From the NCBI RefSeq assembly GCF_024584705.1, contig NZ_CP097384.1, positions 4,650,001-4,714,000 of the forward strand: 64,000 bases of DNA. The letters are read 5' to 3'. The stretch is from Blastopirellula sp. J2-11 (GTDB lineage Bacteria; Planctomycetota; Planctomycetia; Pirellulales; Pirellulaceae). Made by a program: the position numbers and the translations under genes. Positions 1-64,000 of the stretch are shown here, piece after piece (the stretch's first letter is position 1; each line of letters starts with the position of its first letter). A model generated the notes under the pieces. That model worked only from the letters and a program-made list of their open reading frames with translations, was not told the origin of the DNA and did not search any database.

Positions 1-981
1 CTGCGACTCATCGTTCGACGTCAGCAGTTCATTTTCCTTGCCCTGATGCGGCCGTTCCTCGTGATAGAATTCGACGAACTCTTTCACCAAATGGTCCATG
101 TGCTGCTCGCCAAACACTACAAAATGGTCCAAACATTCCTGCTGAATCGTCTGGATGAACCGCTCCACAAAGGCGTTCGTGTTGGGTGAACGGAACGCGC
201 CCACCTTCACCTCGGCGCCCGCGGATTCAATCACCGCATCAAACGCAGGCTGGAACTTCGTGTCCCGATCACGCATAAGCGTTCCGACAGCAAGACCTTC
301 CGACTTCGCGTGCTCCTGAAACGCCTTGGCCTGCCCAACCACCCACTCTTCATTAGGATGAAACGTCGACGGCGCGATATAGACTTGGCGTGATTCGACA
401 TGCAGAAAGATCAACAAATACAGATCTCGCCAGCCCTTCAGCGTGAGCACCCGCTTGGCGCAGAAGTCGCATTGCCAGAGCGTGGCGGCATGCATCTTGA
501 GGAACTCATCCCACGTGCCTTCGCCCCGCTCCGGTCCTGGCTCAAGCCCGTTCTCTTTCAGAATGTTTTTGACCGTGTTGCGCGATGGCGGCTTGATGCC
601 AAGCTTCTTGAGCTCTCCCATGATCCGCGTGTAGCCCCAGTCGTTTTCCCGGGCGAAACGAATGATCAGTTCGCGAATCTCCTCTTTGGTTCTGGGACGT
701 CCTTTTCGAACCTGTTTGACACCAACCGGCGTCTTCGATTCGCGAATCCAGCGGAGAATTGTGCTCGGCGCGACAATGGTGACGATCTCGTGAACCGCCT
801 GGCCCAGCTTCCCTCCAAACTTGACGAGTCGATTCTTCTCTTGAGCGGTGACCGAGATTCGCCTGGGCAATTTGGACCGCAGCACCTCATTCTCCACCTT
901 CAGGTATCGGATCTGGGCAGCCAGCTCTTTTTGGGTCGATCCGGCGATCAGAAGCAGCAATTTGTGGTAAATGTTCTTCAT
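1..981 (-). CDS. Integrase-core (DDE) transposase, 5' part, runs off the window
   Basis: On the minus strand an open frame begins at ATG 981 and stays open for 327 codons to the window edge, so the C-terminus is missing. The N-terminal ~110 residues look like a helix-turn-helix region. The rest resembles a retroviral-integrase-type catalytic core: an Asp in [10 protein letters not shown], an Asp in LMRDRDTKF and a Glu in [10 protein letters not shown] fit the DDE triad, followed by the usual YHEERPHQG segment. This architecture is common in planctomycete insertion sequences of the IS481/IS3-like integrase superfamily; I cannot name the family. It would cut and join DNA to move its element. 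It stands alone, with no partner ORF A in the window. A long plus-strand frame over it is an antisense shadow. Confidence 0.88.
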
Positions 982-1126
982 CGTGCTAAGATGCGGAAGT
1001 CGTTGATGACACTGGAGATATCTTCTTTTTTGCACCCCGCAGTAGCATCTGAACAGTTGCAAATTCGCCGACGATTTCATTTCTCTAAGACTCAACGACA
1101 GTCGTAACGTCTAGTCGGGTCATAGC

Positions 1127-1286
1127 AAAAGTTCTCTGTTCGTAAAGGGTTCGGTTCGGGGTCCGAGACAAACCCCTGATAATTCCGTAAAGGGTTCGGT
1201 TCGCTCCAAGGGGACCGAAAAGGACTCGGAACCCGTAACCTATTGCGAGCGTTCGCTTTCCGTTATTTGGGTAGCAGAGAACTTTT
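1127..1286. repeat. Inverted-repeat-bounded patch with an internal 18-bp direct repeat
   Basis: A 12-bp perfect inverted repeat (AAAAGTTCTCTG at 1127-1138, complement at 1275-1286) encloses about 136 bp. Inside, the 18-mer CGTAAAGGGTTCGGTTCG occurs twice, at 1141-1158 and 1186-1203. It lies 146 bp upstream of the transposase start. It may be a small non-autonomous element or the boundary of the neighbouring insertion sequence. No coding capacity is seen. Confidence 0.55.
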
Positions 1287-1350
1287 CATGAAGAGGGTTC
1301 TGCACGGGCAGGGCATTCGCCATTTAGCCATACAATCTAATCAGGACGGT

Positions 1351-1391
1351 CGCCCGGCTTCGCTCCCAACTTGATGAGTCGATCCCTTTCC
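1351..1391. repeat. Probable remnant of a second transposase copy
   Basis: About 40 bp here match the transposase interior around 804-844 at roughly 32 of 40 positions by eye, sharing blocks such as AACTTGA and GAGTCGAT in the same order and orientation. The simplest reading is a decayed fragment of a related insertion sequence next to the intact one. The match is short, so chance cannot be ruled out without an alignment score. Confidence 0.4.
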
Positions 1392-1573
1392 TATGCAATG
1401 GTTTTGATCTTATTGGGCGCCTGCTACAACTGATCGGCGAGTCTCTTTTGAAACTGCGGATGGCGCTAGATTCCGTCTGGCTAGAATAGTGACGCACCAT
1501 CGAGAGTGAATTACAATCACCATGTATAGTTGTGCGTTTCGCTCACCATCACGTTCACGGATAAAAACGCCCC

Positions 1574-2146
1574 ATGCCGGGATCCACCGATGTGACACAA
1601 GGTGCTCAATCGGAGGATTGGGTAGCGACGGAAAGATTGCTGCCCAGGGTGTATGACGAACTACGCCGACTTGCAGCGACCTATCTAGCCAGAGAACAAT
1701 ATGGGCATACTCGTCGGCCAACGTCGTTAGTCCATGAAGCTTACCTTCGACTCATTGGCTTGGATGCCAACACACTTTGGAGAGACGAACGGCATTTCTT
1801 TGGCGCGGCTGCAATTGCAATCCGACGCATCCTGGTGGACAACGCACGCCACAAAAGGGCGCTCAAGCGGGGTGGCGATGCAATTCGCCACAACCTTTAT
1901 GACGAAATTACTGCTACTCTTCCTGAACCTGTCGAAGATCTAATCGCTCTGGACGATGCTCTCAGCAAACTCGCCACGGTTCACCCACAGGCGGCCGAGA
2001 TTGTGCAACTCGTTTATTTTTCAGGTCTTTCGCTTCGCCAAGCGGCTGAAGTTCTGAGCGTCTCTCCCCGCTCCGCCGATCGTCTCTGGGCCTACGCCAA
2101 AGCTTGGCTGCGCTGCGAACTTGGCGGCGACGACGAAAATTCTTGA
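1574..2146 (+). CDS. ECF-type RNA polymerase sigma factor (planctomycete kinase-associated type)
   Basis: This 190-residue protein directs RNA polymerase to a specific promoter set. Residues ~20-95 fit sigma region 2 (VYDELRRLAATYL, TSLVHEAYLRL and HFFGAAAIAIRRILVDNAR are typical of the group modelled as TIGR02999/PF07638). Residues ~125-185 fit region 4, with helix-turn-helix LSLRQAAEVLSVSPRSADR. In planctomycetes this type is often encoded next to a Ser/Thr kinase, and one follows at 3282. No anti-sigma gene is adjacent, so control by phosphorylation is a reasonable inference. ATG 1574 has no clear Shine-Dalgarno sequence. Confidence 0.93.
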   Translation: MPGSTDVTQGAQSEDWVATERLLPRVYDELRRLAATYLAREQYGHTRRPTSLVHEAYLRLIGLDANTLWRDERHFFGAAAIAIRRILVDNARHKRALKRGGDAIRHNLYDEITATLPEPVEDLIALDDALSKLATVHPQAAEIVQLVYFSGLSLRQAAEVLSVSPRSADRLWAYAKAWLRCELGGDDENS

Positions 2147-2358
2147 AATTTTCTGGCGAAGCTTCCGACTGCTTTACGCACTGATAGGTAGGTGCGAAAG
2201 CCTCACCACTGCAGGAACAAAATAGGCGACTGAAAAAGCCTATTGGTCAGGCGATGTGTTCGCACAGACAACCTTGATTGAATTGGGAAGCATCTGATGC
2301 CCACACAATCTCCGGTTGTTAGTCCGTCACCTTCCGTTCTAGCGAGAAAGATATAGCC

Positions 2359-2904
2359 ATGAAGTTCTTTCGAGTGTTGAAGATGTCGTTGTTCGTGTGT
2401 GGGCTGCTCGCATTAGCGCCGGCCAGTCAGGCTCAGGATGCCCAAGTCGTCGCCAATGCGAAGAAATATCTCGACTCTCCGCACAATGCGAAACAAATCT
2501 TGATGCTGACTCACTTAGGAGCAGACTTGCGGAGTTTTTCCTATGTGATGCAAGCTAACATCATTGATCAGCAAGGCCAAAAGATGCCGGAGCGTTTTGC
2601 TCTCGTTTATGATTATGACTGGCAATGGAATGGGGCAGGAGAGACTCGCCTTGCTTTTTTATATAACGAGCATGGGAGTATTTATGGGATCCGCGTTCTG
2701 GCCACAAATGGCCGGGCCAACGCACCATTTGAGCTCTCCAGCACATCGATCAAGTTAGTCGGCGGCTTGTTCGTGGAAGCCATGCGCAGCAGTGCTTCTC
2801 CGGAGGAAATACGTAGATTGGAAACCGCCGTCAGGAGTGCGGATACGAAAGCGTTGCTTACCAATTCAATTATGATTGGCCAAGCTGCCGGCATTCGCTT
2901 GTAG
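2359..2904 (+). CDS. Exported protein of unknown function
   Basis: A 181-residue protein with a clear Sec signal peptide: positive MKFFRVLK, a hydrophobic stretch to about residue 22 and an ASQA-type cleavage site. The mature part has no motif I recognise; it looks like a mixed alpha/beta globular domain with WQWNGAGETRLAFLY near its centre. GAGAAAG lies 8 bases before ATG 2359, supporting the start. It sits between the sigma factor and the kinase, all on the plus strand, so it could be part of the same signalling unit, for example a periplasmic ligand or target, but the gaps (212 and 377 bp) leave room for separate promoters. Confidence 0.7.
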   Translation: MKFFRVLKMSLFVCGLLALAPASQAQDAQVVANAKKYLDSPHNAKQILMLTHLGADLRSFSYVMQANIIDQQGQKMPERFALVYDYDWQWNGAGETRLAFLYNEHGSIYGIRVLATNGRANAPFELSSTSIKLVGGLFVEAMRSSASPEEIRRLETAVRSADTKALLTNSIMIGQAAGIRL

Positions 2905-3281
2905 TCGTCGCCGTATCGTCGGAAATGGATTGAGTTTGGGAATGCACGCTCCACCTCTTGATGGGATTCACGATAATGATGCTCTCTGATAGACGACGCC
3001 ACACCGGCATCATGACTTGTATTCTGGCAAGAATGCTGACGATTGTCTGACCAGTGGTCTTGCACGCCCAAACTCCTCCCGAAAACATTGAGACAATTCG
3101 AGCGGAGTTCAGAGTTCTTCGTCCGGCATACATGAGCAAACGCCAAGTCGATCTGCGTCACTCAATAATCATCACCAACAAGCTCTCTCTCAGTAGGATT
3201 TAGGAGCACAATCATGGGCGCGCAGTGAATTGACGAGCAGTAAACAAAATCCCTACCAATATTTATCTCCGCGAATTCCAC
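2905..3281. other. Intergenic region, no gene seen
   Basis: These 377 bp separate the exported protein from the kinase gene. No convincing frame, tRNA or strong hairpin is present. AGGAG at 3202-3206 precedes a four-codon frame at 3213 (Met-Gly-Ala-Gln, stop), probably fortuitous. A TTGACG-like box follows directly after it and could belong to a kinase promoter. Confidence 0.5.
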
Positions 3282-6200
3282 ATGAATGAGCAGTCCATTT
3301 TCAACCAAGCTCTCGACATTGATGACATCGTCCGTCGTGCTGCCTATCTCGATCAAGCGTGCGGAGATAACGCGGCATTGCGAAAACGCGTGGAATCTCT
3401 GCTTGAAGAGCAGAAACGGTCGGGAGAGTTTCTCCGTATCCCCGCTTTAGAGCAGATGAGAGAGGCCGGTGCGGTGACGAATGATGCGACGATACGAGAC
3501 GAGCCGGAAGAATTCCGTTTCTTGCAACCGTCCGATGTGCCTGGATCACTGGGCAAACTTGGACATTATGATATTCAAGAGTTGATTGGTCGTGGAGGCT
3601 TCGGAATCGTCTTTAAGGGGTTCGATCAGCGATTGCACCGAGTTGTCGCCATCAAGGTGTTAAACCCTGAAATGGCGGCTACGTCGCCGGCTAGAAAACG
3701 ATTCTTGCGGGAAGCCAGAGCGACTGCGGCCATTCGTCACGAAAATGTCGTCAGTATCTATTCCGTTGAAGACACGCCGATCCCGTTTCTGGTGATGGAA
3801 TATATTGACGGAAAAACGCTTCAACAACTGATCGATGAAACCGGTCCGCTAGATCTTCCGGCAATTCTGCGGATTGGCCAAAAGATTGCTGATGGACTGG
3901 AGGCGGCTCACCAGAAGGGACTTATACACCGTGACCTGACTCCCGGAAATATCTTGATTGAATCAGGAACCGGCCAAGTCAAAGTAGTCGATTTTGGCCT
4001 GGTCCGCGTGGCCGATGACGCCAGCGAATCTCAGAGTGCCGTTATTGCCGGCACCCCACTCTACATGTCTCCCGAACAAGCCCAAGGATACAAGTTAGAT
4101 TGCCGTAGCGATCTCTTTAGCCTGGGCAGCGTTCTCTACGTGATGTGTTCCGGGCGTCCCCCGTTTCGTGCTCCCAAAGTGTTAGCGGTACTTAAGCGAA
4201 TCGTCGATGAAGCCCCGCGTCACATCCAGGAAATCATTCCTGAGGTTCCTGGCTGGCTGATCGCGATCGTTTGCAAACTCCATGCAAAAGATCCAGCCAA
4301 ACGATTTGCCTCGGCACAGGAAGTATCCAACCTGTTGGCTCATCCCCCTGTGCAAGTAGTGGATAGGGCGAATCTGGTTGCAGATCCTCCTTTAGTTTCA
4401 TCCCATGCGAGTCGCCCAATTCGTCAATGGTTGACGGTTGCCGCGATCCTTCTAGCGCTATTTTCAAGCCTTGGCGTCACTGAGGCGACGGGAATCACCA
4501 ACTTTCGTGGTACCGTAATTCGCTTATTTTCTCCCGCAGGAACTCTGATTGTCGAAGTCGATGATCCAGACGTTAGTGTCGCCATCGACGGAGAAGAGCT
4601 TGTGATTACCGGCGCAGGCGCAAAAGAAATTCGAGTTAAGCCAGGACAACATCGCATCACGGCAAGCAAGGATGGTGAAGTCCTGCTTCAGGAGTTGGTC
4701 ACGATTTCGCGCAATGGTCGGCAAGTCGTACGAGTCAGCCGCGAGGAACCTTCGGACGCCATCAAGCCAGAGCATGCTCCATCGCCTTCGTTGAGTAACA
4801 GCATTTGGGATGGCCCTAATGGCATCGTGCTCTCGATCGATCGACTGGATGGGGAATCCTTTCAGGGGCGAATTACGATCGATGGTTTGATTGACAGAAG
4901 AATTCGGGGAACGATCAAAGGCCGATCGATTGCCTGGTTGGCCCAGGATGTTGTCGCCGTCAAGGGAGGCAAAGGAGCCAATAATTCTGGAACTATTCAA
5001 ACAGATACTTCCGGAGACAGGATAGATTTTACCTACGGCTTGAATAAGGCCGGAAACGATCCGCCCGGGATGAGCGGTACGTTTACCGTTCGCAGGAGAG
5101 TTTCGCAGCGGTTATCAAACGATTCGCAAGCTTTTTTCGCTGAAGTCGCCCAACTCCCTCTGAGCGAACAGGCGTCCGCTGTTGGCAAAAAGCTGGCGGA
5201 GATCAATCCTGGCTTCGACGGCACGGTCAAGGAGAAAATCGACAACGGGCGCGTCGTCTCGCTCTCCTTTCATGGAGATGCGATCGAGAACCTCTGGCCG
5301 GTTCGTTCGTTGCCGGATTTAACGACATTACGATGTGTCGGAACACACCTAACACACGGAAAACTCCGTGACTTGTCGCCGCTGACCGGAATGTCGCTGA
5401 CGACTCTGGACATCAGCAATTCCAGCGTTTCCGATCTCTCTCCCCTAAAGGGGATGCGGCTCGTGAACCTGCATTGTGACCATACGAAAATTTCCGACCT
5501 CTCTCCCTTGGCCAAACTGCCGCTGAAATCTCTGATGCTCTGGTGCAGTAGCAACGTCACAGACCTGTCTCCGCTGTCCGGGATGAAGTTGACCCATCTC
5601 AATTGTGATTTCACCAAAGTTGCCGATCTGTCTCCGCTTGAAGGAATGCCGCTTGAACGTCTATCGTTCGGCTTATCCCGGGTAAACGATCTGTCTCCTT
5701 TACGAGGAATGCCCTTGAGGGAACTCTACTGCAGCAACACGCAAATTACGGATCTTACGCCGCTGGCTGGCGCTCCGCTGCGGTTGCTGCGCACCGAGCA
5801 CACACGGATTTCTGATCTGTCTCCGCTTGTGGGCATGCCGCTGAAAGAACTGGCCATCGAAGGAACGCTGGTCTCGGACCTGTCCTTACTCGTAGACTTG
5901 CCGCTGGAGCAACTATCACTTGACTTGCCGCAATTTGATGAGACGTCTGAAAAACTGTTGTTTTCCATGCCTGTCAAGCAGTTGGGGAGCAATGCAAGCA
6001 AATTTCGTGAAACGAAAATCTATTGGCAAGAGCATGCATCACGCAAAGAAGCAGCCGAGAAGTTTGCGACAGATCACTCCCAACAGCCTCCTGCCAAGCA
6101 GATGAAAGCCATTCTAGGAAAACTTCGTGAAGGCACATCCGGCGTTGGGATGTCACCCCTCAGTGAAGACGGCGTCATTACAGAGGCTAGGTTGACGCTC

Positions 6201-6464
6201 GATGCGAACTCACACGACATTTCGCCCCTACGCATGTTGGGGTCGCTCCGCAAATTAACTTTGATAGGCGGCCCTGGATCTCTCGACCTGTCATCGATCA
6301 ACAGCCTTCCCGTGGAAACTCTTGAGTGCAGCCATGATCAGGCGCTCCGAAATCGAAACGTTCTGAATGCAATGACAACGCTTGCGACGATCAATGGTCA
6401 GTCCAAGCAGGATTACCTGCACAGAATCCAGCAAGAAGCTCCGCAAGCAGAACCCAAAGAGTAA
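3282..6464 (+). CDS. Transmembrane Ser/Thr protein kinase with extracytoplasmic leucine-rich repeats
   Basis: A 1060-residue receptor-like kinase. Residues 5-50 match the short N-terminal extension usual in planctomycete kinases (AAYLDQACG, RVESLLEE). The kinase domain spans ~96-355: glycine loop GRGGFGIV (103-110), Lys125 in VAIK, HRD at 216-218, DFG at 237-239 and SPEQ at 263-266. The catalytic loop reads HRDLTPGN, with Thr220 where most Ser/Thr kinases have Lys. A transmembrane helix lies at ~382-400, followed by a PEGA-like segment (~410-490), a second domain and, from ~698 to ~873, about eight 22-24-residue leucine-rich repeats with the signature SDLSPL. It is likely to sense something outside the membrane and signal inward, probably to the sigma factor at 1574. 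Confidence 0.93.
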   Translation: MNEQSIFNQALDIDDIVRRAAYLDQACGDNAALRKRVESLLEEQKRSGEFLRIPALEQMREAGAVTNDATIRDEPEEFRFLQPSDVPGSLGKLGHYDIQELIGRGGFGIVFKGFDQRLHRVVAIKVLNPEMAATSPARKRFLREARATAAIRHENVVSIYSVEDTPIPFLVMEYIDGKTLQQLIDETGPLDLPAILRIGQKIADGLEAAHQKGLIHRDLTPGNILIESGTGQVKVVDFGLVRVADDASESQSAVIAGTPLYMSPEQAQGYKLDCRSDLFSLGSVLYVMCSGRPPFRAPKVLAVLKRIVDEAPRHIQEIIPEVPGWLIAIVCKLHAKDPAKRFASAQEVSNLLAHPPVQVVDRANLVADPPLVSSHASRPIRQWLTVAAILLALFSSLGVTEATGITNFRGTVIRLFSPAGTLIVEVDDPDVSVAIDGEELVITGAGAKEIRVKPGQHRITASKDGEVLLQELVTISRNGRQVVRVSREEPSDAIKPEHAPSPSLSNSIWDGPNGIVLSIDRLDGESFQGRITIDGLIDRRIRGTIKGRSIAWLAQDVVAVKGGKGANNSGTIQTDTSGDRIDFTYGLNKAGNDPPGMSGTFTVRRRVSQRLSNDSQAFFAEVAQLPLSEQASAVGKKLAEINPGFDGTVKEKIDNGRVVSLSFHGDAIENLWPVRSLPDLTTLRCVGTHLTHGKLRDLSPLTGMSLTTLDISNSSVSDLSPLKGMRLVNLHCDHTKISDLSPLAKLPLKSLMLWCSSNVTDLSPLSGMKLTHLNCDFTKVADLSPLEGMPLERLSFGLSRVNDLSPLRGMPLRELYCSNTQITDLTPLAGAPLRLLRTEHTRISDLSPLVGMPLKELAIEGTLVSDLSLLVDLPLEQLSLDLPQFDETSEKLLFSMPVKQLGSNASKFRETKIYWQEHASRKEAAEKFATDHSQQPPAKQMKAILGKLREGTSGVGMSPLSEDGVITEARLTLDANSHDISPLRMLGSLRKLTLIGGPGSLDLSSINSLPVETLECSHDQALRNRNVLNAMTTLATINGQSKQDYLHRIQQEAPQAEPKE
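5376..5900 (+). repeat. Coding tandem repeat (~69-bp period) for leucine-rich repeats
   Basis: Within the kinase gene about eight diverged copies of a 66-72-bp unit encode the leucine-rich repeats. Each carries the core GAYCTSTCTCCNYT (Asp-Leu-Ser-Pro-Leu). The copies differ in sequence, so this is an old protein repeat, not a recent slippage array. Confidence 0.85.
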
Positions 6465-6899
6465 GTGCTTGGCGCTTGATACCGGTGCACTGCACGGCTT
6501 ACCTGCGAGATCTGCTCGACCGCCTGCCAATTCTTGGAGAATCGCCGCGTATGCGTTTAGACGCCGTTGGCCGGACGATTGTCGTTAAATCCAATCAACC
6601 GCTCCTTTCGCTCGAAGGAGAACGAAAAAGCTTCGGAATTTCTGTGCCGATACCATAAATTCTGTAACCAAGACTTTCTCAGAAGTCATTTGATGCGGGC
6701 GGCCATTCATTGAAGTAGAATGACGAACGTGAAAGAGGCCGGCATTAATGCCGATCTAATCGTCTTGATCACCTCAAGTTCGAAAAAATGCGAGTACGAA
6801 GCGCCCGCGAGTAAATCCGCTGAGAGCGTTTTGCGCGCTTTCGCGTCCTGCCTGTAAACGACGCATTGCGATCCTTCTTCCACAAACTAGGCCTGCCTG
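6465..6899. other. Intergenic region with one short perfect palindrome
   Basis: These 435 bp lie before the DUF1592 cytochrome operon and hold no convincing gene. A 60-codon frame (6476-6658) starts with TTG and has no recognisable product. The 14-bp perfect palindrome CGGCATTAATGCCG at 6740-6753 lies about 150 bp upstream of the operon and could be an operator half-site pair. No strong sigma-70 boxes were identified. Confidence 0.45.
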
Positions 6900-9320
6900 A
6901 TGCGCTTATTTTCCATCGCACTTGTATTCGTTACTGGATCTGCGATCGCTTCAGCCGCTGAACCGTTTGAGGCGTTTCTCGAATCGCATTGCATCCGTTG
7001 CCATGGGCCCGAAACCGTAGAACGGGACTTGCGAATCGATCAGTTGTCGCGCGATTTCACTGCGGGATTGGATGGCCATCTCTGGGCGGAAATCATGGAA
7101 CGCATCAACGCAGGAGAGATGCCGCCAGAAGATGAACCTCAGCCTACCGAAAACGAGATTGCCTCGGTTATCGAACAACTCGACTCACGTATCCGCGCAG
7201 GACGAGACGCGCGCATGGCGGCGCGACCGCCTGTCGCCCACTATCGGCTCAGTCGGCGCGAATATCAGAACACGGTCTATGATCTGCTGGGGGTTCGCTA
7301 TGATCCGACTCAGCCAGGCGAATTGAATGCGGATCCGCTGTGGCATGGCTTTGAACGCATCGGCTCACAGCTCTCCCTTGCTCCCTCCCACGTGGAACGT
7401 TACTACCGTGCATCCGAGATCGTGCTGAGCCGTGCGTTTCCTGAAAAAGCAGTCGAAACGCAAACGGTTCGCAAGACCGCAGCGGATATCCGCTATGGTG
7501 GCGGTAAACGACAACAGGCTTACCTGGATCGCTTTGGAATCAAGCGTCCGCTGCGCGCGCTGATCTTTCCTGGTCGCGATTTGCAGGCATTACGACCTAA
7601 TTGGTTTGGTGCTGGCGTCGCGAAAAGTGGGCTTTATCGAGCAAGGATGCAGATTAGCGGCGTTCGTCCGCCGGGAGGACAAACAGCTCACTTGCGTATC
7701 GGCAAAAGCACCGGAGAAGGTACGAACGAAGGCCTGATTGAGTTGGATATCCTAGCACCAGAAGACGAACCAGAAATCATCGAGTTCGAGGTATTTCTAG
7801 AAATGCCCACGAATCTCGAATTCAATGTAGTCGTCACCGACATCATCTCTCGTGACAAAGGAGGCCATCATCGCAACATTCTCGGCGGATCCGATTATGT
7901 CTTCACGCATACCAGTGAGACCACGTTGTTGAATCCAACCGGCCCCAAGCTCTTCGATGAGCAAGGCAAGGGGATTTTCTCATTCGTGCTGCTGGACTGG
8001 ATCGAGTGGGAAGGCCCTATTGAGAGTGAAGCCGAACGAGCGAAGCGGACCGGTCTATTGCCGCCCCACGATGCGACGCTGGAGGTTATCACGAATCATC
8101 TACAACGTTTTGCACAACGGGCTTGGCGACGCCCGGTGACAGGCGATGAACTTCGTCCCTACTTGCATGCCTACGAGGCCGAACGTGAAGCTGGAGAGGA
8201 TGTGCTTTCCGCATATCAAGTCGCGTTGTTAGGCGTGCTGAACAGCCGCAACTTCACCTATCTTGTCGAAGGAGATACGCAATCCCGTCAGCGACTTACC
8301 GACTGGGAACTTGCATCACGTCTGTCATATTTCCTCTGGAGTTCTATGCCAGACCAAGCATTGTTTGATGCCGCCGACGAAGGGGCGCTAAATAGCGATC
8401 GCCTAGCTGACCAGGTGAACCGCATGCTTGCCGACCCGAAGATCGAACGATTCATCGAAGATTTTCCCCGTCAATGGCTGCAATTGCATCGTCTGGGGAT
8501 GTTTCCACCCGACGGCAAGCTGTACCCCGATTATGACGTCTGGCTGGAAGCGAGCATGCGACAAGAGGTCGTCCAATACTTTCACGAAGTATTCGTAAAT
8601 AACTTGCCGATCGAGACTTTCATCACATCCGACTGGACGATGGCCAATTCACGTCTTTGCGATTTCTACGGCTTGCCTACACCCAAGACCTCGGGCGTGC
8701 AAAGAGTCTCCTTGCAACCAGAAAACCATCGTGGCGGGCTACTGACCATGGGTGCGATACTCGGCTTGACCTCCGACGGCACACGACATCGTCCAGTTCA
8801 CCGCGGAGTCTGGGTCAGCGAGGCGATCTTCGGCAAGACTCCTCCGCCGCCGCCGGCGAACGTCGATCCCATCGCGCCGAATCCGCCGGAAAGTCCCAAA
8901 GCGACCATTCGGCAGAAGATTGAGGCGCACGCACAGAATGCGAGTTGTGCGGCGTGCCATCGCAATATCGATCCGCTTGGCCTGGCGTTCGACCAATTCG
9001 ACGCGATTGGTCAATGGCGCACACGCGAACGAGTCGACAAAGGGACCGGTGAAGATCCGCTTGTCGATGCCAGCGGCGTCATGCCGGACGGTCGTACTTT
9101 CACCGACGCAGAACAGTTCAAGCAACTACTGCTTGAAGATAATGACCAGTTCCTGCAAGCGTTTGTCGAGCATCTTTGCTCGTACGGATTGCGTCGCGTG
9201 CTCTCGGTAGACGATCAAGAAGATATCCAAGCGATCGTGAACGAAGCAAAGCAAAATCACTATTCATTGAGAGACATTGTGCGCGCCGTCGCTTTGTCTG
9301 AATTAATGAAGAAAAGATAG
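6900..9320 (+). CDS. Planctomycete cytochrome c with DUF1587/1592/1588/1585-type domains
   Basis: An 806-residue exported protein. Residues 1-20 form a Sec signal peptide; a CIRCH motif at ~32-36 would bind one covalent haem (PSCyt-type cytochrome). The order afterwards fits the planctomycete domain series: [17 protein letters not shown] (DUF1587), a central beta-rich region, [14 protein letters not shown] (DUF1595), [15 protein letters not shown] (DUF1592), a DUF1588 region with a second CAACH motif in [15 protein letters not shown], and a C-terminal DUF1585 region. Such proteins sit in the periplasm and pair with DUF1552 partners, as at 9374. The reaction is not established; electron transfer during polymer breakdown is a common suggestion. 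It heads a three-gene operon. Confidence 0.92.
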
Positions 9321-9373
9321 AAATCAAGTACGCTAGAAAGCGCCCATCACAGAAAACCATCACGAGTAAGAAC

Positions 9374-10717
9374 ATGACACCATCCTGGCAGATCGATCGT
9401 CGCCATGTCCTGCGTGGACTTGGCAGCTTCATTGCGCTTCCAGTGCTGAACTGCATGCGTCCCACACTCGGCGCAGACCCGGAGTCGCCGCGGCGCAGCG
9501 CGTTCATCTACATCCCCAATGGAGTCAACACGCTGGACTATCAGATCACGACGCCCGGTGAAAATTACGTCTTCTCGCGTTCGCTAGAGTCGCTTGAGAA
9601 ACATCGAGGAGTCATCACGCCGATCAGCGGGCTGCATCATCCCGGCGGTCTGGGCCATCATCACAATTGCCAAAAGATCTGGCTCACAGGAGGTCAACTT
9701 GGTCCGACGGATCGCAATACCATCTCCGTCGACCAAAAGATGGCAGAGGTGACGTCACCGCATACTCGCTTTCATTCGCTCGAGATCGCCAACAAAGGCG
9801 AGTCGCTGGCTTGGACCGCTGACGGCATCCGCCTTCCCGGCATGAGCCGGTGCAGTGAAATTTTTGCTCACCTTTTCGAAGAACCGAAGAACGGCACAGT
9901 TGCGCAGCGGCGCGCCTTGCGCCGCAAGGGAAGCGTGCTGGATGCGAACTTGGAAGAAGTCCGTTCGCTTGAGAAAAAGATGGGCGAGCAAGACAAGGGA
10001 CGTATGAACCAATATCTTACCGCCGTACGCGAAACCGAAATCCGCGCCCGACGGGCTGATGATTGGCTGGATGTTCCGCGTCCCGAAATCCTCGAAAAGG
10101 ATCGTCGGCGCACCGACCGCGAAGTTCCGCAGACTCAGGCAGGTGATTATTTCCGCACCATCTACGATTTGATCGTGTTGGCGTTTCAGACCGACGCGAC
10201 TCGCGTTGTTACTTTCAGCAGCGGCATCGAGGGACAGGGACTACCGATTCCTGAATTGGGCATCTCGCAATCTCGCCATGAACTTAGCCATCACAATGGC
10301 GATCCAGGGCACATGGAAAAGCTAACTCAAAGCGACGCGTTTAGCGTCGAACAGTTCAGTTATTTTCTGACTCGGTTGGCGGAGACGCCTGATCTTAACG
10401 GTCGCCCGTTGCTTGACACGACTATGTCCTTATTCGGCAGCGGCATGGCGTACGGGCACAGTCACGGAAACGCCAATCTGCCGCTTGTTTTGGCGGGTGG
10501 AGCAGCTTGCGGACTAAAACATGGTCGTCACGTCGATCTGAACCAAGGCCACTTTGACGGGTACCAATTGGACGTTCCCGGCAAGCACTATCACCTCTGC
10601 AGTCGTCCGGCCAACAGCAACGCCCACATGAGTAATCTTCTGCTGACAATGGCGCAAAAGATGGGCGTGGAGACGGAAGACTTTGGTGACAGCAATAGCG
10701 AACTGGAACTAGCATGA
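9374..10717 (+). CDS. DUF1552 family exported protein
   Basis: A 447-residue protein with a twin-arginine-like start ([18 protein letters not shown]), suggesting export in folded form by the Tat system. The body matches the DUF1552 family by its [11 protein letters not shown] opening, the His-rich [17 protein letters not shown] segment, the FHSLEIAN region, and [17 protein letters not shown] with LVLAGG near the end. The many conserved His and Asp residues are reminiscent of the alkaline-phosphatase/sulfatase-like fold of the related DUF1501 proteins. It follows the cytochrome gene by 53 bp and overlaps the next gene by four bases (ATGA), so the three are probably co-transcribed. Function is unknown. 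Confidence 0.92.
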
Positions 10718-12006
10718 AACGACCGACCAATATTGGCGCAACGCGCCAGCGAGTGAATTGTCGTGGAGTTTTCACGCATGCACGCATTCACTTGCATATT
10801 CACCAACTAGCGCGTCTAGCTAATATTGCCTGTACGTTTTGCCTGTTGCTAGTCGCCGGCAGTCTTCGCGCTGACGAACCGTTTCGCGCCTCGTCCGGAA
10901 CTTTTCCGCCGCCTAAAGAGGCCAAAGCGTATCGAGGTGAACTCGTTTTCGTTGATCATGTGAACCGGCGCGGAAGTCTTCGTCTACATGTTGACGGTCA
11001 CTACCATGAGGGTCAGCTTCACCACTTCGCTATGCTGCCCTACGGCGTGATCCGTTATCGCGGCGCTCCCGCCGAATTGCGTGACATTCCGATCGGTACA
11101 GTTCTGTACGGACGCTTTTATCTGCCGCCTGACCCTGAGACATCAGCAGTTCCCAACGTAAAAGGGAACAACGTGACCGCGCCTCCAGAGAACCACGCGA
11201 TTCTGTTGGAGGATGGGCCGAGTCTGTGCCTGCGTGAAGGAAAAGCCTGGAAGCTGAAGCAGGTGAACATCCATGGTTCCGAGGGTGAACTGGTCGCCAG
11301 CCTGGACAGAGTGGAGGGAGGCGAAGGACTCGGCGGCGAGCATCGATTCACCATTGATGGCTCAACGCGCATCTGGCGCGGCCGAGAGCTGCTTGGTCTC
11401 AATGAACTTGTGGCGGAAGGAAGCTGGCCCGCCAACGGTCAGAAGCTGTTCGAGGATCAGTCGATTCAGCTCGCGCTGACCTGGCATCCGCGATACCTCT
11501 ACCAACAGTTTCACGTAGCCGATCTTTGGCTTGACGATGCCGCGATGAAGGTCGCTGCAGATCGCCAACGAGGGCGTCACGTTCGTCACATCCGCACCCG
11601 CTGGATGCCTGCCATGGTCGACACGATTCAGTACGGGAAATTCGGTCAGGCGACGGTGACCGCAACTTTGTTTGGCGGGATGGATGATTCGCTGTATGCC
11701 GACTTCCAGCCTGGTATGAGCGGCAAGATGGCTGCGGCGGAAAACACGCTACGCACCTGGTGGCCCGACCACGATGGCATGGACGGGAAGATCACCTTGG
11801 TCGAGAAGATCGCCGAAGAGCCGCCGTTGGGCAGCAGCGGGATTCAGATCCAATTCGAAGTCCCGCTCATCCTAGAGGGTTTCCGCCCGGGACGCATTGT
11901 CCGCATCCGGCCTCAAAATTGGCCCAATGTCAAACCCCCTGTTGAGGAACGCATCCGTAACTTTGAGGACCGCTGGCCAAGCTCCGACTTATTTCAAGAA
12001 AAGTAA
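10714..12006 (+). CDS. Unknown exported protein of the DUF1592/DUF1552 operon
   Basis: A 430-residue protein whose ATG overlaps the stop of the DUF1552 gene. It has an unusually long N-terminus of about 34 residues before a hydrophobic segment (~36-52) ending in SLRADEP, which looks like the real signal peptide; a TTG near 10791 is an alternative start. The mature part appears beta-rich, with [18 protein letters not shown], a GSLRLHVDG strand, an RWMPAMVD segment and a C-terminal [12 protein letters not shown] do not recognise the family. Its overlap with the upstream gene suggests a role with the cytochrome/DUF1552 pair, perhaps as a periplasmic accessory or substrate-binding protein. The gene ends ~100 bp from the convergent reductase gene. 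Confidence 0.75.
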
Positions 12007-12109
12007 GCGAAACGGCGACGGTCACGCCGTCGAACTAATTCTTGTTCGTGCGACGCTGGCCGAGAGAACGAAGACTGCTTCCCCACGACCAGGAACTAGA
12101 CAGGGTCCT

Positions 12110-13180
12110 CTACTTCGTGATTTGGCCGCTCTCCACCAATTGTTGAAACATCTCGTTCATCGTTTCTCCCAACGGTCGATACTCGACTCCGAGCTCTCGA
12201 ATACTTTTGCGGTTGTCAGCAATCCAGGGGACATCGACATTTCGCGTGACCATTTTTCGCGTGAGCGACTTGTTGAAAATCGGTGCGACAAGCCACACCA
12301 ACCACTTGGGCAACGAGTTCTGCGGAATCGGATAGTCATCGCCGTAAGTGGAGACAAGCGTTTGCGCGATCTCGAAAAAATCGGTGTTGTGGCCCGAAAT
12401 GATATGGCGACCTTGTGCCTGAGGGAGATAAGCGGCAGCCAGGTGAGCGTAGGCGACGTCGCGTACGTCGACGACTCCGATTCCGAATCGTGGCGTTCCT
12501 CGTTTCATGGTTCCATCGCCAAACTGCTTGACCATGCTGAAGCTCTCGGAGGTCGCGAATGGGCTGATCCCCGGGCCGAACACCATCGACGGGTTGATGA
12601 CGACTAAATCCCATCGCGACTGCGCTTTCACGATCTTCCCAGCCTCCTGCTCTGCGACCGTCTTGGAATAGGAATAGGGACCATATTCCAAAGTGGATGT
12701 CGTATTCCAGTCAGCTTCGGTGAGGACTCCGCCGGCCGCTTTCGCGACGTCGGCATTATCACCAAATATCGCGGCGCAGCTGCTGGTCAAGACAACTCGC
12801 TTCACCGTGTCATGGCGGTTCGCCTCGCCGAGTACGTTGCGAGTTCCTAGCAGCGCCGGATCAACCAGTTCCTTCTGCGGATCATTCACATCCAGCGAGA
12901 ACGGCGAAGCCGTATGGAACACGATCGAACATCCCTCCATCGCCTCCGCGTAAGATCCTTCTTTCAGCAAATCGGCGGAGAAGTATCGAATCGCGCCGGG
13001 CGCCGTTACCGCGATTTCATTTAAGTACTTCAGCTTGTCTTGGCGAGTCGGATCGCGTACCGGAGCATGAATCGTAACCCCTGCTTCCAACAAGCGTTTC
13101 ACCATGTGCCCCGCTACATAACCGGTCGCGCCAGAAATCATCACAGGAGACGAAACGTCGATCGGCAGATCCAATGGCAT
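12110..13180 (-). CDS. NAD(P)-dependent epimerase/reductase (extended SDR family)
   Basis: A 356-residue extended short-chain dehydrogenase. The Rossmann dinucleotide loop GATGYVAG is at 17-24 and the catalytic Tyr169-x3-Lys173 lies in YSYSK. The overall pattern (VFHTASPF, RVVLTSSCAAIFG, NPSMVFGPG, VDVRDVAYAHL) is closest to dihydroflavonol-4-reductase/3-beta-hydroxysteroid dehydrogenase-like enzymes, which reduce or oxidise a hydroxyl/keto group with NAD(P). The substrate cannot be told from sequence. It is cytoplasmic (no signal peptide). It lies 57 bp downstream of the HtrA-like gene on the same strand, so joint transcription is possible. Confidence 0.9.
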   Translation of the reverse strand: MPLDLPIDVSSPVMISGATGYVAGHMVKRLLEAGVTIHAPVRDPTRQDKLKYLNEIAVTAPGAIRYFSADLLKEGSYAEAMEGCSIVFHTASPFSLDVNDPQKELVDPALLGTRNVLGEANRHDTVKRVVLTSSCAAIFGDNADVAKAAGGVLTEADWNTTSTLEYGPYSYSKTVAEQEAGKIVKAQSRWDLVVINPSMVFGPGISPFATSESFSMVKQFGDGTMKRGTPRFGIGVVDVRDVAYAHLAAAYLPQAQGRHIISGHNTDFFEIAQTLVSTYGDDYPIPQNSLPKWLVWLVAPIFNKSLTRKMVTRNVDVPWIADNRKSIRELGVEYRPLGETMNEMFQQLVESGQITK

Positions 13181-13237
13181 GTTGACTTTCTTTTTGAACG
13201 CAACGCAGTGACCAGGTCATTTTACTCGTCCGAGACG

Positions 13238-14233
13238 CTAACTTTTCCAGGCGATCGCCAGATCAAACTTTCGATCTCCGCGAATCAGCGTGAGCGACAA
13301 CGGGACATCCTGCGGAACGACCGCCAGCAAACGATGTATGTCATCCACGCTGGCTATGATGCGATCGTTGATTGCGACAATCAAATCGCCAGGTCGAACG
13401 CCGCTTTGCCTGGCGACGCCGCCAGTTGCGACATCGACCACTTCCACGACTTGATCTGACAGCAAGTCAAATTGTCGCACCATTGCTCTCGGCAGTCGTT
13501 GCGCTGCGGCGGTAACCCCCAGTTGCCGTCGACGAACGCGGCCATGCGTCAGAATCTCTGCGATCACCCACTGCGCCGTATCACTGGGAACAGCGAAACC
13601 AAGTCCCTGCGCCATTGCGATGATCGCCGTATTGACGCCGACGACGCGGCCGCGTGAGTCGACCAACGGGCCGCCGCTATTGCCAGGATTGATCGGCGCC
13701 GTGTGCTGGACAATGTTCTCGATCAAGTGTCCATCTTGACCACGCAGCGTTCTGCCAACGGCGCTGATCACGCCGGTCGAAACCGTTGAATGGAGTCCCA
13801 ACGGGCTTCCCATGGCGATCACCAATTGACCAACTCGACTGGCGCTCGATTCCCCCAATTCTGCGTAGGGAAGTTCGCTCGACGCAAGCTTCAATAGTGC
13901 GATATCAGTGGAAGGATCATCGCCGATCACTTGCGCATCGACGCGATCGCCATCATTGGTCTCGGCAAACAATCGCCGCCGTCCTCCGACCACATGACTG
14001 TTGGTGATCGCATACCCTTCCGGCGTAACGAGAAATCCAGAACCTGCTCCGCCCCGTTCGCCCGAGACGCTGACGACCGCCGGTGAAACGCTATCGACCA
14101 CGTTGATTACTGCTTGCGAATAGGCGTCTAGCAGATCCGCGTCGGCAGGATTGGCCCGCCGCGGCGTCGATTCACGATCACCGCTGTGATCGGGGCCAGA
14201 GAGAAATCGCGGAGAATCGTCCTTTTTTTTCAT
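13238..14233 (-). CDS. HtrA/DegP-like trypsin-type serine protease with PDZ domain
   Basis: A 331-residue S1C-family protease. The catalytic triad is visible: His80 in TNSHVV, Asp110 in STDIALLK and Ser186 in GNSGGP. Residues ~240-331 form one PDZ domain (GVRPGDLIVAINDRIIASVDDI), which usually binds C-termini of unfolded substrates or anchors regulators. Unlike most HtrA proteins it has no signal peptide or transmembrane helix; the N-terminus is a charged, probably disordered stretch (MKKKDDSPRF), so it may act in the cytoplasm. ATG 14233 is the only good start near the domain. It may share a transcript with the reductase downstream. Confidence 0.92.
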   Translation of the reverse strand: MKKKDDSPRFLSGPDHSGDRESTPRRANPADADLLDAYSQAVINVVDSVSPAVVSVSGERGGAGSGFLVTPEGYAITNSHVVGGRRRLFAETNDGDRVDAQVIGDDPSTDIALLKLASSELPYAELGESSASRVGQLVIAMGSPLGLHSTVSTGVISAVGRTLRGQDGHLIENIVQHTAPINPGNSGGPLVDSRGRVVGVNTAIIAMAQGLGFAVPSDTAQWVIAEILTHGRVRRRQLGVTAAAQRLPRAMVRQFDLLSDQVVEVVDVATGGVARQSGVRPGDLIVAINDRIIASVDDIHRLLAVVPQDVPLSLTLIRGDRKFDLAIAWKS

Positions 14234-14463
14234 GCCTGTCCCTTTCTAGAAGAGTTTGTTTCAATCTTACGCAGCCCACACGTAAAGGACAGATGCGGAT
14301 AGCACTGCCAAAATCGACGGCGAAAAAACACCCATCGCAATTCATGTTGGTGCGCACATCCAGATAGATTTCCTCACTGCCGCAAAGTATGATCGAGTTT
14401 CCCTCCGATCACTTGCTCCAAGCCAAGTATCCCCCCTTCCTCTCCTGCACTATCAGTCAACCG

Positions 14464-15597
14464 ATGCCAAACCCAAGTACTTTCTCGCTAACATCCGTTT
14501 CACTCTTTCTAGCGATGCTGCTGATTGCGGCGCCGCTGTCTGCTCGAAAATGGCACGTCAACGCAGAGACCGGCAGCGATTCGAATTCTGGCGTCGCAGA
14601 GAAGCCGTTTAAGTCGTTGCAGAAGGGGATCAATTCGGCCAAGGATGGCGACGTGATACAACTTCATCCACAAGGCGCTGTCATTCGACAGTCAGGCAGG
14701 TTTGGCGATCGATCCGGAATTACGATCGAAGGGAACGGCGTAACGCTGGACGGGGCCGATCCATTGCCGGTCGATGGCTGGGAAAAGGTGGGCGCCAATC
14801 TCTATCGTCGCCAACTGAAGCGAACGCCGCTTGACCGCCATCTGCTGATCGTCGACGGCGTGATGCAGCGAATGGGCAGGACGCAGAGCGCTGGCTCGCC
14901 GGAGTTTCCGGCGCCTGCGGAGCTAGAGCCGGGAGAGTTCTGTTTTGAGAACATCGATAAGCAGACCGGCTGGCTCTACGTGTGCGGATCGATCAAGAAT
15001 CTCGAATGGTCCACGCGCGTGAACGGAATCGGCATGGGAGGCGTTTGTCGGCGAATTGTCGTTCAAAATCTGGAGACGCGCAACTTTCTGAATGACGGTT
15101 TCAACATTCACGGCGACGGTCGCGAACTGACGTTCGAGAATATCCATGGCTACGATTGCTTTGACGAAGGCTTCTCGGCCCACGAAACCTCCGAGTGCCT
15201 TATTACCGGGGGCAAGTTCTACGGAAACGAAAATGGGATCGCCGACGTGAACGCGTCCGAGACCGTCTATCGCAACTGCGAATTCTATGGAAACGTCAAC
15301 ACCGACGTTCTGCTCATCGGCAAAGCGCACGCGTTGATCGACTGCAAGATTCTCAATTCGACATCCGCGGCGGCGCTCGTCGCGGGACCGCGCACCAAAA
15401 ACCAATCCTTCGCGTTGCAGCTGCAACGCGTCACGATCACTACCCAGCAGAAGTCCGATCGTGGTCTGGTGCGGATGAACGGAGGGACGCTGCTAGTCGA
15501 GAACTGCGTCTGCGAGAATATCGGCTTGAATACGCTCGGCGCCGACGTGACCTACCAGGGGCGGAATCTGGTCGACGGCGCAGCACTCGACAAATAA
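14464..15597 (+). CDS. Exported right-handed beta-helix protein
   Basis: A 377-residue protein when started at ATG 14464, which gives a proper Sec signal peptide (SLFLAMLLIAAPLSA); an upstream ATG at 14389 would add 25 residues before the signal and is less likely. The mature start (KWHVNAETGSDSNSG, then KPFKSLQKGINSAKDGDVI) is the classic opening of parallel beta-helix, pectate-lyase-like proteins. Repeated short strands with Asn/Gly turns follow (TFENIHGYD, ITGGKFYGNENGIADV). Such proteins bind or cleave polysaccharides; catalytic residues cannot be assigned. It is followed by an intergenic palindromic repeat and a hydrolase gene. Confidence 0.85.
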   Translation: MPNPSTFSLTSVSLFLAMLLIAAPLSARKWHVNAETGSDSNSGVAEKPFKSLQKGINSAKDGDVIQLHPQGAVIRQSGRFGDRSGITIEGNGVTLDGADPLPVDGWEKVGANLYRRQLKRTPLDRHLLIVDGVMQRMGRTQSAGSPEFPAPAELEPGEFCFENIDKQTGWLYVCGSIKNLEWSTRVNGIGMGGVCRRIVVQNLETRNFLNDGFNIHGDGRELTFENIHGYDCFDEGFSAHETSECLITGGKFYGNENGIADVNASETVYRNCEFYGNVNTDVLLIGKAHALIDCKILNSTSAAALVAGPRTKNQSFALQLQRVTITTQQKSDRGLVRMNGGTLLVENCVCENIGLNTLGADVTYQGRNLVDGAALDK

Positions 15598-15626
15598 TAG
15601 ATTAGAGCGTTGAACATCCATTCTCT

Positions 15627-15726
15627 GCGTAGTCCGCCAGCGAACGCGAGGGGAAATTGCTCGGTGATTTAAAGGCGGAATGAAATAGCCAATCGTATTT
15701 TCCTCGCTTGCACTGGCGGGCTACGC
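15627..15726. repeat. ~100-bp imperfect palindromic intergenic repeat
   Basis: Two ~30-bp arms (15627-15656 and 15697-15726) are imperfect inverted repeats of each other: GCGTAGTCCGCCAGCG on the left pairs with a CACTGGCGGGCTACGC-type arm on the right, with a short A/T-rich middle. The whole could fold into a long hairpin. It has the form of a dispersed intergenic repeat or small MITE. It lies between the beta-helix gene and the hydrolase gene and does not encode protein. Confidence 0.75.
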
Positions 15727-15844
15727 AAAAGTGATGCGTTCCATAATTTGCAAACTTTCCCGTCCATCATGTTGGAAAGTGACTTCGGATCCTCTAAAAA
15801 AGATCTCCTACCTTCTTCCCCTACCCACCCAAGGAGCCCATCTC

Positions 15845-16726
15845 GTGAAGCGAATTCTGCTTACCCTCGCGCTGCTGCTCACCTCACAGCTTCAAGCCGA
15901 GGAACTGAAACAGCAACTCAATCTGCCGTACGGCGATCATCCGCGGCAAGTGCTTGATTTTTATCCCGCGAAGTCCGATAAGCCGACGCCGGTCGTCTTT
16001 TACATTCACGGCGGAGGATGGCGCGGCGGCGACAAAAAGACGAATCCGAAAGCGTTCCTCAACAAAGGAATTTCGGTGGTCGCAATCAACTACCGCTACG
16101 TCCAAAATGGCGTGGAACAAAATGTGGAGCCGCCGGTCAAAGCGCCGCTGAGCGACGCTGCACGGGCTTTGCAATTTGTGCGCTCCAAGGCGGCTGAGTG
16201 GAATCTCGACAAAGAGCGTATCGGCGCTACCGGCGGTTCGGCCGGCGCGTGCAGTTCGCTTTGGCTAGCATTTCACGATGACCTGGCCGATCCGAAAAGC
16301 GACGATCCAATCGCTCGCGAGTCGACGCGCCTTTACTGCGCCGCAGTCAACGGAGCACAGGTTTCGCTCGATCCGAAGGAGCTGCGCCAGTGGATGCCCA
16401 ATTATAAATATGGCGCCCATGCGTTTGGTCTGCCGAACCTGGAGAGCGTGATCGAAAACCGCGAATCGCTCATGCCCTGGATCAAAGAATATTCACCGAT
16501 CGAAAGCGTCTCGAAAGATGATCCCCCGATCGCATTGTTCTATGGTGGTGAAGTTCCGGTGGTCGGCGCCTCGCCGAAGGATCCGACTCACTCCGGCATC
16601 ATGGGCGTCAAGTTGGCGGAACGTCTGAAAGAAGCGAACGTCGACGTCGTGCTGGTGACCCCTGGGACGGAAAAACCGCAATACAAGAACTCGACCGAGT
16701 ATCTCATCGACCGCCTGACCAAATAA
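15845..16726 (+). CDS. Exported alpha/beta hydrolase (esterase/lipase-like)
   Basis: A 293-residue hydrolase. GTG 15845 is preceded by AAGGAG at 15831-15836 (8-base spacing) and opens a clean signal peptide (KRILLTLALLLTSQLQA), so it is preferred over frames starting at 15731. The oxyanion-hole motif HGGGW and nucleophile motif GGSAGA, with Ser in the middle, mark the BD-FAE/hormone-sensitive-lipase-like group, which cleaves carboxyl esters. A late Asp in DDPPIALFYGG and His in DPTHSG could complete the triad. The periplasmic location and neighbours (beta-helix protein, a CE6-type esterase further on) suggest deacylation of polysaccharides. A strong terminator follows at 16807. Confidence 0.88.
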   Translation: MKRILLTLALLLTSQLQAEELKQQLNLPYGDHPRQVLDFYPAKSDKPTPVVFYIHGGGWRGGDKKTNPKAFLNKGISVVAINYRYVQNGVEQNVEPPVKAPLSDAARALQFVRSKAAEWNLDKERIGATGGSAGACSSLWLAFHDDLADPKSDDPIARESTRLYCAAVNGAQVSLDPKELRQWMPNYKYGAHAFGLPNLESVIENRESLMPWIKEYSPIESVSKDDPPIALFYGGEVPVVGASPKDPTHSGIMGVKLAERLKEANVDVVLVTPGTEKPQYKNSTEYLIDRLTK

Positions 16727-16806
16727 GTCCAGCTCTCAACATCGGTGCAAGCGAACAGAGTCGTACGCCGATCGCAATTGCCGAGAGACCCAAGTTCAGT
16801 CCATGG

Positions 16807-16839
16807 GGATGACGCCGATAACGGCGTCATCCTTTTTTT
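16807..16839 (+). terminator. Rho-independent terminator after the hydrolase gene
   Basis: A 10-bp perfect stem (GGATGACGCC at 16807-16816, complement at 16823-16832) with a 6-base loop is followed directly by seven T residues. It lies 80 bp after the hydrolase stop. Confidence 0.92.
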
Positions 16840-17181
16840 GTGGAGCGACGCCACCGAGCGATCGAAAAGGCAAAAAGACACTGTCTATTCTGGCAGTATT
16901 ATTTTCAAAACTTTTCCCTTGCACCCTCCTGCAGAGTCGCGTACTTTGCACATGGCAGTCAGGTCAACGGCTTTCCTTGCCTCAAATAGATGACCCGTGC
17001 CCTGTGAATTCCTCTTTTCCTTACCCCGCAATATGTTGCGGCGACTTTTCTAACATCACCGAAAAAGGGCGGAAACGACGAAGCCTTTTTCATGCGTTCA
17101 TAGCGATCCTATCAATCATGACGCTCTCCTCCGCCGCTGTATTGCAGCGACGAATGTGGGAGCCATTTAGGAGTGGGTTCG
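16840..17181. other. Leader region before the DUF1559 gene
   Basis: About 340 bp between the terminator and the pseudopilin gene. Frames crossing it have no signal or motif and look non-coding. It presumably contains the promoter and 5' leader of the 17182 gene; TAGGAG at 17168-17173 is that gene's ribosome binding site. Nothing else is seen. Confidence 0.5.
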
Positions 17182-18291
17182 ATGTTCTATCTACGATTCG
17201 CATGTCGTCCTTTCGACACGTCGACTAGTCACCCCCTATCGTACGTTGCCCCTGGACGGCGTCGGAACTCTTTGCAATCGACGACCGGATTCACGCTGGT
17301 CGAACTCTTGGTGGTGATCGCAATCATCGGGGTTCTGATCGGTTTGCTCCTTCCCGCCGTACAACAAGCGCGGGAAGCGGCCAGACGCATGCAATGCGTC
17401 AACAACATGAAACAAATCGGCCTTGCGGTCCACAGTTTTCATGACACGTACAACGGGCTTCCACCGGCGGCGACCGGCAATACGGGACTAACCCTCTGGG
17501 CGGTCTTGATGCCGTACATGGAGCAAGGAAACGTCTACGGTCAACTGAACATGGAAGCTTCAGGCGTTGTCGATGGCTGCACCAACGCATCGCATATCGG
17601 CGCCAGCGCCGCCGCCGCTTCGTCCGCCAATTACAACATCCTGCGCAATACGGTGATCGGCGGCTATCTCTGCCCTTCGCGTCGGTCTACCGCCGAAGGG
17701 AAAAACAGCAAAGGGGTGCCGGTAGGGGATTATGCGATCATCATCGCAGGCGCCGAAAGATGGCAGTTCTGGAAAAACCCTGCTTCGCAACTGCAGGCGC
17801 TGCGCGTGGCGCAAACTAGCGACGATAAAAATCTGATCAACATCAGTAACGGCGGCGTCACTGAATCTGTCGACGATCCCAACGACGGCTGGCGTCCTCG
17901 TGACACCCTTTCCCGAATTACCGACGGAACCAGCAATACGATGATTGTGGGAGAGAAGCATATTACGGCCGGTTTTCTGGGCCTTTGCTGTCGGGCGGAT
18001 CGCGGGCCCAACGGTAGCGACGGCTACATCTACTGGAATCGCTCGAACGGACCAGGCGGTTACGGCGAATATTGGGTCGCCGGTAGTGTGAACTACGGTC
18101 TGGCTCGTTCGCCCAACGAAGGAGTCGGACTGAGCGTCAACAGCAGCCCAGCGCTCGGCAGTTGGCATCCAGGGGTTTGTAATTTTTTGTTCGCAGATGG
18201 CTCTGTCCAAGCGTTGGCGGTCAACGTCAATTCCAACGTCTTGATCTCTCTGGGTGGCGCCAACGAAGGTAACGTGGTGAGTCTTCCCTAA
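17182..18291 (+). CDS. DUF1559 pseudopilin-like protein
   Basis: A 369-residue protein. TAGGAG at 17168-17173 supports ATG 17182, leaving ~35 residues before the type IV prepilin-like segment TTGFTLVELLVVIAIIG, where a prepilin peptidase would cut after Gly and methylate Phe. The following LLPAVQQAREAARRMQC and NNMKQIGLAVHSFHD are hallmarks of DUF1559 (SBP_bac_10-like), a family greatly expanded in planctomycetes. Near the C-terminus, VCNFLFADGSVQALA is the usual terminal motif. It is likely anchored in the membrane by the pilin helix with a large extracytoplasmic domain. The stop TAA overlaps the ATG of the lipoprotein gene, so the two are translated together. Exact function is unknown. Confidence 0.93.
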   Translation: MFYLRFACRPFDTSTSHPLSYVAPGRRRNSLQSTTGFTLVELLVVIAIIGVLIGLLLPAVQQAREAARRMQCVNNMKQIGLAVHSFHDTYNGLPPAATGNTGLTLWAVLMPYMEQGNVYGQLNMEASGVVDGCTNASHIGASAAAASSANYNILRNTVIGGYLCPSRRSTAEGKNSKGVPVGDYAIIIAGAERWQFWKNPASQLQALRVAQTSDDKNLINISNGGVTESVDDPNDGWRPRDTLSRITDGTSNTMIVGEKHITAGFLGLCCRADRGPNGSDGYIYWNRSNGPGGYGEYWVAGSVNYGLARSPNEGVGLSVNSSPALGSWHPGVCNFLFADGSVQALAVNVNSNVLISLGGANEGNVVSLP

Positions 18292-18755
18292 TGAAATCAA
18301 CCTTACTCATGCAACATTCATCATTTTTAAAGTCTTCATTTGGCTTGGTCGCACTCGCGTCGTTTCTGGCCTGCGCCGTGGGTTGCGGCGACGATTCGAT
18401 GCACCCGGTCCAAGGTCACATTCATTTCGTCGATGGCTCCCCTCTAAAAACAGGACGCGTCGTTCTCGATGGAGGCGATACCAATACAAGTTCCTGGGGA
18501 CTGATTCATCCCGACGGATCATTCCAGGTGGGAACGCTCGACGTGGACGACGGAGTTCCTGCAGGCGTCTATCGCGTTTACATCGAGAATGCGATGTCGC
18601 TTCCTCCTGACAACTGGGGAGATCGCGACTTCACCCCCAAGTTGCTAATCCATCCCAAGTTCATGGATCCTGAGCAGTCGGGATTAAGCATCGAAGTTCC
18701 CGCCAAATCAACGTCGTGGGAAATCATCGTCGAGAAGCCGCCCAAGTCCCGCTAG
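18291..18755 (+). CDS. Small lipoprotein partner of the DUF1559 protein
   Basis: A 154-residue protein whose ATG shares a base with the preceding TAA. A signal peptide ends in a lipobox (ACAVGC, Cys at about 32), so it should be lipid-anchored. The mature domain is beta-rich and resembles carboxypeptidase-regulatory-like (transthyretin-like) folds: VQGHIHFVDGSPLKTGRV, SSWGLIHPDGSF and GVPAGVYRVYI. It is similar in layout to the lipoprotein at 39490, which also follows a DUF1559 gene. The pairing suggests a surface complex; no enzymatic residues are visible. Confidence 0.85.
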   Translation: MKSTLLMQHSSFLKSSFGLVALASFLACAVGCGDDSMHPVQGHIHFVDGSPLKTGRVVLDGGDTNTSSWGLIHPDGSFQVGTLDVDDGVPAGVYRVYIENAMSLPPDNWGDRDFTPKLLIHPKFMDPEQSGLSIEVPAKSTSWEIIVEKPPKSR

Positions 18756-18955
18756 CCGTACGCCGCGATCTCTCTCTCGCCGGCGTTTGGCCGCAGGAGG
18801 TCACGAGATATCATTCTTGGCAAAACCAACATGTGCTGTGGTGATTCTTTCCTTCCGGCCAGCTAGAATGGATGTGTGGGCCGTCGCTGACGGCGTCATC
18901 CGTATTTGGCCAGAATCACTTCTTTCACCTGCCAACCAAGGATATCCCTCTCGCC

Positions 18956-19768
18956 ATGTCTATTCGATCCGCGGTGATATCGCTGCTTCTACTGAACGCT
19001 CTCTCCCTGATCGCGTTCGGTGAAGAACCGTCGAGCGTCACGCTTCCCCCCCAAGAAAAATTCCAGCTCTTTCTGCTGATCGGTCAGTCGAACATGGCAG
19101 GCCGCGGAAAAGTGGAACCCCAAGACCAAGAAGTCAACCCACGTGTGCTGACGCTCAACAAGGCCGGCCAGTGGGTTCCGGCAGTTGACCCAATCCATTT
19201 TGATAAGCCCGGGGTCGCCGGCGTCGGGCTCGGCCGTACTTTTGGCCTTGAGATCGCAAAAGCGAACCCAGAGATTACGGTTGGCCTGATCCCATGTGCC
19301 GTCGGCGGCACGCCGATCGATCGGTGGGCGCCCGGCGCTTACGACAAGCCTACCAAGAGCCATCCCTATGACGACGCGTTGCCGCGAGCCAAGAAGGCGC
19401 TCGAGTCAGGCGTCCTCTGCGGCATTCTCTGGCACCAAGGAGAAGGGGACTCCAATCCCGCCAAGGCCAAAGTCTACGAGCAAAAATTGGGGGAACTCGT
19501 GACTCGAGTTCGAAAAGAATTGGACGCTCCCGACGTGCCGTTCCTCGTCGGTCAATTGGGTGAATTTGCCGAACGCCCTTGGGACGATGCGAAAAAACAG
19601 GTCGATGCGGCGCAGCGCCATTACGCCGCGTCTCATCCCAACGCCGCGTTCGTATCTGCCGAAGGCCTGACGCACAAGGGAGACAAGGTCCACTTCAACG
19701 CTGAGTCGTACCGCGAATTCGGGCGACGTTACGCCAAAGCGTATCTTGATCTCTTGCCAGCAAAGTAG
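18956..19768 (+). CDS. Sialate O-acetylesterase-type (SASA/CE6-like) exported hydrolase
   Basis: A 270-residue protein from ATG 18956, which opens a Sec signal peptide (SIRSAVISLLLLNALSLIAFG); the frame extends upstream to 18872 without that signal. The family signature is clear: LFLLIGQSNMAGRG with the nucleophile Ser in GQSNM, then CAVGGTPIDRW, a GILWHQGEGD segment and the C-terminal HFNAESYREFGRRYA, providing a likely catalytic His. Members remove O-acetyl groups from sialic acids or xylan. Its export and the nearby beta-helix and esterase genes suit a polysaccharide-deacetylation role. The gene converges on the minus-strand gene at 19785 with only 16 bp between them. Confidence 0.9.
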   Translation: MSIRSAVISLLLLNALSLIAFGEEPSSVTLPPQEKFQLFLLIGQSNMAGRGKVEPQDQEVNPRVLTLNKAGQWVPAVDPIHFDKPGVAGVGLGRTFGLEIAKANPEITVGLIPCAVGGTPIDRWAPGAYDKPTKSHPYDDALPRAKKALESGVLCGILWHQGEGDSNPAKAKVYEQKLGELVTRVRKELDAPDVPFLVGQLGEFAERPWDDAKKQVDAAQRHYAASHPNAAFVSAEGLTHKGDKVHFNAESYREFGRRYAKAYLDLLPAK

Positions 19769-19784
19769 TTGAAGGCGACGCGGC

Positions 19785-20531
19785 TTACTTCAACTTCCAA
19801 ACCTTCAGATCGTCGATCCAGGCCGATTTATTCACCGCTAATGTAATCATCCGTTTCGTCGGATGGGCAATTCCCTCCGACGAATAATGGGCGACCTGCT
19901 TGCCGTCGATCGCAGCCGTCATCGTGTCTCCTTCGACGGTGACTCGCAACGTGCACCACTGGTTCGGTTTTAGCTCAAGCGGCGTGGCGATCATTTTCGA
20001 CCGTATAAATTTCATCAGCTCCGGCGACTTTTCTCCCGCCTGGAGTCGCTCTCGAATCTTCAAGTCCATGCGACCGGTCTTGGTGTCTTGCAGCGTTATC
20101 CGATCGAGCGTAACCCGGGCGATGCAGAGATGCCCGGCGTGAACGGTTTTGAGTTCACGATCAACAAAGTCGAGTCCTAGATCGTCGCCTGGTCCCAACT
20201 TAAACTTCATCTCGACCATCGCGTCTTGGAAATCAACATCGTGAAAGATCGCGACTCCATGATTCGCTTGAGGGTATCGGGTGACCTGCATCACGCCGTC
20301 GACCAGATCGACCTGCTGATTCCCTTTTGCCCGCGCGCGGCTGTTGGTGGTCCAACCGTTGCCGACCTCTTCCTTCTGCGGTGACGACTCTTCCCGATCG
20401 AAATTGTCTTCCAGAACCAATGTCCCTTTCGGCTCGCTCACCTCTTCGGCCAAAAGCGTGCCGCAGATGGAAACAAACAGCAAAAAGCCGATTGCGGCAG
20501 TGGTGACTCGAAGCATCGGACGGTCTCGCAT
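19785..20531 (-). CDS. Exported laminin-G/DUF1080-like beta-sandwich protein
   Basis: A 248-residue protein with a signal peptide (hydrophobic ~12-28, AEE cleavage region). The rest has the look of a concanavalin-type jelly roll as in DUF1080/3-keto-disaccharide hydrolase-like or LamG domains: [11 protein letters not shown] at the start, [19 protein letters not shown] in the middle, [23 protein letters not shown], and a C-terminal [12 protein letters not shown]. Such domains usually bind or process glycans; no catalytic residues can be assigned. An internal Met (20516) is an alternative start. It is a single gene facing the esterase gene. Confidence 0.75.
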
Positions 20532-20765
20532 CTTTGATCAGAGGAACAACAGCATCGCAGAGTTATGCAAATAGCAATTCTAGCAAGCGGCGAGTGCAAA
20601 TTGAAATGTCGCCAAAAATCCAAAGTTGCATCTCCAAAACTGTAAAAGCCTGGATTCGAGTGTTTTCGGCCTGATTCTGAGCCTGCTCGATTCCTTCTCG
20701 ACCATTCAAAAACTGTGCTAAACTGATCTTCGTCTCTTCTAAATTCATTGGAGAACCTATCGGTC

Positions 20766-21170
20766 ATGTCGCGTCTGTTTGCCGGAACTCCCTTCGATAT
20801 TCCGCCGAAGTGCGACGACTGCGGCGAGCTCGTGTCGCACTGCAAATGCACGCCTGCCGAGAAAGCAGCGAGCGAGGCGCGGCGCCAACAAGCAGCAGAT
20901 CGTCAGCAGCGCGAAGCGGGCCGCTTGTCCCCAGAGAGTCAGACCGCAGTGATCAGAGTGCAAAAGCGCAAAGGGGGAAGAAAAGCGACGGTCATTACCG
21001 GATTGACCGACCTCGCGAACGACCTGCCTGCGCTGCTCAAGCAACTGCAGGCCGATTGCGGCAGCGGCGGAACCGTGAAGCCGAAAGAAGATCTGCTTGA
21101 AATCCAAGGGGACCATGCCGACCGCATTCGCAAATCCCTGAGCGCCCTTGGCTATCGCGTGAAGGGTTAG
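20766..21170 (+). CDS. SUI1/eIF1-family translation factor (YciH-like)
   Basis: A 134-residue protein from ATG 20766; a TTG at 20748 would add six residues. The N-terminus carries a possible zinc-binding Cys cluster: Cys16 and Cys19 (CDDC), Cys26 and Cys28 (CKC). A charged linker (~30-60) precedes the SUI1 domain (~62-134), with the conserved KRKGGRKATVITGL and the C-terminal GDHADRIRKSLSALGYRVKG. In archaea and eukaryotes this factor checks start codons; in bacteria YciH-like proteins are patchily distributed and affect initiation fidelity. It stands alone between genes on the opposite strand. Confidence 0.93.
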   Translation: MSRLFAGTPFDIPPKCDDCGELVSHCKCTPAEKAASEARRQQAADRQQREAGRLSPESQTAVIRVQKRKGGRKATVITGLTDLANDLPALLKQLQADCGSGGTVKPKEDLLEIQGDHADRIRKSLSALGYRVKG

Positions 21171-21191
21171 TGCGTAATTCGCCAGCTCCTT

Positions 21192-22802
21192 CTAAGGAAT
21201 CATCACGTCGACCGGCAACCCGGTTAGCTTGTCAAAGACTCGCTGCGTACCGGCTGTTACAAGCGTGATCGATTTCCAACGCTCGGCGGCTAAGCCATGC
21301 GAATCATCGCCAAAATAGCAGATCCCTGCCGCGGCATTCTCAAAATGGAGTGCGATTTCTTCGGCGGTCAGAGGGAAATCATAAAGCGCGACTTCGTCCA
21401 GCACGCCGGCGAAAGGCTCTCGCATCCGCCACATATTGCCGATGACGGCCGGCGCCGAACCGCCGCTGAGGATCAAACCACCGACTGGAAACTGGTGCTG
21501 AAAACAAAGCTTGCCATCAATATAAAGCGCCTTCCGCCCACTGAAACTATCGTAGGTCGCAACCACATGATGGGGCTTGCCGTCGGTCAGCTGTTCTACC
21601 GTCGGCCGCCCATCGCGACCATCCAGCGGCATGTCCAGTTCGCTATAGCCTTGCTGTTCGATATGCAATCCGAATGACAGACATGGCCCCGGTGCAATTT
21701 CCGGAAAATCATAGTCGCCTACGTCATCGTCATTTTGAAAACTGAGCAAGATGCGATAGACGCCATCCTCTTTACGAAAAATTTCGTCATAGTCGAGAAG
21801 TTCGCCGGACCACTCCGAGATGAACATCGCTTCTAGCGTGATCCCGCTACTGCAGGCCATCAAACCGTTGCCGACCTCGGTTCCCATTCCTTCATCAATC
21901 TGCACAAATGATTCCTGCGAGTTGTCAAAGCGAACAGCGCCGCGCCCTACAATGCCAGGAACTCGTTGAGCGTGTTCGCCCAACGTCATCGGCGTCGAAA
22001 TCGAGGGAGCATCCACACTATCCGCTCCCTCTCGATCGTCAAAGTGCCAATAGTAAGATGGCAAGCGAACGCGTGATTGGACATCGACCTGCCCATTCAT
22101 GGCCTGTACGCGGATGTGTCGATCATCCAGCATCGCCACTTGAAATTCGGTGCCCATATCGACAACTCGCAGATTGGAAGTCGTCACTGAGAACCTTGAT
22201 TGCGGGCTCTCGAGCTTCGCATGGACCGAGCCATTGTAGAGGACGCCCCCTTGTGGCGAATTAACTCCAAACAAAGCTGGTCCCGTGACCCGCACATTGG
22301 CGCCGCCCGACGATGCGAACTCGGTCTCTCCTTGAATAATTGACAGGGTCATCGGACCTGAATCGTTCTCCCCTAGCTTTCCCACGGTTCCGATCGGCGG
22401 CTGACGGTTGTCATAATGGGACAATGAAGCATCCGCCAATTGCACATCAGGCAAGTGGTCGAGGGAGTCTTGTTGCGGCGCATTGCTCGGCGACATCCAA
22501 AGTACGAAAGCTACCGAAGCAGCGATCGCCACAGAGACCGCCGCGGCCCATCGCTTCCATCCGGTAGGCGGCGGCTCGTTCAGCGTGGAAAATGACACAT
22601 CGGATGGGGCGGATGCCGTCAGCTGCTGCATCGCCGTCGGCGTCATTCCTAGTTGCCCATGCACCAGCGAATAGCGGAGATAAAGGGCTTGGGCGACCGG
22701 GTCATTCGTGAGCAACTCCGCAAGACGTGACACGTCGTCTGGCGTCGCCGTCCCGTCCAATTGACGATCGGCTAGTGCTAAGATTTGCTCGTTACGATTC
22801 AC
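21192..22802 (-). CDS. FecR/LamG membrane protein, probable partner of the adjacent ECF sigma factor
   Basis: A 536-residue protein starting with GTG 22802. Residues ~1-50 (LADRQLDGTATPDDVSRLAELL) resemble the cytoplasmic part of planctomycete FecR-type regulators. A transmembrane helix lies at ~83-104 (AAAVSVAIAASVAFVLWM). A FecR-like domain follows (~145-245, with GGVLYNGSVHAKLESPQSRF and VDMGTEFQV), then a LamG/concanavalin-like domain (~300-485). It lies 30 bp after the ECF gene, the usual order of sigma factor and membrane partner. By analogy it may sense an extracytoplasmic signal, perhaps a glycan through the LamG domain, and control the sigma factor; this is inference. Confidence 0.88.
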   Translation of the reverse strand: MNRNEQILALADRQLDGTATPDDVSRLAELLTNDPVAQALYLRYSLVHGQLGMTPTAMQQLTASAPSDVSFSTLNEPPPTGWKRWAAAVSVAIAASVAFVLWMSPSNAPQQDSLDHLPDVQLADASLSHYDNRQPPIGTVGKLGENDSGPMTLSIIQGETEFASSGGANVRVTGPALFGVNSPQGGVLYNGSVHAKLESPQSRFSVTTSNLRVVDMGTEFQVAMLDDRHIRVQAMNGQVDVQSRVRLPSYYWHFDDREGADSVDAPSISTPMTLGEHAQRVPGIVGRGAVRFDNSQESFVQIDEGMGTEVGNGLMACSSGITLEAMFISEWSGELLDYDEIFRKEDGVYRILLSFQNDDDVGDYDFPEIAPGPCLSFGLHIEQQGYSELDMPLDGRDGRPTVEQLTDGKPHHVVATYDSFSGRKALYIDGKLCFQHQFPVGGLILSGGSAPAVIGNMWRMREPFAGVLDEVALYDFPLTAEEIALHFENAAAGICYFGDDSHGLAAERWKSITLVTAGTQRVFDKLTGLPVDVMIP

Positions 22803-22832
22803 GAATGTTCTCTAGGTTAACTTCGAACGTGA

Positions 22833-23405
22833 TTAGATGGTTTGATCTGTGAGCTTCGACTCAACGCAATCCAGCAGGGAGCGGCGCATCACTTTCAGCG
22901 ATTTGTAGACCGCATGCACGGATCGGTTCCAAGCATTGGCAATCGCCGCGGCCGATTGATTTTCGCCGTAAAACAATTGAATTAATTCTCGCTGGCGATC
23001 GCTAAGCAAGGTCACGCACTCGTCCAGCGCCTCTTGTCGCGGCTCCAGTTCGCTGGCTAGGCCAATCGCTGTGGTCGAGATTTCCGCCAGCAACGTCTCG
23101 CTAAAAATATGACGATCTCGGTCACGCGTGCGCCAATACTTCAGAACCTGATGCCGTGCGATTCCCAGCGCCCAAGGGGCAAATTCTTCGTCTCGTCGGA
23201 AGGTTGCGAAGCTGCGCCACAATTCCAGACTCGTTTCCTGAAACACGTCGTTCGCAACCGAATGGTCATGAATCAGCGCACGAATATAGGCCAGCACACG
23301 CAATTGATCCCGCGTGAATAGCCGGAGGAACTCTTCGTAATCTGAGGACGTGCGGGTCCGGTCTTCGTTCATACTGCTGGATTTGTCGCCAAAAAACAAA
23401 GTCAT
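22833..23405 (-). CDS. ECF-type RNA polymerase sigma factor (FecR/LamG-associated)
   Basis: A 190-residue sigma factor. Region 2 is at ~28-95 (LRVLAYIRALIHDHSVANDVFQETSLELW, FAPWALGIARHQVLKYWR) and region 4 at ~130-180 (LSDRQRELIQLFYGENQSAAAIANAWNRSVHAVYKSL). It fits the Rhodopirellula/Verrucomicrobium ECF group modelled as TIGR02989, commonly encoded before a FecR-LamG protein as here. An internal ATG at 23372 would remove 11 residues and is equally possible; neither start has a clear Shine-Dalgarno sequence. The cytochrome/DUF1501 operon diverges from it 224 bp away and may be a target. Confidence 0.93.
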   Translation of the reverse strand: MTLFFGDKSSSMNEDRTRTSSDYEEFLRLFTRDQLRVLAYIRALIHDHSVANDVFQETSLELWRSFATFRRDEEFAPWALGIARHQVLKYWRTRDRDRHIFSETLLAEISTTAIGLASELEPRQEALDECVTLLSDRQRELIQLFYGENQSAAAIANAWNRSVHAVYKSLKVMRRSLLDCVESKLTDQTI

Positions 23406-23502
23406 TTAGGCAATCGTGCATGACGCCATTCTAATCTGTCGCTCCCAAGCAGCGACGCCAAGCGGCTAACTGGCTATTAGGAAGTGGCGCGGTCGAGCCC
23501 TC

Positions 23503-23549
23503 ATTAGTACCAAAAAGGTTGTCTCTAGGCCTGATTTTCTGGTACTAAT
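23503..23549. promoter_or_regulatory. Inverted repeat upstream of the PSCyt1 operon
   Basis: ATTAGTACCA at 23503-23512 and its exact complement TGGTACTAAT at 23540-23549 flank a 27-bp spacer, in the region between the divergent sigma-factor and cytochrome genes. The arms are extended by A/T bases with one mismatch. It could be a regulator site or a hairpin in the leader of the 23630 gene. No terminator T-tract follows. Confidence 0.5.
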
Positions 23550-23629
23550 TCTCGGTGCGGTGGGTCAATTCTTAGTAACGCCGCTACCTTCCTCTATCAT
23601 TCCTACCGAAAATCAAGGAATTCGCCATC

Positions 23630-26587
23630 GTGAAACTTGCCCGGCGAAATTCGGTTCCTACCGCCCCGTTGGTCGTCGCGTTGGCCTTGATCACGTCCGC
23701 CAGTGCGACGCAGGCGAGCGACTTCTTTCCACAGCAAGTTGCTCCCATCTTGCAGCAGAGATGCCTTAGTTGTCATAGCGGCGATCAGCCGAAAGGCGAC
23801 TTCTCGCTGCAATCGGCCGACAAAGCGTTGGCCGATGGTTATATCGAACCAGGAGACGCGGCGGCCAGTCATCTGGTCGAGTTGATCTCTCCGACCGACG
23901 GCGCCGCCGCGATGCCCAAAAACGCCGATCCGCTTACTTCGGCGGAAATCGCCGTGATCCGCAAGTGGATTGACGACGGCGCGCATTGGCCAGCCGATTT
24001 CCAACTGCAAGCGGCTCGCGTTTCTGACTTTGCTTGGTGGTCTTATCAACCTCTCAACTTGCCGGCGGTACCGAAATCAGCGGCCCCCTGGGCGAAGACG
24101 ACGATCGATCAATTCATTTTGCAAAAGCTCGACGAGAAGGGGCTTCAGCATTCGCCGGCCGCCGATCGCCGTACGTTAATTCGCCGCGTCACCTACGATC
24201 TGACCGGACTACCGCCAACACCGGACGAGGTCGTCAAATTTGAGAATGATTCCGATCCGCTGGCTTACGAGAAACTTGTCGATCGACTGCTGGCCTCGGA
24301 TCAGTACGGAGAACGTTGGGCGCGACATTGGCTAGATGTCGTCAAGTATGCGGATACTTGCGGTTACGACAAAGACAAATTACGCCCTAACGCGTGGCCC
24401 TACCGCGACTATGTCATTCGCTCTTTCAACGACGACAAGCCGTATGCTCGTTTTGTCCAAGAGCAGATCGCCGGCGACGTTCTGTTCCCCGGCGAACCGG
24501 ATGGCGTTTTAGGACTTGGCTTTTTGGCGGCGGGGCCTTGGGATTTCATCGGGCATGTCGAAGTATCGGAAGCCAAGATCGATGGCAAGGTAGCGAGAAA
24601 CCTCGACCGTGATGACATGGTCTCGAACGCGATCAACAGCTTCTGCAGCGTGACAGTCCAATGTGCTCGCTGCCACAACCACAAGTTCGATCCGATCACG
24701 CAAGAAAACTACTACGGTCTGCAGGCAATCTTCGCCGCAGTCGATCGAGCCGAACGCCCTTACGGAGACGATCCTGAGATCGAACAGGAGAAAAGCCGCC
24801 TCGAGGAAAAGCGGGAGGCGCAAAAAAAGGAATTAGCGGAACTGCAAAAACAAATCCAAAGAGACGGTGGTCCGCGGTTGGAGAAACTGGAAAAGTTGAT
24901 CCGCCAGTTGCAAGCCGACGCCAAAGTCAACAAAGCGCCGGAGTTCGGTTATCACAGTTCGATCACCCAAACCGCGGCGACGACCAAATGGGTCGAGATC
25001 GATCTTGGTCAGCCGACGGACATCGCCAAGATCGTGCTGCGACCTTGTCACGACGACTACGCCGGTATCGGCGCTGGATTTGGATTTCCCGTTCGATTTC
25101 AGGTTCAAGTCGCGGCGGAAGCGAACCAATGGAGCACCGTCGTCGACCAGACAAAAGCGGACTATCCGAATCCGGGTCTGACGCCGCTGGAGATACCTGA
25201 AATTGCGGCGCCGGTCCGCTTCATTCGATTAACTGCGACTCAGTTGTGCGCTCGAAAGAATGACTACATGTTGGCGCTAGCCGAGATGCAGGCCTTCGAT
25301 AACGCCGGTAACAACGTGGCGCTAGGAGGCAAAGTCACTTCAATCGATTCCATCGAAGCGCCTGTCCGTTGGTCGCGAAACAACCTAACAGACGGCAAAT
25401 GGGCTCAAGACCCCGATTCGACGCGATCGATGGAATTGGCGAAAGCAATCGCCGAACGCGCCGCAATCGAAACGCCGGAGAGTATCGCCCAGCGTAATCG
25501 CCTGCAAGAATCGGTAGCGGCGATCGAGCGCGAGATCGCCGCGCTCCCCCAGAGTCGAATGGTTTACGCCGCGGCAACCGATTTCCCCTCACAGGGCAAT
25601 TTTAAACCGACAGAAGCGACGCCGCGGCCGATCTATTTGCTTCATCGAGGTGATGTCCAAACTCCGCGACAAGAGGTTTCACCAGGCTTGCTGCCGTTGG
25701 GCGAGAATGCCGATTGGAAACTGGACGCCGCATTGTCAGAGGGAGAACGTCGTGCGGCGCTAGCGCGTTGGATGACCGACAAACAGCACCCGTTGGTTTG
25801 GCGTTCGATCGTCAATCGCATCTGGCAACATCATTTTGGCGAAGGGATTGTCGCAACGCCCAATGACTTTGGCCGAATGGGCGCCAAACCGACGCATCCC
25901 GAATTGCTCGATTGGTTAGCGTGCGAGTTCCGCGACGGCGGACAGTCATTCAAAAAACTGCATCGCTTGATCGTGACTAGCAGCGTCTATCAACAATCAT
26001 CGCAACACGATGAAGCGCAGGCCGCCGTCGATGGCGGCAATCAGTATCTATGGCGTATGAATCGCCGCCGACTGGAAGCGGAGGAGATTCGCGATTCCAT
26101 CCTCTCGGTCAGCGGGTCGCTTGACTCCACGATGGGCGGTCCCGGCTTCTATCTCTTCGCACTCGAAAAGACAGCCCACTCGCCGCACTACGAGTATCAC
26201 AAATTCGATCCCGCCGATCCCGCGTCACATCGGCGGAGCATTTATCGCTTCATCGTACGATCGCAGCCCGATCCTTGGATGACGACGCTCGACTGCGCCG
26301 ACTCCTCGCAAAGTACGCCGCGGCGGAATGAAACGCTCACTTCGCTGCAGGCTCTATCGCTGCTGAACAACCCTTTCAATCTGGTGATGGCGGAGCAATT
26401 CGCCGCTCGACTGGAAAGCGAGGAAGCGAATTTGCCAGATCAAATTGATCGCGCAATGTTCCTGACTACGGGACGAGCGCCAAGCGATTCGCAGCGTGCC
26501 GAAATGGTCACCTATGCTCAAGATCATCAATTGGTGAATTTATGCCGCTTGATGTTTAATCTCAGTGAATTCGTCTTTGTCGATTAA
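23630..26587 (+). CDS. Planctomycete cytochrome c with DUF1549, F5/8-type C and DUF1553 regions
   Basis: A 985-residue exported protein starting at GTG 23630. A signal peptide (to ~29) precedes a PSCyt1 haem domain with CLSCH at ~45-49. DUF1549 (PSCyt2) follows at ~145-350, including LIRRVTYDLTGLPPTP, GERWARHWLDVVKYADT and CARCHNHKFDP, the last a further CxxCH. A coiled coil (~383-430) leads into a discoidin/F5-8-type carbohydrate-binding-like domain (~440-560). DUF1553 (PSD1) occupies ~690-980 (NRIWQHHFGEGIVATPNDFG, LEAEEIRDSIL, LQALSLLNNPF). It is periplasmic and paired with the DUF1501 gene 14 bp downstream. A role in carbohydrate oxidation or electron transfer is often suggested but unproven. 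Confidence 0.95.
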   Translation: MKLARRNSVPTAPLVVALALITSASATQASDFFPQQVAPILQQRCLSCHSGDQPKGDFSLQSADKALADGYIEPGDAAASHLVELISPTDGAAAMPKNADPLTSAEIAVIRKWIDDGAHWPADFQLQAARVSDFAWWSYQPLNLPAVPKSAAPWAKTTIDQFILQKLDEKGLQHSPAADRRTLIRRVTYDLTGLPPTPDEVVKFENDSDPLAYEKLVDRLLASDQYGERWARHWLDVVKYADTCGYDKDKLRPNAWPYRDYVIRSFNDDKPYARFVQEQIAGDVLFPGEPDGVLGLGFLAAGPWDFIGHVEVSEAKIDGKVARNLDRDDMVSNAINSFCSVTVQCARCHNHKFDPITQENYYGLQAIFAAVDRAERPYGDDPEIEQEKSRLEEKREAQKKELAELQKQIQRDGGPRLEKLEKLIRQLQADAKVNKAPEFGYHSSITQTAATTKWVEIDLGQPTDIAKIVLRPCHDDYAGIGAGFGFPVRFQVQVAAEANQWSTVVDQTKADYPNPGLTPLEIPEIAAPVRFIRLTATQLCARKNDYMLALAEMQAFDNAGNNVALGGKVTSIDSIEAPVRWSRNNLTDGKWAQDPDSTRSMELAKAIAERAAIETPESIAQRNRLQESVAAIEREIAALPQSRMVYAAATDFPSQGNFKPTEATPRPIYLLHRGDVQTPRQEVSPGLLPLGENADWKLDAALSEGERRAALARWMTDKQHPLVWRSIVNRIWQHHFGEGIVATPNDFGRMGAKPTHPELLDWLACEFRDGGQSFKKLHRLIVTSSVYQQSSQHDEAQAAVDGGNQYLWRMNRRRLEAEEIRDSILSVSGSLDSTMGGPGFYLFALEKTAHSPHYEYHKFDPADPASHRRSIYRFIVRSQPDPWMTTLDCADSSQSTPRRNETLTSLQALSLLNNPFNLVMAEQFAARLESEEANLPDQIDRAMFLTTGRAPSDSQRAEMVTYAQDHQLVNLCRLMFNLSEFVFVD

Positions 26588-26601
26588 GCGGAAATTCGCC
26601 C

Positions 26602-28047
26602 ATGATCCATCGCAGAAACTTCCTCGCCCAAGGGTCGGCCGGACTCGGCAGTCTCGCGTTGGCCATGATGCTGCATGAGGATTCGCAAGCCCAAACCGGG
26701 GGATCGATTCAAGTGCTGCATCATCCGCCGCGTGCGAAGCGGGTCGTGCAACTCTTCATGTCAGGCGCTGCAAGTCACGTCGATTTGTGGGATCACAAAC
26801 CGATGCTTGAAAAGCGTCACGGCGAAAAATCGGATTTTGGCGAACAGGTCGAAGCCTTTCAAAACGGCTTGGGACCTTGGATGAAGTCCCCCTTCGCTTT
26901 TTCCCCCTATGGCGAGTCGGGAAAAATGCTCAGCGAAGTGGTCGCACCGCTGGGCGCCTGCGTTGACGACATGGCGTTCATTCACAACATGGTCGGCAAG
27001 ACCGGCGTTCACTCGCAAGCGACTTATCTGCAAGCGACCGGTTTCGATCGTCCCGGTTTTCCCGGCATGGGCTCCTGGATTAGCTATGGACTGGGATCTG
27101 CCAACGACAACCTGCCGACCTTCGTCGTCTTGCCCGACCATCGCGGCTTCGCAAGCAACGGTCCCAAGAACTGGGGCTCCGCATTCTTGCCGGCCAGCTC
27201 GCAAGGAACGGCGATCTTTCCCCAGCGTGAAAATCCGATCGAAGATCTCTATGCCCGCTCCAACTATGTGACAAACACTGGTGACAAAGCTGGTCTGGAA
27301 TTGCTCGCGCGACTGAACGAGCAGCATCGTGCCCAACGCCCCAGAGACTCTCGCTTGGAAGCGCGGATACGCTCGTACGAATTAGCCGCCAAGATGCAGC
27401 GCAGCGCACCTGCGGCGCTCGACATTTCGAACGAGCCGCAACATATTCTGAAGATGTACGGCCTCGATCGACCAGGTGCAACTTATCCGAGCGAGATCAA
27501 TCGTGCCGAAGAAGCGGAGTACTTTGGCCGCAAATGCCTGATCGCGCGTCGGTTGTTGGAACGCGGGGTCCGCTTCGTTCAGATCTGGTCGGGCAACGAC
27601 AATGGTTTTCCGCGTCGCAACTGGGATAGCCATGAAGACATCGAGCGCGATCATGGTCCGTTGGCGCATGGGATGGCGGTTGGAACGGCCGCTCTCATCA
27701 AGGATTTGAAACAACGCGGTCTGCTGGATGACACGATCGTCCTCTGGACGACCGAATTTGGCCGCATGCCCAGCACGCAGGGAAGCAAAGGACGCGACCA
27801 CAATCCGTATGTCTTCACCAACTGGCTCTGCGGCGGCGGCATCCGTGGAGGCGTCAGCCATGGTCCATCCGATCAATGGGGATACAAGCCGTTAGATCGT
27901 GACAACCCGACGCAGGTTTACGATGTCCATGCGACCATTCTTCACTTGCTGGGGATCGATCATCGCAAACTGACCGTCAGAAACGAAGGGATTGATCGTC
28001 GACTGACCGACGTACACGGGCACGTGATCGAAAAGTTGCTTGCCTGA
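26602..28047 (+). CDS. DUF1501 family exported protein
   Basis: A 481-residue protein with a Tat-type signal (HRRNFLAQGSAGLGSLALAM), implying export in folded form. The family features are present: VQLFMSGAASHVDLWDHKP near the start, FVVLPDHRG, LARRLLERGVRF-type segments (as LIARRLLERGVRFVQIW), DDTIVLWTTEFGRMP and GRDHNPYVFTNWL. The fold is related to the alkaline phosphatase/sulfatase superfamily, with conserved Asp and His that could bind metals, but activity is unknown. It is co-transcribed with the PSCyt1/DUF1553 gene and closed by a terminator at 28073, the standard two-gene planctomycete arrangement. Confidence 0.95.
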   Translation: MIHRRNFLAQGSAGLGSLALAMMLHEDSQAQTGGSIQVLHHPPRAKRVVQLFMSGAASHVDLWDHKPMLEKRHGEKSDFGEQVEAFQNGLGPWMKSPFAFSPYGESGKMLSEVVAPLGACVDDMAFIHNMVGKTGVHSQATYLQATGFDRPGFPGMGSWISYGLGSANDNLPTFVVLPDHRGFASNGPKNWGSAFLPASSQGTAIFPQRENPIEDLYARSNYVTNTGDKAGLELLARLNEQHRAQRPRDSRLEARIRSYELAAKMQRSAPAALDISNEPQHILKMYGLDRPGATYPSEINRAEEAEYFGRKCLIARRLLERGVRFVQIWSGNDNGFPRRNWDSHEDIERDHGPLAHGMAVGTAALIKDLKQRGLLDDTIVLWTTEFGRMPSTQGSKGRDHNPYVFTNWLCGGGIRGGVSHGPSDQWGYKPLDRDNPTQVYDVHATILHLLGIDHRKLTVRNEGIDRRLTDVHGHVIEKLLA

Positions 28048-28072
28048 TCGACTTACAGCGGCCCCAATCTCA

Positions 28073-28105
28073 CAAAAAAAGCCTCGTCCGTGACGAGGCT
28101 TTTTT
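28073..28105. terminator. Bidirectional rho-independent terminator
   Basis: Stem GCCTCGTC (28081-28088) pairs with 28092-28099 around a three-base loop, preceded by a run of eight A and followed by six T. It sits between the convergent DUF1501 and methyltransferase genes and can serve both. Confidence 0.93.
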
Positions 28106-28121
28106 CTTACGTGGCGCTGTA

Positions 28122-28853
28122 CTATTTTGTCAAACGTCCTTGAATGAAAAACATTCGAGGATAGAGCTTGATGTGCGCATGACCGTTTAAATCCGACTGT
28201 TCGATAATCGCCTGCACTTCGCTCGCAGTAAAGCTTCCTTTGAGCGATCGCATCCAGCTTTCGCGAACGCTGGCGGTCAACAACCATTTCGTCAACAGCA
28301 CGATGGTGCTCGCCATAAAAGACAAGTCGCGGCGGTCATCACCGATGCAAAAAATTCCGTTGGGCTTGAGCACGCGCGCAACCTCACGCAAGACGTCGAT
28401 CGGCGGTTCCCAATAGTGGAAGCTCTGATTCGAAATCACCGCATCCATGGTTCCATCGGCGAAATCATCCAATCGACAAGCGTCTCCCTTGCGAAAGTCA
28501 ACGCGATCATCTACCCCTTCGTGCGCCGCGTTTTGATTGGCGATATCAACGTAGGTACTCGATATATCGACCCCGGTAACGCGCAGATCTTTGCGACGTT
28601 TCGCCAACGTGATCCCGATCCAGCCTGGGCCAGGTCCCAGTTCCAAGACCTTGGGCTGTTCGACTTGCTTCAACTCAGCGAGGGTGAAATTTAGAATTGG
28701 CTCATAGTCGGCGCCCGCGTAACGTTTTGTCATCCGACTATATTCGGACACGAACGTTGCGTCCTCAAAAAGTGGCTCAACGTGCGGAATACGTCGAACG
28801 CTCTGCTTCACCTTGTTCAGAGGCTGTTTCGAAACCGGCGATTCTTCCAACAT
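28122..28853 (-). CDS. Class I SAM-dependent methyltransferase
   Basis: A 243-residue cytoplasmic protein. The SAM-binding Rossmann motifs are clear: motif I VLELGPGPGWIG (~70-81), the acidic strand end VTGVDIS (~91-97), DACRLDDFADGTMDAVISN (~118-136) and the motif LREVARVLKPNGIFCIGD (~149-166). This is the Methyltransf_11/25 type; the substrate is unknown. The C-terminal FTASEVQAIIEQSDL region resembles the substrate-side cap of ubiquinone/menaquinone-type and small-molecule methyltransferases. It is a single gene ending at the shared terminator. Confidence 0.9.
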   Translation of the reverse strand: MLEESPVSKQPLNKVKQSVRRIPHVEPLFEDATFVSEYSRMTKRYAGADYEPILNFTLAELKQVEQPKVLELGPGPGWIGITLAKRRKDLRVTGVDISSTYVDIANQNAAHEGVDDRVDFRKGDACRLDDFADGTMDAVISNQSFHYWEPPIDVLREVARVLKPNGIFCIGDDRRDLSFMASTIVLLTKWLLTASVRESWMRSLKGSFTASEVQAIIEQSDLNGHAHIKLYPRMFFIQGRLTK

Positions 28854-29390
28854 GGGGTCGTTCTCAATGATGCGAACAATGGAATAGCCGCTCCGTCAGC
28901 CAACTCATGTTTATGTGCGTTGGCGCTGATAGTACCTATGGGCGCCGTCAAAGTCAAACATTCCCCCCACCATTAGCAAAAATACCTCGATCGGCGGCCC
29001 CTATTTTCGACTTTTTCATATTCTATTTCTAACAAACCAGACCTTCGAGAGAGCGCCGGTGCTTGAGAAATGCGATCGCAATGCAGATTGCTCCCCCCTC
29101 TTGGCCTGCCCCTTTTCCGTCAGTTCATCTCCGATGATGTTGCGGAAATAGAGGTCGCAGACGTTCGCCTCATCACTTGATGGGCGAAAGATGCACTGAT
29201 CCGCGGCGTCGCGCGTCATGATCGTTAGAGACCGCAAAATCGGTTCGGGACTATCCGCGAGTTTCATTTCTGCTCCGACCAATCGCTCCTCTCGACCTAT
29301 CTTTTCGCGACGAGCGACGTCCTCTTGAGACGCACCATCTCGTCATCCCCCGCGATCCCCCCCCTCCTGATACGCCCGCGACAATATCGC
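28854..29390. other. Intergenic region with one doubtful small frame
   Basis: About 540 bp separate the methyltransferase from the subtilase. A minus-strand frame at 29016-29282 (88 codons; inner Met at 29267) has no signal peptide, known motif or clear ribosome binding site, and is not convincing. The remainder should hold divergent promoters; no specific boxes stand out. Confidence 0.4.
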
Positions 29391-32300
29391 ATGTCTATCT
29401 TTCGAAGATACGCGCTGAACACGATTCAGTCGCGTACCAAAAAGACGATTACTCCTGACGCCTCGTTTGGCCAGATCGAACGCTTGGAAGTGCGCGAATT
29501 GTTCGCCGGCGATTCGGCGAACTTTCTATCGCCGATTTGGTTTGAGCAACTGTCGACTTCCGCGCATTCGCAAATTGACGCCGGCAACGCCACCTTCGCC
29601 GAGGCGACAACGCAAGTCGTTTGGGAAAACACGACGCTGGACGTCTACAACGATGAATGGATCATTCAGTTGGACGCTTCGCTCGCCGCGTCGATCGCAT
29701 CGCTGGCCGACGTTGCGGCGCTGCTAGACAGCGGCACGATGCAATTTGAGATCATCGGCGGTCTCGGTTTGAGCGGACAATTGCTCATTCGCACCTATGA
29801 CGCCGAGATCAACGCCGTCACCGACTGGCTCGCTGGCCAATCGATCATCACCACCTTTGAACCGAACGCGTTGCTTCCGGCTCATTTGGCGACCAGCGAT
29901 CCCCAAGGCGATTCGCTGTGGGGTCTGGACAATCAAGGGCAAACCGGCGGCACGGTCGACGCCGACATTGACGCGCCGGAAGCCTGGGAAATCACGACCG
30001 GAAATCCGAACGTGGTGGTCGCCGTGATTGATACCGGCGTCGACTACACGCATCCCGATCTGATTCACAGCATGTGGGTAAACCCCGGCGAAATTGCGGG
30101 GGACGGAATCGACAACGACGGCAACGGTTTTGTCGACGACGTCTACGGCTACGACTTTCTGAACAACGACGGCGATCCGCTGGATGACAATATGCATGGT
30201 ACGCATGTCGCCGGTACGATCGCCGCCGAGGGAGAAAATGCTGCCGGCGTTGTCGGCGTCGCCTCGTCGGCGTCGATCATGGCGCTCAAGTTCCTCAGTG
30301 CGTCTGGTTCCGGCAGTACGGCCGACGCCGTCCGTGCTTTGAACTACGCCACCATGATGAAAAAGCTGTACGGCGTGAACGTTGTCGCCACCAACAACAG
30401 TTGGGGAGGGGGCGAATACAGTTCGGCCTTGTATAACGCAATCAAAGCGAGTGGTGACGAAGATATCTTGTTTGTCGCCGCGGCCGGCAATAACGGGACC
30501 AATAACGACGTCACTCCGCAATACCCAGCCAGCTACGGACTCGACAATGTCATCTCGGTCGCAGCGACCGACCACAATGACCAGCTTGCTGGTTTCAGCA
30601 ACTATGGCGCGTCCAGCGTCGATATCGCCGCCCCCGGCGTGGGGATCGTCAGTACGATCACGCGCGGCCGTTACCTGTCGCTCAGCGGCACCAGCATGGC
30701 GGCCCCTCACGTCTCTGGCGTGATCGCGTTGGCCTACTCGGTCAATCCGTCCGCGACGATGGAACAGATCAAAGCGGCCCTCCTGGGCGGCGTCGACAAT
30801 GTTGCAGGATTGCACGGCAAGGTTTCGACCGGCGGTCGTTTGAATGCGCTCGGCACGCTGCATCAACTGAACTTCAGCGTGTCCGACGCGTCGATCGAAG
30901 AAGGCGACGTGGTTGATTCGCCGCTGTCCGACTTTACGATCGAGTTTAGTGGTAATTTCGATCCGTCGACTGTCGCCGCGGCCGATTTTTTGGTCAACGG
31001 TCAAGCCGCCGACAGCTTGACGATCGTCGACGGCAATCACATCACCTTCCACTTTTCGCAGTCGCCGCTCACCACGCAAGGCGCTCAGCGGATGGAGCTA
31101 TTGGCCGGCTCGGTCGCAAGAAACGGAGATGGTCTGGCTCTGACAGCCTTTGTTCGCGAGTTTTTCTATGATGCGTCGAAGCTGACCGTCTCGGAGACGA
31201 GCATCGCCAATGGCGCAGCGTTGAGCGATCTTCCGAAGTACCTGGACCTTTCCTTTAGCGAAGCGATCGACCCAACCACGCTGACCGCCGCCGATCTGCA
31301 ACTGTCAAGCGGCAGCGTCGTCTCGGTCGAAATGATCGGCGATCGCACCGCGCGGTTTTGGCTGCAATTGCCGTATGACAACGGCGACGTCACCTATCAA
31401 TTGGCGGACGGCGCCGTCACCGATCTGCATGGCAATGTTGGAGCCGGAATCATCGGGCATTTTTCGATCGATCTCGCCGACATCGCGGTCTACGAAACAA
31501 TGGGGCCGATCCAGCTTCCTACCTACGGTTCGATCGATATTCCGCTGCACATCTCCGACAACTTGAAGATTGCGGACGCCGACATTTGGCTCGATATCGA
31601 TCATACCTGGGACTCTGATCTGACCGTCGTGTTGATTGCCCCCAATGGAACGCAGATCCAGCTGTTTTCGGCGATCGGCGGATCAGGCGACGGGTTTAAG
31701 GGAACCATCCTGGATGATGACGCCGTAGCGCTGATCAGCGACGCGGCGGCGCCTTTCTCGGGTCGTTTTCGCCCGAGCGGCGATTTGTCGCTGTTAGAAG
31801 GAATGGCGACTGCCGGAACATGGACGCTGCGTGTCAGCGATTCGTTCGCCTCTGACGTCGGCACGCTCCAGTCCTTCAGTATTCACTTTTCGGTCGAATC
31901 GTCACTAGAGATCGATCCGCTCGACGACATCACGATTCATCACACCCAAGACGAGATTGACGTCGATATCGCCGCAAGTCCCGGCGCGAGCATCTCGGCC
32001 GAGGTTTTGGGAAATGTGCCTGCGGAGATCCGCTGGAATGCCGAGACTGGGCGTCTGACGATTGATCCGCCCACCGGCTATGTCGGCAACTTCACGGTAC
32101 GCGTCAGCGCCACACACGGCGGCGAAACGGTCTGGGAAGAGTTCGTCGTTTCGATCACGAACGATGCGGTTCAACTCGGCGCGATCGCCGATCAAACGCT
32201 GGAACACGACGGCTTGTTGGAACTTCCCCTGGCGGTCGAAAACCGCGATGGCGACTCGCTGACGTATATCGCCACCGCGACCGACGCGTCCGGTCGCCTG

Positions 32301-33995
32301 GTCGAAGTTGCGATCAGCGATGGCGTTTTTCGTTTTGATGCGAGCAGCGCCACGGCCGGGAGCATGCAAGTCACGATATCTGTTTCTGACGGCGTTTCGA
32401 CCGCAACGCAATCATTCTCCATCGCCATATCGGCGGCGCCGGCTGCCGCTGACCCGTTGCCGTCTGAATTTGCCGGAACAGCAGGAGAGCCGCTCGAGAT
32501 TGACCTATCGCAGTACGACTTCGGCCAAGGGATGACTGGCTTTGAGGTCGAAACGCCAGACGGCGGAACGACAACCGGCGCTTCGCAATATGGCGTCGTC
32601 AAGGATGATTGGCTCGAGCAGACGAACTTCGCCTACAACTCGCAGCGTCAGGGGGAGAAGTATGTCAAAAACGAAACCGGGCAGTGGTACTTTATCACCA
32701 CCGACGGGCAACATGCGTTGCTGCACGCGTGGAAAGGAAGCTTTGTCCGCAGCACCGTGATCGCGACGCTCGACATCTCCTATTACAACGACCCGAAACT
32801 TTTATACCAACACGAACCCACCTCCCCGCAAGCGGACGTTGACGTTACGATCGACCCCGCGACAGGCAAACTAGTTGTCGCGCCGTGCGACGGTTTTTTC
32901 GGTCGCGTTACGCTGACAGTGACGGCAACCGGCTCTAACGGAGCGGAATCTCGTACGTTCGACGTCGTATTTGCACAACGAACGCTGGAACTCGCGCCGA
33001 TTGCGAATGATCAATTTCCGAGCGGCGAAACGCGTTATGTGCTGGATTTGCGTGATTATTTGAGCGGAGGCGACTCGGTTGTGCTCTCAGCAGCTGCAAC
33101 GGCCGTATCCGACGCCGATGCATACGCGGTCGACAAAGCGATGAACTTTGTCAACGACCCGTTCTTGAGCCGAACCAACTACGCCTATAACGCCTATGGT
33201 CACCAAGAAAAGTTCATCCGCGATGCGAACTACCAGTGGTACTATCTGACCCAGGAAGGAGATCAGGCAGTCCTCTACAAATGGAAGGGAGACATCGGCG
33301 GCGGTGACCGAATCGCGATGCTTGATTCTGCTTGCTACGAAGATCCCAGCTTGTTAATCAACGCGACCGAAGCTAGCGGCGACGTGACGGCGCGCCTTGA
33401 AAACGGCCAGCTGATTGTCGATCGACCGGCAGATTTTACGGGAGAAGTTATCGTCACCATCGCGGCAACCAACGGCGGCACATCGGTTTCCCAGGTCTTT
33501 CGTATTTCGGCGACTACCCCTGCGACGAACAATGCGTCGTCCTTAGTTGACCTTGTCTCCACGTCGATGAGTTCGCTCCAAGTCAGTTCTGGATCGACCT
33601 CCGTGGAAGGGAGCAACTTCACCTCCTCAACCGCATCGCCCACGCTGGAATCGATCCAGGCACAAGTCGCCGCGATCGCCGCCGAAGTGGCCCTCCGTTT
33701 TGGCGGCGACATTGAAGAGCTCGCACAATCACGCAGCGCCGCGATTTCGACAACCGGCGCCGCACGAACGCTAGGAGGGGCCATCTCGCAAAAGAGCGAT
33801 CAACTGGCCGACGTCGCCGCGGCCCAGCTGGCGCGGGACGAACGTTTGTCGATGCCGACAATCGTGAACGCGATGGACGCGTGGGGAGATCAAATCGCCA
33901 GCGAGCTGGCGCAGAGTGAAGAGACCTTCTCTAGCGAAGTGGACGATCTCTATTCTTCCTTGGATCAAGACGATTTCGACTTGCCGGAAGCATAG
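29391..33995 (+). CDS. Giant secreted subtilisin-like protease (S8) with proprotein-convertase P domain
   Basis: A 1534-residue protein from ATG 29391. Instead of a normal signal peptide it begins with the planctomycete-type segment SIFRRYALNTIQSR and IERLEVRELFAGD, comparable to the LEPRxLLAGD export/anchor motif. The S8 catalytic domain (~150-480) has Asp214 in AVIDTGVDYTHPD, His269 in HGTHVAGT, the oxyanion Asn in NNSWGGG and Ser435 in GTSMAAPHVSG. A big-domain/Ig-like region follows, then a P domain (~700-835). Cadherin-like Ig domains alternate with two copies of a ~72-residue module (~1066-1140 and ~1238-1320). The C-terminus (~1385-1534) is helical and acidic. It likely degrades extracellular protein or processes surface proteins. 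Confidence 0.93.
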   Translation: MSIFRRYALNTIQSRTKKTITPDASFGQIERLEVRELFAGDSANFLSPIWFEQLSTSAHSQIDAGNATFAEATTQVVWENTTLDVYNDEWIIQLDASLAASIASLADVAALLDSGTMQFEIIGGLGLSGQLLIRTYDAEINAVTDWLAGQSIITTFEPNALLPAHLATSDPQGDSLWGLDNQGQTGGTVDADIDAPEAWEITTGNPNVVVAVIDTGVDYTHPDLIHSMWVNPGEIAGDGIDNDGNGFVDDVYGYDFLNNDGDPLDDNMHGTHVAGTIAAEGENAAGVVGVASSASIMALKFLSASGSGSTADAVRALNYATMMKKLYGVNVVATNNSWGGGEYSSALYNAIKASGDEDILFVAAAGNNGTNNDVTPQYPASYGLDNVISVAATDHNDQLAGFSNYGASSVDIAAPGVGIVSTITRGRYLSLSGTSMAAPHVSGVIALAYSVNPSATMEQIKAALLGGVDNVAGLHGKVSTGGRLNALGTLHQLNFSVSDASIEEGDVVDSPLSDFTIEFSGNFDPSTVAAADFLVNGQAADSLTIVDGNHITFHFSQSPLTTQGAQRMELLAGSVARNGDGLALTAFVREFFYDASKLTVSETSIANGAALSDLPKYLDLSFSEAIDPTTLTAADLQLSSGSVVSVEMIGDRTARFWLQLPYDNGDVTYQLADGAVTDLHGNVGAGIIGHFSIDLADIAVYETMGPIQLPTYGSIDIPLHISDNLKIADADIWLDIDHTWDSDLTVVLIAPNGTQIQLFSAIGGSGDGFKGTILDDDAVALISDAAAPFSGRFRPSGDLSLLEGMATAGTWTLRVSDSFASDVGTLQSFSIHFSVESSLEIDPLDDITIHHTQDEIDVDIAASPGASISAEVLGNVPAEIRWNAETGRLTIDPPTGYVGNFTVRVSATHGGETVWEEFVVSITNDAVQLGAIADQTLEHDGLLELPLAVENRDGDSLTYIATATDASGRLVEVAISDGVFRFDASSATAGSMQVTISVSDGVSTATQSFSIAISAAPAAADPLPSEFAGTAGEPLEIDLSQYDFGQGMTGFEVETPDGGTTTGASQYGVVKDDWLEQTNFAYNSQRQGEKYVKNETGQWYFITTDGQHALLHAWKGSFVRSTVIATLDISYYNDPKLLYQHEPTSPQADVDVTIDPATGKLVVAPCDGFFGRVTLTVTATGSNGAESRTFDVVFAQRTLELAPIANDQFPSGETRYVLDLRDYLSGGDSVVLSAAATAVSDADAYAVDKAMNFVNDPFLSRTNYAYNAYGHQEKFIRDANYQWYYLTQEGDQAVLYKWKGDIGGGDRIAMLDSACYEDPSLLINATEASGDVTARLENGQLIVDRPADFTGEVIVTIAATNGGTSVSQVFRISATTPATNNASSLVDLVSTSMSSLQVSSGSTSVEGSNFTSSTASPTLESIQAQVAAIAAEVALRFGGDIEELAQSRSAAISTTGAARTLGGAISQKSDQLADVAAAQLARDERLSMPTIVNAMDAWGDQIASELAQSEETFSSEVDDLYSSLDQDDFDLPEA

Positions 33996-34029
33996 GCTTC
34001 CGACGTTTCACCCCGCGGACGATCGAGCG

Positions 34030-36231
34030 TTAAGCTCCAACCGCCCGCAACGTCGCCGAAGGCGATCCGATAAAGCCGTAGTGCTCCAGTCCTTCCAAGA
34101 TCCCGCCGGCGCAATGCGCCTGGGCGAAATAGACGCGTGACGATTTGCTCTCGCGCAGCTTCTCAAGTTCCGGATCATAGTTGCCAACGACAATCCCGGC
34201 CGTCTCGCCGGTCAGCATGTCCATATCGTTGCCAGAGTCCCCCGCGGTCGCGATGTTGGTCAGCGGAATATTCCACTTGGAAGAGAGATAGCGAATCGCT
34301 TTTCCCTTCGACGCGCGATGCGGCAAGATGTCGAGAAAGCGTCCGTGCGAAAAGATCAGCGAATGCGCGACGCCGGTTTGTGACAACGCGTCTCGAATCA
34401 GCGGCAACGCTTCCTTTGGCGGCAGCGCATCGTCCAGCGAGTAGCTGATTTTGAATTCGCGCTGCGAGTGGGCTTCTGGCTGCAGATGCAAAAAGGGCAG
34501 TCCATCAAGCGCCGCATGAACCCGTTCCGGCTTCCAACGCGAACGAAGATGAGCGCCCCAACCTTTGACCGGAATCCGATCAGGTCCGTAGTACATCTCG
34601 GCGCCGACCGAACCGATGATCACGTCGATGTCGTGAATGCCATGTTTATCGAGGACATCATCGATCAATTCGAGCGCTCTTCCTGAAGCGACGCCAAACC
34701 CGATTCGCGAGCGATTTTCTTTCAGCACTTGTTTTAGCTGCGCCAGCGCTTGATCGTCACCCAACAGCGTGTTGTCGATGTCGGTGATCAGCATCCGTTC
34801 GACATTGATCATCCGCGGCCCGACCGCCGGTTTGCCAACTGCCGACGGAGTACGCGACGGTGAAGAAACGATTTCTCGAATCGCTTCGATATAGTGCTGA
34901 CAATGCGTTTCCCACGAGTAAAGCTGTCGGACCAGATTGACGCCGTTGGCGGAACATTCGTCCCATTTTTCGTGATCGGTCAGCAACGTCAGCATGGCGT
35001 CGGTCAACGCTTTTGAGTCGGTCACGTCAACCGCGATTCCACTCTTGCAATTCTCGGCGATATCTTGCGGCCCTCCCTCTTGCGTTGCGACAAACGGCAA
35101 CCCGGTGGCTGATGACTCAATCGAGGTGAGACCGAACAGTTCGATGAACGCGCTGTTGACGAAGATGCCCCGCTCGGACGCGGCCAGCCGATACAGTTCT
35201 GGCACGTCAAATTCGGAACTGTGATTCTTTGGGATCGCCATCTTGCCGTATAAGTCGTAGCGATCCATCGCCATCAACATATCGGTCAAAACCTTTTGCT
35301 CATTCTCCGGCATCGATTCGATATCTTCGCGAATGCCGGCGAAGACCGCGAGGTTGGCGATCGCTTGCAGTTCTTTGCTCTCGCCGTAGGCGCTAATCAG
35401 CGCATTGATATTCTTGCGGCGATCCGGACGGCATAGCGCCAAAATCATCGGCTTGTCTGGCGAAAAGTGAAAGCGATTCAGCTCGCGCCGCATCCGCATG
35501 CGAGCTTGCTTGAACTGCTCGTCAATGTTGTTGCTAGACAGCTCATAATCGTAATAGGGGAAGAAGCGGTCGAGATCGGTCCCCGGCGGAATCACCCGAA
35601 AATTGAGATCTTCTTCTTTGAAATATTCGGCGTATTGTTGGTCCCGTTCGTGTCGCGTGCTGGTGATCACCAGATCGGCGACCGAGAGGCAGTCTTGCTC
35701 GACCTGAATGCGTCGATCCATCGCCAGCTCTTTGTCCGCATCTTCGCGGGTCCACCCTTCGTCCATCAAGTAAGCCAACTTGGGCTTGCCGAGCGAGTGC
35801 CCTGTAAAGACGAACGGGACGTCGAAGACCGAAGCGACTTCTTTAGCGATATAACCGGCGTCCGCATAGTGACCATGGACCAACGTCGGCGAGCGACCTT
35901 CGCGACGCGTGAAGGTAATCATCGCGTCCACGAACTCGTCGACGTAGGGCCACAGCCGCTCTTTGCGAAGGTACCTTCCAGGTCCGCACGGCAAGCGAAT
36001 CAATCGGCAATTGGGGCCCAGCTCTTCGATCGGTTCTGAATAGTCGGTAGAGACCCGTTTATCTTTGATTCGGCGAGTGAAAAGATCGACCCCGTCGACT
36101 TCCGGCAACGCGGCCAGATTTTGGGCCAACTCCAGCACGTATCTTACTTGGCCCCCTGTGTCGGCGTCGCGTCCCATTTCGATATGCGAACCGCGAATGA
36201 GCCCGTGAAGACTTATGAGCTGGATATACAT
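34030..36231 (-). CDS. Bifunctional sucrose-phosphate synthase/sucrose-phosphate phosphatase
   Basis: A 733-residue enzyme from ATG 36231, preceded by a GGGAGG Shine-Dalgarno. Residues 1-460 are a GT4 glycosyltransferase of the sucrose synthase/SPS type: ISLHGLIRG and DADTGGQVRYVLELA, VHGHYADAG, the nucleotide-sugar site RPDRRKN and the ELFGLTSIESSATGLPFVAT acceptor/donor region. It would join UDP- or ADP-glucose to fructose 6-phosphate. From ~480 a HAD phosphatase begins (LITDIDNTLLGDD, with the catalytic DxD), ending in GDSGNDMDML, which would remove the phosphate to give sucrose. Such fusions make sucrose as a compatible solute. It lies 63 bp downstream of a MarR gene on the same strand. 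Confidence 0.93.
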   Translation of the reverse strand: MYIQLISLHGLIRGSHIEMGRDADTGGQVRYVLELAQNLAALPEVDGVDLFTRRIKDKRVSTDYSEPIEELGPNCRLIRLPCGPGRYLRKERLWPYVDEFVDAMITFTRREGRSPTLVHGHYADAGYIAKEVASVFDVPFVFTGHSLGKPKLAYLMDEGWTREDADKELAMDRRIQVEQDCLSVADLVITSTRHERDQQYAEYFKEEDLNFRVIPPGTDLDRFFPYYDYELSSNNIDEQFKQARMRMRRELNRFHFSPDKPMILALCRPDRRKNINALISAYGESKELQAIANLAVFAGIREDIESMPENEQKVLTDMLMAMDRYDLYGKMAIPKNHSSEFDVPELYRLAASERGIFVNSAFIELFGLTSIESSATGLPFVATQEGGPQDIAENCKSGIAVDVTDSKALTDAMLTLLTDHEKWDECSANGVNLVRQLYSWETHCQHYIEAIREIVSSPSRTPSAVGKPAVGPRMINVERMLITDIDNTLLGDDQALAQLKQVLKENRSRIGFGVASGRALELIDDVLDKHGIHDIDVIIGSVGAEMYYGPDRIPVKGWGAHLRSRWKPERVHAALDGLPFLHLQPEAHSQREFKISYSLDDALPPKEALPLIRDALSQTGVAHSLIFSHGRFLDILPHRASKGKAIRYLSSKWNIPLTNIATAGDSGNDMDMLTGETAGIVVGNYDPELEKLRESKSSRVYFAQAHCAGGILEGLEHYGFIGSPSATLRAVGA

Positions 36232-36294
36232 CAAATACCTCCCCCTGGTTGCTCGGCGTCAAACGTCTTTAGGCGATGGCTCGACGCGCGATTT

Positions 36295-36879
36295 CTATGG
36301 GCTGGTTGATGAATCGTTTCGCCTCTCTCGATTCAAACCTTCATTACTTTGCAAGCGGCGTGCCGAGTCCATTTCGACCGGAAAGGGATTACTTTCCGGC
36401 GGTTTGATTGATTGCAAATCAACCACCTTGGACGACGAACCGCCCGAGTTCTCCATCATCGTAGCGACGCGCTGGAGCGTAGCGGCTACCTGCATTCGCT
36501 CCCAACTTTCCAACCGATCAAGTTGGCGCTGAAACGGACGATGCAGCAACGTCGGCGCTTTGTCGAGCAACTTTTGACCGGCGTCGGTCATTTGCACGCG
36601 GATATGGCGTCGATCGTTCTCGCTACGTTGACGAGCAATCAGCTCACGTTTTTCCAAACGGTCGAGAATGCCCGTCAGTGTGGCATGACCAAGATGAATG
36701 GAGCTGGCGACCTTACCGACCGTCGTCGGCTGTAAGCGATGAATCGCCTGCAGCGCGGCGAGTTGCGGGAAGGTTAACCCGATCTCGTGCAACAATTGTC
36801 GCGATTGGAGATCAATCGATCGCATGATTCGCCGTAAAGCGAATGCGATCTGATCTTCCAGCGGGTCATGAACTCCCAT
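36295..36879 (-). CDS. MarR-family transcriptional regulator
   Basis: A 194-residue winged-helix regulator. ATG 36879 has GGAAG eight bases upstream; a further ATG at 36897 has none. The MarR fold is clear from LTFPQLAALQAIHRLQPTTVGKVASSIHL (recognition helix region ~30-60) and the wing GILDRLEKRELIARQRSENDRRHIRVQMT with the typical DRR. It usually works as a dimer on a palindrome, released by a ligand. The C-terminal ~50 residues after the dimer helix are extra and probably disordered. It lies directly upstream of the sucrose-phosphate synthase gene on the same strand, so it may control it. Confidence 0.92.
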   Translation of the reverse strand: MGVHDPLEDQIAFALRRIMRSIDLQSRQLLHEIGLTFPQLAALQAIHRLQPTTVGKVASSIHLGHATLTGILDRLEKRELIARQRSENDRRHIRVQMTDAGQKLLDKAPTLLHRPFQRQLDRLESWERMQVAATLQRVATMMENSGGSSSKVVDLQSIKPPESNPFPVEMDSARRLQSNEGLNRERRNDSSTSP

Positions 36880-37070
36880 GCAAGCTTCCAGATACATCAG
36901 TGTGGGGCTTGCACTACTTTACGTGTACGAAAGAGTTGCTGTCAACTAGCGCGGACAATTACGTCATAAACGCGCATATTCGCCCCACTAAAGCCATTTC
37001 AACGGCATCTAGATATTGTGAGTGCAAAATAAAGCCCGACGCAATAGCCCCCCGACTGACGAGAATTCGA

Positions 37071-37502
37071 CTAAGCCGAGAATCCGCGTCGCGCCAGCCC
37101 GTCGAGTAACTGTTCAAGAATCCGTCCCAATTCCACCCGATCCGCGTCAGGCAATTCTTCAAACAGTTTCAGCACGACATCATTCTTCAGAATCGTTTCT
37201 TTGACCGTCAACATGCCGCGATCGGTCAGCGAAATCAATGTCGCCCGACGATCTTCCGGATGCGGATTTCGCTCGACCAAGCCTTCGCTTTCGAGTGCGT
37301 CAACCAATTTGGTGACGTTTCGGGGAGTCACCTGGAGACGAGTGCTGATGTCGTTCATCTTACAGGTGCCGCTGCATTTCAGTGCATAAAGCAAGCGTGC
37401 ACGAGACGCCGTCGTGCCGGCGGCGGCCATTTCGACCTCCAACCATTGGGAAAACGCTTTTCCAAATCGACCGATCTTTTCCGCAACTTCTTCTGAATTC
37501 AA
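37071..37502 (-). CDS. Second MarR-family transcriptional regulator
   Basis: A 143-residue MarR protein. No ATG is available at the 5' end; TTG 37502 follows GAGAAG with 5-base spacing and gives a normal MarR length, while a TTG at 37586 would add 28 untypical residues. Winged-helix motifs are intact: ARLLYALKCSGTCKMNDISTRLQVTPRN and KLVDALESEGLVERNPHPEDRRATLISLT, with the DRR wing. It is divergent from the PQQ-like propeller gene at 37637; the short shared region contains a promoter with a palindrome centred on ACCGGT, so repression of both genes is plausible. Confidence 0.9.
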   Translation of the reverse strand: MNSEEVAEKIGRFGKAFSQWLEVEMAAAGTTASRARLLYALKCSGTCKMNDISTRLQVTPRNVTKLVDALESEGLVERNPHPEDRRATLISLTDRGMLTVKETILKNDVVLKLFEELPDADRVELGRILEQLLDGLARRGFSA

Positions 37503-37535
37503 TGCTTCTTCTCGAAAAACTTGGCTGCCGCTTGA

Positions 37536-37562
37536 TTGACAAATTGTGTACCGGTCTATAAA
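37536..37562 (+). promoter_or_regulatory. Candidate sigma-70 promoter with overlapping palindrome
   Basis: TTGACA at 37536-37541 and TATAAA at 37557-37562 are spaced 15 bp, slightly short of the ideal 17. They point to the gene at 37637 with a ~68-base leader. An imperfect A/T-rich palindrome centred on ACCGGT (about 37541-37565) overlaps the -10 region and could be the MarR operator. Confidence 0.45.
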
Positions 37563-37636
37563 TTTCCGCTTAGCTGCGTTTCGCAACCTTATCGATAGCG
37601 AATTCGCCCAACGGCGGCGATATCAGGAGCGTCAAA

Positions 37637-39457
37637 ATGAGCGATCTCACGACAAATCAGCTAGAAAACGACGATTCAACCGCAGAGCGCCGAGCAAAGA
37701 ACGCTTCGCCACGCATTTGGCCGCTGATCGCGATCGCCGTTTGCCAGTTGGCGATCTTGACGATTCCCGGTCGAATCGCCCCCAGCACGATGTTCCATTT
37801 TATGTCAATGATGTGGGGAGCATTGGCCTGTATGGCCCTCACGGCGGTGTGGTTAATCGCATTTTCTCGCATCCAGCTCCGCGAACGGCTGGTCTCGATC
37901 GGGCTAGTCGTCGCTCTGGCCCTGTGTGCGATTCTCTTTTCCGATCGAACGATGAACGCGATGGTCCTGGGGATCGTGCTGGCGCCGTGGGCAATCGTCG
38001 CTTGCGGGCTGGTCGCACTCCTTTCGCTTCCGTTTGGCTGGCACGTACAACGCTTCGCTTTGGCGTCAGTCCTCATCATCACGACCGGTTTGACCCTCTG
38101 CTTGAAACTCGACGGCGTTCGCGGCACGATCACCGCTGATTTTTCGCCTCGTTGGAATCCGACCAATGAAGAAGAGTTACTGGCCGAACTCAAAAACTCA
38201 CCAACTCCGCACGTCGCTCCCGATACCGCGGCGCTCGCCGCGCTGACATCCACTTGGCCCGGCTTTCGCGGTCCGCAGCGTGACGGCGTCTTGCGTGGCG
38301 CTACGTTCGCTACCGATTGGGACCAACATCCGCCGCAGGAACTCTGGCGGCGGAAAATCGGTCCCGGCTGGTCCTCTTTCACCGCGATCGGCGCGCAGAT
38401 CGTTACCCAGGAACAACGGGGCGACGAGGAATTGGTGACCTGCTACGACACGTCATCGGGTCAGCCGATCTGGCAATACGCGATCGAAACGCGATTTGAA
38501 GAACCGCTGGCCGGTCCTGGTCCGCGTGCGACGCCCACCTTCCATGCCGGCAAGCTTTACGCGTTGGGAGGATCCGGATTCGTTTCGTGTATCGATGCGG
38601 CCACCGGCGCCGAGATTTGGCGGCGGGACCTGACCAAGGATGTCGACGCCAAAACTCCGGAATGGGGGTTTTCCAGCTCCCCCTTGATCGCCGGCCAAGC
38701 GGCGATCGTGTTCGCAGGCGATCAACAGTACGAGGGCCAGCCCGGCGAAGCAGGCAAAGCGGTCGTCGCCTACGACCTGGAGACCGGCGAAATCCAATGG
38801 ACCGGAGGTCGTGGCAAGCATAGCTACAGTTCGCCGCATCTGGCCAACCTGGCAGGCTTCGAACAGATTGTCATGATGACCGATTGGGGCGTCCAAGGAC
38901 TTGCTTTTGATGACGGTGAAGTGCTCTGGGAAAATGAGTGGGACATCCAGCCGGGCAATCGCGTCGTGCAACCGCAGATCGTCGCCGATTCGGTCTATGT
39001 CGGCACGGGACTAGGGATGGGAACCAGGAGACTGGATATCGGTCACGACGCCGAGAGTTGGTCGGCGACCGAAGAATGGACATCGCGCAATTTGAAACCC
39101 TACTTCAACGACTTCGTCCAGTTCGACGGACATTTTTACGGATTCGACGATCGCATCTTTACCTGCATCGAAGCGGCGAGCGGCGATCGCATCTGGAAAG
39201 GAGGCCGCTATGGTCATGGACAGACGCTGTTGGTCGAAGAGGCCGGCGTGCTGGTCATCGTGAGTGAAAATGGTGAGTTGGCGCTCGTAAAAGCGACGCC
39301 TGAGGAGCACGAAGAAATCGCGAAGTTCCGCGTATTCGACGGCAAGACTTGGAACCACCCAGTCATCGCCGACGGTAAGCTGTTTGTGCGCAACGGCGAA
39401 GAAATGGTCTGCTTCCAACTGCGCGATTGGCAAGAAACAAAAACGGCCGACGAATAG
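37637..39457 (+). CDS. Membrane-anchored PQQ-like beta-propeller protein
   Basis: A 606-residue protein. AGGAG at 37625-37629 supports ATG 37637. After a polar N-terminus there are about four transmembrane helices (~28-46, 52-74, 83-100, 108-158 region), then a large extracytoplasmic PQQ-like propeller (~195-600). Blade motifs include PGFRGPQRDGV at the start, CIDAATGAEIWRR, AYDLETGEIQW and CIEAASGDRIW. Typical planctomycete proteins of this type have no proven quinone or enzyme activity; they may bind partners or act in electron flow. A strong terminator overlaps the stop. The MarR gene diverges from it. Confidence 0.9.
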   Translation: MSDLTTNQLENDDSTAERRAKNASPRIWPLIAIAVCQLAILTIPGRIAPSTMFHFMSMMWGALACMALTAVWLIAFSRIQLRERLVSIGLVVALALCAILFSDRTMNAMVLGIVLAPWAIVACGLVALLSLPFGWHVQRFALASVLIITTGLTLCLKLDGVRGTITADFSPRWNPTNEEELLAELKNSPTPHVAPDTAALAALTSTWPGFRGPQRDGVLRGATFATDWDQHPPQELWRRKIGPGWSSFTAIGAQIVTQEQRGDEELVTCYDTSSGQPIWQYAIETRFEEPLAGPGPRATPTFHAGKLYALGGSGFVSCIDAATGAEIWRRDLTKDVDAKTPEWGFSSSPLIAGQAAIVFAGDQQYEGQPGEAGKAVVAYDLETGEIQWTGGRGKHSYSSPHLANLAGFEQIVMMTDWGVQGLAFDDGEVLWENEWDIQPGNRVVQPQIVADSVYVGTGLGMGTRRLDIGHDAESWSATEEWTSRNLKPYFNDFVQFDGHFYGFDDRIFTCIEAASGDRIWKGGRYGHGQTLLVEEAGVLVIVSENGELALVKATPEEHEEIAKFRVFDGKTWNHPVIADGKLFVRNGEEMVCFQLRDWQETKTADE

Positions 39458-39473
39458 TCGTCGGCCGTTTTTT
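39442..39473. terminator. Bidirectional rho-independent terminator overlapping a stop codon
   Basis: A 12-bp perfect stem (39442-39453 with 39458-39469) has a four-base loop ATAG made by the TAG stop of the propeller gene, so coding and terminator overlap. A runs before it and T runs after it serve the convergent genes on either side. Confidence 0.93.
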
Positions 39474-39489
39474 GCGTTGTTCTGAAACG

Positions 39490-39885
39490 TTACTTTTTCG
39501 CGGATAAGTCAATCTCGACAAAATCTTGATCGACGGCGACTTCCATCGTACGCCGATATTCACGCGGTCGCTTGACGCGACGCGGAGCACGCGTGGACTG
39601 GCCATCGCCAGCCAACGAGTCTCCTCCAGAAATCGAGACGAGATGTTCACCGGGAAGTACGCCTTCACGTCCGTCGATGTAATGCAGCGTGAATTTCCCC
39701 TCCGCGTCGGTGATCCCCCACGATGCGGCGCCGTCTTGCTGCGGCGAAAAGGTGACGTTCATGCCGGCGATGGGAGTTCCGTCGTCGGTAATCAATCCCT
39801 GCAATGGAGCCAATGCTGGCCCCTTTGCGCCGCAACCCACCAAAGCGACGAGCGATAAAACGAGCAATAAGCTTCGCATTTTCAT
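39490..39885 (-). CDS. Small lipoprotein partner of the second DUF1559 protein
   Basis: A 131-residue protein with a signal peptide ending in a lipobox (VALVGC, Cys at about 18). GGGAG precedes ATG 39885. The mature part is a short transthyretin-like/carboxypeptidase-regulatory domain (LQGLITDDGTPIAGMNVTF, SWGITDAEGKFTL, GVLPGEHLVSISGG), then a basic RVKRPREYRR segment and a final strand. Its shape matches the lipoprotein at 18291, and it also follows a DUF1559 gene (25 bp upstream). It is presumably translated from the same mRNA and acts at the membrane with that pseudopilin. Confidence 0.87.
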   Translation of the reverse strand: MKMRSLLLVLSLVALVGCGAKGPALAPLQGLITDDGTPIAGMNVTFSPQQDGAASWGITDAEGKFTLHYIDGREGVLPGEHLVSISGGDSLAGDGQSTRAPRRVKRPREYRRTMEVAVDQDFVEIDLSAKK

Positions 39886-39910
39886 CAGTTGCTCCCTTGT
39901 GGCTGGGGTG

Positions 39911-40912
39911 TTATTCGTTGCTGATCACGGAGCCGTCCGCGCGATCAAACAAGGACATCAGCGTTTGCAAACCGGTCGTTTCCGCATAAAACGCAACCGA
40001 ACCGTCGGCCCGCGCCATTTGGGCGCCGCCTGGATGCTGCGAACGAAAAATCGTATGGCGGTAGTAGGGCTGATTATGTCCGATTCCGGTTCCATTCCAA
40101 TTGATGCCGTGACGGACGGTCGCGACGTTCAACCACCATTCATCCCAGCCGCCTACGCCGCATGACCAGGCGCCGCCATCCCAACTGCCGCCGCGCCAGT
40201 CGCAGTTTCCTGCTGCGCAATTGGGACCATTGTAAAAGCTCGACTGCTCCCCAATCGTGATCGTGTTGCTGGTCCCATCGACCACGTCGCGAAATCCAAT
40301 CGCGCGCGAGTTTTTCTCATCGATCGAAACGAGCGTCCCGTTCCAAGTCACATAGCCATAAATTCCCCATTCGCCCGGCTTGGCGTCTTCGTTCACGTTC
40401 GCGCCGCTGAAATAACTGCCGGCGCTGCCCACATAGTCGGCAATTTGATATTCGATTTCGGCGGGAGCACCCAACGCTTGCGTCCCCGACGAAGTGGCCC
40501 GCTTGCGGGTTTTCAGCATCGTGCTGGAAGGACAATTCAAAGCAGAAACGCGCAGCGCGTTGGTAACTTGCCAATTACGGTTGGGGCCAATCTGGTCGGA
40601 CCAATCGGTGTCGATAAACGTCATTTGATCATAGGCGGCGTTTTGCTCCATTTGCGGCAACAAGCGAGTCAGCCACGAAGCGCCTCCTTTGCGATCCGCA
40701 GATGGCATGAGAACGGCCGGCGGAAAAACTTGATGCACGTCGTGGTAGTTGTGGATCGCCAACGACAATTGCTTCAAATTGTTCGAGCAGGTCATCCGTC
40801 GCGCCGCCTCGCGGGCTTGCTGTACGGCCGGCAACAGCAAGGCGATTAACACGCCGATGATGGCGATCACCACCAACAGCTCAACCAGGGTAAATCCAGA
40901 TTTCTTGGGCAT
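39911..40912 (-). CDS. DUF1559 pseudopilin-like protein (second copy)
   Basis: A 333-residue protein beginning MPKKSGFTLVELLVV, a nearly minimal prepilin leader with cleavage expected before Phe. The DUF1559 signature is intact (LLPAVQQAREAARRMTCSNN, LKQLSLAIHNYHD) and the C-terminus carries the MARADGSVAFY motif. Unlike the copy at 17182 it has no long N-terminal extension. It should be membrane-anchored with an extracytoplasmic domain. A lipoprotein gene follows 25 bp downstream. Planctomycete genomes carry dozens to hundreds of such genes, with unclear function. Confidence 0.95.
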   Translation of the reverse strand: MPKKSGFTLVELLVVIAIIGVLIALLLPAVQQAREAARRMTCSNNLKQLSLAIHNYHDVHQVFPPAVLMPSADRKGGASWLTRLLPQMEQNAAYDQMTFIDTDWSDQIGPNRNWQVTNALRVSALNCPSSTMLKTRKRATSSGTQALGAPAEIEYQIADYVGSAGSYFSGANVNEDAKPGEWGIYGYVTWNGTLVSIDEKNSRAIGFRDVVDGTSNTITIGEQSSFYNGPNCAAGNCDWRGGSWDGGAWSCGVGGWDEWWLNVATVRHGINWNGTGIGHNQPYYRHTIFRSQHPGGAQMARADGSVAFYAETTGLQTLMSLFDRADGSVISNE

Positions 40913-41173
40913 GTGAGCAATCCTCGCAATAGCGTTATAAGAAATACCAAGCGCAAGGTAGCGACAATTTTTACAAATTTCATGCCAGCTACGTCTTACT
41001 ACTGATTACTTCTGTGCGCAACCGAGAGAGAACGCTCATTTTACGGCGATTGGACCTGGATTTTCCTGCAGCCGAGAATTACTTTACCAATCAACGTCCG
41101 CCAGAGTGAGACGAGTAACGAAGTACGCGTCTGCTTTTCGAGCAGGGGCCTACGAATGGACGAAAAGCAATCG

Positions 41174-42631
41174 CTATACGCCTGTGGGAATCTGCGATTT
41201 TTTCAGGTCGCGCAGCTGCTTCGCTTCGTCCATTGCTTTGTAAACCGGATCGAGCGGATAGCAGCCAGAGACGATTCCGTTGCGCGGCGCCGTCGTACAG
41301 TCGCTGAACGTGCGACAAACTTTCTTCCGCTTCATCTCTCCCTCTTGCAACGTCGCCGCCGGAAGTTCGGGGAAAGAAAGAACCATCCGGCCAAGTCCGA
41401 CGCTGTCGATCCAACCTTCGCGCACGACCGCTTGGGCGACATGCGGCAGATAGTCTTGCAAATAGGTGAAACCGGTCGCGACCATCGTGACGTTGGGCGC
41501 CGCCGCTTTGCACTGGCGCGCGACCTCAATCATACGAGCCACGCCGATAAGCGGATCTTCGGGCGGTTGATAACCGTCGCTGGGCGGAAAGATCGCCGGC
41601 CGTTGAATATGGGGATTGTAGTAAGGACTGCCGCAAGTGATGTTGACGCCGATCACTCCGAGCTCGCCCAATTCGCGAATCAATTGAATCGGCTCTTTCA
41701 AATCGATCTCGAGCGGATTTTGGGGATTCGAACCGAAACCGCAGGGGTAAGGCAAACAGTCAGAGAAGTCCATCGGCTCGCCGACCGCATCGCCTTGCTG
41801 ATACGGTACAAAATCAAAGGCGCTCAAGCGAACGCCCACTTCCAGCCCCGGCAGTTCGCTTTTGATCCGTTGAATGATCGTCTTGATCAGACGCGACCGT
41901 CCGGCGAAGTCTCCGCCAAACTTTCCGGGTCGCAAGCGAGCGCCCAGAAACTCATGCAATAAATAGCCGTGACATGCTTTCACATCGACAAACTGATAGC
42001 CGACTTCTCGCGCCAAGCGCGCCGCGTTGACGTAGCTGTCGATCAAACCTTCCAACTCTTCGTCGCTCCAGACGACCGAATCGTCGCTTTCATCAATGTC
42101 AAACTTGGCGTCGAGCAGCGGATGATGATAGGCGATCCGCGGTCGCAATTGATGATCGGGCAGCGGTCGACAAAACCGGCCAGAGTGAGTCAACTGGAGA
42201 CCGATGATCAGGTCGTCGGCGGATCCAAAAGAAGTCTGATGGGCCGTAACCGCCGCTTCACGCAGTTGGGCGAGTCCGCCGATATTGCTGTCAATCGCCA
42301 TCGTCTGACGAGGATTCGCGCGACCATCCGGCTGAACCGCCGCCGCTTCACCACCCCAGATCATTTTGGCGCCAGAGAGTCCAAAGTTGCGCCAGCGACG
42401 GATCGTCAGTTCGGTCGGCGAGCCATCATGATTCGCGTCCCACCCTTCCATCGGATGAATCGTCCAGCGATTGCCGGCCGTCAGCGGTCCCCAGGCCAAC
42501 GTATCGGCCAAAGGAGACCCAGCCGCGGCGGTTTGAATCTCGTCATCGCAGGGCAATGTGATTCCCAAAGCGTGCAGGCGTTGGCGAAACTGCTCGACCG
42601 TTTTCAGCTGGGCGATCTTTTCGTATTTCAC
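41174..42631 (-). CDS. Old Yellow Enzyme-like NADH:flavin oxidoreductase
   Basis: A 485-residue flavoprotein if started at GTG 42631, which has a GAGAAA sequence upstream and lies just past the helicase stop; the open frame continues back into the helicase gene, but that part has no family similarity. The TIM-barrel core shows the FMN/substrate motifs LQLTHSGRF and DVKACHGYLLHEFLGA, GVRLSAFDF and GVIGVNITCGSPY. Members use NAD(P)H and FMN to reduce activated double bonds. A C-terminal cluster of Cys (CRTFSDC and SGCYPLD) is reminiscent of the iron-sulfur site of dienoyl-CoA-reductase relatives, but the spacing is unusual. Confidence 0.87.
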   Translation of the reverse strand: MKYEKIAQLKTVEQFRQRLHALGITLPCDDEIQTAAAGSPLADTLAWGPLTAGNRWTIHPMEGWDANHDGSPTELTIRRWRNFGLSGAKMIWGGEAAAVQPDGRANPRQTMAIDSNIGGLAQLREAAVTAHQTSFGSADDLIIGLQLTHSGRFCRPLPDHQLRPRIAYHHPLLDAKFDIDESDDSVVWSDEELEGLIDSYVNAARLAREVGYQFVDVKACHGYLLHEFLGARLRPGKFGGDFAGRSRLIKTIIQRIKSELPGLEVGVRLSAFDFVPYQQGDAVGEPMDFSDCLPYPCGFGSNPQNPLEIDLKEPIQLIRELGELGVIGVNITCGSPYYNPHIQRPAIFPPSDGYQPPEDPLIGVARMIEVARQCKAAAPNVTMVATGFTYLQDYLPHVAQAVVREGWIDSVGLGRMVLSFPELPAATLQEGEMKRKKVCRTFSDCTTAPRNGIVSGCYPLDPVYKAMDEAKQLRDLKKSQIPTGV

Positions 42632-42659
42632 TGGTTTCTCTGCGGACTTCGCGATGCGA

Positions 42660-44939
42660 CTACGGTCGGCTGGAATTGGCGGGACGAAGCGGACTATACG
42701 CGAGACGGAACTTTTTTTCGCCAGCGCCGCTGGCGAAGCGAACCGTCGCCGTTCGTTTGGCGCCTTCACCGCTGAGCGCGATGATCTTGCCAAGTCCATA
42801 CTCGTCGTGGGTGACGACCATCCCCTGTACGAAGGAGTTCGGTTCGACGCGCGGCTGCGCGTCTCCTTCCCGCTCGCCCAACAGATCGGCGGCCGTTCGT
42901 ATATTTGTAACCGCCGACGGCAGCGCCGGTCTTGGCAGATCGAGTGACCTTTGGCCCGATATGGGAAATTCGGGAAAAAAGCTCTCCTCCAGGGGAAAAT
43001 CAGGGGCGAAGGCGGTTTGTTCTTCCGTTACCTCCATCTCGTCTCGCGGCAATTCCATCAAAAACGGGCTCGGAATCGTCATATTGCGTTTCCCGCGGAA
43101 GTCACGATAGCGGGCCATACTGAGGTCGAGCTCTTCTTCGGCCCGCGTGATGCCGACAAACAGCAAACGCCGCTCTTCTTCCAATTGCTCTGGGTTCTCG
43201 CGCGAACGCTCGTGCGGCAGCAAGCCTTGCTCAAGGGCGACGATATGCACGACCGGAAACTCCAGCCCTTTCGCGGCATGCAACGTCATCAGCGTCACGC
43301 GATCCATTTCGGCGTCAAAATCGTCGGTCTCGTTGACCAACGTTTTCTCTTCCAGGTAATGCTCCAACGTTCCATCGTGCGGATGTTCGATATCGTACTC
43401 GCGCGCCGAAGAGAGAAGTTCTTCGATGTTTTCCAAGCGAGTTTGATCTTCGACGTCGTCCGTCGCTTCGTATTGCCGTTTGAACTCCGACTCGGAAAGG
43501 ACAAACCCCAGAATCTCTTCGACAGGATCGTTGATTTTGGTCGACAATCGATCGAAGAGTGCGACAAATTTAGCGAGCGCCACAGCCGCGCGGTTTCCGA
43601 GCCCGTCGATCATCCCGGCTTCGCGAGCCGCTTCGAGCATGGAAAGTCCTTCAGCCGCCGCGTGGATGCGAAGCTTGAGCAAGGTCGCTTTGCCGATAGC
43701 CCGCTTCGGCACGTTGACGATCCGTTCAAACGCGACGTCGTCGCGCGGATTGTTCATCAGCAATGCGTAGGCGAGCAGATCCTTGATCTCTTTGCGATGA
43801 TAAAACTCGACCCCGCTGACGATCATGTACGGCACTCCCTGCTGCCGCATCGCATCTTCAAAGGTGCGCGACAGCGCATTGATGCGATAGAAGATCGCGT
43901 AGTCACGCGGGCGACGCTTCCCTTGAGCGACTTGGGCCGAAATCCGCGCGGCGATCGCCTGGGCTTCTTCTTTATGAGTCGAGTACTGAATCATCCGGAC
44001 CGCTTTGCCGGCGGGATTATCGGTAAACAGCGACTTCTTTTTCCGCTGCTTGTTGTTGGCGATCAACGCATCGGCGACCGACAAGATGTTGGGAGTGCTG
44101 CGATAGTTCTGTTCGAGCCGGACCACTTTCACGGTCGGAAAGTCGCTTTCAAACTCCAAGATGTTCTTCAGGTTCGCGCCGCGCCAGCCATAGATGGATT
44201 GGTCGGGATCGCCGGTCACGCCGAGATTCGGATATTGAATCGACATGGCCCGCACGATCGCGTATTGCGGCAAGTTGGTGTCTTGGTACTCGTCGACCAG
44301 GATGTAGCGAAAGCGCTCGTCCAAAGAAGCGCGCAGTTCTTCGTTCTCTTTCAGCAGCAGCGTGACATGCATCAGCAAGTCGTCAAAGTCGACGGCGTTC
44401 GCCTGTTGCAGCGCGGCCTGATACTTGGGATAGACTCGTTCGACAATCGATCCGGTCGCGTTGACTCCGCCCACATATCGACTCGCTTCGATAAGATGGT
44501 TCTTGGCCCAACTGATCGCCGCAGCCACTTGCTCTGGAGTTGCGTGCGTCAGTTGCACATCGGTCTCGCGAATGGTTCGCTTTAAGAGGGAGAGCGAGTC
44601 GCTCGTGTCGTAGATCGTGTAGTTCGGCTGCAGCCCCCGGTATTCTGCGTATTGCCGCAGCAGGCGCGCGCAGAAGCGATGAAAGGTTCCGATCCAAACG
44701 TTTTCACCCGGCGCCAAGCGATTCAAACGCAAGCGCATTTCGTCGGCCGCTTTGTTGGTGAACGTGAGTGCGGCGATCTGCGAAGGTCGCACGCCTTGCG
44801 ATAACAAATGGGCGATTCGATGCGTAATTACCCGCGTCTTTCCGCTGCCGGGCCCCGCCAACACCAGCAGCGGTCCATCGACATGCAGCACCGCTTCGCG
44901 CTGCGGTTCGGTCAAAGATTGGTGGGGGTCTGCGGTCAT
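42660..44939 (-). CDS. pcrA: UvrD/PcrA-type ATP-dependent DNA helicase
   Basis: A 759-residue superfamily 1A helicase. Motifs: Q motif LTEPQREAVLH, Walker A AGPGSGKT (28-35), motif Ia LTFTNKAADEMRLR, Walker B DEYQD (216-220), motif III GDPDQSIYGWRGA (243-255), motif IV QNYRS (277-281), and motifs V/VI with MTLHAAKGLEFPVV and ITRAEEELDLS. The C-terminal Tudor-like segment GMVVTHDEYGLGKIIAL (~700-755) is the PcrA/UvrD feature that contacts RNA polymerase. It unwinds DNA 3' to 5' in repair and replication-transcription conflict resolution. The flavoprotein gene follows with 28 bp between. A long plus-strand antisense frame is a shadow. Confidence 0.95.
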   Translation of the reverse strand: MTADPHQSLTEPQREAVLHVDGPLLVLAGPGSGKTRVITHRIAHLLSQGVRPSQIAALTFTNKAADEMRLRLNRLAPGENVWIGTFHRFCARLLRQYAEYRGLQPNYTIYDTSDSLSLLKRTIRETDVQLTHATPEQVAAAISWAKNHLIEASRYVGGVNATGSIVERVYPKYQAALQQANAVDFDDLLMHVTLLLKENEELRASLDERFRYILVDEYQDTNLPQYAIVRAMSIQYPNLGVTGDPDQSIYGWRGANLKNILEFESDFPTVKVVRLEQNYRSTPNILSVADALIANNKQRKKKSLFTDNPAGKAVRMIQYSTHKEEAQAIAARISAQVAQGKRRPRDYAIFYRINALSRTFEDAMRQQGVPYMIVSGVEFYHRKEIKDLLAYALLMNNPRDDVAFERIVNVPKRAIGKATLLKLRIHAAAEGLSMLEAAREAGMIDGLGNRAAVALAKFVALFDRLSTKINDPVEEILGFVLSESEFKRQYEATDDVEDQTRLENIEELLSSAREYDIEHPHDGTLEHYLEEKTLVNETDDFDAEMDRVTLMTLHAAKGLEFPVVHIVALEQGLLPHERSRENPEQLEEERRLLFVGITRAEEELDLSMARYRDFRGKRNMTIPSPFLMELPRDEMEVTEEQTAFAPDFPLEESFFPEFPISGQRSLDLPRPALPSAVTNIRTAADLLGEREGDAQPRVEPNSFVQGMVVTHDEYGLGKIIALSGEGAKRTATVRFASGAGEKKFRLAYSPLRPANSSRP

Positions 44940-45162
44940 CCGTTACGTGCTGTCTTGGGGTGCGAGGAAAACGAGAAGTGCTAGCATAACGAGTGTTCTT
45001 CTCGTAAATATTTTGTAAAGTCCTGTCCAAAAGTGGCGCGACGAGTATATTAACTCAAGTTCGAAGAGCGAGTCGCCGCAGTCGCCGCTTTTCAAACGAC
45101 CCACTGGCGGTTCCAGGGAAGAACCGCAACCATTCTCCACTCTATTGCCTGGGAGGGAACCC

Positions 45163-45444
45163 ATGACGCGAATTCCTCTGAATGCTGCTGCTCAAGAATC
45201 GGAAAGCTTGATGTCCAAGCTCGAAATGAGCACCGCGGAAATCGGCCTCACGGTTCGCACAACCAATTGTCTCGAAGAACGTGGAATTTTCACGGTTCGA
45301 GACCTCCTCAACTGCACGCGTGCAGACCTCCTCAGCATTTCAAACTTCGGTGAGAAAACGCTGGATGAAGTCTACTCGTCGCTGGAAAGCATTGGCTTTT
45401 TCCGGAAGGCCCGTCAAGCGGTCGCACAGCCGCTGGCTGTGTAG
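45163..45444 (+). CDS. Free-standing RNA polymerase alpha C-terminal domain protein
   Basis: A 93-residue protein from ATG 45163, with GGAGGG six bases upstream. Residues ~28-85 match the alpha-CTD nearly end to end: LTVRTTNCLEERGIFTVRDLL, RADLLSISNFGEKTLDEVYSSLESIGF. In RNA polymerase this double helix-hairpin-helix domain binds UP elements and activators. Here the N-terminal assembly domain is absent, so the protein cannot join RNA polymerase as alpha; it could compete for UP elements or activators, or bind DNA on its own. It is followed by a terminator at 45496, so it is a single-gene unit. Confidence 0.92.
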   Translation: MTRIPLNAAAQESESLMSKLEMSTAEIGLTVRTTNCLEERGIFTVRDLLNCTRADLLSISNFGEKTLDEVYSSLESIGFFRKARQAVAQPLAV

Positions 45445-45495
45445 TCGCCGAGCACGCGTGAGGAGCAAAACTTCCATTCAGGGAAGTCGTTCAAT

Positions 45496-45530
45496 GCCCG
45501 CGGTCGACCGTTCTCGACTGCGGGCTTTTT
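45496..45530 (+). terminator. Rho-independent terminator after the alpha-CTD gene
   Basis: A 12-bp stem with one G/T pair (45496-45507 with 45514-45525), six-base loop and five T. It also lies at the 3' end of the convergent propeller gene. Confidence 0.88.
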
Positions 45531-45542
45531 GCTGCTTGGTCC

Positions 45543-46802
45543 CTATTTCTGGGCGACTGGACCAACGCGAAAACATTTCAGCATCCCCCGCCCTGCGTCC
45601 GACGTATCCCGCGCGACCAGCAGACCTGCGGAGAGCGCCGGTATCGCACGCGGCACATCGGTGAAACCCGAAAAACTGCCGAGTTGCTCGTACCGCTTCA
45701 CATTCGGCTTGAGCAAATAAACGTTGCCGTCGTTGGCGACCGCGATCAACTTGCCATCGGCCGACAACAGATGCGCCGTGCCAAAGTTTTCCTGCAACCA
45801 ATGGACCTTGCCGGTCTGCGCGTCAATACATGTGAGCGACGCCGTGCCGACATCTTCGCGCCCGTTGATCCCATAAATCGCGCCATCGATCTCGATCGGC
45901 GTGTTGTACTGACTCGAAAGCGAACTGTCGTTGGCCCACACAATCGGAGCGTTGCGCTGTCCCAGTTTGGCCAGCTTGGCGCCGACGCCATAACTGGAGG
46001 TGACAAATAAGTCGTCGTCCCAGACGATCGGCGTCGCACCGTTGACGGTCGGACCACGCATACCAAAGGGAAACTGGAATCCGACGCGTCCTGTTTCTGG
46101 ATCAATCGAACAAACGTCCAACCGCGTCACGAAGATCGCCCACGTTTTGTCGCCGATCTTCGCCGAGGTCGGCGCGGCGTAACTAGCGCCAAAGTCGGTC
46201 GCTTTCCATTTTTCGCGGCCTGACTTCAAATCGAACGCAACAATCCCAGCGCCGTTGCGACCGCCAACATTAACCAAGACATTTCCGTCGATCACGATCG
46301 GCGTACTGCCGAAACCGAAATACCCCTCTTGCGCGCCGTAGGTAGAAGCCAGCTCGACATTCCAGCGGCGTTTGCCAGTCGCGAAGTCGACGCAGTACAA
46401 ATCGCCGGCAGCCCCCAGCAAAATGATCACGTCGTCCACAATCAGCGGCGTACAACGAGGCCCGCTGTCACGCACGATCGAGCCTTGGTAGGTCGCGTCA
46501 AAGCTGGTGCTCCACTTTTTCTCGCCGGTCTGCAGATCGAGCGCTTCGACCACTTCCAGCTTGGCGATCCGATGAAACAGAATGACCTGATCCCGTGCGA
46601 TTACGGGCCCAGCATACCCGGCGCCAACCGATTTCTTCCAAACCAGCGGCGGACCGGCGGTTGGCCATTTGTCGGCCAATTTTTCTCCGGTTGCGACGCC
46701 GTTGCGCGTCGGACCAAGAATTTGCGGCCATTCTCCAGCTTGGCTGGAAGCGGCGATTAGGGGGATCGTGACGAAAAATAAAGCGTTTCGTAGCAAGATC
46801 AT
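45543..46802 (-). CDS. Exported PQQ-like beta-propeller protein
   Basis: A 419-residue protein with a Sec signal peptide (LLRNALFFVTIPLIAASSQA). The body is a seven- or eight-bladed PQQ-like propeller: WPQILGPTRNGV opening, ALDLQTGEKKW, CVDFATGKRRW, AFDLKSGREKW, SIDPETGRV and CIDAQTGKVHW blade ends. It is free in the periplasm, unlike the membrane-anchored relative at 37637. Proteins like this may be structural binders or part of sugar/alcohol oxidation; the residues that bind PQQ in true dehydrogenases are not evident. It is a single gene, divergent from the three-gene operon at 46911. Confidence 0.9.
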   Translation of the reverse strand: MILLRNALFFVTIPLIAASSQAGEWPQILGPTRNGVATGEKLADKWPTAGPPLVWKKSVGAGYAGPVIARDQVILFHRIAKLEVVEALDLQTGEKKWSTSFDATYQGSIVRDSGPRCTPLIVDDVIILLGAAGDLYCVDFATGKRRWNVELASTYGAQEGYFGFGSTPIVIDGNVLVNVGGRNGAGIVAFDLKSGREKWKATDFGASYAAPTSAKIGDKTWAIFVTRLDVCSIDPETGRVGFQFPFGMRGPTVNGATPIVWDDDLFVTSSYGVGAKLAKLGQRNAPIVWANDSSLSSQYNTPIEIDGAIYGINGREDVGTASLTCIDAQTGKVHWLQENFGTAHLLSADGKLIAVANDGNVYLLKPNVKRYEQLGSFSGFTDVPRAIPALSAGLLVARDTSDAGRGMLKCFRVGPVAQK

Positions 46803-46910
46803 CGGCGCGGCGTCCTGTGGCGGAAGTGTCAGTCGGACTATATTTTAGCGTACCGGAACGACTCCACCCAGCATTCGCGTTGCTGCTAATCTTCGAGGAT
46901 CGACTCGCGC

Positions 46911-48221
46911 ATGGCCCGTTGGCCCCGACTTTGGGAGAAAAAACGAGGAAAACGTCGCACAGGCTCGCCGATCTTCGGAAGCGTGGGAGAGGCGATGTTT
47001 TTTGCGGCGCTGCTGTTTCTGGGGTCCATCGGCCTGGTAGCAGTCGTTGCGTCGATTGCGTTCGAATCGGTCGTCGCGACCTATCTGTTTCCCGAAGCGA
47101 CCTACACGGCCGGAAAATGCGTCGTGATGGAGACCGATCTCGGCGAGAAAACGCTCGACGGCGGCGATACGCGCTATCAGCCCATGATTCTGGTCCACGT
47201 CCACTCTGGCGCCCGAGATTTTGTGGGCTGGACCTACCGCCGTAATCCCACCTGGTACACTGACCGTGACTCGGCGCAAAAAATAGTGGACGGCTTTCGC
47301 CCCGGTTGGGTCTATCCCTGTTGGTACGCGTCGTATGATCCGTCGACGGTCATCTTGCGGCGATCGACGAACTTTACCCTGTGGATCATCTTGCTGGTCT
47401 TCGCCTCGTTCGCGACGATCGGCACGATCGGCATGTTCTACACGTTGTTGCTGTTCGGCGCTTCGGCCGAACGACGATCCGCGCTGGCGAAAAGCGCCCA
47501 AAAGATCGAATTGATCGGCGATCTTTTGCCCCCGTCCGCCTATCCCAATATTCCGAGCGCCGAAAACTTGACCAACAGCCCCGGCGTTCGCTTGGCCTAT
47601 CGCCTGCCGATTGAGGTCTCGCCGGCGTGGTGGTTGTTTGCGACGCTGTTGTTCAGCCTGGTCTGGTCCGGCATGACGGCGGTGTTCGCGTTGGGAGCGA
47701 TCGCCGATCTAGAACGGGGCGAGCCCAACTGGCTGCTGATGGCGCTGACCCTGGCCGCAGTCGCGGTCGGCATCTGGTCAGGCTATCATTTTTTACGACA
47801 GATCTCGCTCCATACGCGCGTCGGCCCCACCTACATCGAGATTTCCAATCATCCGCTGCTGCCGGGACGCGACTACAAACTGCATCTGTCGCAAGCAGGC
47901 CGCATGCATGTGAAAAAGCTGCGCGTCACGCTCATCTGCGAGGAAGAGGCGACATTTCTGCATGGAACCGACGTCCGCACCGAAATCGCGAAAGTCTATG
48001 ACGCCGAAGTCGCCAACTTCCGCGGCCTGGTGATTCGTCCGGGAACGCCGTTTGAGGAACTGTTGCACTTTCAAATTCCGCTCTCGGCGATGCACTCGTT
48101 CAAGTCGAGCCATAACGCGGTGCACTGGAAATTGATTGTGGATCTCGAGGCCAAAGGCGCCGGCAGTCAACGGCGCAGCTTTCCGATCGTCGTCTATCCG
48201 GCGGTACCATCGAACGCATGA
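46911..48221 (+). CDS. Membrane protein with DUF3592-like and arrestin-like regions
   Basis: A 436-residue protein, first of a tight operon. Four transmembrane helices are visible: ~28-52, ~155-180, ~232-258 and ~267-290. The segment between the first two (TYTAGKCVVMETDLGE, YQPMILVHVHSG, FRPGWVYPCWYASYDP) resembles DUF3592, an extracytoplasmic beta domain. The C-terminal ~135 residues (LPGRDYKLHLSQAGRMHVKK, EEEATFLHGTD, FQIPLSAMHSFKSSHNAVHW) look like an arrestin-type beta sandwich. Both assignments are from pattern, not search. The stop overlaps the next ATG. Confidence 0.8.
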   Translation: MARWPRLWEKKRGKRRTGSPIFGSVGEAMFFAALLFLGSIGLVAVVASIAFESVVATYLFPEATYTAGKCVVMETDLGEKTLDGGDTRYQPMILVHVHSGARDFVGWTYRRNPTWYTDRDSAQKIVDGFRPGWVYPCWYASYDPSTVILRRSTNFTLWIILLVFASFATIGTIGMFYTLLLFGASAERRSALAKSAQKIELIGDLLPPSAYPNIPSAENLTNSPGVRLAYRLPIEVSPAWWLFATLLFSLVWSGMTAVFALGAIADLERGEPNWLLMALTLAAVAVGIWSGYHFLRQISLHTRVGPTYIEISNHPLLPGRDYKLHLSQAGRMHVKKLRVTLICEEEATFLHGTDVRTEIAKVYDAEVANFRGLVIRPGTPFEELLHFQIPLSAMHSFKSSHNAVHWKLIVDLEAKGAGSQRRSFPIVVYPAVPSNA

Positions 48222-48649
48222 CCGACGAACCGCACATCTCGATCTCGCTCGATCGGCCGACGCGCCAATACGCGGCCGACGACGAACTGCTTGCGCGGTT
48301 TGAAATCAGCAACCTCCCGGCCGTCAACATTCAAGCGATCGAAGCGTCGGTCTTATGGCATACCGAAGGAACCGGCGAAGAAGATATGTCAGCGCACGAA
48401 TTTGTGCGACTTCTTCCCGGCGACGAAATGGACGGCGACCTGACCCGTTCGCAATCGTTGAAAACTCGCCTGCCGCGCAGTCCTTTGTCGTACGCCGGCA
48501 AAATCGTCAAAATCCATTGGGTCGTTCGGGTCCGCGTCTTTGTCGGCCGAGGACGCGACCTGGTCGAAGAGTTAGAGTTTGAACTAACCCCGGCAGGCGG
48601 CGGCACGACGCTGGGCGCCGGCGAAGCGATGGGGGGCGCTCGTGGTTAG
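48218..48649 (+). CDS. Small arrestin-like protein (operon middle gene)
   Basis: A 143-residue cytoplasmic protein whose ATG overlaps the previous stop (ATGA). It appears all-beta: ISISLDRPTRQYAADDELLARF, IEASVLWHTEGTGEEDMSAHEF, then IHWVVRVRVFVGRGRDLVEEL. The spacing of strands and the WHTEG-type turn resemble one half of an arrestin/SpoOM-like sandwich, similar to the C-terminus of the preceding protein. This is a structural guess. The stop overlaps the next start, so the three genes are translationally coupled. Confidence 0.7.
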   Translation: MTDEPHISISLDRPTRQYAADDELLARFEISNLPAVNIQAIEASVLWHTEGTGEEDMSAHEFVRLLPGDEMDGDLTRSQSLKTRLPRSPLSYAGKIVKIHWVVRVRVFVGRGRDLVEELEFELTPAGGGTTLGAGEAMGGARG

Positions 48650-49253
48650 TACGAACCCATTCGCCAGTCGGCAGGTTCGCCCCGGAGCGATTCCGTTTCA
48701 ATTTTCCGCCCCCGATTCGCCCAACCTGATTATCGAGCGTCTGCGTGAGTCGCACTGGCGCGGAACGATCGTCGGCCCTCATGGTTCGGGCAAGTCGACG
48801 CTGCTAGAGACCCTTTCTCCACTCTGGCTTGAGCAAGGTCTTACCGAAGTTCGCGTGACGCTCCATGCTGGCGCTCCCAACTCCGGCGAACTCCGTCTGC
48901 CGCGGAAAGAGGAGATTTTGGTGGTCGACGGACTTGAGCAGCTCTCGTGGCTGGCTCGGCGATGGTTGTTGTGGCGATGCGCCGCCGCCAACAGCCGGTT
49001 GTTGGCGACCTGCCACGCGTCGCTCGGTTTGCCGGTCGTCTTCACCACCGAACCCTCGCCCGCACTAGCGGAACAACTTGCCGAGATCTTACAGCGGAAA
49101 ACGGACAAGTTGGTCACCGCCGCCGACGCGCGAATGATGTGCGAAAGCAACCAGGCCGATCTACGAGAGACGTTGTTTCAGTTGTATCACTTGTATGAGT
49201 CACGCCGAAAATCGCGACCAGCGGATGATCCGGAAGCGAAAATTACCCGCTGA
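48642..49253 (+). CDS. P-loop ATPase of the three-gene operon
   Basis: A 203-residue protein starting at GTG 48642, inside the end of the arrestin-like gene. Walker A is GPHGSGKST (~44-52) and Walker B is EEILVVDGLEQL (~89-100); a possible sensor segment is LLATCHASLGLP (~120-131). It is short for an AAA protein and lacks a signal for membrane insertion. It probably hydrolyses ATP to act with the membrane and arrestin-like partners encoded upstream. I do not recognise a named family. No gene follows for 250 bp. Confidence 0.82.
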   Translation: MVSTNPFASRQVRPGAIPFQFSAPDSPNLIIERLRESHWRGTIVGPHGSGKSTLLETLSPLWLEQGLTEVRVTLHAGAPNSGELRLPRKEEILVVDGLEQLSWLARRWLLWRCAAANSRLLATCHASLGLPVVFTTEPSPALAEQLAEILQRKTDKLVTAADARMMCESNQADLRETLFQLYHLYESRRKSRPADDPEAKITR

Positions 49254-49503
49254 TTTTCCGCGATCGCTAAAGTTTCTGTAGGCGCCAGAAGGTCGCCAGA
49301 CGGCGACGATTCTCTCTGCCGCGCGACCGCACTGACAACCGGCAGATTCTTCTGAATTTCGGCTGTAATTGCTGTTCTCGCTTAGGTTTCTGATCTACCT
49401 TTCCTTGGATCATCTTTTCGGATGATCGGAGCGGCAGGGAACTGCCCCAAGCAAACGCGACGGATCCGCGATCAGATTTGAGTGAGAGAGAAAAGGCATT
49501 CCC

Positions 49504-50814
49504 ATGTCGCGTTGTCCCCTACTGGCCCTGATTTTGCTAACGACATTCAGCAGCGCCGCCCAGGCCGACTGCTGGCTTACGGATTGGCTATGTGGCAAAA
49601 AGGAAACGCCGCAGCCGGTCGTCGCTGGCTACCTGCCGGCAGGACCTCCGCAGCCATACCAGGTGAACTACGTTCAGCCGGCGGCGCCGATCTCCTGTGC
49701 GCCGGTCTATCAAAACCAGACCTCGGTTCGCTACATTCCCGAGACGCAATACCAAACGACCTACAAGCCGGTTCCGGTGACCGTTTACCAACCGACCACC
49801 GTCTACCTGCCAGGCAGCAACGTGCCGACCTTGGCCTACAACGGCTGCACGACCTATCGCTGGGAAACCGAACGAGTTCCGTACACGACTTACAAACCGG
49901 TAATTCAAAACGTCCAAACGCAGGTCAACAGCTGTGCGACGGTCGGCTACATGCAAGCGGCTCCGGCTATGCAGGGGGCTCCGGCTGTCATGGGATCGTG
50001 CAATAACTGCAACGGCGCCACGGGCCCCTCACCGTACGCCGCGCAAGGGCAGCCGATGCAGTCGTATCCCGCTGGGCAAGGACAATGGGTTCCGGCCCAA
50101 GGGGGCGGAGCCAGCTCGATGGTCAATCCTCCTTCGACCTATCCGCAAGGTGCGGCTCAGCCGATGCCCAGCTCGCAATACAACGTCGCTCCTTATCAAC
50201 AAGGGGGTTCGCCCCAGCAAGGGCAACCCTACCCAGGATCTTCGCCAGCCGACCAACCGCCGGCGCTCAATCCGAACGAAGTGACCCCGCCTAACTACAA
50301 CAACCGCAGCACGCTGCGTGTCACGCCGGAAGCGAATTCGGTCCTTCGCCCGACGCCGGGCGCGACGATCATCAAGCCTTCGCCGCAACCGACCACGACG
50401 CCGTCGATCGGATCTGGAGCAGCTCCAATGACGACGCCGGGTACGACCTCGCCCAGCACGCCGCCTCCCAGCAACACGCAATCCTTGGCAGCGCCGTTTA
50501 CGCCGTACGCTCCGTCATCGTCGCAGACGACTCAAACTCCTTCTACGGTTCCGAGCGGCATCGCGCGACCGCAACTCAATCCATTGATCAAACCGATTCC
50601 GGATCCTGACTACTACCCAACCCGCACAACGCCGCAAGATCAGGCCCCGGCGCTGCTGAACCCGCACGACAAATCGGCCTTATTGCCGACGGCCAAAATC
50701 GTGCCGATCGCCTGGGACGAAGTCGCCACGCCGACGACGCGCGAAGTGAGCTACGAGACGCCGACCGTTTCGATCCCCGCCAAAAAGAACAGCTGGCATC
50801 AAATCGGCCGCTAG
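49504..50814 (+). CDS. Pro/Gln/Thr-rich secreted protein
   Basis: A 436-residue protein with a signal peptide (CPLLALILLTTFSSAAQA), preceded by a purine-rich GAGAGAGAAAAGG. After ADCWLTDWLCG the sequence is Tyr/Pro/Gln/Thr-rich: repeated QTTYKPV and TTYKPV motifs (~80-145) with a few Cys, then low-complexity SNT/PQ tracts (~180-400). It is probably disordered and extracellular or cell-wall associated; similar low-complexity secreted proteins are common in planctomycetes. A C-terminal TREVSYETPTVSIPAKKNSW motif could be an anchoring or sorting element. Function is unknown. A terminator follows at 50841. Confidence 0.8.
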   Translation: MSRCPLLALILLTTFSSAAQADCWLTDWLCGKKETPQPVVAGYLPAGPPQPYQVNYVQPAAPISCAPVYQNQTSVRYIPETQYQTTYKPVPVTVYQPTTVYLPGSNVPTLAYNGCTTYRWETERVPYTTYKPVIQNVQTQVNSCATVGYMQAAPAMQGAPAVMGSCNNCNGATGPSPYAAQGQPMQSYPAGQGQWVPAQGGGASSMVNPPSTYPQGAAQPMPSSQYNVAPYQQGGSPQQGQPYPGSSPADQPPALNPNEVTPPNYNNRSTLRVTPEANSVLRPTPGATIIKPSPQPTTTPSIGSGAAPMTTPGTTSPSTPPPSNTQSLAAPFTPYAPSSSQTTQTPSTVPSGIARPQLNPLIKPIPDPDYYPTRTTPQDQAPALLNPHDKSALLPTAKIVPIAWDEVATPTTREVSYETPTVSIPAKKNSWHQIGR

Positions 50815-50840
50815 TGATCGCGGTAAGCAAAGCCATCCCA

Positions 50841-50867
50841 AGCCTGACGCGAGTCAGGCTTTTTTTG
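50841..50867 (+). terminator. Rho-independent terminator after the Pro/Gln-rich gene
   Basis: AGCCTGAC (50841-50848) pairs with 50853-50860 around GCGA and is followed by seven T, 26 bp after the stop. Confidence 0.92.
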
Positions 50868-50996
50868 TGCGCACATGACTTCGAACACCCCCCAAAAATT
50901 GTCTCTTGACGAAGCGCACGGAATTGGGGTCGACTGCAAAATCGTAGTGTGGACCGGCGGCGGTTGCCGACCTGCAAGCCCTTATGCGGGGCCCTT

Positions 50997-51013
50997 GGTC
51001 CGCACAGCGGACC
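50997..51013. repeat. Short perfect hairpin at the edge of the repeat-rich gap
   Basis: GGTCCGC (50997-51003) pairs with GCGGACC (51007-51013) around ACA, followed by CTAC. It has the form of a small dispersed intergenic palindrome. No T-tract follows, so it is not a terminator. Confidence 0.5.
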
Positions 51014-51032
51014 CTACATCTACTAAAAATCC

Positions 51033-51202
51033 ATAGGGTGGGTGAAGCAAAAACCGCGAACGATTCGACTATCACGAATCGACAGGATCGGTTTGCGCAA
51101 CCCACCGAAATTGTCGATCAATTGGAGCGCATCGGTGGGTTGCGCAAGCGGCGATGTCGTTCGAAATTGGTGGGCGAAAATCGCTTGCTCCACCCACCCT
51201 AC
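51033..51202. repeat. 170-bp nested palindromic intergenic repeat
   Basis: Outer arms (51033-51049 and 51186-51202; ATAGGGTGGGTGAAGCA and complement, 15 of 17 matching) enclose a 14-bp perfect inner pair (GCGCAACCCACCGA at 51095-51108, complement at 51132-51145). The nesting would form a long cruciform or RNA hairpin. It has the form of a non-autonomous mobile repeat in an intergenic gap. Confidence 0.75.
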
Positions 51203-51330
51203 CTCGGATATCTACTCGCAAAATGCGCGGCGAAGCGGTAGAGCAAGAGACGCGTTCGCAAGAGTAAAAGTTGCCCGTGAAAATTGGATCACGATCACTT
51301 GCCGAGACCATTCACGATCAGGATTGTTTC

Positions 51331-51600
51331 AGTCCAGTCCAAGGTTCCAGTCCGGTCCAAGGTTCCAGTCCAGTCCAAGGTTCCAGTCCAGTCCAAGGTT
51401 CCAGTCCAGTCCAAGGTTCCAGTCCAGTCCAAGGTTCCAGTCCAGTCCAAGGTTCCAGTCCAGTCCAAGGTTCCAGTCCAGTCCAAGGTTCCAGTCCAGT
51501 CCAAGGTTCCAGTCCAGTCCAAGGTTCCAGTCCAGTCCAAGGTTTCAGTCCGGTCCAAGGTTTCAGTCCGGTCCAAGGTTTCAGTCCAGTCCAAGGTTCC
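51331..51600. repeat. 18-bp tandem repeat array, 15 units
   Basis: Fifteen contiguous copies of AGTCCRGTCCAAGGTTYC fill 270 bp, with a partial unit at the right edge. Units 2, 13 and 14 have G at the R position; units 12-14 have T at the Y position; the rest are identical. The unit itself contains a 5-bp echo (AGTCC/GGTCC). Because 18 is a multiple of three, several frames stay open on both strands. There are no spacers, so it is not CRISPR. Confidence 0.95.
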
Positions 51601-51676
51601 GGTCCGGGGTGTTGATCATCGCCCATTCCGTCAGCTAGGCTGATTTGCTTCGCTGTCATGCTGCAGGAACAAAGAG

Positions 51677-53407
51677 ATGACCAACGAACAAATCGCCAGC
51701 CGTTTTGAGACGCTCGCCGACCTTTTGGAATTCGACGGGGCCAACTCGTTTCGTGTGCGCGCCTATCGTAATGCGGCTCGTACGATCCAAGATCTGGGCG
51801 ATCCCTTAGCGACGATGATCGAGCAAGGCCACGATCTCACCGAATTGGACGGCATCGGCGACGACTTGGCGAAGAAGATCGTCGTGATGGTCGAAACCGG
51901 CAAGCTGCCCCAGTTGGACGATTTGCTGAAAAAAGTGCCGGCCACAGTCCTGGCGATCTTGCGCATCCCCGGATTAGGCCCTAAAAAGGCGGCGGTCTTA
52001 CACAAAGAACTGGGGATCAACGATCTCGAACAACTGCAGGTCGCCTGTCAGGAGCATCGCGTCAAAGAGCTCAAAGGTTTTGGCGCCAAAACCGAAGAGA
52101 CGATCCTGAAAGGGATCAAAATCGCCGCAGCGGCCGACGAGCGAACCTATTGGTCCAAGGCCGATCATGTCGTGCACGATCTGCTGGAACATCTGAAGGC
52201 GTGCGCAAGCATCGAGCGCATCGAACCGGCCGGCAGCTATCGCCGCGGCAAAGAAACGATCGGCGATATCGATATTCTGACCGTCTCGACCGACGCCCAG
52301 GAAGTGATGGATCGTTTCGCCCAGTTTCCGCTGGTCGAGGAGACGATTGCGCGCGGCGAAACGAAGATGTCGGTCCGCTTGGAAACCGGCCTACAGGTCG
52401 ATCTGCGCGTCGTACCTGCCGAATCATTTGGCGCGGCGCTGCAATACTTTACCGGTTCCAAAGAGCACAACGTCCATGTGCGCAGCATCGCCAAGCAAAA
52501 GGGGATGAAGGTCAGCGAATGGGGCGTGTTTCGGGTGGCGGATGATGGCGCAGAAACCTATCTGGTCGGCGCCGAAGAAGCCGACGTTTACGCCGCGCTC
52601 GACCTTCCCTGCTTTCCGCCGGAGATCCGCGAAAATCGAGAAGAGTTCCGCTGGGCCGCGTCAGACAAGCTGCCGGATCTCATCGTCGAAAGTGATTTGC
52701 AGGGAGACCTGCATATGCACACGCAAGCCAGCGACGGCGCCAACACGCTGGCGGAAATGGTCGCGGCGGCGCGCGAAAAGGGACTGAAGTTTATTGCGAT
52801 TACCGATCACTCGCAGCGCGTTTCGATGGCCAACGGGCTCAATAGCGAACGTTTGCTGGAACAATGGGAAATGATCGACGAATTTCGGAAATCGATCGAC
52901 GATGACTTTCTCGTCCTCAAAGGAATCGAGTGCGATATCCTCGAGCAAGGCGGCATGGATCTGCCCGACGAAGTGTTAGCCCAGGCCGACTGGGTGATCG
53001 GCAGCGTTCACTACGGTCAAAATCAATCGAAACGACAGATCACCGACCGGATTATCGGAGCGTTGGAGAACCCGCACGTCTGCATGATCGCTCATCCGAC
53101 CGGGCGCCTAATCAACAATCGTCCGCCGTACGAGGTCGATTTGGAAGAAGTCTATCAGGCGGCGATCGCAAACAAGAAATTTTTAGAATTGAACGCCGCG
53201 CCCAAGCGTCTCGATTTGAATGACGTCTACTGCGCCGCCGCCAAGCAGCGCGGCATTCCGATCGTGATCAATACCGACGCCCATCGGACCGAAGGTCTGG
53301 CCCAAGCCCGCTATGGCATCTTACAAGCGCGGCGCGCCGGATTGACCAAAGCGGATGTCGCCAACACGCGTAGTTGGGCCGAGATGCAGAAGATGCTCGG
53401 CCGTTAG
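51677..53407 (+). CDS. polX: DNA polymerase X family protein with PHP phosphoesterase domain
   Basis: A 576-residue protein. Helix-hairpin-helix elements lie at ~56-66 (LDGIGDDLAKK) and ~97-107 (IPGLGPKKAAVL). The polymerase X palm has metal ligands Asp197 and Asp199 in GDIDIL and Asp242 in VDLRVV, with GSYRRGKETIGD before them. From ~343 a PHP domain begins (GDLHMHTQASDG with His346 and His348, then FIAITDHSQ and the late VINTDAHRTEGL), which in bacterial PolX gives 3'-exonuclease or end-processing activity. It works in base-excision and gap-filling repair. The gene starts 76 bp after the tandem array. Confidence 0.95.
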   Translation: MTNEQIASRFETLADLLEFDGANSFRVRAYRNAARTIQDLGDPLATMIEQGHDLTELDGIGDDLAKKIVVMVETGKLPQLDDLLKKVPATVLAILRIPGLGPKKAAVLHKELGINDLEQLQVACQEHRVKELKGFGAKTEETILKGIKIAAAADERTYWSKADHVVHDLLEHLKACASIERIEPAGSYRRGKETIGDIDILTVSTDAQEVMDRFAQFPLVEETIARGETKMSVRLETGLQVDLRVVPAESFGAALQYFTGSKEHNVHVRSIAKQKGMKVSEWGVFRVADDGAETYLVGAEEADVYAALDLPCFPPEIRENREEFRWAASDKLPDLIVESDLQGDLHMHTQASDGANTLAEMVAAAREKGLKFIAITDHSQRVSMANGLNSERLLEQWEMIDEFRKSIDDDFLVLKGIECDILEQGGMDLPDEVLAQADWVIGSVHYGQNQSKRQITDRIIGALENPHVCMIAHPTGRLINNRPPYEVDLEEVYQAAIANKKFLELNAAPKRLDLNDVYCAAAKQRGIPIVINTDAHRTEGLAQARYGILQARRAGLTKADVANTRSWAEMQKMLGR

Positions 53408-53424
53408 GGTTGCATCTACATCGA

Positions 53425-54333
53425 CTAGGCGAGCGCTTTTCGTAGAATCTCGACAAACTTCGGGCACTCTTCGCGCGGATCGGCGTTTTCTTCGTATTCC
53501 AAAACGACAAAGCCGCGATAGTTGGCGTCACGCAAAATCTTGGCGATCTGGGCAAAGTCAGTCGGAACCTTTTTGCCGTCTGGTCCCGAGACGACCACCT
53601 TCACTTGCACGTTCAATGCGTAAGGAGCGACTTTGGCGAGATCGCCATAGATGTCTTCCCCATGAAAATTGCCGGTGTCCAAATTAACGCCAAACCAGGG
53701 ACTGTCGACCGCTTTCACCAGTTTCAACAGCCCGACGGCAGTCGCCGTCGGACCACCATGATTTTCGAGCGCGAGAAAGACCCCCTGCTTGCCGGCGTAG
53801 TCGCAAACTTCCTGCATCCCTTCCACCATCAACCGATGCGACTCGTCAGGCGAAACGCCTTTCTTCGCATGGCCGGCGAAGATGCGAATCACCGGGGCCG
53901 AGAGAATTGCGGCGTTGTCGATCCACCTTTTGACGTCCGCAATTTGCTTGTCCCGCTGCGCGCCGGCCGGATGTCCAAAGTCGTTTCCGACCGCCGTGCC
54001 GCTGATGCTTAGGCCAAGCAGAAACGCCTGGCGTTTCAGTTCACGAAGTTGTTCTGGCGAAACGTTTGGCGGAAAGTAGTACGAGGTCAACTCGGTTCCA
54101 TCGAGTTGCATCTTGGCGCAGTCGTCAATAAAGTCGGCCATCGTCAGCTGGGGCTTGTCTCCTTGCAGCAGTTTTCGATAGCTATAGGCGGCGAGACTCA
54201 ATTTAAACATCGGCGCAGTCCGCTGGGCGATCGGCTCGGCGGCCGCGGCCTGTTGCGGCGCACTCCATGCGGCGGCGGCCATTGCCCCCGAAGCGGCGAT
54301 CCATTGGCGACGATTGAGGGCGAAGTCGTTCAC
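53425..54333 (-). CDS. Exported sugar phosphate isomerase/epimerase-like TIM-barrel protein
   Basis: A 302-residue protein from GTG 54333. The N-terminus (NRRQWIAASGAMAAAAWSA) is Tat-like. The remainder matches the xylose isomerase-like/AP endonuclease 2 TIM barrel: FKLSLAAYSYRKLL, DGTELTSYYFPP, RIFAGHAKKGV, LALENHGG with the metal-ligand Glu, WFGVNLDTGNF and FVVLEYEENADP. Such planctomycete proteins are probably periplasmic sugar isomerases or related enzymes; the substrate is unknown. It lies 50 bp from the HTTM protein gene upstream on the same strand and only 17 bp from the convergent polX gene. Confidence 0.9.
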   Translation of the reverse strand: MNDFALNRRQWIAASGAMAAAAWSAPQQAAAAEPIAQRTAPMFKLSLAAYSYRKLLQGDKPQLTMADFIDDCAKMQLDGTELTSYYFPPNVSPEQLRELKRQAFLLGLSISGTAVGNDFGHPAGAQRDKQIADVKRWIDNAAILSAPVIRIFAGHAKKGVSPDESHRLMVEGMQEVCDYAGKQGVFLALENHGGPTATAVGLLKLVKAVDSPWFGVNLDTGNFHGEDIYGDLAKVAPYALNVQVKVVVSGPDGKKVPTDFAQIAKILRDANYRGFVVLEYEENADPREECPKFVEILRKALA

Positions 54334-54383
54334 AGTGCGGTTCTCCTACCGGCAAATGGATGGGGCGAGACGTCGAAGGGACG

Positions 54384-55382
54384 TTAGGCGTGGGCGGGAA
54401 TTTTTTCGCTGCTCGCCGTAGCGTTTTCGTCTTCAGCGGTCGCGTCCCCAGGGGGACGGACAGCCAGCGGAGTGAAAAACGCCAGGTTCATGACCAGCAT
54501 CAACAGCGCGAGCAGCCAATTGCCGCTTGCTAAAGCGTACAAAATCCAAATCGGGATGGATATGGCGATCATCAGCGGACGGAGCGGACGGACCCAAATC
54601 GCGACGGGATAAGCCAGCTCAAACAGCACGATCGCATGCGTCCAGGCATAAACGACCAGCGGACTGCTGCGGAGAAATTTGAAATCAACCAGCGGCGAAT
54701 CGGGGCGCGCCAGAACGTTCCACATTGCAGCGCCGTTCCACCAAATGTAGCTCGCTCCCAATTTGCTGAGGGCCATCATCACAAAAAACATCGAGAGATG
54801 AACCTGAATCAGGCGAATCGCGATATTTGCCGCGTACGTCTTGCCGATCGTCGGTTTGCCCAATCGCCGGCGCCAGACGCTATCGATCGAGTAATGAGCG
54901 CCGCATGGCCCCAAGCACAAGTAAAGCAGGAGCGGACAGAGAATCGGTTCGATCAATCCGGTCAATACGATCGGGGATCGCTGGGCGTACGACAACACGA
55001 GGAGGAACGATGCAACCGCCGTGAACCGGGAAAAGAGCCCACAGGCAAACGCCAACAGCGTTGCGATCGTAACCGCGTGCAAGATCCACAGATCGGTCGG
55101 ATCTTGAAAATAGTAAAGGAGCGACCAATAGGAAGCGCCGCTTTCGGGATCGGTGATCCCGCTAATTTCGTAAACGCGAGAGACCGGCAACACGCCGTCG
55201 GCGGCAAACCAGAACGTCAAATCAGTCGTATAGCCGAGCACATACAACAGCGCGACGCAGGCAATGCCGATTCGCAACATGCTTAACGATTTGGCCTCCG
55301 CAGCGCGGAACCAAAACTGGGTCCATGACTGGGTGACGCAGCGAGAGAGGTCGGCGAAGTATTCTTGGATGGCGACGATCAC
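54384..55382 (-). CDS. HTTM-type (vitamin K-dependent carboxylase-like) membrane protein
   Basis: A 332-residue integral membrane protein starting at GTG 55382, overlapping the upstream stop by four bases. About eight hydrophobic helices are visible. MLRIGIACVALLYVLG, FWFAADGVLP, the ARPDSPLVDF segment with MWNVLARP and the AFFTPLAVRPP ending resemble the HTTM family, related to gamma-glutamyl carboxylase. Bacterial members have no settled role; many sit with a small partner, as here. The C-terminal tail is hydrophilic. Confidence 0.82.
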   Translation of the reverse strand: MIVAIQEYFADLSRCVTQSWTQFWFRAAEAKSLSMLRIGIACVALLYVLGYTTDLTFWFAADGVLPVSRVYEISGITDPESGASYWSLLYYFQDPTDLWILHAVTIATLLAFACGLFSRFTAVASFLLVLSYAQRSPIVLTGLIEPILCPLLLYLCLGPCGAHYSIDSVWRRRLGKPTIGKTYAANIAIRLIQVHLSMFFVMMALSKLGASYIWWNGAAMWNVLARPDSPLVDFKFLRSSPLVVYAWTHAIVLFELAYPVAIWVRPLRPLMIAISIPIWILYALASGNWLLALLMLVMNLAFFTPLAVRPPGDATAEDENATASSEKIPAHA

Positions 55383-56041
55383 GATTGGCTCTCCACGGCA
55401 GGCGCGACATGTTCCAGCGACGAACGTTTCAACACTTGCACTTGGCCATCGCGATCAAGCCAAACGTCGGCCTCGTAGACCGTCTCGAAATAGCTGGCGG
55501 CGTCGGGATCTTCAGCCGCTCCGGCAGCAAGTTCCATCGGTTGAAACATGTGCCTGCGAAGGCGAAAGACGCCGCGAGTTGCGCCGGTCTCTTGAAAGGT
55601 ATGTGCAGCGAGCGATTTGGCGAACTGAGCCGGCGGAGCGTCTTCGCCGATGCGAACTTGCAATGCGATGTAAATGGCCAGCAGTCGCAACCGCTGTTGG
55701 GCTTGCGACCCATCGGCGAACTGATCATTAATCGTGACCGTTTCGCCGGCCCCTTCCCCTTCGGTCAACTCGATCATCAGCAGATGATCGTCGCTGAAAG
55801 GTTCACCGCTATGAATGTAATAGGGAGATCCCGTCACGCTGATCGCGAGTGATTCGCCCATGACCGCCTGATAAAGTCCCCCCAGACGCTTGTGCAGTCC
55901 CGACATGTATTCGTTGCCGAGCGGGCAACTCAGTAAGACCCACAGTCCGAAGAGATAGGCAATCAACGCAAGCGAGAGGATCGATCTCGCGTTGCTTGAC
56001 AGCGGCTGCGGGTCGGGTGTCGTCGGTTGGCGTAGGGTCAT
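55379..56041 (-). CDS. Membrane-anchored partner of the HTTM protein
   Basis: A 220-residue protein from ATG 56041; a TTG at 56068 would add nine residues. One transmembrane helix (~20-40, ILSLALIAYLFGLWVLL) is followed by an extracytoplasmic domain with LTEGEGAGETVTINDQF, RLLAIYIALQVRIGED and RGVFRLRRHMF. The stop overlaps the GTG of the HTTM gene, so the two are translationally coupled and likely form one complex. I do not recognise the family; by position it may be the usual partner of HTTM proteins. Confidence 0.75.
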   Translation of the reverse strand: MTLRQPTTPDPQPLSSNARSILSLALIAYLFGLWVLLSCPLGNEYMSGLHKRLGGLYQAVMGESLAISVTGSPYYIHSGEPFSDDHLLMIELTEGEGAGETVTINDQFADGSQAQQRLRLLAIYIALQVRIGEDAPPAQFAKSLAAHTFQETGATRGVFRLRRHMFQPMELAAGAAEDPDAASYFETVYEADVWLDRDGQVQVLKRSSLEHVAPAVESQS

Positions 56042-56119
56042 ATTCGTTAATCTAGGTAGACAGGCCAAGATGCATTGCCTTCTAGTCTAATCAATTCACC
56101 GCCGTGTTAAATTAGGTAA

Positions 56120-56158
56120 GCGCATAAAAAAATCGGACTCCCAAGTAGGGAGCCCGAT
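56120..56158 (-). terminator. Minus-strand terminator with the shared 13-mer
   Basis: On the minus strand an interrupted stem (56132-56136 plus 56138-56142 pairing with 56148-56152 and 56154-56158) is followed by seven T and ATGCGC. It ends the Cys-rich gene at 56234. The tail is the 13-mer found again at 57016 and 59541. Confidence 0.85.
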
Positions 56159-56233
56159 CTTTGTCTGCATCAGTAGGGTTATGCGACGTCGGCAGTCACA
56201 GGGCAACCAAATTGCTGCATACCCCCATGTCGA

Positions 56234-56701
56234 CTAGCGACGGAAGCTGACGGTGTGGACGCGAACCGGCATGCGAATGCTGGCTTCGGCCGGGGGAGCC
56301 GGAGCTTCGTCGCTCGGGCTAACTTCGGGAGGAGCCGGGGCTTCTTCCGGAGCGGCACAGGTCGGTTCCGGAGCGCAGCAGGTCGGTTCCGGGGCACAAG
56401 CCGGTTCCGGCGCACAGCAGGTCGGTTCCGGAGCACAACAGGTCGGCTCAGCCGAGCAGCTGCACTTGCACTTGTGACCGAACAGACCGCAGCAGCGATC
56501 GCGTTTCGCAAACAAACCGTGACACTTCTCACGGCACTTGTGACCGAACAGGCCACAGCAGCTCTTCACGCCACAGCAAGCCGGAGCTTCACTGCAACCA
56601 TTGCAACCCCAGGCGGCGGTCGCCTCACGCTCACCACCGACCAAGGAAATTCCGACGATCGCGAAGAAGATCGCGATGCCAAGTCCAAAAATGCGATTCA
56701 T
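56234..56701 (-). CDS. Exported Cys-rich, Pro-rich repeat protein
   Basis: A 155-residue protein from ATG 56701, with GGAGG eight bases upstream. A signal peptide (IFGLGIAIFFAIVGISLVGG) precedes a mature part with about 21 Cys in ~90 residues. CCGLFGHKC occurs twice, and CCAPEPT/CAPEPT repeats four to five times, followed by an acidic, Pro-rich linker and a basic tail ending in VHTVSFRR. No family is recognised. The pattern suggests disulfide-rich surface material or metal binding. The basic C-terminus may anchor it. It ends in its own terminator. Confidence 0.82.
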   Translation of the reverse strand: MNRIFGLGIAIFFAIVGISLVGGEREATAAWGCNGCSEAPACCGVKSCCGLFGHKCREKCHGLFAKRDRCCGLFGHKCKCSCSAEPTCCAPEPTCCAPEPACAPEPTCCAPEPTCAAPEEAPAPPEVSPSDEAPAPPAEASIRMPVRVHTVSFRR

Positions 56702-57015
56702 GTCAGAATCCTCCAAGAAACTCTACTGTATTTGAAGTGCTAGGGGGGAACCTTCACACAACAACTCAAGAGCCGTACGTCGTGTCCTCTGCGAGGACAT
56801 GGATAACGACCGCGGCCTCAACCCGACTGCTTATTCAGCAAACATCCTGTGATAAAGTTTGCCGAATACGCAGGTCGCATGCACTACGCAGCATAGGCCG
56901 TTAAATTATCAACTCCATAAGCGAAGTCAACCAGCCAAGCCGGAATTTAGTAAAATTAAGGTACTCACGTAAGATCATGAAGATCTTCCGATTAGGACCC
57001 TTGTAATCACTGCAC
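56702..57015. other. Intergenic region upstream of the Cys-rich gene
   Basis: About 310 bp. A short hairpin (TGTCCTC at 56783-56789 region, complement to ~56799) lies in the probable leader of the Cys-rich gene. No gene or strong promoter was identified. Confidence 0.4.
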
Positions 57016-57047
57016 GCGCATAAAAAAAGCCCTCGTTTCCGAGGGCT
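57016..57047 (-). terminator. Minus-strand terminator with the shared 13-mer
   Basis: AGCCCTCG (57028-57035) pairs with 57040-57047; on the minus strand seven T and ATGCGC follow. It lies 65 bp after the lipoprotein gene that ends at 57112. Confidence 0.9.
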
Positions 57048-57111
57048 TGTGCCTGTGAGCACCCTAAATTGACGATTGGAGAGGCAAATTATCGCTTCCC
57101 CCCCTTCGTTA

Positions 57112-57753
57112 CTAGCGCATAAAGTACGGACTGCCGGAGCCTTCGCCCGGCTGAGCAGTGTGACTGGCCGGCATGACTTCGGAAGCGCTGTTTCCACCGC
57201 GGCGTTGAATTTCTCGCTCGGCCAACTTTTGGGCCTGGAACATTTCCTGCGGGTTCTCAAACGGTAGCACGAGCGGCGGTTCGCCGGCAAACAACTCGGT
57301 CGCCATTCCGGCGACGCGCCAGCCGCCTGCTTCGCGGCGCATGATCCACACGATTTCGTAGGAGACGGCTTTGCCTTGCGGATCGACGTCAAACCAATGA
57401 CTCTCGACGTGAGCGCCCCGTTTTTCTGAGGTGATGTAGATTGTTTCGCCCACTTCGAACTTGGCGCCGACAGCGCCGACCGGATCGATCGCAAGATGAT
57501 GCTTGCGCGTTTCTTCGCGCGCCTTTTGAGTCAACATCTTCGACGTCAACTCTTTGTTGCCGTCGCGCAGCGCCGCGAGAAAGGATTCGACCGCCGTTTT
57601 CGGATCGACCGAAGCGATCGCCAGCGGGTCTTGAACCGGGCTCACTTCGACGTTTTCCCCGCTGTTTTCCGCGGTAGAATCCGGATTTTGGTGATTGCAG
57701 CCAACCAGCAATAAAGATGCTGTTAGCAAGAGGGCGCATCGTTGATAGAGCAT
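57112..57753 (-). CDS. Lipoprotein with a possible NTF2-like domain
   Basis: A 213-residue protein from ATG 57753, with AAGGAAGG upstream; earlier Met codons lie before a non-hydrophobic stretch. The signal ends in the lipobox LLLVGC (Cys ~19). After a Ser/Glu-rich linker, VESFLAALRDGNKELTSKM through RREAGGWRVAGMATELF resembles the alpha-plus-beta cone of NTF2/SnoaL-like domains. The C-terminal ~50 residues are Gln/Gly-rich. Function is unknown; a binding role is more likely than catalysis. It has its own terminator. Confidence 0.8.
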   Translation of the reverse strand: MLYQRCALLLTASLLLVGCNHQNPDSTAENSGENVEVSPVQDPLAIASVDPKTAVESFLAALRDGNKELTSKMLTQKAREETRKHHLAIDPVGAVGAKFEVGETIYITSEKRGAHVESHWFDVDPQGKAVSYEIVWIMRREAGGWRVAGMATELFAGEPPLVLPFENPQEMFQAQKLAEREIQRRGGNSASEVMPASHTAQPGEGSGSPYFMR

Positions 57754-57866
57754 GAACCGTTTCCTTCCTTGGAAATACGCATCGCCGCACGAAGGTGCGC
57801 TTCGTAGCCGCAAATCTTGCAAAGCCAGCGATGCGAGTCAATGTCAATCGCCAAGCAAGCGCGGCG

Positions 57867-59369
57867 CTAGCCTGCGCCAAGTCCCCGATCGAACGCGTCT
57901 TGTTCGCGTTGATAAACTGCTAGCGTCGAGTCAAAGGTTTGACTCGACACCCGCCAGACCGGCGCTTGATCGGTATAAGCGTTCGCATGGGCGACCATCA
58001 ATCGATACAGAAACTTGAACAGGTGCCGCGGCACGCGCAGCGAGCGGAGCGCCTCGAGCAAGCGCTGATCCGAGACCGAACTGTCGATCAGATCACGCAG
58101 AGTCGGCGCCGGAGTTTTGTCAGTCACAGCGGCCAGACGCGCGTTCGCCACGTCCTGCAGCGCCTCGCTCGACCACTGAAGCGACGGAATCATATTTTGT
58201 TTGTCGAGCCGGGCCCGCTGGTAAAATTCTTTCGTTTCGCGATCGACAAACTGCGTCAATTCGATCGGCAGCAGCAATTTAAAACCAATCCCCGGCTGCT
58301 TCAAAAATTTGTTATCCAGCATCGGCCAGAGCAATAATCTCATCAGTTCTGGCGAACCATTGATCAGATGCGGCTCGTCGACCCGATCGACGATCACCAC
58401 AATTCCGGTGCATCCCAGCGAACGCAACACGCCGAAAAACTTATCCAACATTTCATATCGATCGTCGGTACGATCATGCGTTGGCAGTGGTTGCGACGAT
58501 AATTCGGGCAAGGTGAAATTCATCAGCAGCCGGCTGAGCGAGAAAACCTCGCGATTGCCGGTTCGAACATGTTTGACGATTCCCCAGGCCTTCCAAGTCG
58601 CTCGAAACGCCTTCCAGAGCCACGGAGACCAACCGGCGACAAACATCAGTAGAAAAATCCACCACGGCGGTTGCGAAACCGCAGATCCTTGCGAAAGCAT
58701 CAAAAACATCAACGCCAGCGTCACGATGGTCATCCCGGCGCCGACGGCGAATTGCCACCAGGCCTTCGGATTCCAGAACCGCAACTTGCTGCGGAGGTGC
58801 TGCCAGCGTTCTTTAAACGTTTCGGCCGTCGATTGGTCGTAGCAAGCGGCCAACAGCAACAGATCGCGGGCCTGACTGCGATCTAGTTTGCTCGCTTCGG
58901 CCGGATCAATCTTGCATGCCGACGGCTTCGCGTTGCGCGTTTGCAACACTTGATCAATCAGTTGCGTGACGCCGATCGACAGGATCGAGTCCATGTGATC
59001 CCACAGTTTCCACTGCTTCAGCGCTTTTTCAGGATAGCGATTGCGGCCGAACATTCGATCGCGGAAGCGATCCAGGTACGGATTGAAGTCATCGTATTCA
59101 ATGATATAGACGCGCGAATCGGCATGGTCGGCGTTGTGCTTGGCGACATGCTCGACAATCTGCAGTCGCATTGCGGTCTTGCCGGCGCCTTTTTCACCAA
59201 AGACGATCGATGTCGACGGATCGCGGGGATCGCCGTACACCTTTTGCCAAGCTGGATGATAGGTGCTGTCGATACAGCGGCTCTTAAACACCGTGTCGGT
59301 TTGCGCGTCTTCGACGGCAAACGGGTTCGAGTGGATGCCGTGATGCTCGAGAAACTGTTCAACCTTCAT
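57867..59369 (-). CDS. Membrane-associated P-loop ATPase (KAP-like)
   Basis: A 500-residue protein from ATG 59369 with GAGGCG upstream. Walker A GEKGAGKT is at ~58-65. Two closely spaced transmembrane helices at ~208-230 and ~238-258 (GAGMTIVTLALMFLML, WWIFLLMFVAGWSPWLW) interrupt the ATPase domain, and Walker B is GIVVIVDRVDEP (~340-351). This insertion of helices between the nucleotide motifs is a feature of KAP NTPases. A helical C-terminal region with LRVPRHLFKFLYRLM follows. Such proteins may act in defence or membrane processes. It is a single gene here. Confidence 0.83.
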   Translation of the reverse strand: MKVEQFLEHHGIHSNPFAVEDAQTDTVFKSRCIDSTYHPAWQKVYGDPRDPSTSIVFGEKGAGKTAMRLQIVEHVAKHNADHADSRVYIIEYDDFNPYLDRFRDRMFGRNRYPEKALKQWKLWDHMDSILSIGVTQLIDQVLQTRNAKPSACKIDPAEASKLDRSQARDLLLLAACYDQSTAETFKERWQHLRSKLRFWNPKAWWQFAVGAGMTIVTLALMFLMLSQGSAVSQPPWWIFLLMFVAGWSPWLWKAFRATWKAWGIVKHVRTGNREVFSLSRLLMNFTLPELSSQPLPTHDRTDDRYEMLDKFFGVLRSLGCTGIVVIVDRVDEPHLINGSPELMRLLLWPMLDNKFLKQPGIGFKLLLPIELTQFVDRETKEFYQRARLDKQNMIPSLQWSSEALQDVANARLAAVTDKTPAPTLRDLIDSSVSDQRLLEALRSLRVPRHLFKFLYRLMVAHANAYTDQAPVWRVSSQTFDSTLAVYQREQDAFDRGLGAG

Positions 59370-59540
59370 CGATTCGCCTCGCCGATTTCTGGGCGATCGA
59401 AACCAACGTTTCAATCGCTTCCGTCGTCAAATTGCTTACAATCTGCCCGGTCCGCTTGAATTGACCAAGCTAATATAGCTCTCCGCTAAGCAAAAGGAGG
59501 GCCACGGAGATTCACCGCGTGAATTCTTCTTCATCCGTCA

Positions 59541-59573
59541 GCGCATAAAAAAACGGACGATTTCTCGTCCGTT
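59541..59573 (-). terminator. Minus-strand terminator with the shared 13-mer
   Basis: AACGGACGA (59552-59560) pairs with 59565-59573 around TTTC; on the minus strand a T run and ATGCGC follow. It lies 28 bp after the gene ending at 59602. Confidence 0.9.
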
Positions 59574-59601
59574 CAGTTTACGGCGGCTTATCCGCGAAGA
59601 T

Positions 59602-60135
59602 TTACTTCACTTCCAGGCTGTCGACCATCGCTTTGAACGCTTTTTCATTGTGACCGACCGTCGTTTTTGGACCGGTGAACTTAATGAAATACTGCCCTGC
59701 TTTTTCGGTCTTGATGATCGCGCCTAACATGCGGTAGTCCTTTTTGATCTCGGCCTGGGCGAATGGGCCGCGTTGATCGCGGAAGTCGCCCGAGATGTCG
59801 ACCAGATAGACCGTTTGGCCGGCGACTTTTTCTTCTTTCATCGGCTGTTTCACGGCTCCGGCAAACTGGCCAACCCAACGATCGACGTTCGCTTCAATGC
59901 TTCCGCCGGCGCCCATGATGGTGACGCGACCTGCATCGATACCTTCGGCAGCGGCCGGCGCTTCAAATTCAAAATCAATGATCCGCACCTTTGGCGCTAC
60001 TTTTTTCCAGGTCTCGGGGGCGACCAGCGACATCTTGCCGTCCGATAGTTCCAGCTTCTCCGGTTCTGCAGCAAACGAAGCGCTGCCAAACGCGATCGCC
60101 GCCACAAAGGCGGCCAGAAATTGATTTCGTCGCAC
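59602..60135 (-). CDS. Small exported protein of unknown function
   Basis: A 177-residue protein from GTG 60135, with an AGAGGT sequence upstream; the open frame extends back to 60333, but the GTG gives a proper signal peptide (RRNQFLAAFVAAIAFGSASFAA). The mature domain appears beta-rich, with LELSDGKMSLVAPETWKKV, IIDFEFEAPAA, VTIMGAGGSIEANVDRW and a late KTTVGHNEKAFKAMVDSL. Proteins with this opening are frequent in planctomycetes but I cannot name a family. It ends in a terminator. Confidence 0.8.
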   Translation of the reverse strand: MRRNQFLAAFVAAIAFGSASFAAEPEKLELSDGKMSLVAPETWKKVAPKVRIIDFEFEAPAAAEGIDAGRVTIMGAGGSIEANVDRWVGQFAGAVKQPMKEEKVAGQTVYLVDISGDFRDQRGPFAQAEIKKDYRMLGAIIKTEKAGQYFIKFTGPKTTVGHNEKAFKAMVDSLEVK

Positions 60136-60346
60136 GGGTAACCTCTCGTAGGATCTGGGGGAGTGAGAACTTTGCAGGCTGTAATTCTCGCCGCCGAAGC
60201 GTCGAGCCGTCTCTTTATCATACAATGCGACGCAGGCGGTTCGCCTCCCCTGGACCTGATTTCGGCCCGATTCCCGCCGAACCGTTTTACTAGTAGATTG
60301 CCCCTGTTGCAGCCTGAATGCCCTTATTTTCAAGCGAGAACGCCGC

Positions 60347-60868
60347 GTGAATCACGACGAGGAAGACGACCAAGAGCCGGAAAAGTACGAAATCGCAATC
60401 TCGGGCGAGCTGGGCGAAGACATGTCTGAGCTCTACGAAAAGCTGATCGCCGTGCCAGAAGGTGGAGAATGCACCCTTTACTTTGATTCTCCCGGCGGCA
60501 GCTCTTATGCGGCTTCGGCGCTCGTTTCGTTGATCAAATTGCGTCGTCTAAAAGCGACCGGCATCGTGATCGGCGAATGTTCGTCCGCCGCGATCTGGCC
60601 CTTCGCCGCTTGCTATCAGCGGTATGTCACGCGATGGAGCGTCCTGCTGTTTCACCCCATGCGCTGGCAAAGCGAAGAGAACATCCCGCTAGCCGAAGCC
60701 CGCGAGTGGGTGCGGCACTACAAGTTTCTCCACGAAGAAATGGACGTGCTGCTAGCAAATCTGTTTGGCGCCGATGAGGAGTTGATCAACCGCTGGACCC
60801 ATCCCGGCAAGTTTGTCATCGGTCCCGAACTGGCCGAAGCCGGTCTGGCCGAATTGATCGAGCTTTAA
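60347..60868 (+). CDS. ClpP/crotonase-fold serine peptidase-like protein
   Basis: A 173-residue protein from GTG 60347. It follows the ClpP/SppA pattern: FDSPGGSSYAASALVSLI (oxyanion loop), GECSSAAIWPFAAC with the likely nucleophile Ser, and the His in LLFHPMRWQ. An Asp for the triad may be in the FGADEELINRW region. There is no signal peptide, so it acts in the cytoplasm. It is short compared with ClpP (~200 residues) and lacks the usual N-terminal loop, so it may be a ClpP-like or enoyl-hydratase-like protein without a Clp ATPase partner. Confidence 0.85.
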   Translation: MNHDEEDDQEPEKYEIAISGELGEDMSELYEKLIAVPEGGECTLYFDSPGGSSYAASALVSLIKLRRLKATGIVIGECSSAAIWPFAACYQRYVTRWSVLLFHPMRWQSEENIPLAEAREWVRHYKFLHEEMDVLLANLFGADEELINRWTHPGKFVIGPELAEAGLAELIEL

Positions 60869-60938
60869 CCTGCGGCATTTGCTACGATCTGCGATCAGTT
60901 CCCATTTCGCCTTCCCCAATATTGGCGTCTGCTGATCG

Positions 60939-62252
60939 ATGGTCGTTCGGATTACCAGCTTCGTGCTTCTCTGCCTCACCGCTGCGTTGGTCGCAGGCTG
61001 CGGCGGTAAGCCGATGGTCCATGATCCGAACAAGCCATCTGACTATGGTCGTCTGACGCTGACGCGACAGGTGAATCATCCCGAATTGACGCGTCTGATC
61101 GATCCGATCGTCGGCGAAGAAAAAACGCCGCAAGGCTTAGAAGCAGCGCTGACGACAGGACTCGACCCCGAGAACAACGGCGTCGCCGCACTGATGAAGA
61201 TCTACCCAGGTCCCATCGCCGACCAGATGGTCGACAGCACCGACGCGTGGCTTCCCAGCCAAGATTTTCAGTTTCCGCCGCTGATGCTGGAAAAAATTCA
61301 CGCCTATGTCGTGCGACATCAAGACAAAATCGTGCGTGGTCGCGCTGCGTTGCAGATGCCGCAGTGGAAATACTTTTGGCAGCCCACCGCCGGCTACATG
61401 GCCGAAGTTCATTTTGTCGAATGCACTCGCGTCGCCGCGCGACTCGAAATTTTGTCAGCCGCCGTCGCGCTGGCCGACCAAGACCTAGACGCCGCGGCGG
61501 AGCATATCGCGTTTGCGTTGGAGTTCGCGTCGCGTCTCGGACAAGTGAATCACGTCTACGCCCGCCGTATTGCGGCCGAGTTACGGGAAGCCGCGTTTCC
61601 CGCAGCCGCAGCCGTGGGCGCACAAGCGGACGTCAATCGCAATCAGCTCTCGACAATCGCTAAAACGCTCACGAGTCATGTTGCGGCCTGGCCCAATGAC
61701 GCCGATGCCTGGATCGCCGACCGGGCCTGCGGATTGCATCAATACGAACTGATTCGCGATGGGCAGTTTCTCTCGACCTTGCCGCGTGACGAGTATCAAA
61801 AGCTGAAAGATGAAAACGAACTGGACGCGACGGTTCGCGCCGTCTCGCGCAACTTGAATTACGACGAAGTCGTCTACTTGAAGCAGATGCGCGTAATCAT
61901 CGAAGGCTGTCGGCTCCCCTTTTATCAGCGAGCCGAAATGCTCTCGCAGCTCCACGCACAACTGACGGCGTTCGAAGGAACCAACGACTATCCTACCGTC
62001 GCCGCCAAGTGGCTATTGGTCGACGTCAGCAAACAGCAACGAATCGCCGCTCGCGACAAAGCGCTGTCCACCGCATGGAGCTTGGCGCTGCAACTCGCCC
62101 TCGGCGCTGAGCCGCCAGAACCGACGCCGATGAATACGCTGACAGGCGCACCCTATCAAATTCGCATCGAACCGCGCCGCGTCGTCGTCGCTGCCGTCGA
62201 CGGCAGCGGCGAAGACGAGATCATCGCCCTCCCCCGCTTCACTCAACCGTAA
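60939..62252 (+). CDS. Lipoprotein of unknown function
   Basis: A 437-residue protein with a signal peptide ending in the lipobox ALVAGC (Cys ~21). The mature part is mainly alpha-helical: VARLEILSAAVALADQDLD and AAEHIAFALEFASRLGQV suggest repeat-type helices in the middle, and YDEVVYLKQMRVIIEGCRLPF follows. No domain is recognised; helical-repeat proteins of this size often bind other proteins. It starts 70 bp after the ClpP-like gene and may share its transcript. It converges on the haem-protein gene with only two bases between. Confidence 0.75.
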   Translation: MVVRITSFVLLCLTAALVAGCGGKPMVHDPNKPSDYGRLTLTRQVNHPELTRLIDPIVGEEKTPQGLEAALTTGLDPENNGVAALMKIYPGPIADQMVDSTDAWLPSQDFQFPPLMLEKIHAYVVRHQDKIVRGRAALQMPQWKYFWQPTAGYMAEVHFVECTRVAARLEILSAAVALADQDLDAAAEHIAFALEFASRLGQVNHVYARRIAAELREAAFPAAAAVGAQADVNRNQLSTIAKTLTSHVAAWPNDADAWIADRACGLHQYELIRDGQFLSTLPRDEYQKLKDENELDATVRAVSRNLNYDEVVYLKQMRVIIEGCRLPFYQRAEMLSQLHAQLTAFEGTNDYPTVAAKWLLVDVSKQQRIAARDKALSTAWSLALQLALGAEPPEPTPMNTLTGAPYQIRIEPRRVVVAAVDGSGEDEIIALPRFTQP

Positions 62253-62254
62253 TA

Positions 62255-63232
62255 CTACCGATAGCTGCCGTGGCAATCGGAACAGGCGCCGGCGATCGCG
62301 CCGCCTGCTTCGCGCGCCAGAGCGGGGTCGTCATTGGTGACCGCTTTGACCATGTCGAGTGCGGCGTTGTGCATCTTGTCGCAAAAGCCGACATAGTCGT
62401 CATCGTCGTAGTAGTCGAAGCCCTCTTGCTTCATCGCTTGCGCGATCGCGGCGATGATCTGCGCTTCGTGCAGGATCTCGGACTTGTTGCTGCGGAATTC
62501 GGCCTCACTAGCGACCCACTTCTTCAACTTCTTTTCAAAGCCCATATCTAACCGCTGCATCAACGGCGGGCGATCGGCGATCGACTCCCAGGTCGCATCG
62601 GGATCGCCTTCGCTGAAAGCAGGCGAACTGCCGCGCACGAGATCGTCAAGATCGGTGGATCGCTGTTTGACAGCGGCGAACGATTGATCGGTCCCCACTT
62701 TGCAAACGTCCGCCGTTTTCCAAAACGCATCGCGAGCGCCCAGCGAAGACTCTTTCCAGCGGACATCCTGCGAAGTTTCGTTGATGATCTCGAACAGCAT
62801 CGCCAGCTCGGTAAAGTTGCGACGGCACACGGCGTACCCGCCCCCTTTGAACTCACGAATATTCATCGCGATCGGAGCCAGCTCTAGATTCAGCTGTTTG
62901 ACCTCGTCTTGAATCACTTCCGGCGTGATAAAGCTCCAATCTTTGCCGCTCCCTGCCGGGGCTGCGCCGCCGGGACCAGGTGACATCCCGCCGCCTGGAC
63001 CTCCCGACATTCCACCGCTCGACGCAACCATCGCTGGCGTCGCCTTCTGACTGAGCGCTGCAGGGCGTTGCCCGGTCAGCAATTCGCCAAAAACATCCCG
63101 CGAGAAAATGAACGAGGCGCCGGTATTGTCAAAATTGGCTGGCAACTTGGCGCGGCGCTGCGGTTGTTGCGCGGCGGCGGAACCGACGGTAGCAATCGTA
63201 AGCAAGAGAGCGATCAAGCAGGCGTTTCGCAT
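62255..63232 (-). CDS. Exported protein with a C-terminal haem motif
   Basis: A 325-residue protein from ATG 63232, which opens a signal peptide (NACLIALLLTIATVGSAAA). A Gly-rich, probably disordered stretch (~70-95) is followed by a helical domain (~110-300) and a C-terminal ACSDCHGSY, a CxxCH haem-attachment motif. The position of the motif at the end of a helical bundle is like cytochrome c'-type proteins (four helices, C-terminal CxxCH). It would be periplasmic and could carry electrons or bind gases. The open frame continues upstream to 63514 across the hairpin, which is an artefact. Confidence 0.85.
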   Translation of the reverse strand: MRNACLIALLLTIATVGSAAAQQPQRRAKLPANFDNTGASFIFSRDVFGELLTGQRPAALSQKATPAMVASSGGMSGGPGGGMSPGPGGAAPAGSGKDWSFITPEVIQDEVKQLNLELAPIAMNIREFKGGGYAVCRRNFTELAMLFEIINETSQDVRWKESSLGARDAFWKTADVCKVGTDQSFAAVKQRSTDLDDLVRGSSPAFSEGDPDATWESIADRPPLMQRLDMGFEKKLKKWVASEAEFRSNKSEILHEAQIIAAIAQAMKQEGFDYYDDDDYVGFCDKMHNAALDMVKAVTNDDPALAREAGGAIAGACSDCHGSYR

Positions 63233-63261
63233 GACGAAGGAGATCCTTTTCACTGGTGCAA

Positions 63262-63324
63262 GCGAAAAAAGGGGGTCAGGTCCCATTTTCGCGGCGAAAA
63301 TGGGACCTGCCCCCCTTTTTTCGC
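63262..63324. repeat. 63-bp near-perfect hairpin repeat (REP-like)
   Basis: Left arm 63262-63292 and right arm 63294-63324 are inverted copies over 31 bp with one mismatch and a one-base centre. The arms hold a GGGGGTCAGGTCCCATTTTC core. It lies between the divergent haem-protein and ApbE-like genes. Similar palindromes are spread in many genomes by REP-associated tyrosine transposases; that link is by form only. Confidence 0.85.
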
Positions 63325-63416
63325 CGACGCTCCGATTTCGTAGACCGAGAGCGCTATAATCGAAGTATCGACGACGAAACAGTTTTCGGCAAGCAATCGA
63401 ACGTAAAACGCCTCTG

Positions 63417-64000
63417 ATGAATTCTCGTAAAACGAACCGCCGCGACTTTTTACGGGGTAAATCGGCTGTGGATGCGCTCCACGACCTGACATCTGAGCCG
63501 TTACCGCCCCCCAAATCGGTAAAATCGGCGGCTCGCCCCGCTGGCGAAGGAGCCGAATCTGGCGCCGATAGCGAAGCGCCAGAAACCCCCGTCGAGCAGG
63601 ACAGCTATTTGGTCGAAGTCAGCCGCGAAGCGATGGCCTGCACATTCGCCATTTTTTTGAACGCCGGCCAACACCGACTCGGCGCCGAAGCGGCGGTCGC
63701 CGCTCTCGACAAAATTGACGACTACGAAGAACAACTATCGATCTACCGTTCCAGCAGTGAAGCTTCGCGATTGAACGCCGCCGCCGATTTCGCGCCGATC
63801 ACGATCGAACGGGGATTCTTCGATCTGCTCGTTCAAGCCCAACAAATCTACGCCGAAACCGACGGCGCCTTCGACATCACCGCCGGACCGCTCGCTAAGA
63901 TCTGGGGCTTTTATCAGCGCAAAGGTCGCGTGCCTGAAAAAGCGGAACTCGCCGCCGCGCTGGCCAAGGTCGGCAGTCAACATCTGACGCTCAACACGGA
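63417..64000 (+). CDS. apbE: ApbE-like FAD:protein FMN transferase, 5' part
   Basis: An open frame from ATG 63417 runs off the window after 194 codons. The N-terminus has a Tat-like NRRDFLRGKSA. From ~75 the ApbE pattern is clear: EAMACTFAIFLNAGQ at the start, the acidic YRSSSEASRLNA loop, and the strong TDGAFDITAGPLAKIWGF. ApbE proteins use Mg and FAD to attach FMN to a Thr in partner flavoproteins such as Na-translocating NADH:quinone reductase, on the outer face of the membrane. Roughly half the protein is missing; no partner is seen in the window. Confidence 0.9.
   Translation, partial: MNSRKTNRRDFLRGKSAVDALHDLTSEPLPPPKSVKSAARPAGEGAESGADSEAPETPVEQDSYLVEVSREAMACTFAIFLNAGQHRLGAEAAVAALDKIDDYEEQLSIYRSSSEASRLNAAADFAPITIERGFFDLLVQAQQIYAETDGAFDITAGPLAKIWGFYQRKGRVPEKAELAAALAKVGSQHLTLNT

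Follow-up and report, generated by a model that had tools for sequence, protein, structure and literature searches.

Arrestins are sorting and signaling adaptors best known from animals, and eukaryotes use the arrestin fold for receptor and endosomal sorting. A pairing of another kind is found in ExeA/GspA with ExeB, in which a cytoplasmic AAA+ protein is matched to a partner in the inner membrane. Planctomycetes, the bacteria considered here, are known for their complex internal membranes. In the passages of Alvarez 2008 (PMC2515105) considered here, the arrestin clan is represented among prokaryotes by Spo0M alone, an archaeal and bacterial family whose role is still being worked out (PMC5325327).

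The locus described here lies in a 64,000-nucleotide stretch, referred to in its entirety as the window, which covers positions 4,650,001-4,714,000 of the contig that makes up the 6.43-Mb genome of Blastopirellula sp. J2-11. Because the profile of a one-chain relative, which we call type B, matches both g2 and the tail of g1, we conclude that the three genes g1, g2, and g3 encode an arrestin that is split in two and tethered to the membrane, along with a AAA+ ATPase linked to it.

Gene layout of the locus

The three overlapping genes that a sequence-only reading of this DNA had claimed are present as open reading frames, with both overlaps (Table 1). The stop codon of g1 and the start codon of g2 share the bases ATGA, and the overlap between g2 and g3 is 8 bases long. 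The promoter scan gave one promoter-like match, no different from shuffled sequences. Terminator-like matches numbered seven, where 3.2 would be expected; one of them lies 3' of g3, at 49292-49307, and has a poor T tract.

Table 1. Features of the g1-g2-g3 locus, in window coordinates
Feature	Position	Strand	Description
g1	46911..48221	+	ATG start, 436 aa; membrane protein that carries a DUF3592-like domain and, at its C-terminus, an arrestin-type (C-lobe) domain
g2	48218..48649	+	ATG start, 143 aa; soluble arrestin-type N-lobe domain
g3	48642..49253	+	GTG start, 203 aa; AAA+ ATPase
g1 TM1	46992..47048	+	About residues 28-46; predicted from hydropathy
g1 DUF3592-like domain	47154..47366	+	Residues 82-152; E=5.7e-4, under the curated cut-off
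g1 TM2	47373..47429	+	About residues 155-173; predicted from hydropathy
g1 TM3-TM4 hairpin	47646..47786	+	Residues 246-292, with helices predicted from hydropathy at about 246-264 and 274-292; this membrane part is retained by type B and by the minimal forms of g1
g1 arrestin-type C-lobe domain	47823..48206	+	Residues 305-432; Foldseek, VIA, and type-B profile
g3 Walker A	48774..48800	+	GPHGSGKST; G48, G50, and K51 in 66/66
g3 Walker B region	48915..48944	+	ILVVDGLEQL; glycine after D96 replaces the usual glutamate, E99 three residues on
g3 sensor-1-like histidine	49014..49016	+	H125, 66/66; putative role, from position
g3 sensor-2-like arginine	49164..49166	+	R175 (GNLRE in consensus), 66/66; putative role, from position

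Arrestin-type domains of g1 and g2

The hydropathy profile of g1 has four peaks, in agreement with the four-helix protein read from the sequence earlier. For the domain between the first two helices, PF12158 (DUF3592) scores 20.9 bits in window g1 against a cut-off of 25.3, which is therefore not reached; in the g1 relatives that had been picked for full length, the same model matches 43 of 43 at E<=0.1, with a best value of 6.4e-14. The positive-inside rule predicts that this domain lies outside the cytoplasm. The DUF3592 part is dispensable, since it is skipped in 19 g1 relatives, in which matches flank that part and none fall within it, and since short g1 forms of about 220-245 aa in loci L112, L114, and L142 match the hairpin and the arrestin part only.

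The arrestin-like tail that had been proposed for g1 is backed by structural matches of a g1 model, a template-free prediction from five sequences with a low mean pLDDT of 63.1. A Foldseek search with this model listed 50 PDB chains, 49 of which are arrestin-clan or arrestin-containing, led by TXNIP, Spo0M (5cl2, rank 2), and ARRDC3. On VIA re-alignment, 48 of the 50 rows are of the same kind, and the two that remain are the unrelated RbmA (Z 10.7 and 10.6). The top row is Vps26B, with Z 13.1 over 135 aligned residues, an rmsd of 3.2, and a model range of 221-432; N-lobes, too, align with the g1 tail. At the level of sequence, the tail of window g1 is under every Pfam cut-off, and the g1 profile retrieved no arrestin from PDB sequences, its matches there being at chance level only. 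PF07070 (Spo0M) matches 3 of the 43 g1 relatives at E<=0.1 (best 2.4e-6).

g2 is predicted to adopt an arrestin fold. A profile of 64 relatives, run against PDB sequences at E<=10, reported 22 sequences (best E=0.0037), and all 22 are arrestins, ARRDC3, TXNIP, or Vps26, as would be expected for the small arrestin-like protein that g2 had been taken to be. Within the family, Arrestin_N matches 8 of the 64 members (best 8.9e-10) and Arrestin_C matches 13 (best 4.2e-5). Window g2 alone is closest to Arrestin_C (E=0.024), followed by Vps26 (E=0.035), both under the Pfam cut-off. Pfam by itself gives no clean identification of the lobes, as window g2 points to Arrestin_C, and in the structural re-alignment the g1 tail goes with N-lobes as well. 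The possibility of folds other than arrestin-like had been raised as a check on the sequence-only reading; the folds came out arrestin-like.

A one-chain form of the split arrestin

Type B is a single gene whose product has an N-terminal Arrestin_N domain, which a transmembrane hairpin separates from another arrestin-type domain; some of the proteins carry a further C-terminal domain. Of 11 aligned type-B proteins, four were divided into their two halves. Each of the four N-domains beats the Arrestin_N cut-off, at 44-53 bits against 24.9. Among the four C-domains, one beats the cut-off of Arrestin_C, scoring 28.2 against 27.7; another two match this family below its cut-off, and the fourth has weak Arrestin_N and Spo0M matches. 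The Spo0M cut-off is beaten by some type-B proteins, a type-B N-domain among them.

The type-B profile, which holds no window sequence, was run over the whole Blastopirellula genome at E<=0.01 and gave two matches only, g2 and the end of g1. Type-B positions 4-126 match g2 with E=3.2e-12, and positions 178-352 match the end of g1 with E=1.2e-16, extending slightly past its stop. g2 is the counterpart of the first arrestin domain of type B, as is the g1 tail of the second, and it is on account of this correspondence that we name g2 the N-lobe and the g1 tail the C-lobe. The bridge through type B is needed because the direct comparison of the g2 and g1 profiles (hhalign probability 13%) is too weak alone; it is not a fully independent bridge, because the type-B loci were first recognized by the window-family g1 and g2 profiles. 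The sequence-only reading was right about the arrestin folds but did not notice that its two arrestin domains match the two halves of a single arrestin chain in relatives.

Type B also has an ATPase gene at its side. In 17 of 27 type-B loci, the type-B gene has a g3-family AAA+ gene upstream of it on its own strand, six of these 17 having served in building the model. This AAA+ gene mostly overlaps or adjoins type B; in L212 it is about 0.6 kb off, and in L175 the end of the contig truncates it. For the other ten type-B loci, no AAA+ gene was found in the sequence covered, which in some cases lies at a contig end.

The g3 ATPase

The structural model of g3 (pLDDT 83.8) has a AAA+ fold. Its best Foldseek matches are Hda, RFC subunits, MgsA, and RuvB, with E values from 1.4e-5 to 6.7e-4 and query TM-scores of 0.36-0.63. 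Together with AAA+ model matches and an intact Walker A motif, these results sustain the earlier description of g3 as a short ATPase. Window g3 is 92% identical to g3 of Blastopirellula marina DSM 3645.

The catalytic motifs were considered in an alignment of 66 g3 relatives. The residue that follows D96 is glycine in 55/66 and glutamate in 2/66, so that the family departs from the hhhhDE pattern; position 99 is glutamate in 58/66, and Walker B mostly reads DGxEQ. Because Walker B is without its usual glutamate, ATP hydrolysis by g3 is putative. An N-terminal NPF box (N5-P6-F7) is present in 64 of the 66 relatives. No invariant arginine-finger candidate occurs C-terminal to sensor 1 among the alignment columns listed, R135 being present in 19/66. 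In g3, no peptidoglycan-binding domain matched at E<=1, and no other extra domain was found.

Conservation and linkage of the three genes

Conservation was followed in a class sample of 248 genomes and a phylum sample of 294. In the class sample, single-sequence searches found g3 in 69 genomes and g1 in 86, and profile searches found g2 in 83 and g3 (E<=1e-15) in 74. Each of these 74 g3-bearing genomes contains g2 as well (Fisher p 1.3e-53, a value that ignores shared ancestry). Nine genomes have g2 without g3 at this threshold. Five of the nine have a diverged g3 near arrestin genes, and in the other four no adjacent g3 was found in the regions covered; one of these four has a weak g3-profile match (E=8e-7) in a 425-aa ORF about 5 kb away.

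Joint conservation, the other check that had been proposed, is seen in most loci, with exceptions. The class loci contain 57 one-strand trios, a count that includes the window and L004 and leaves out three duplicates. A 4-base overlap is possible at the g1/g2 junction in 41/57 and at the g2/g3 junction in 25/57, and the start codon is no more than 20 bases from the stop codon before it in 53/57 and 48/57, respectively. An arrangement that recurs in this way is more than chance. As for the exceptions, g3 is elsewhere and g1 and g2 are still side by side in nine class genomes, g3 is on the opposite strand in L142, and in genome G206 one g1 has a divergent g3 next to it, with a g2 located on another contig. 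The surroundings of detached g3 genes were tried as a clue to function and set aside as uninformative: the ten neighbors scanned differ between lineages and match a metallo-beta-lactamase, a nucleoside phosphorylase, a citrate-type transporter, a histidine-kinase-like protein, a cytidylyltransferase, a pseudouridine synthase, or nothing.

In the phylum sample, g2 was found in 33/294 genomes and g1 in 103/294 at E<=1e-4, many of the g1 matches spanning the DUF3592 part only. Where g1 is near full length outside the class, the order g1-g2-g3 is seen in 14 of 15 cases. The exception, L186, is the weakest of the 15 g1 matches and has neither g2 nor g3. In two of the 14 trios g1 is broken, by an in-frame stop in L190 and by a change of frame in L201. 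Natural fusions of g1 with g2, in the order opposite to that of type B, occur in three loci (L136, L195, and L206). A g3-only search of genome contigs, the reach of which is close relatives only, gave four planctomycete loci.

Coevolution was assessed by mirror-tree comparison with three neighboring genes as controls, and the g1 and g2 distances stay correlated under each of them. For g1-g2 the partial r is 0.58 with PcrA as control, 0.53 with PolX, and 0.78 with PQQ. For g3 it is 0.26-0.39 with PcrA, 0.44-0.51 with PQQ, and 0.06 and -0.30 with PolX, a control that comprises 13 loci only. The g3 signal is weak to moderate and is gone with the PolX control. Because of this weakness, the tie of g3 to g1-g2 rests mainly on linkage and co-occurrence.

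Proposed mechanism and alternatives

The account that we prefer, and to which we give slightly less than an even chance, is that the trio forms one membrane-bound machine, a split arrestin with a dedicated AAA+ ATPase that serves at the cytoplasmic membrane as an adaptor for clients and is driven through its cycle by ATP. The N-terminus of g1 is basic, and by the positive-inside rule the g1 tail, and hence g2 and g3, would be cytoplasmic. The helices of g1 would tether its arrestin domain to the membrane, and on its cytoplasmic side g2 would dock onto the g1 tail, so that a two-lobed arrestin is rebuilt. The rebuilt arrestin might then grip cytoplasmic segments of client membrane proteins or signaling proteins, and g3 may spend ATP to open, strip, or reset the arrestin pair, resulting in cyclic capture and release of clients. 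The DUF3592 domain, where present, could provide input from outside. We suggest tentatively, and as a broader claim that we consider somewhat improbable as it stands, that planctomycetes run an ATP-powered arrestin, a tethered two-lobed adaptor that is put together from separate halves, is reset by a AAA+ protein, and lacks a known bacterial counterpart. That such an arrestin is a device for sorting or client exchange belongs to the same reading and is put forward just as tentatively. The trafficking or sorting role to which the sequence-only reading likened the trio remains an analogy.

The same proteins could instead form a signaling switch, in which DUF3592 senses something outside the cytoplasm, the arrestin pair takes on another shape, and the AAA+ protein passes the signal on as a switch that depends on nucleotide. 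The presence of DUF3592 in every g1 picked for full length would suit such a switch, as would the DGxEQ form of Walker B in most g3 proteins and the g3 members that match NACHT (38/66) and nSTAND_NTPase5 (26/66) at E<=0.01. We nonetheless think a switch unlikely: many g1 forms, both those with split matches and the short ones, do without DUF3592, a Pfam search of the window proteins found no further effector domain, and no signaling neighbor recurs. Construction of a structure across the envelope by a complex akin to ExeA/ExeB (GspA/GspB) is a distinctly poor prospect in our estimate. A small AAA+ protein with AAA_22 similarity (in 40/66 members), whose coupled membrane protein is predicted to have a domain outside the cytoplasm, is what such a complex would have, and the N-terminal NPF box of g3 may resemble ExeA; g3, however, is without a peptidoglycan-binding or other extra domain, and no secretion gene recurs among the clustered neighbors that were annotated. 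If the trio were ordinary genes that stay together for the sake of expression only and share no complex, the nine genomes with a detached g3 and the weak mirror-tree signal of g3 would be readily accommodated. Such an account is difficult to square with the g1-g2 fusions, with the re-linkage in opposite order in 17/27 type-B loci, and with the complete co-occurrence of g3 with g2 in the class sample, and we regard it as very unlikely.

A role in conflict, anti-phage or other, is the reading that we find hardest to credit. PADLOC returned weak g3 matches to the MADS, AriA, and PtuA models, but these are confined to the length of the P-loop region, and no PADLOC model matches g1 or g2. The window neighbors are housekeeping-type genes, and relatives of theirs recur beside the unit. 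Across 59 loci, a UvrD/PcrA-like gene is found in 27, a PQQ-type propeller in 24, and PolX in 12; a Pro-rich protein is a further recurring neighbor, in 21. A defense reading is disfavored because these housekeeping-type neighbors recur and because the PADLOC matches are P-loop-only; a plasmid search with one type-B protein as the query also matched nothing. Neighbor genes were also considered as a clue to function, and this was rejected; outside the class and around type B, no neighbor cluster is shared by more than five of the 31 loci.

If the membrane-bound arrestin machine that we prefer is correct, it would demonstrate, in a conserved form that is anchored in the membrane and linked to an ATPase, that arrestin-type adaptors work in bacterial membranes, and the role of arrestin folds before receptors and endosomes would become testable. 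The unit should be approachable by biochemistry because it is a compact set of three genes and has a one-chain variant.

Comparison with known systems

The claim that this is an undescribed system stands after searches by family, by structure, and of the open-access literature, in which we found neither a named system of this composition nor a description of the unit. A match to "arrestin" in a review on defense was discarded, as it proved to be the word "arresting." We rate the unit as new as a system, each of its folds being already known.

The unit has in common with the arrestin clan of alpha- and beta-arrestins (PF00339/PF02752) the beta-sandwich fold and the possession of two arrestin-type domains. 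It differs in that these domains are split over g1 and g2, with one of them anchored in the membrane, and in that a AAA+ gene is linked; type B differs by the transmembrane hairpin between its arrestin domains. PF00339 has no match in the Blastopirellula genome, though controls respond. Spo0M (PF07070), known from Bacillus subtilis, is similar in structure, as its second rank in the Foldseek search with the g1 model indicates. To our knowledge, Spo0M is a soluble single chain with no AAA+ gene linked, and PF07070 has no match in the Blastopirellula genome, though three control genomes respond. Vps26 of retromer and retriever offers the best VIA match of the g1 tail and a membrane-associated sorting logic. 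We know of no AAA+ subunit in retromer, and PF03635 (Vps35) has no match in the Blastopirellula genome, the control genomes having given none either.

With ExeA/GspA and ExeB the difference lies in the missing peptidoglycan-binding domain of g3 and in the nature of its partner, which here is an arrestin. The AAA+ proteins of the clamp-loader, Hda, and RuvB type are like g3 in fold, in Walker A, and in the sensor-2-like arginine. Compared with these, g3 is only about 200 aa, has a Walker B that is mostly DGxEQ and the N-terminal NPF box, and is accompanied by g2 in every sampled class genome that carries g3.

Genes and repeats flanking the unit

Directly after the overlapping genes g1-g2-g3 lies a gene for a 436-aa protein rich in proline and glutamine, for which a Pfam search returned no match at E values up to 0.001. 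Among the 59 loci whose neighboring genes were compared, 21 have a relative of this protein downstream of g1-g2-g3. The window also encodes a stand-alone protein of 99 aa that contains an RNA polymerase α C-terminal domain (PF03118, E = 1.4e-18), and a tandem repeat with an 18-base period (15.6 copies, 96% matches) is found upstream of the PolX gene.

Related loci in other genomes

Several one-chain (type B) arrestins, those of compared loci L203, L205, L175, L178, and L090, end in mutually similar, unassigned C-terminal domains of ~100 aa; when the whole L203, L205, and L175 proteins were scanned against Pfam, this domain had no match at E values up to 0.1. The L090 genome carries both the split g1-g2-g3 form (type A) and type B, ~7 kb or less apart. 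In L119, where g3 is sited away from g1-g2, a short histidine kinase–like protein adjoins the detached g3.

Coordinates of the features described
Feature	Sequence	Position
RNA polymerase α C-terminal domain protein	window	45145-45444
Pro/Gln-rich protein	window	49504-50814
Tandem repeat	window	51326-51605
Types A and B	L090	6736-8871 and 13338-15922
Histidine kinase–like protein	L119	6456-7100
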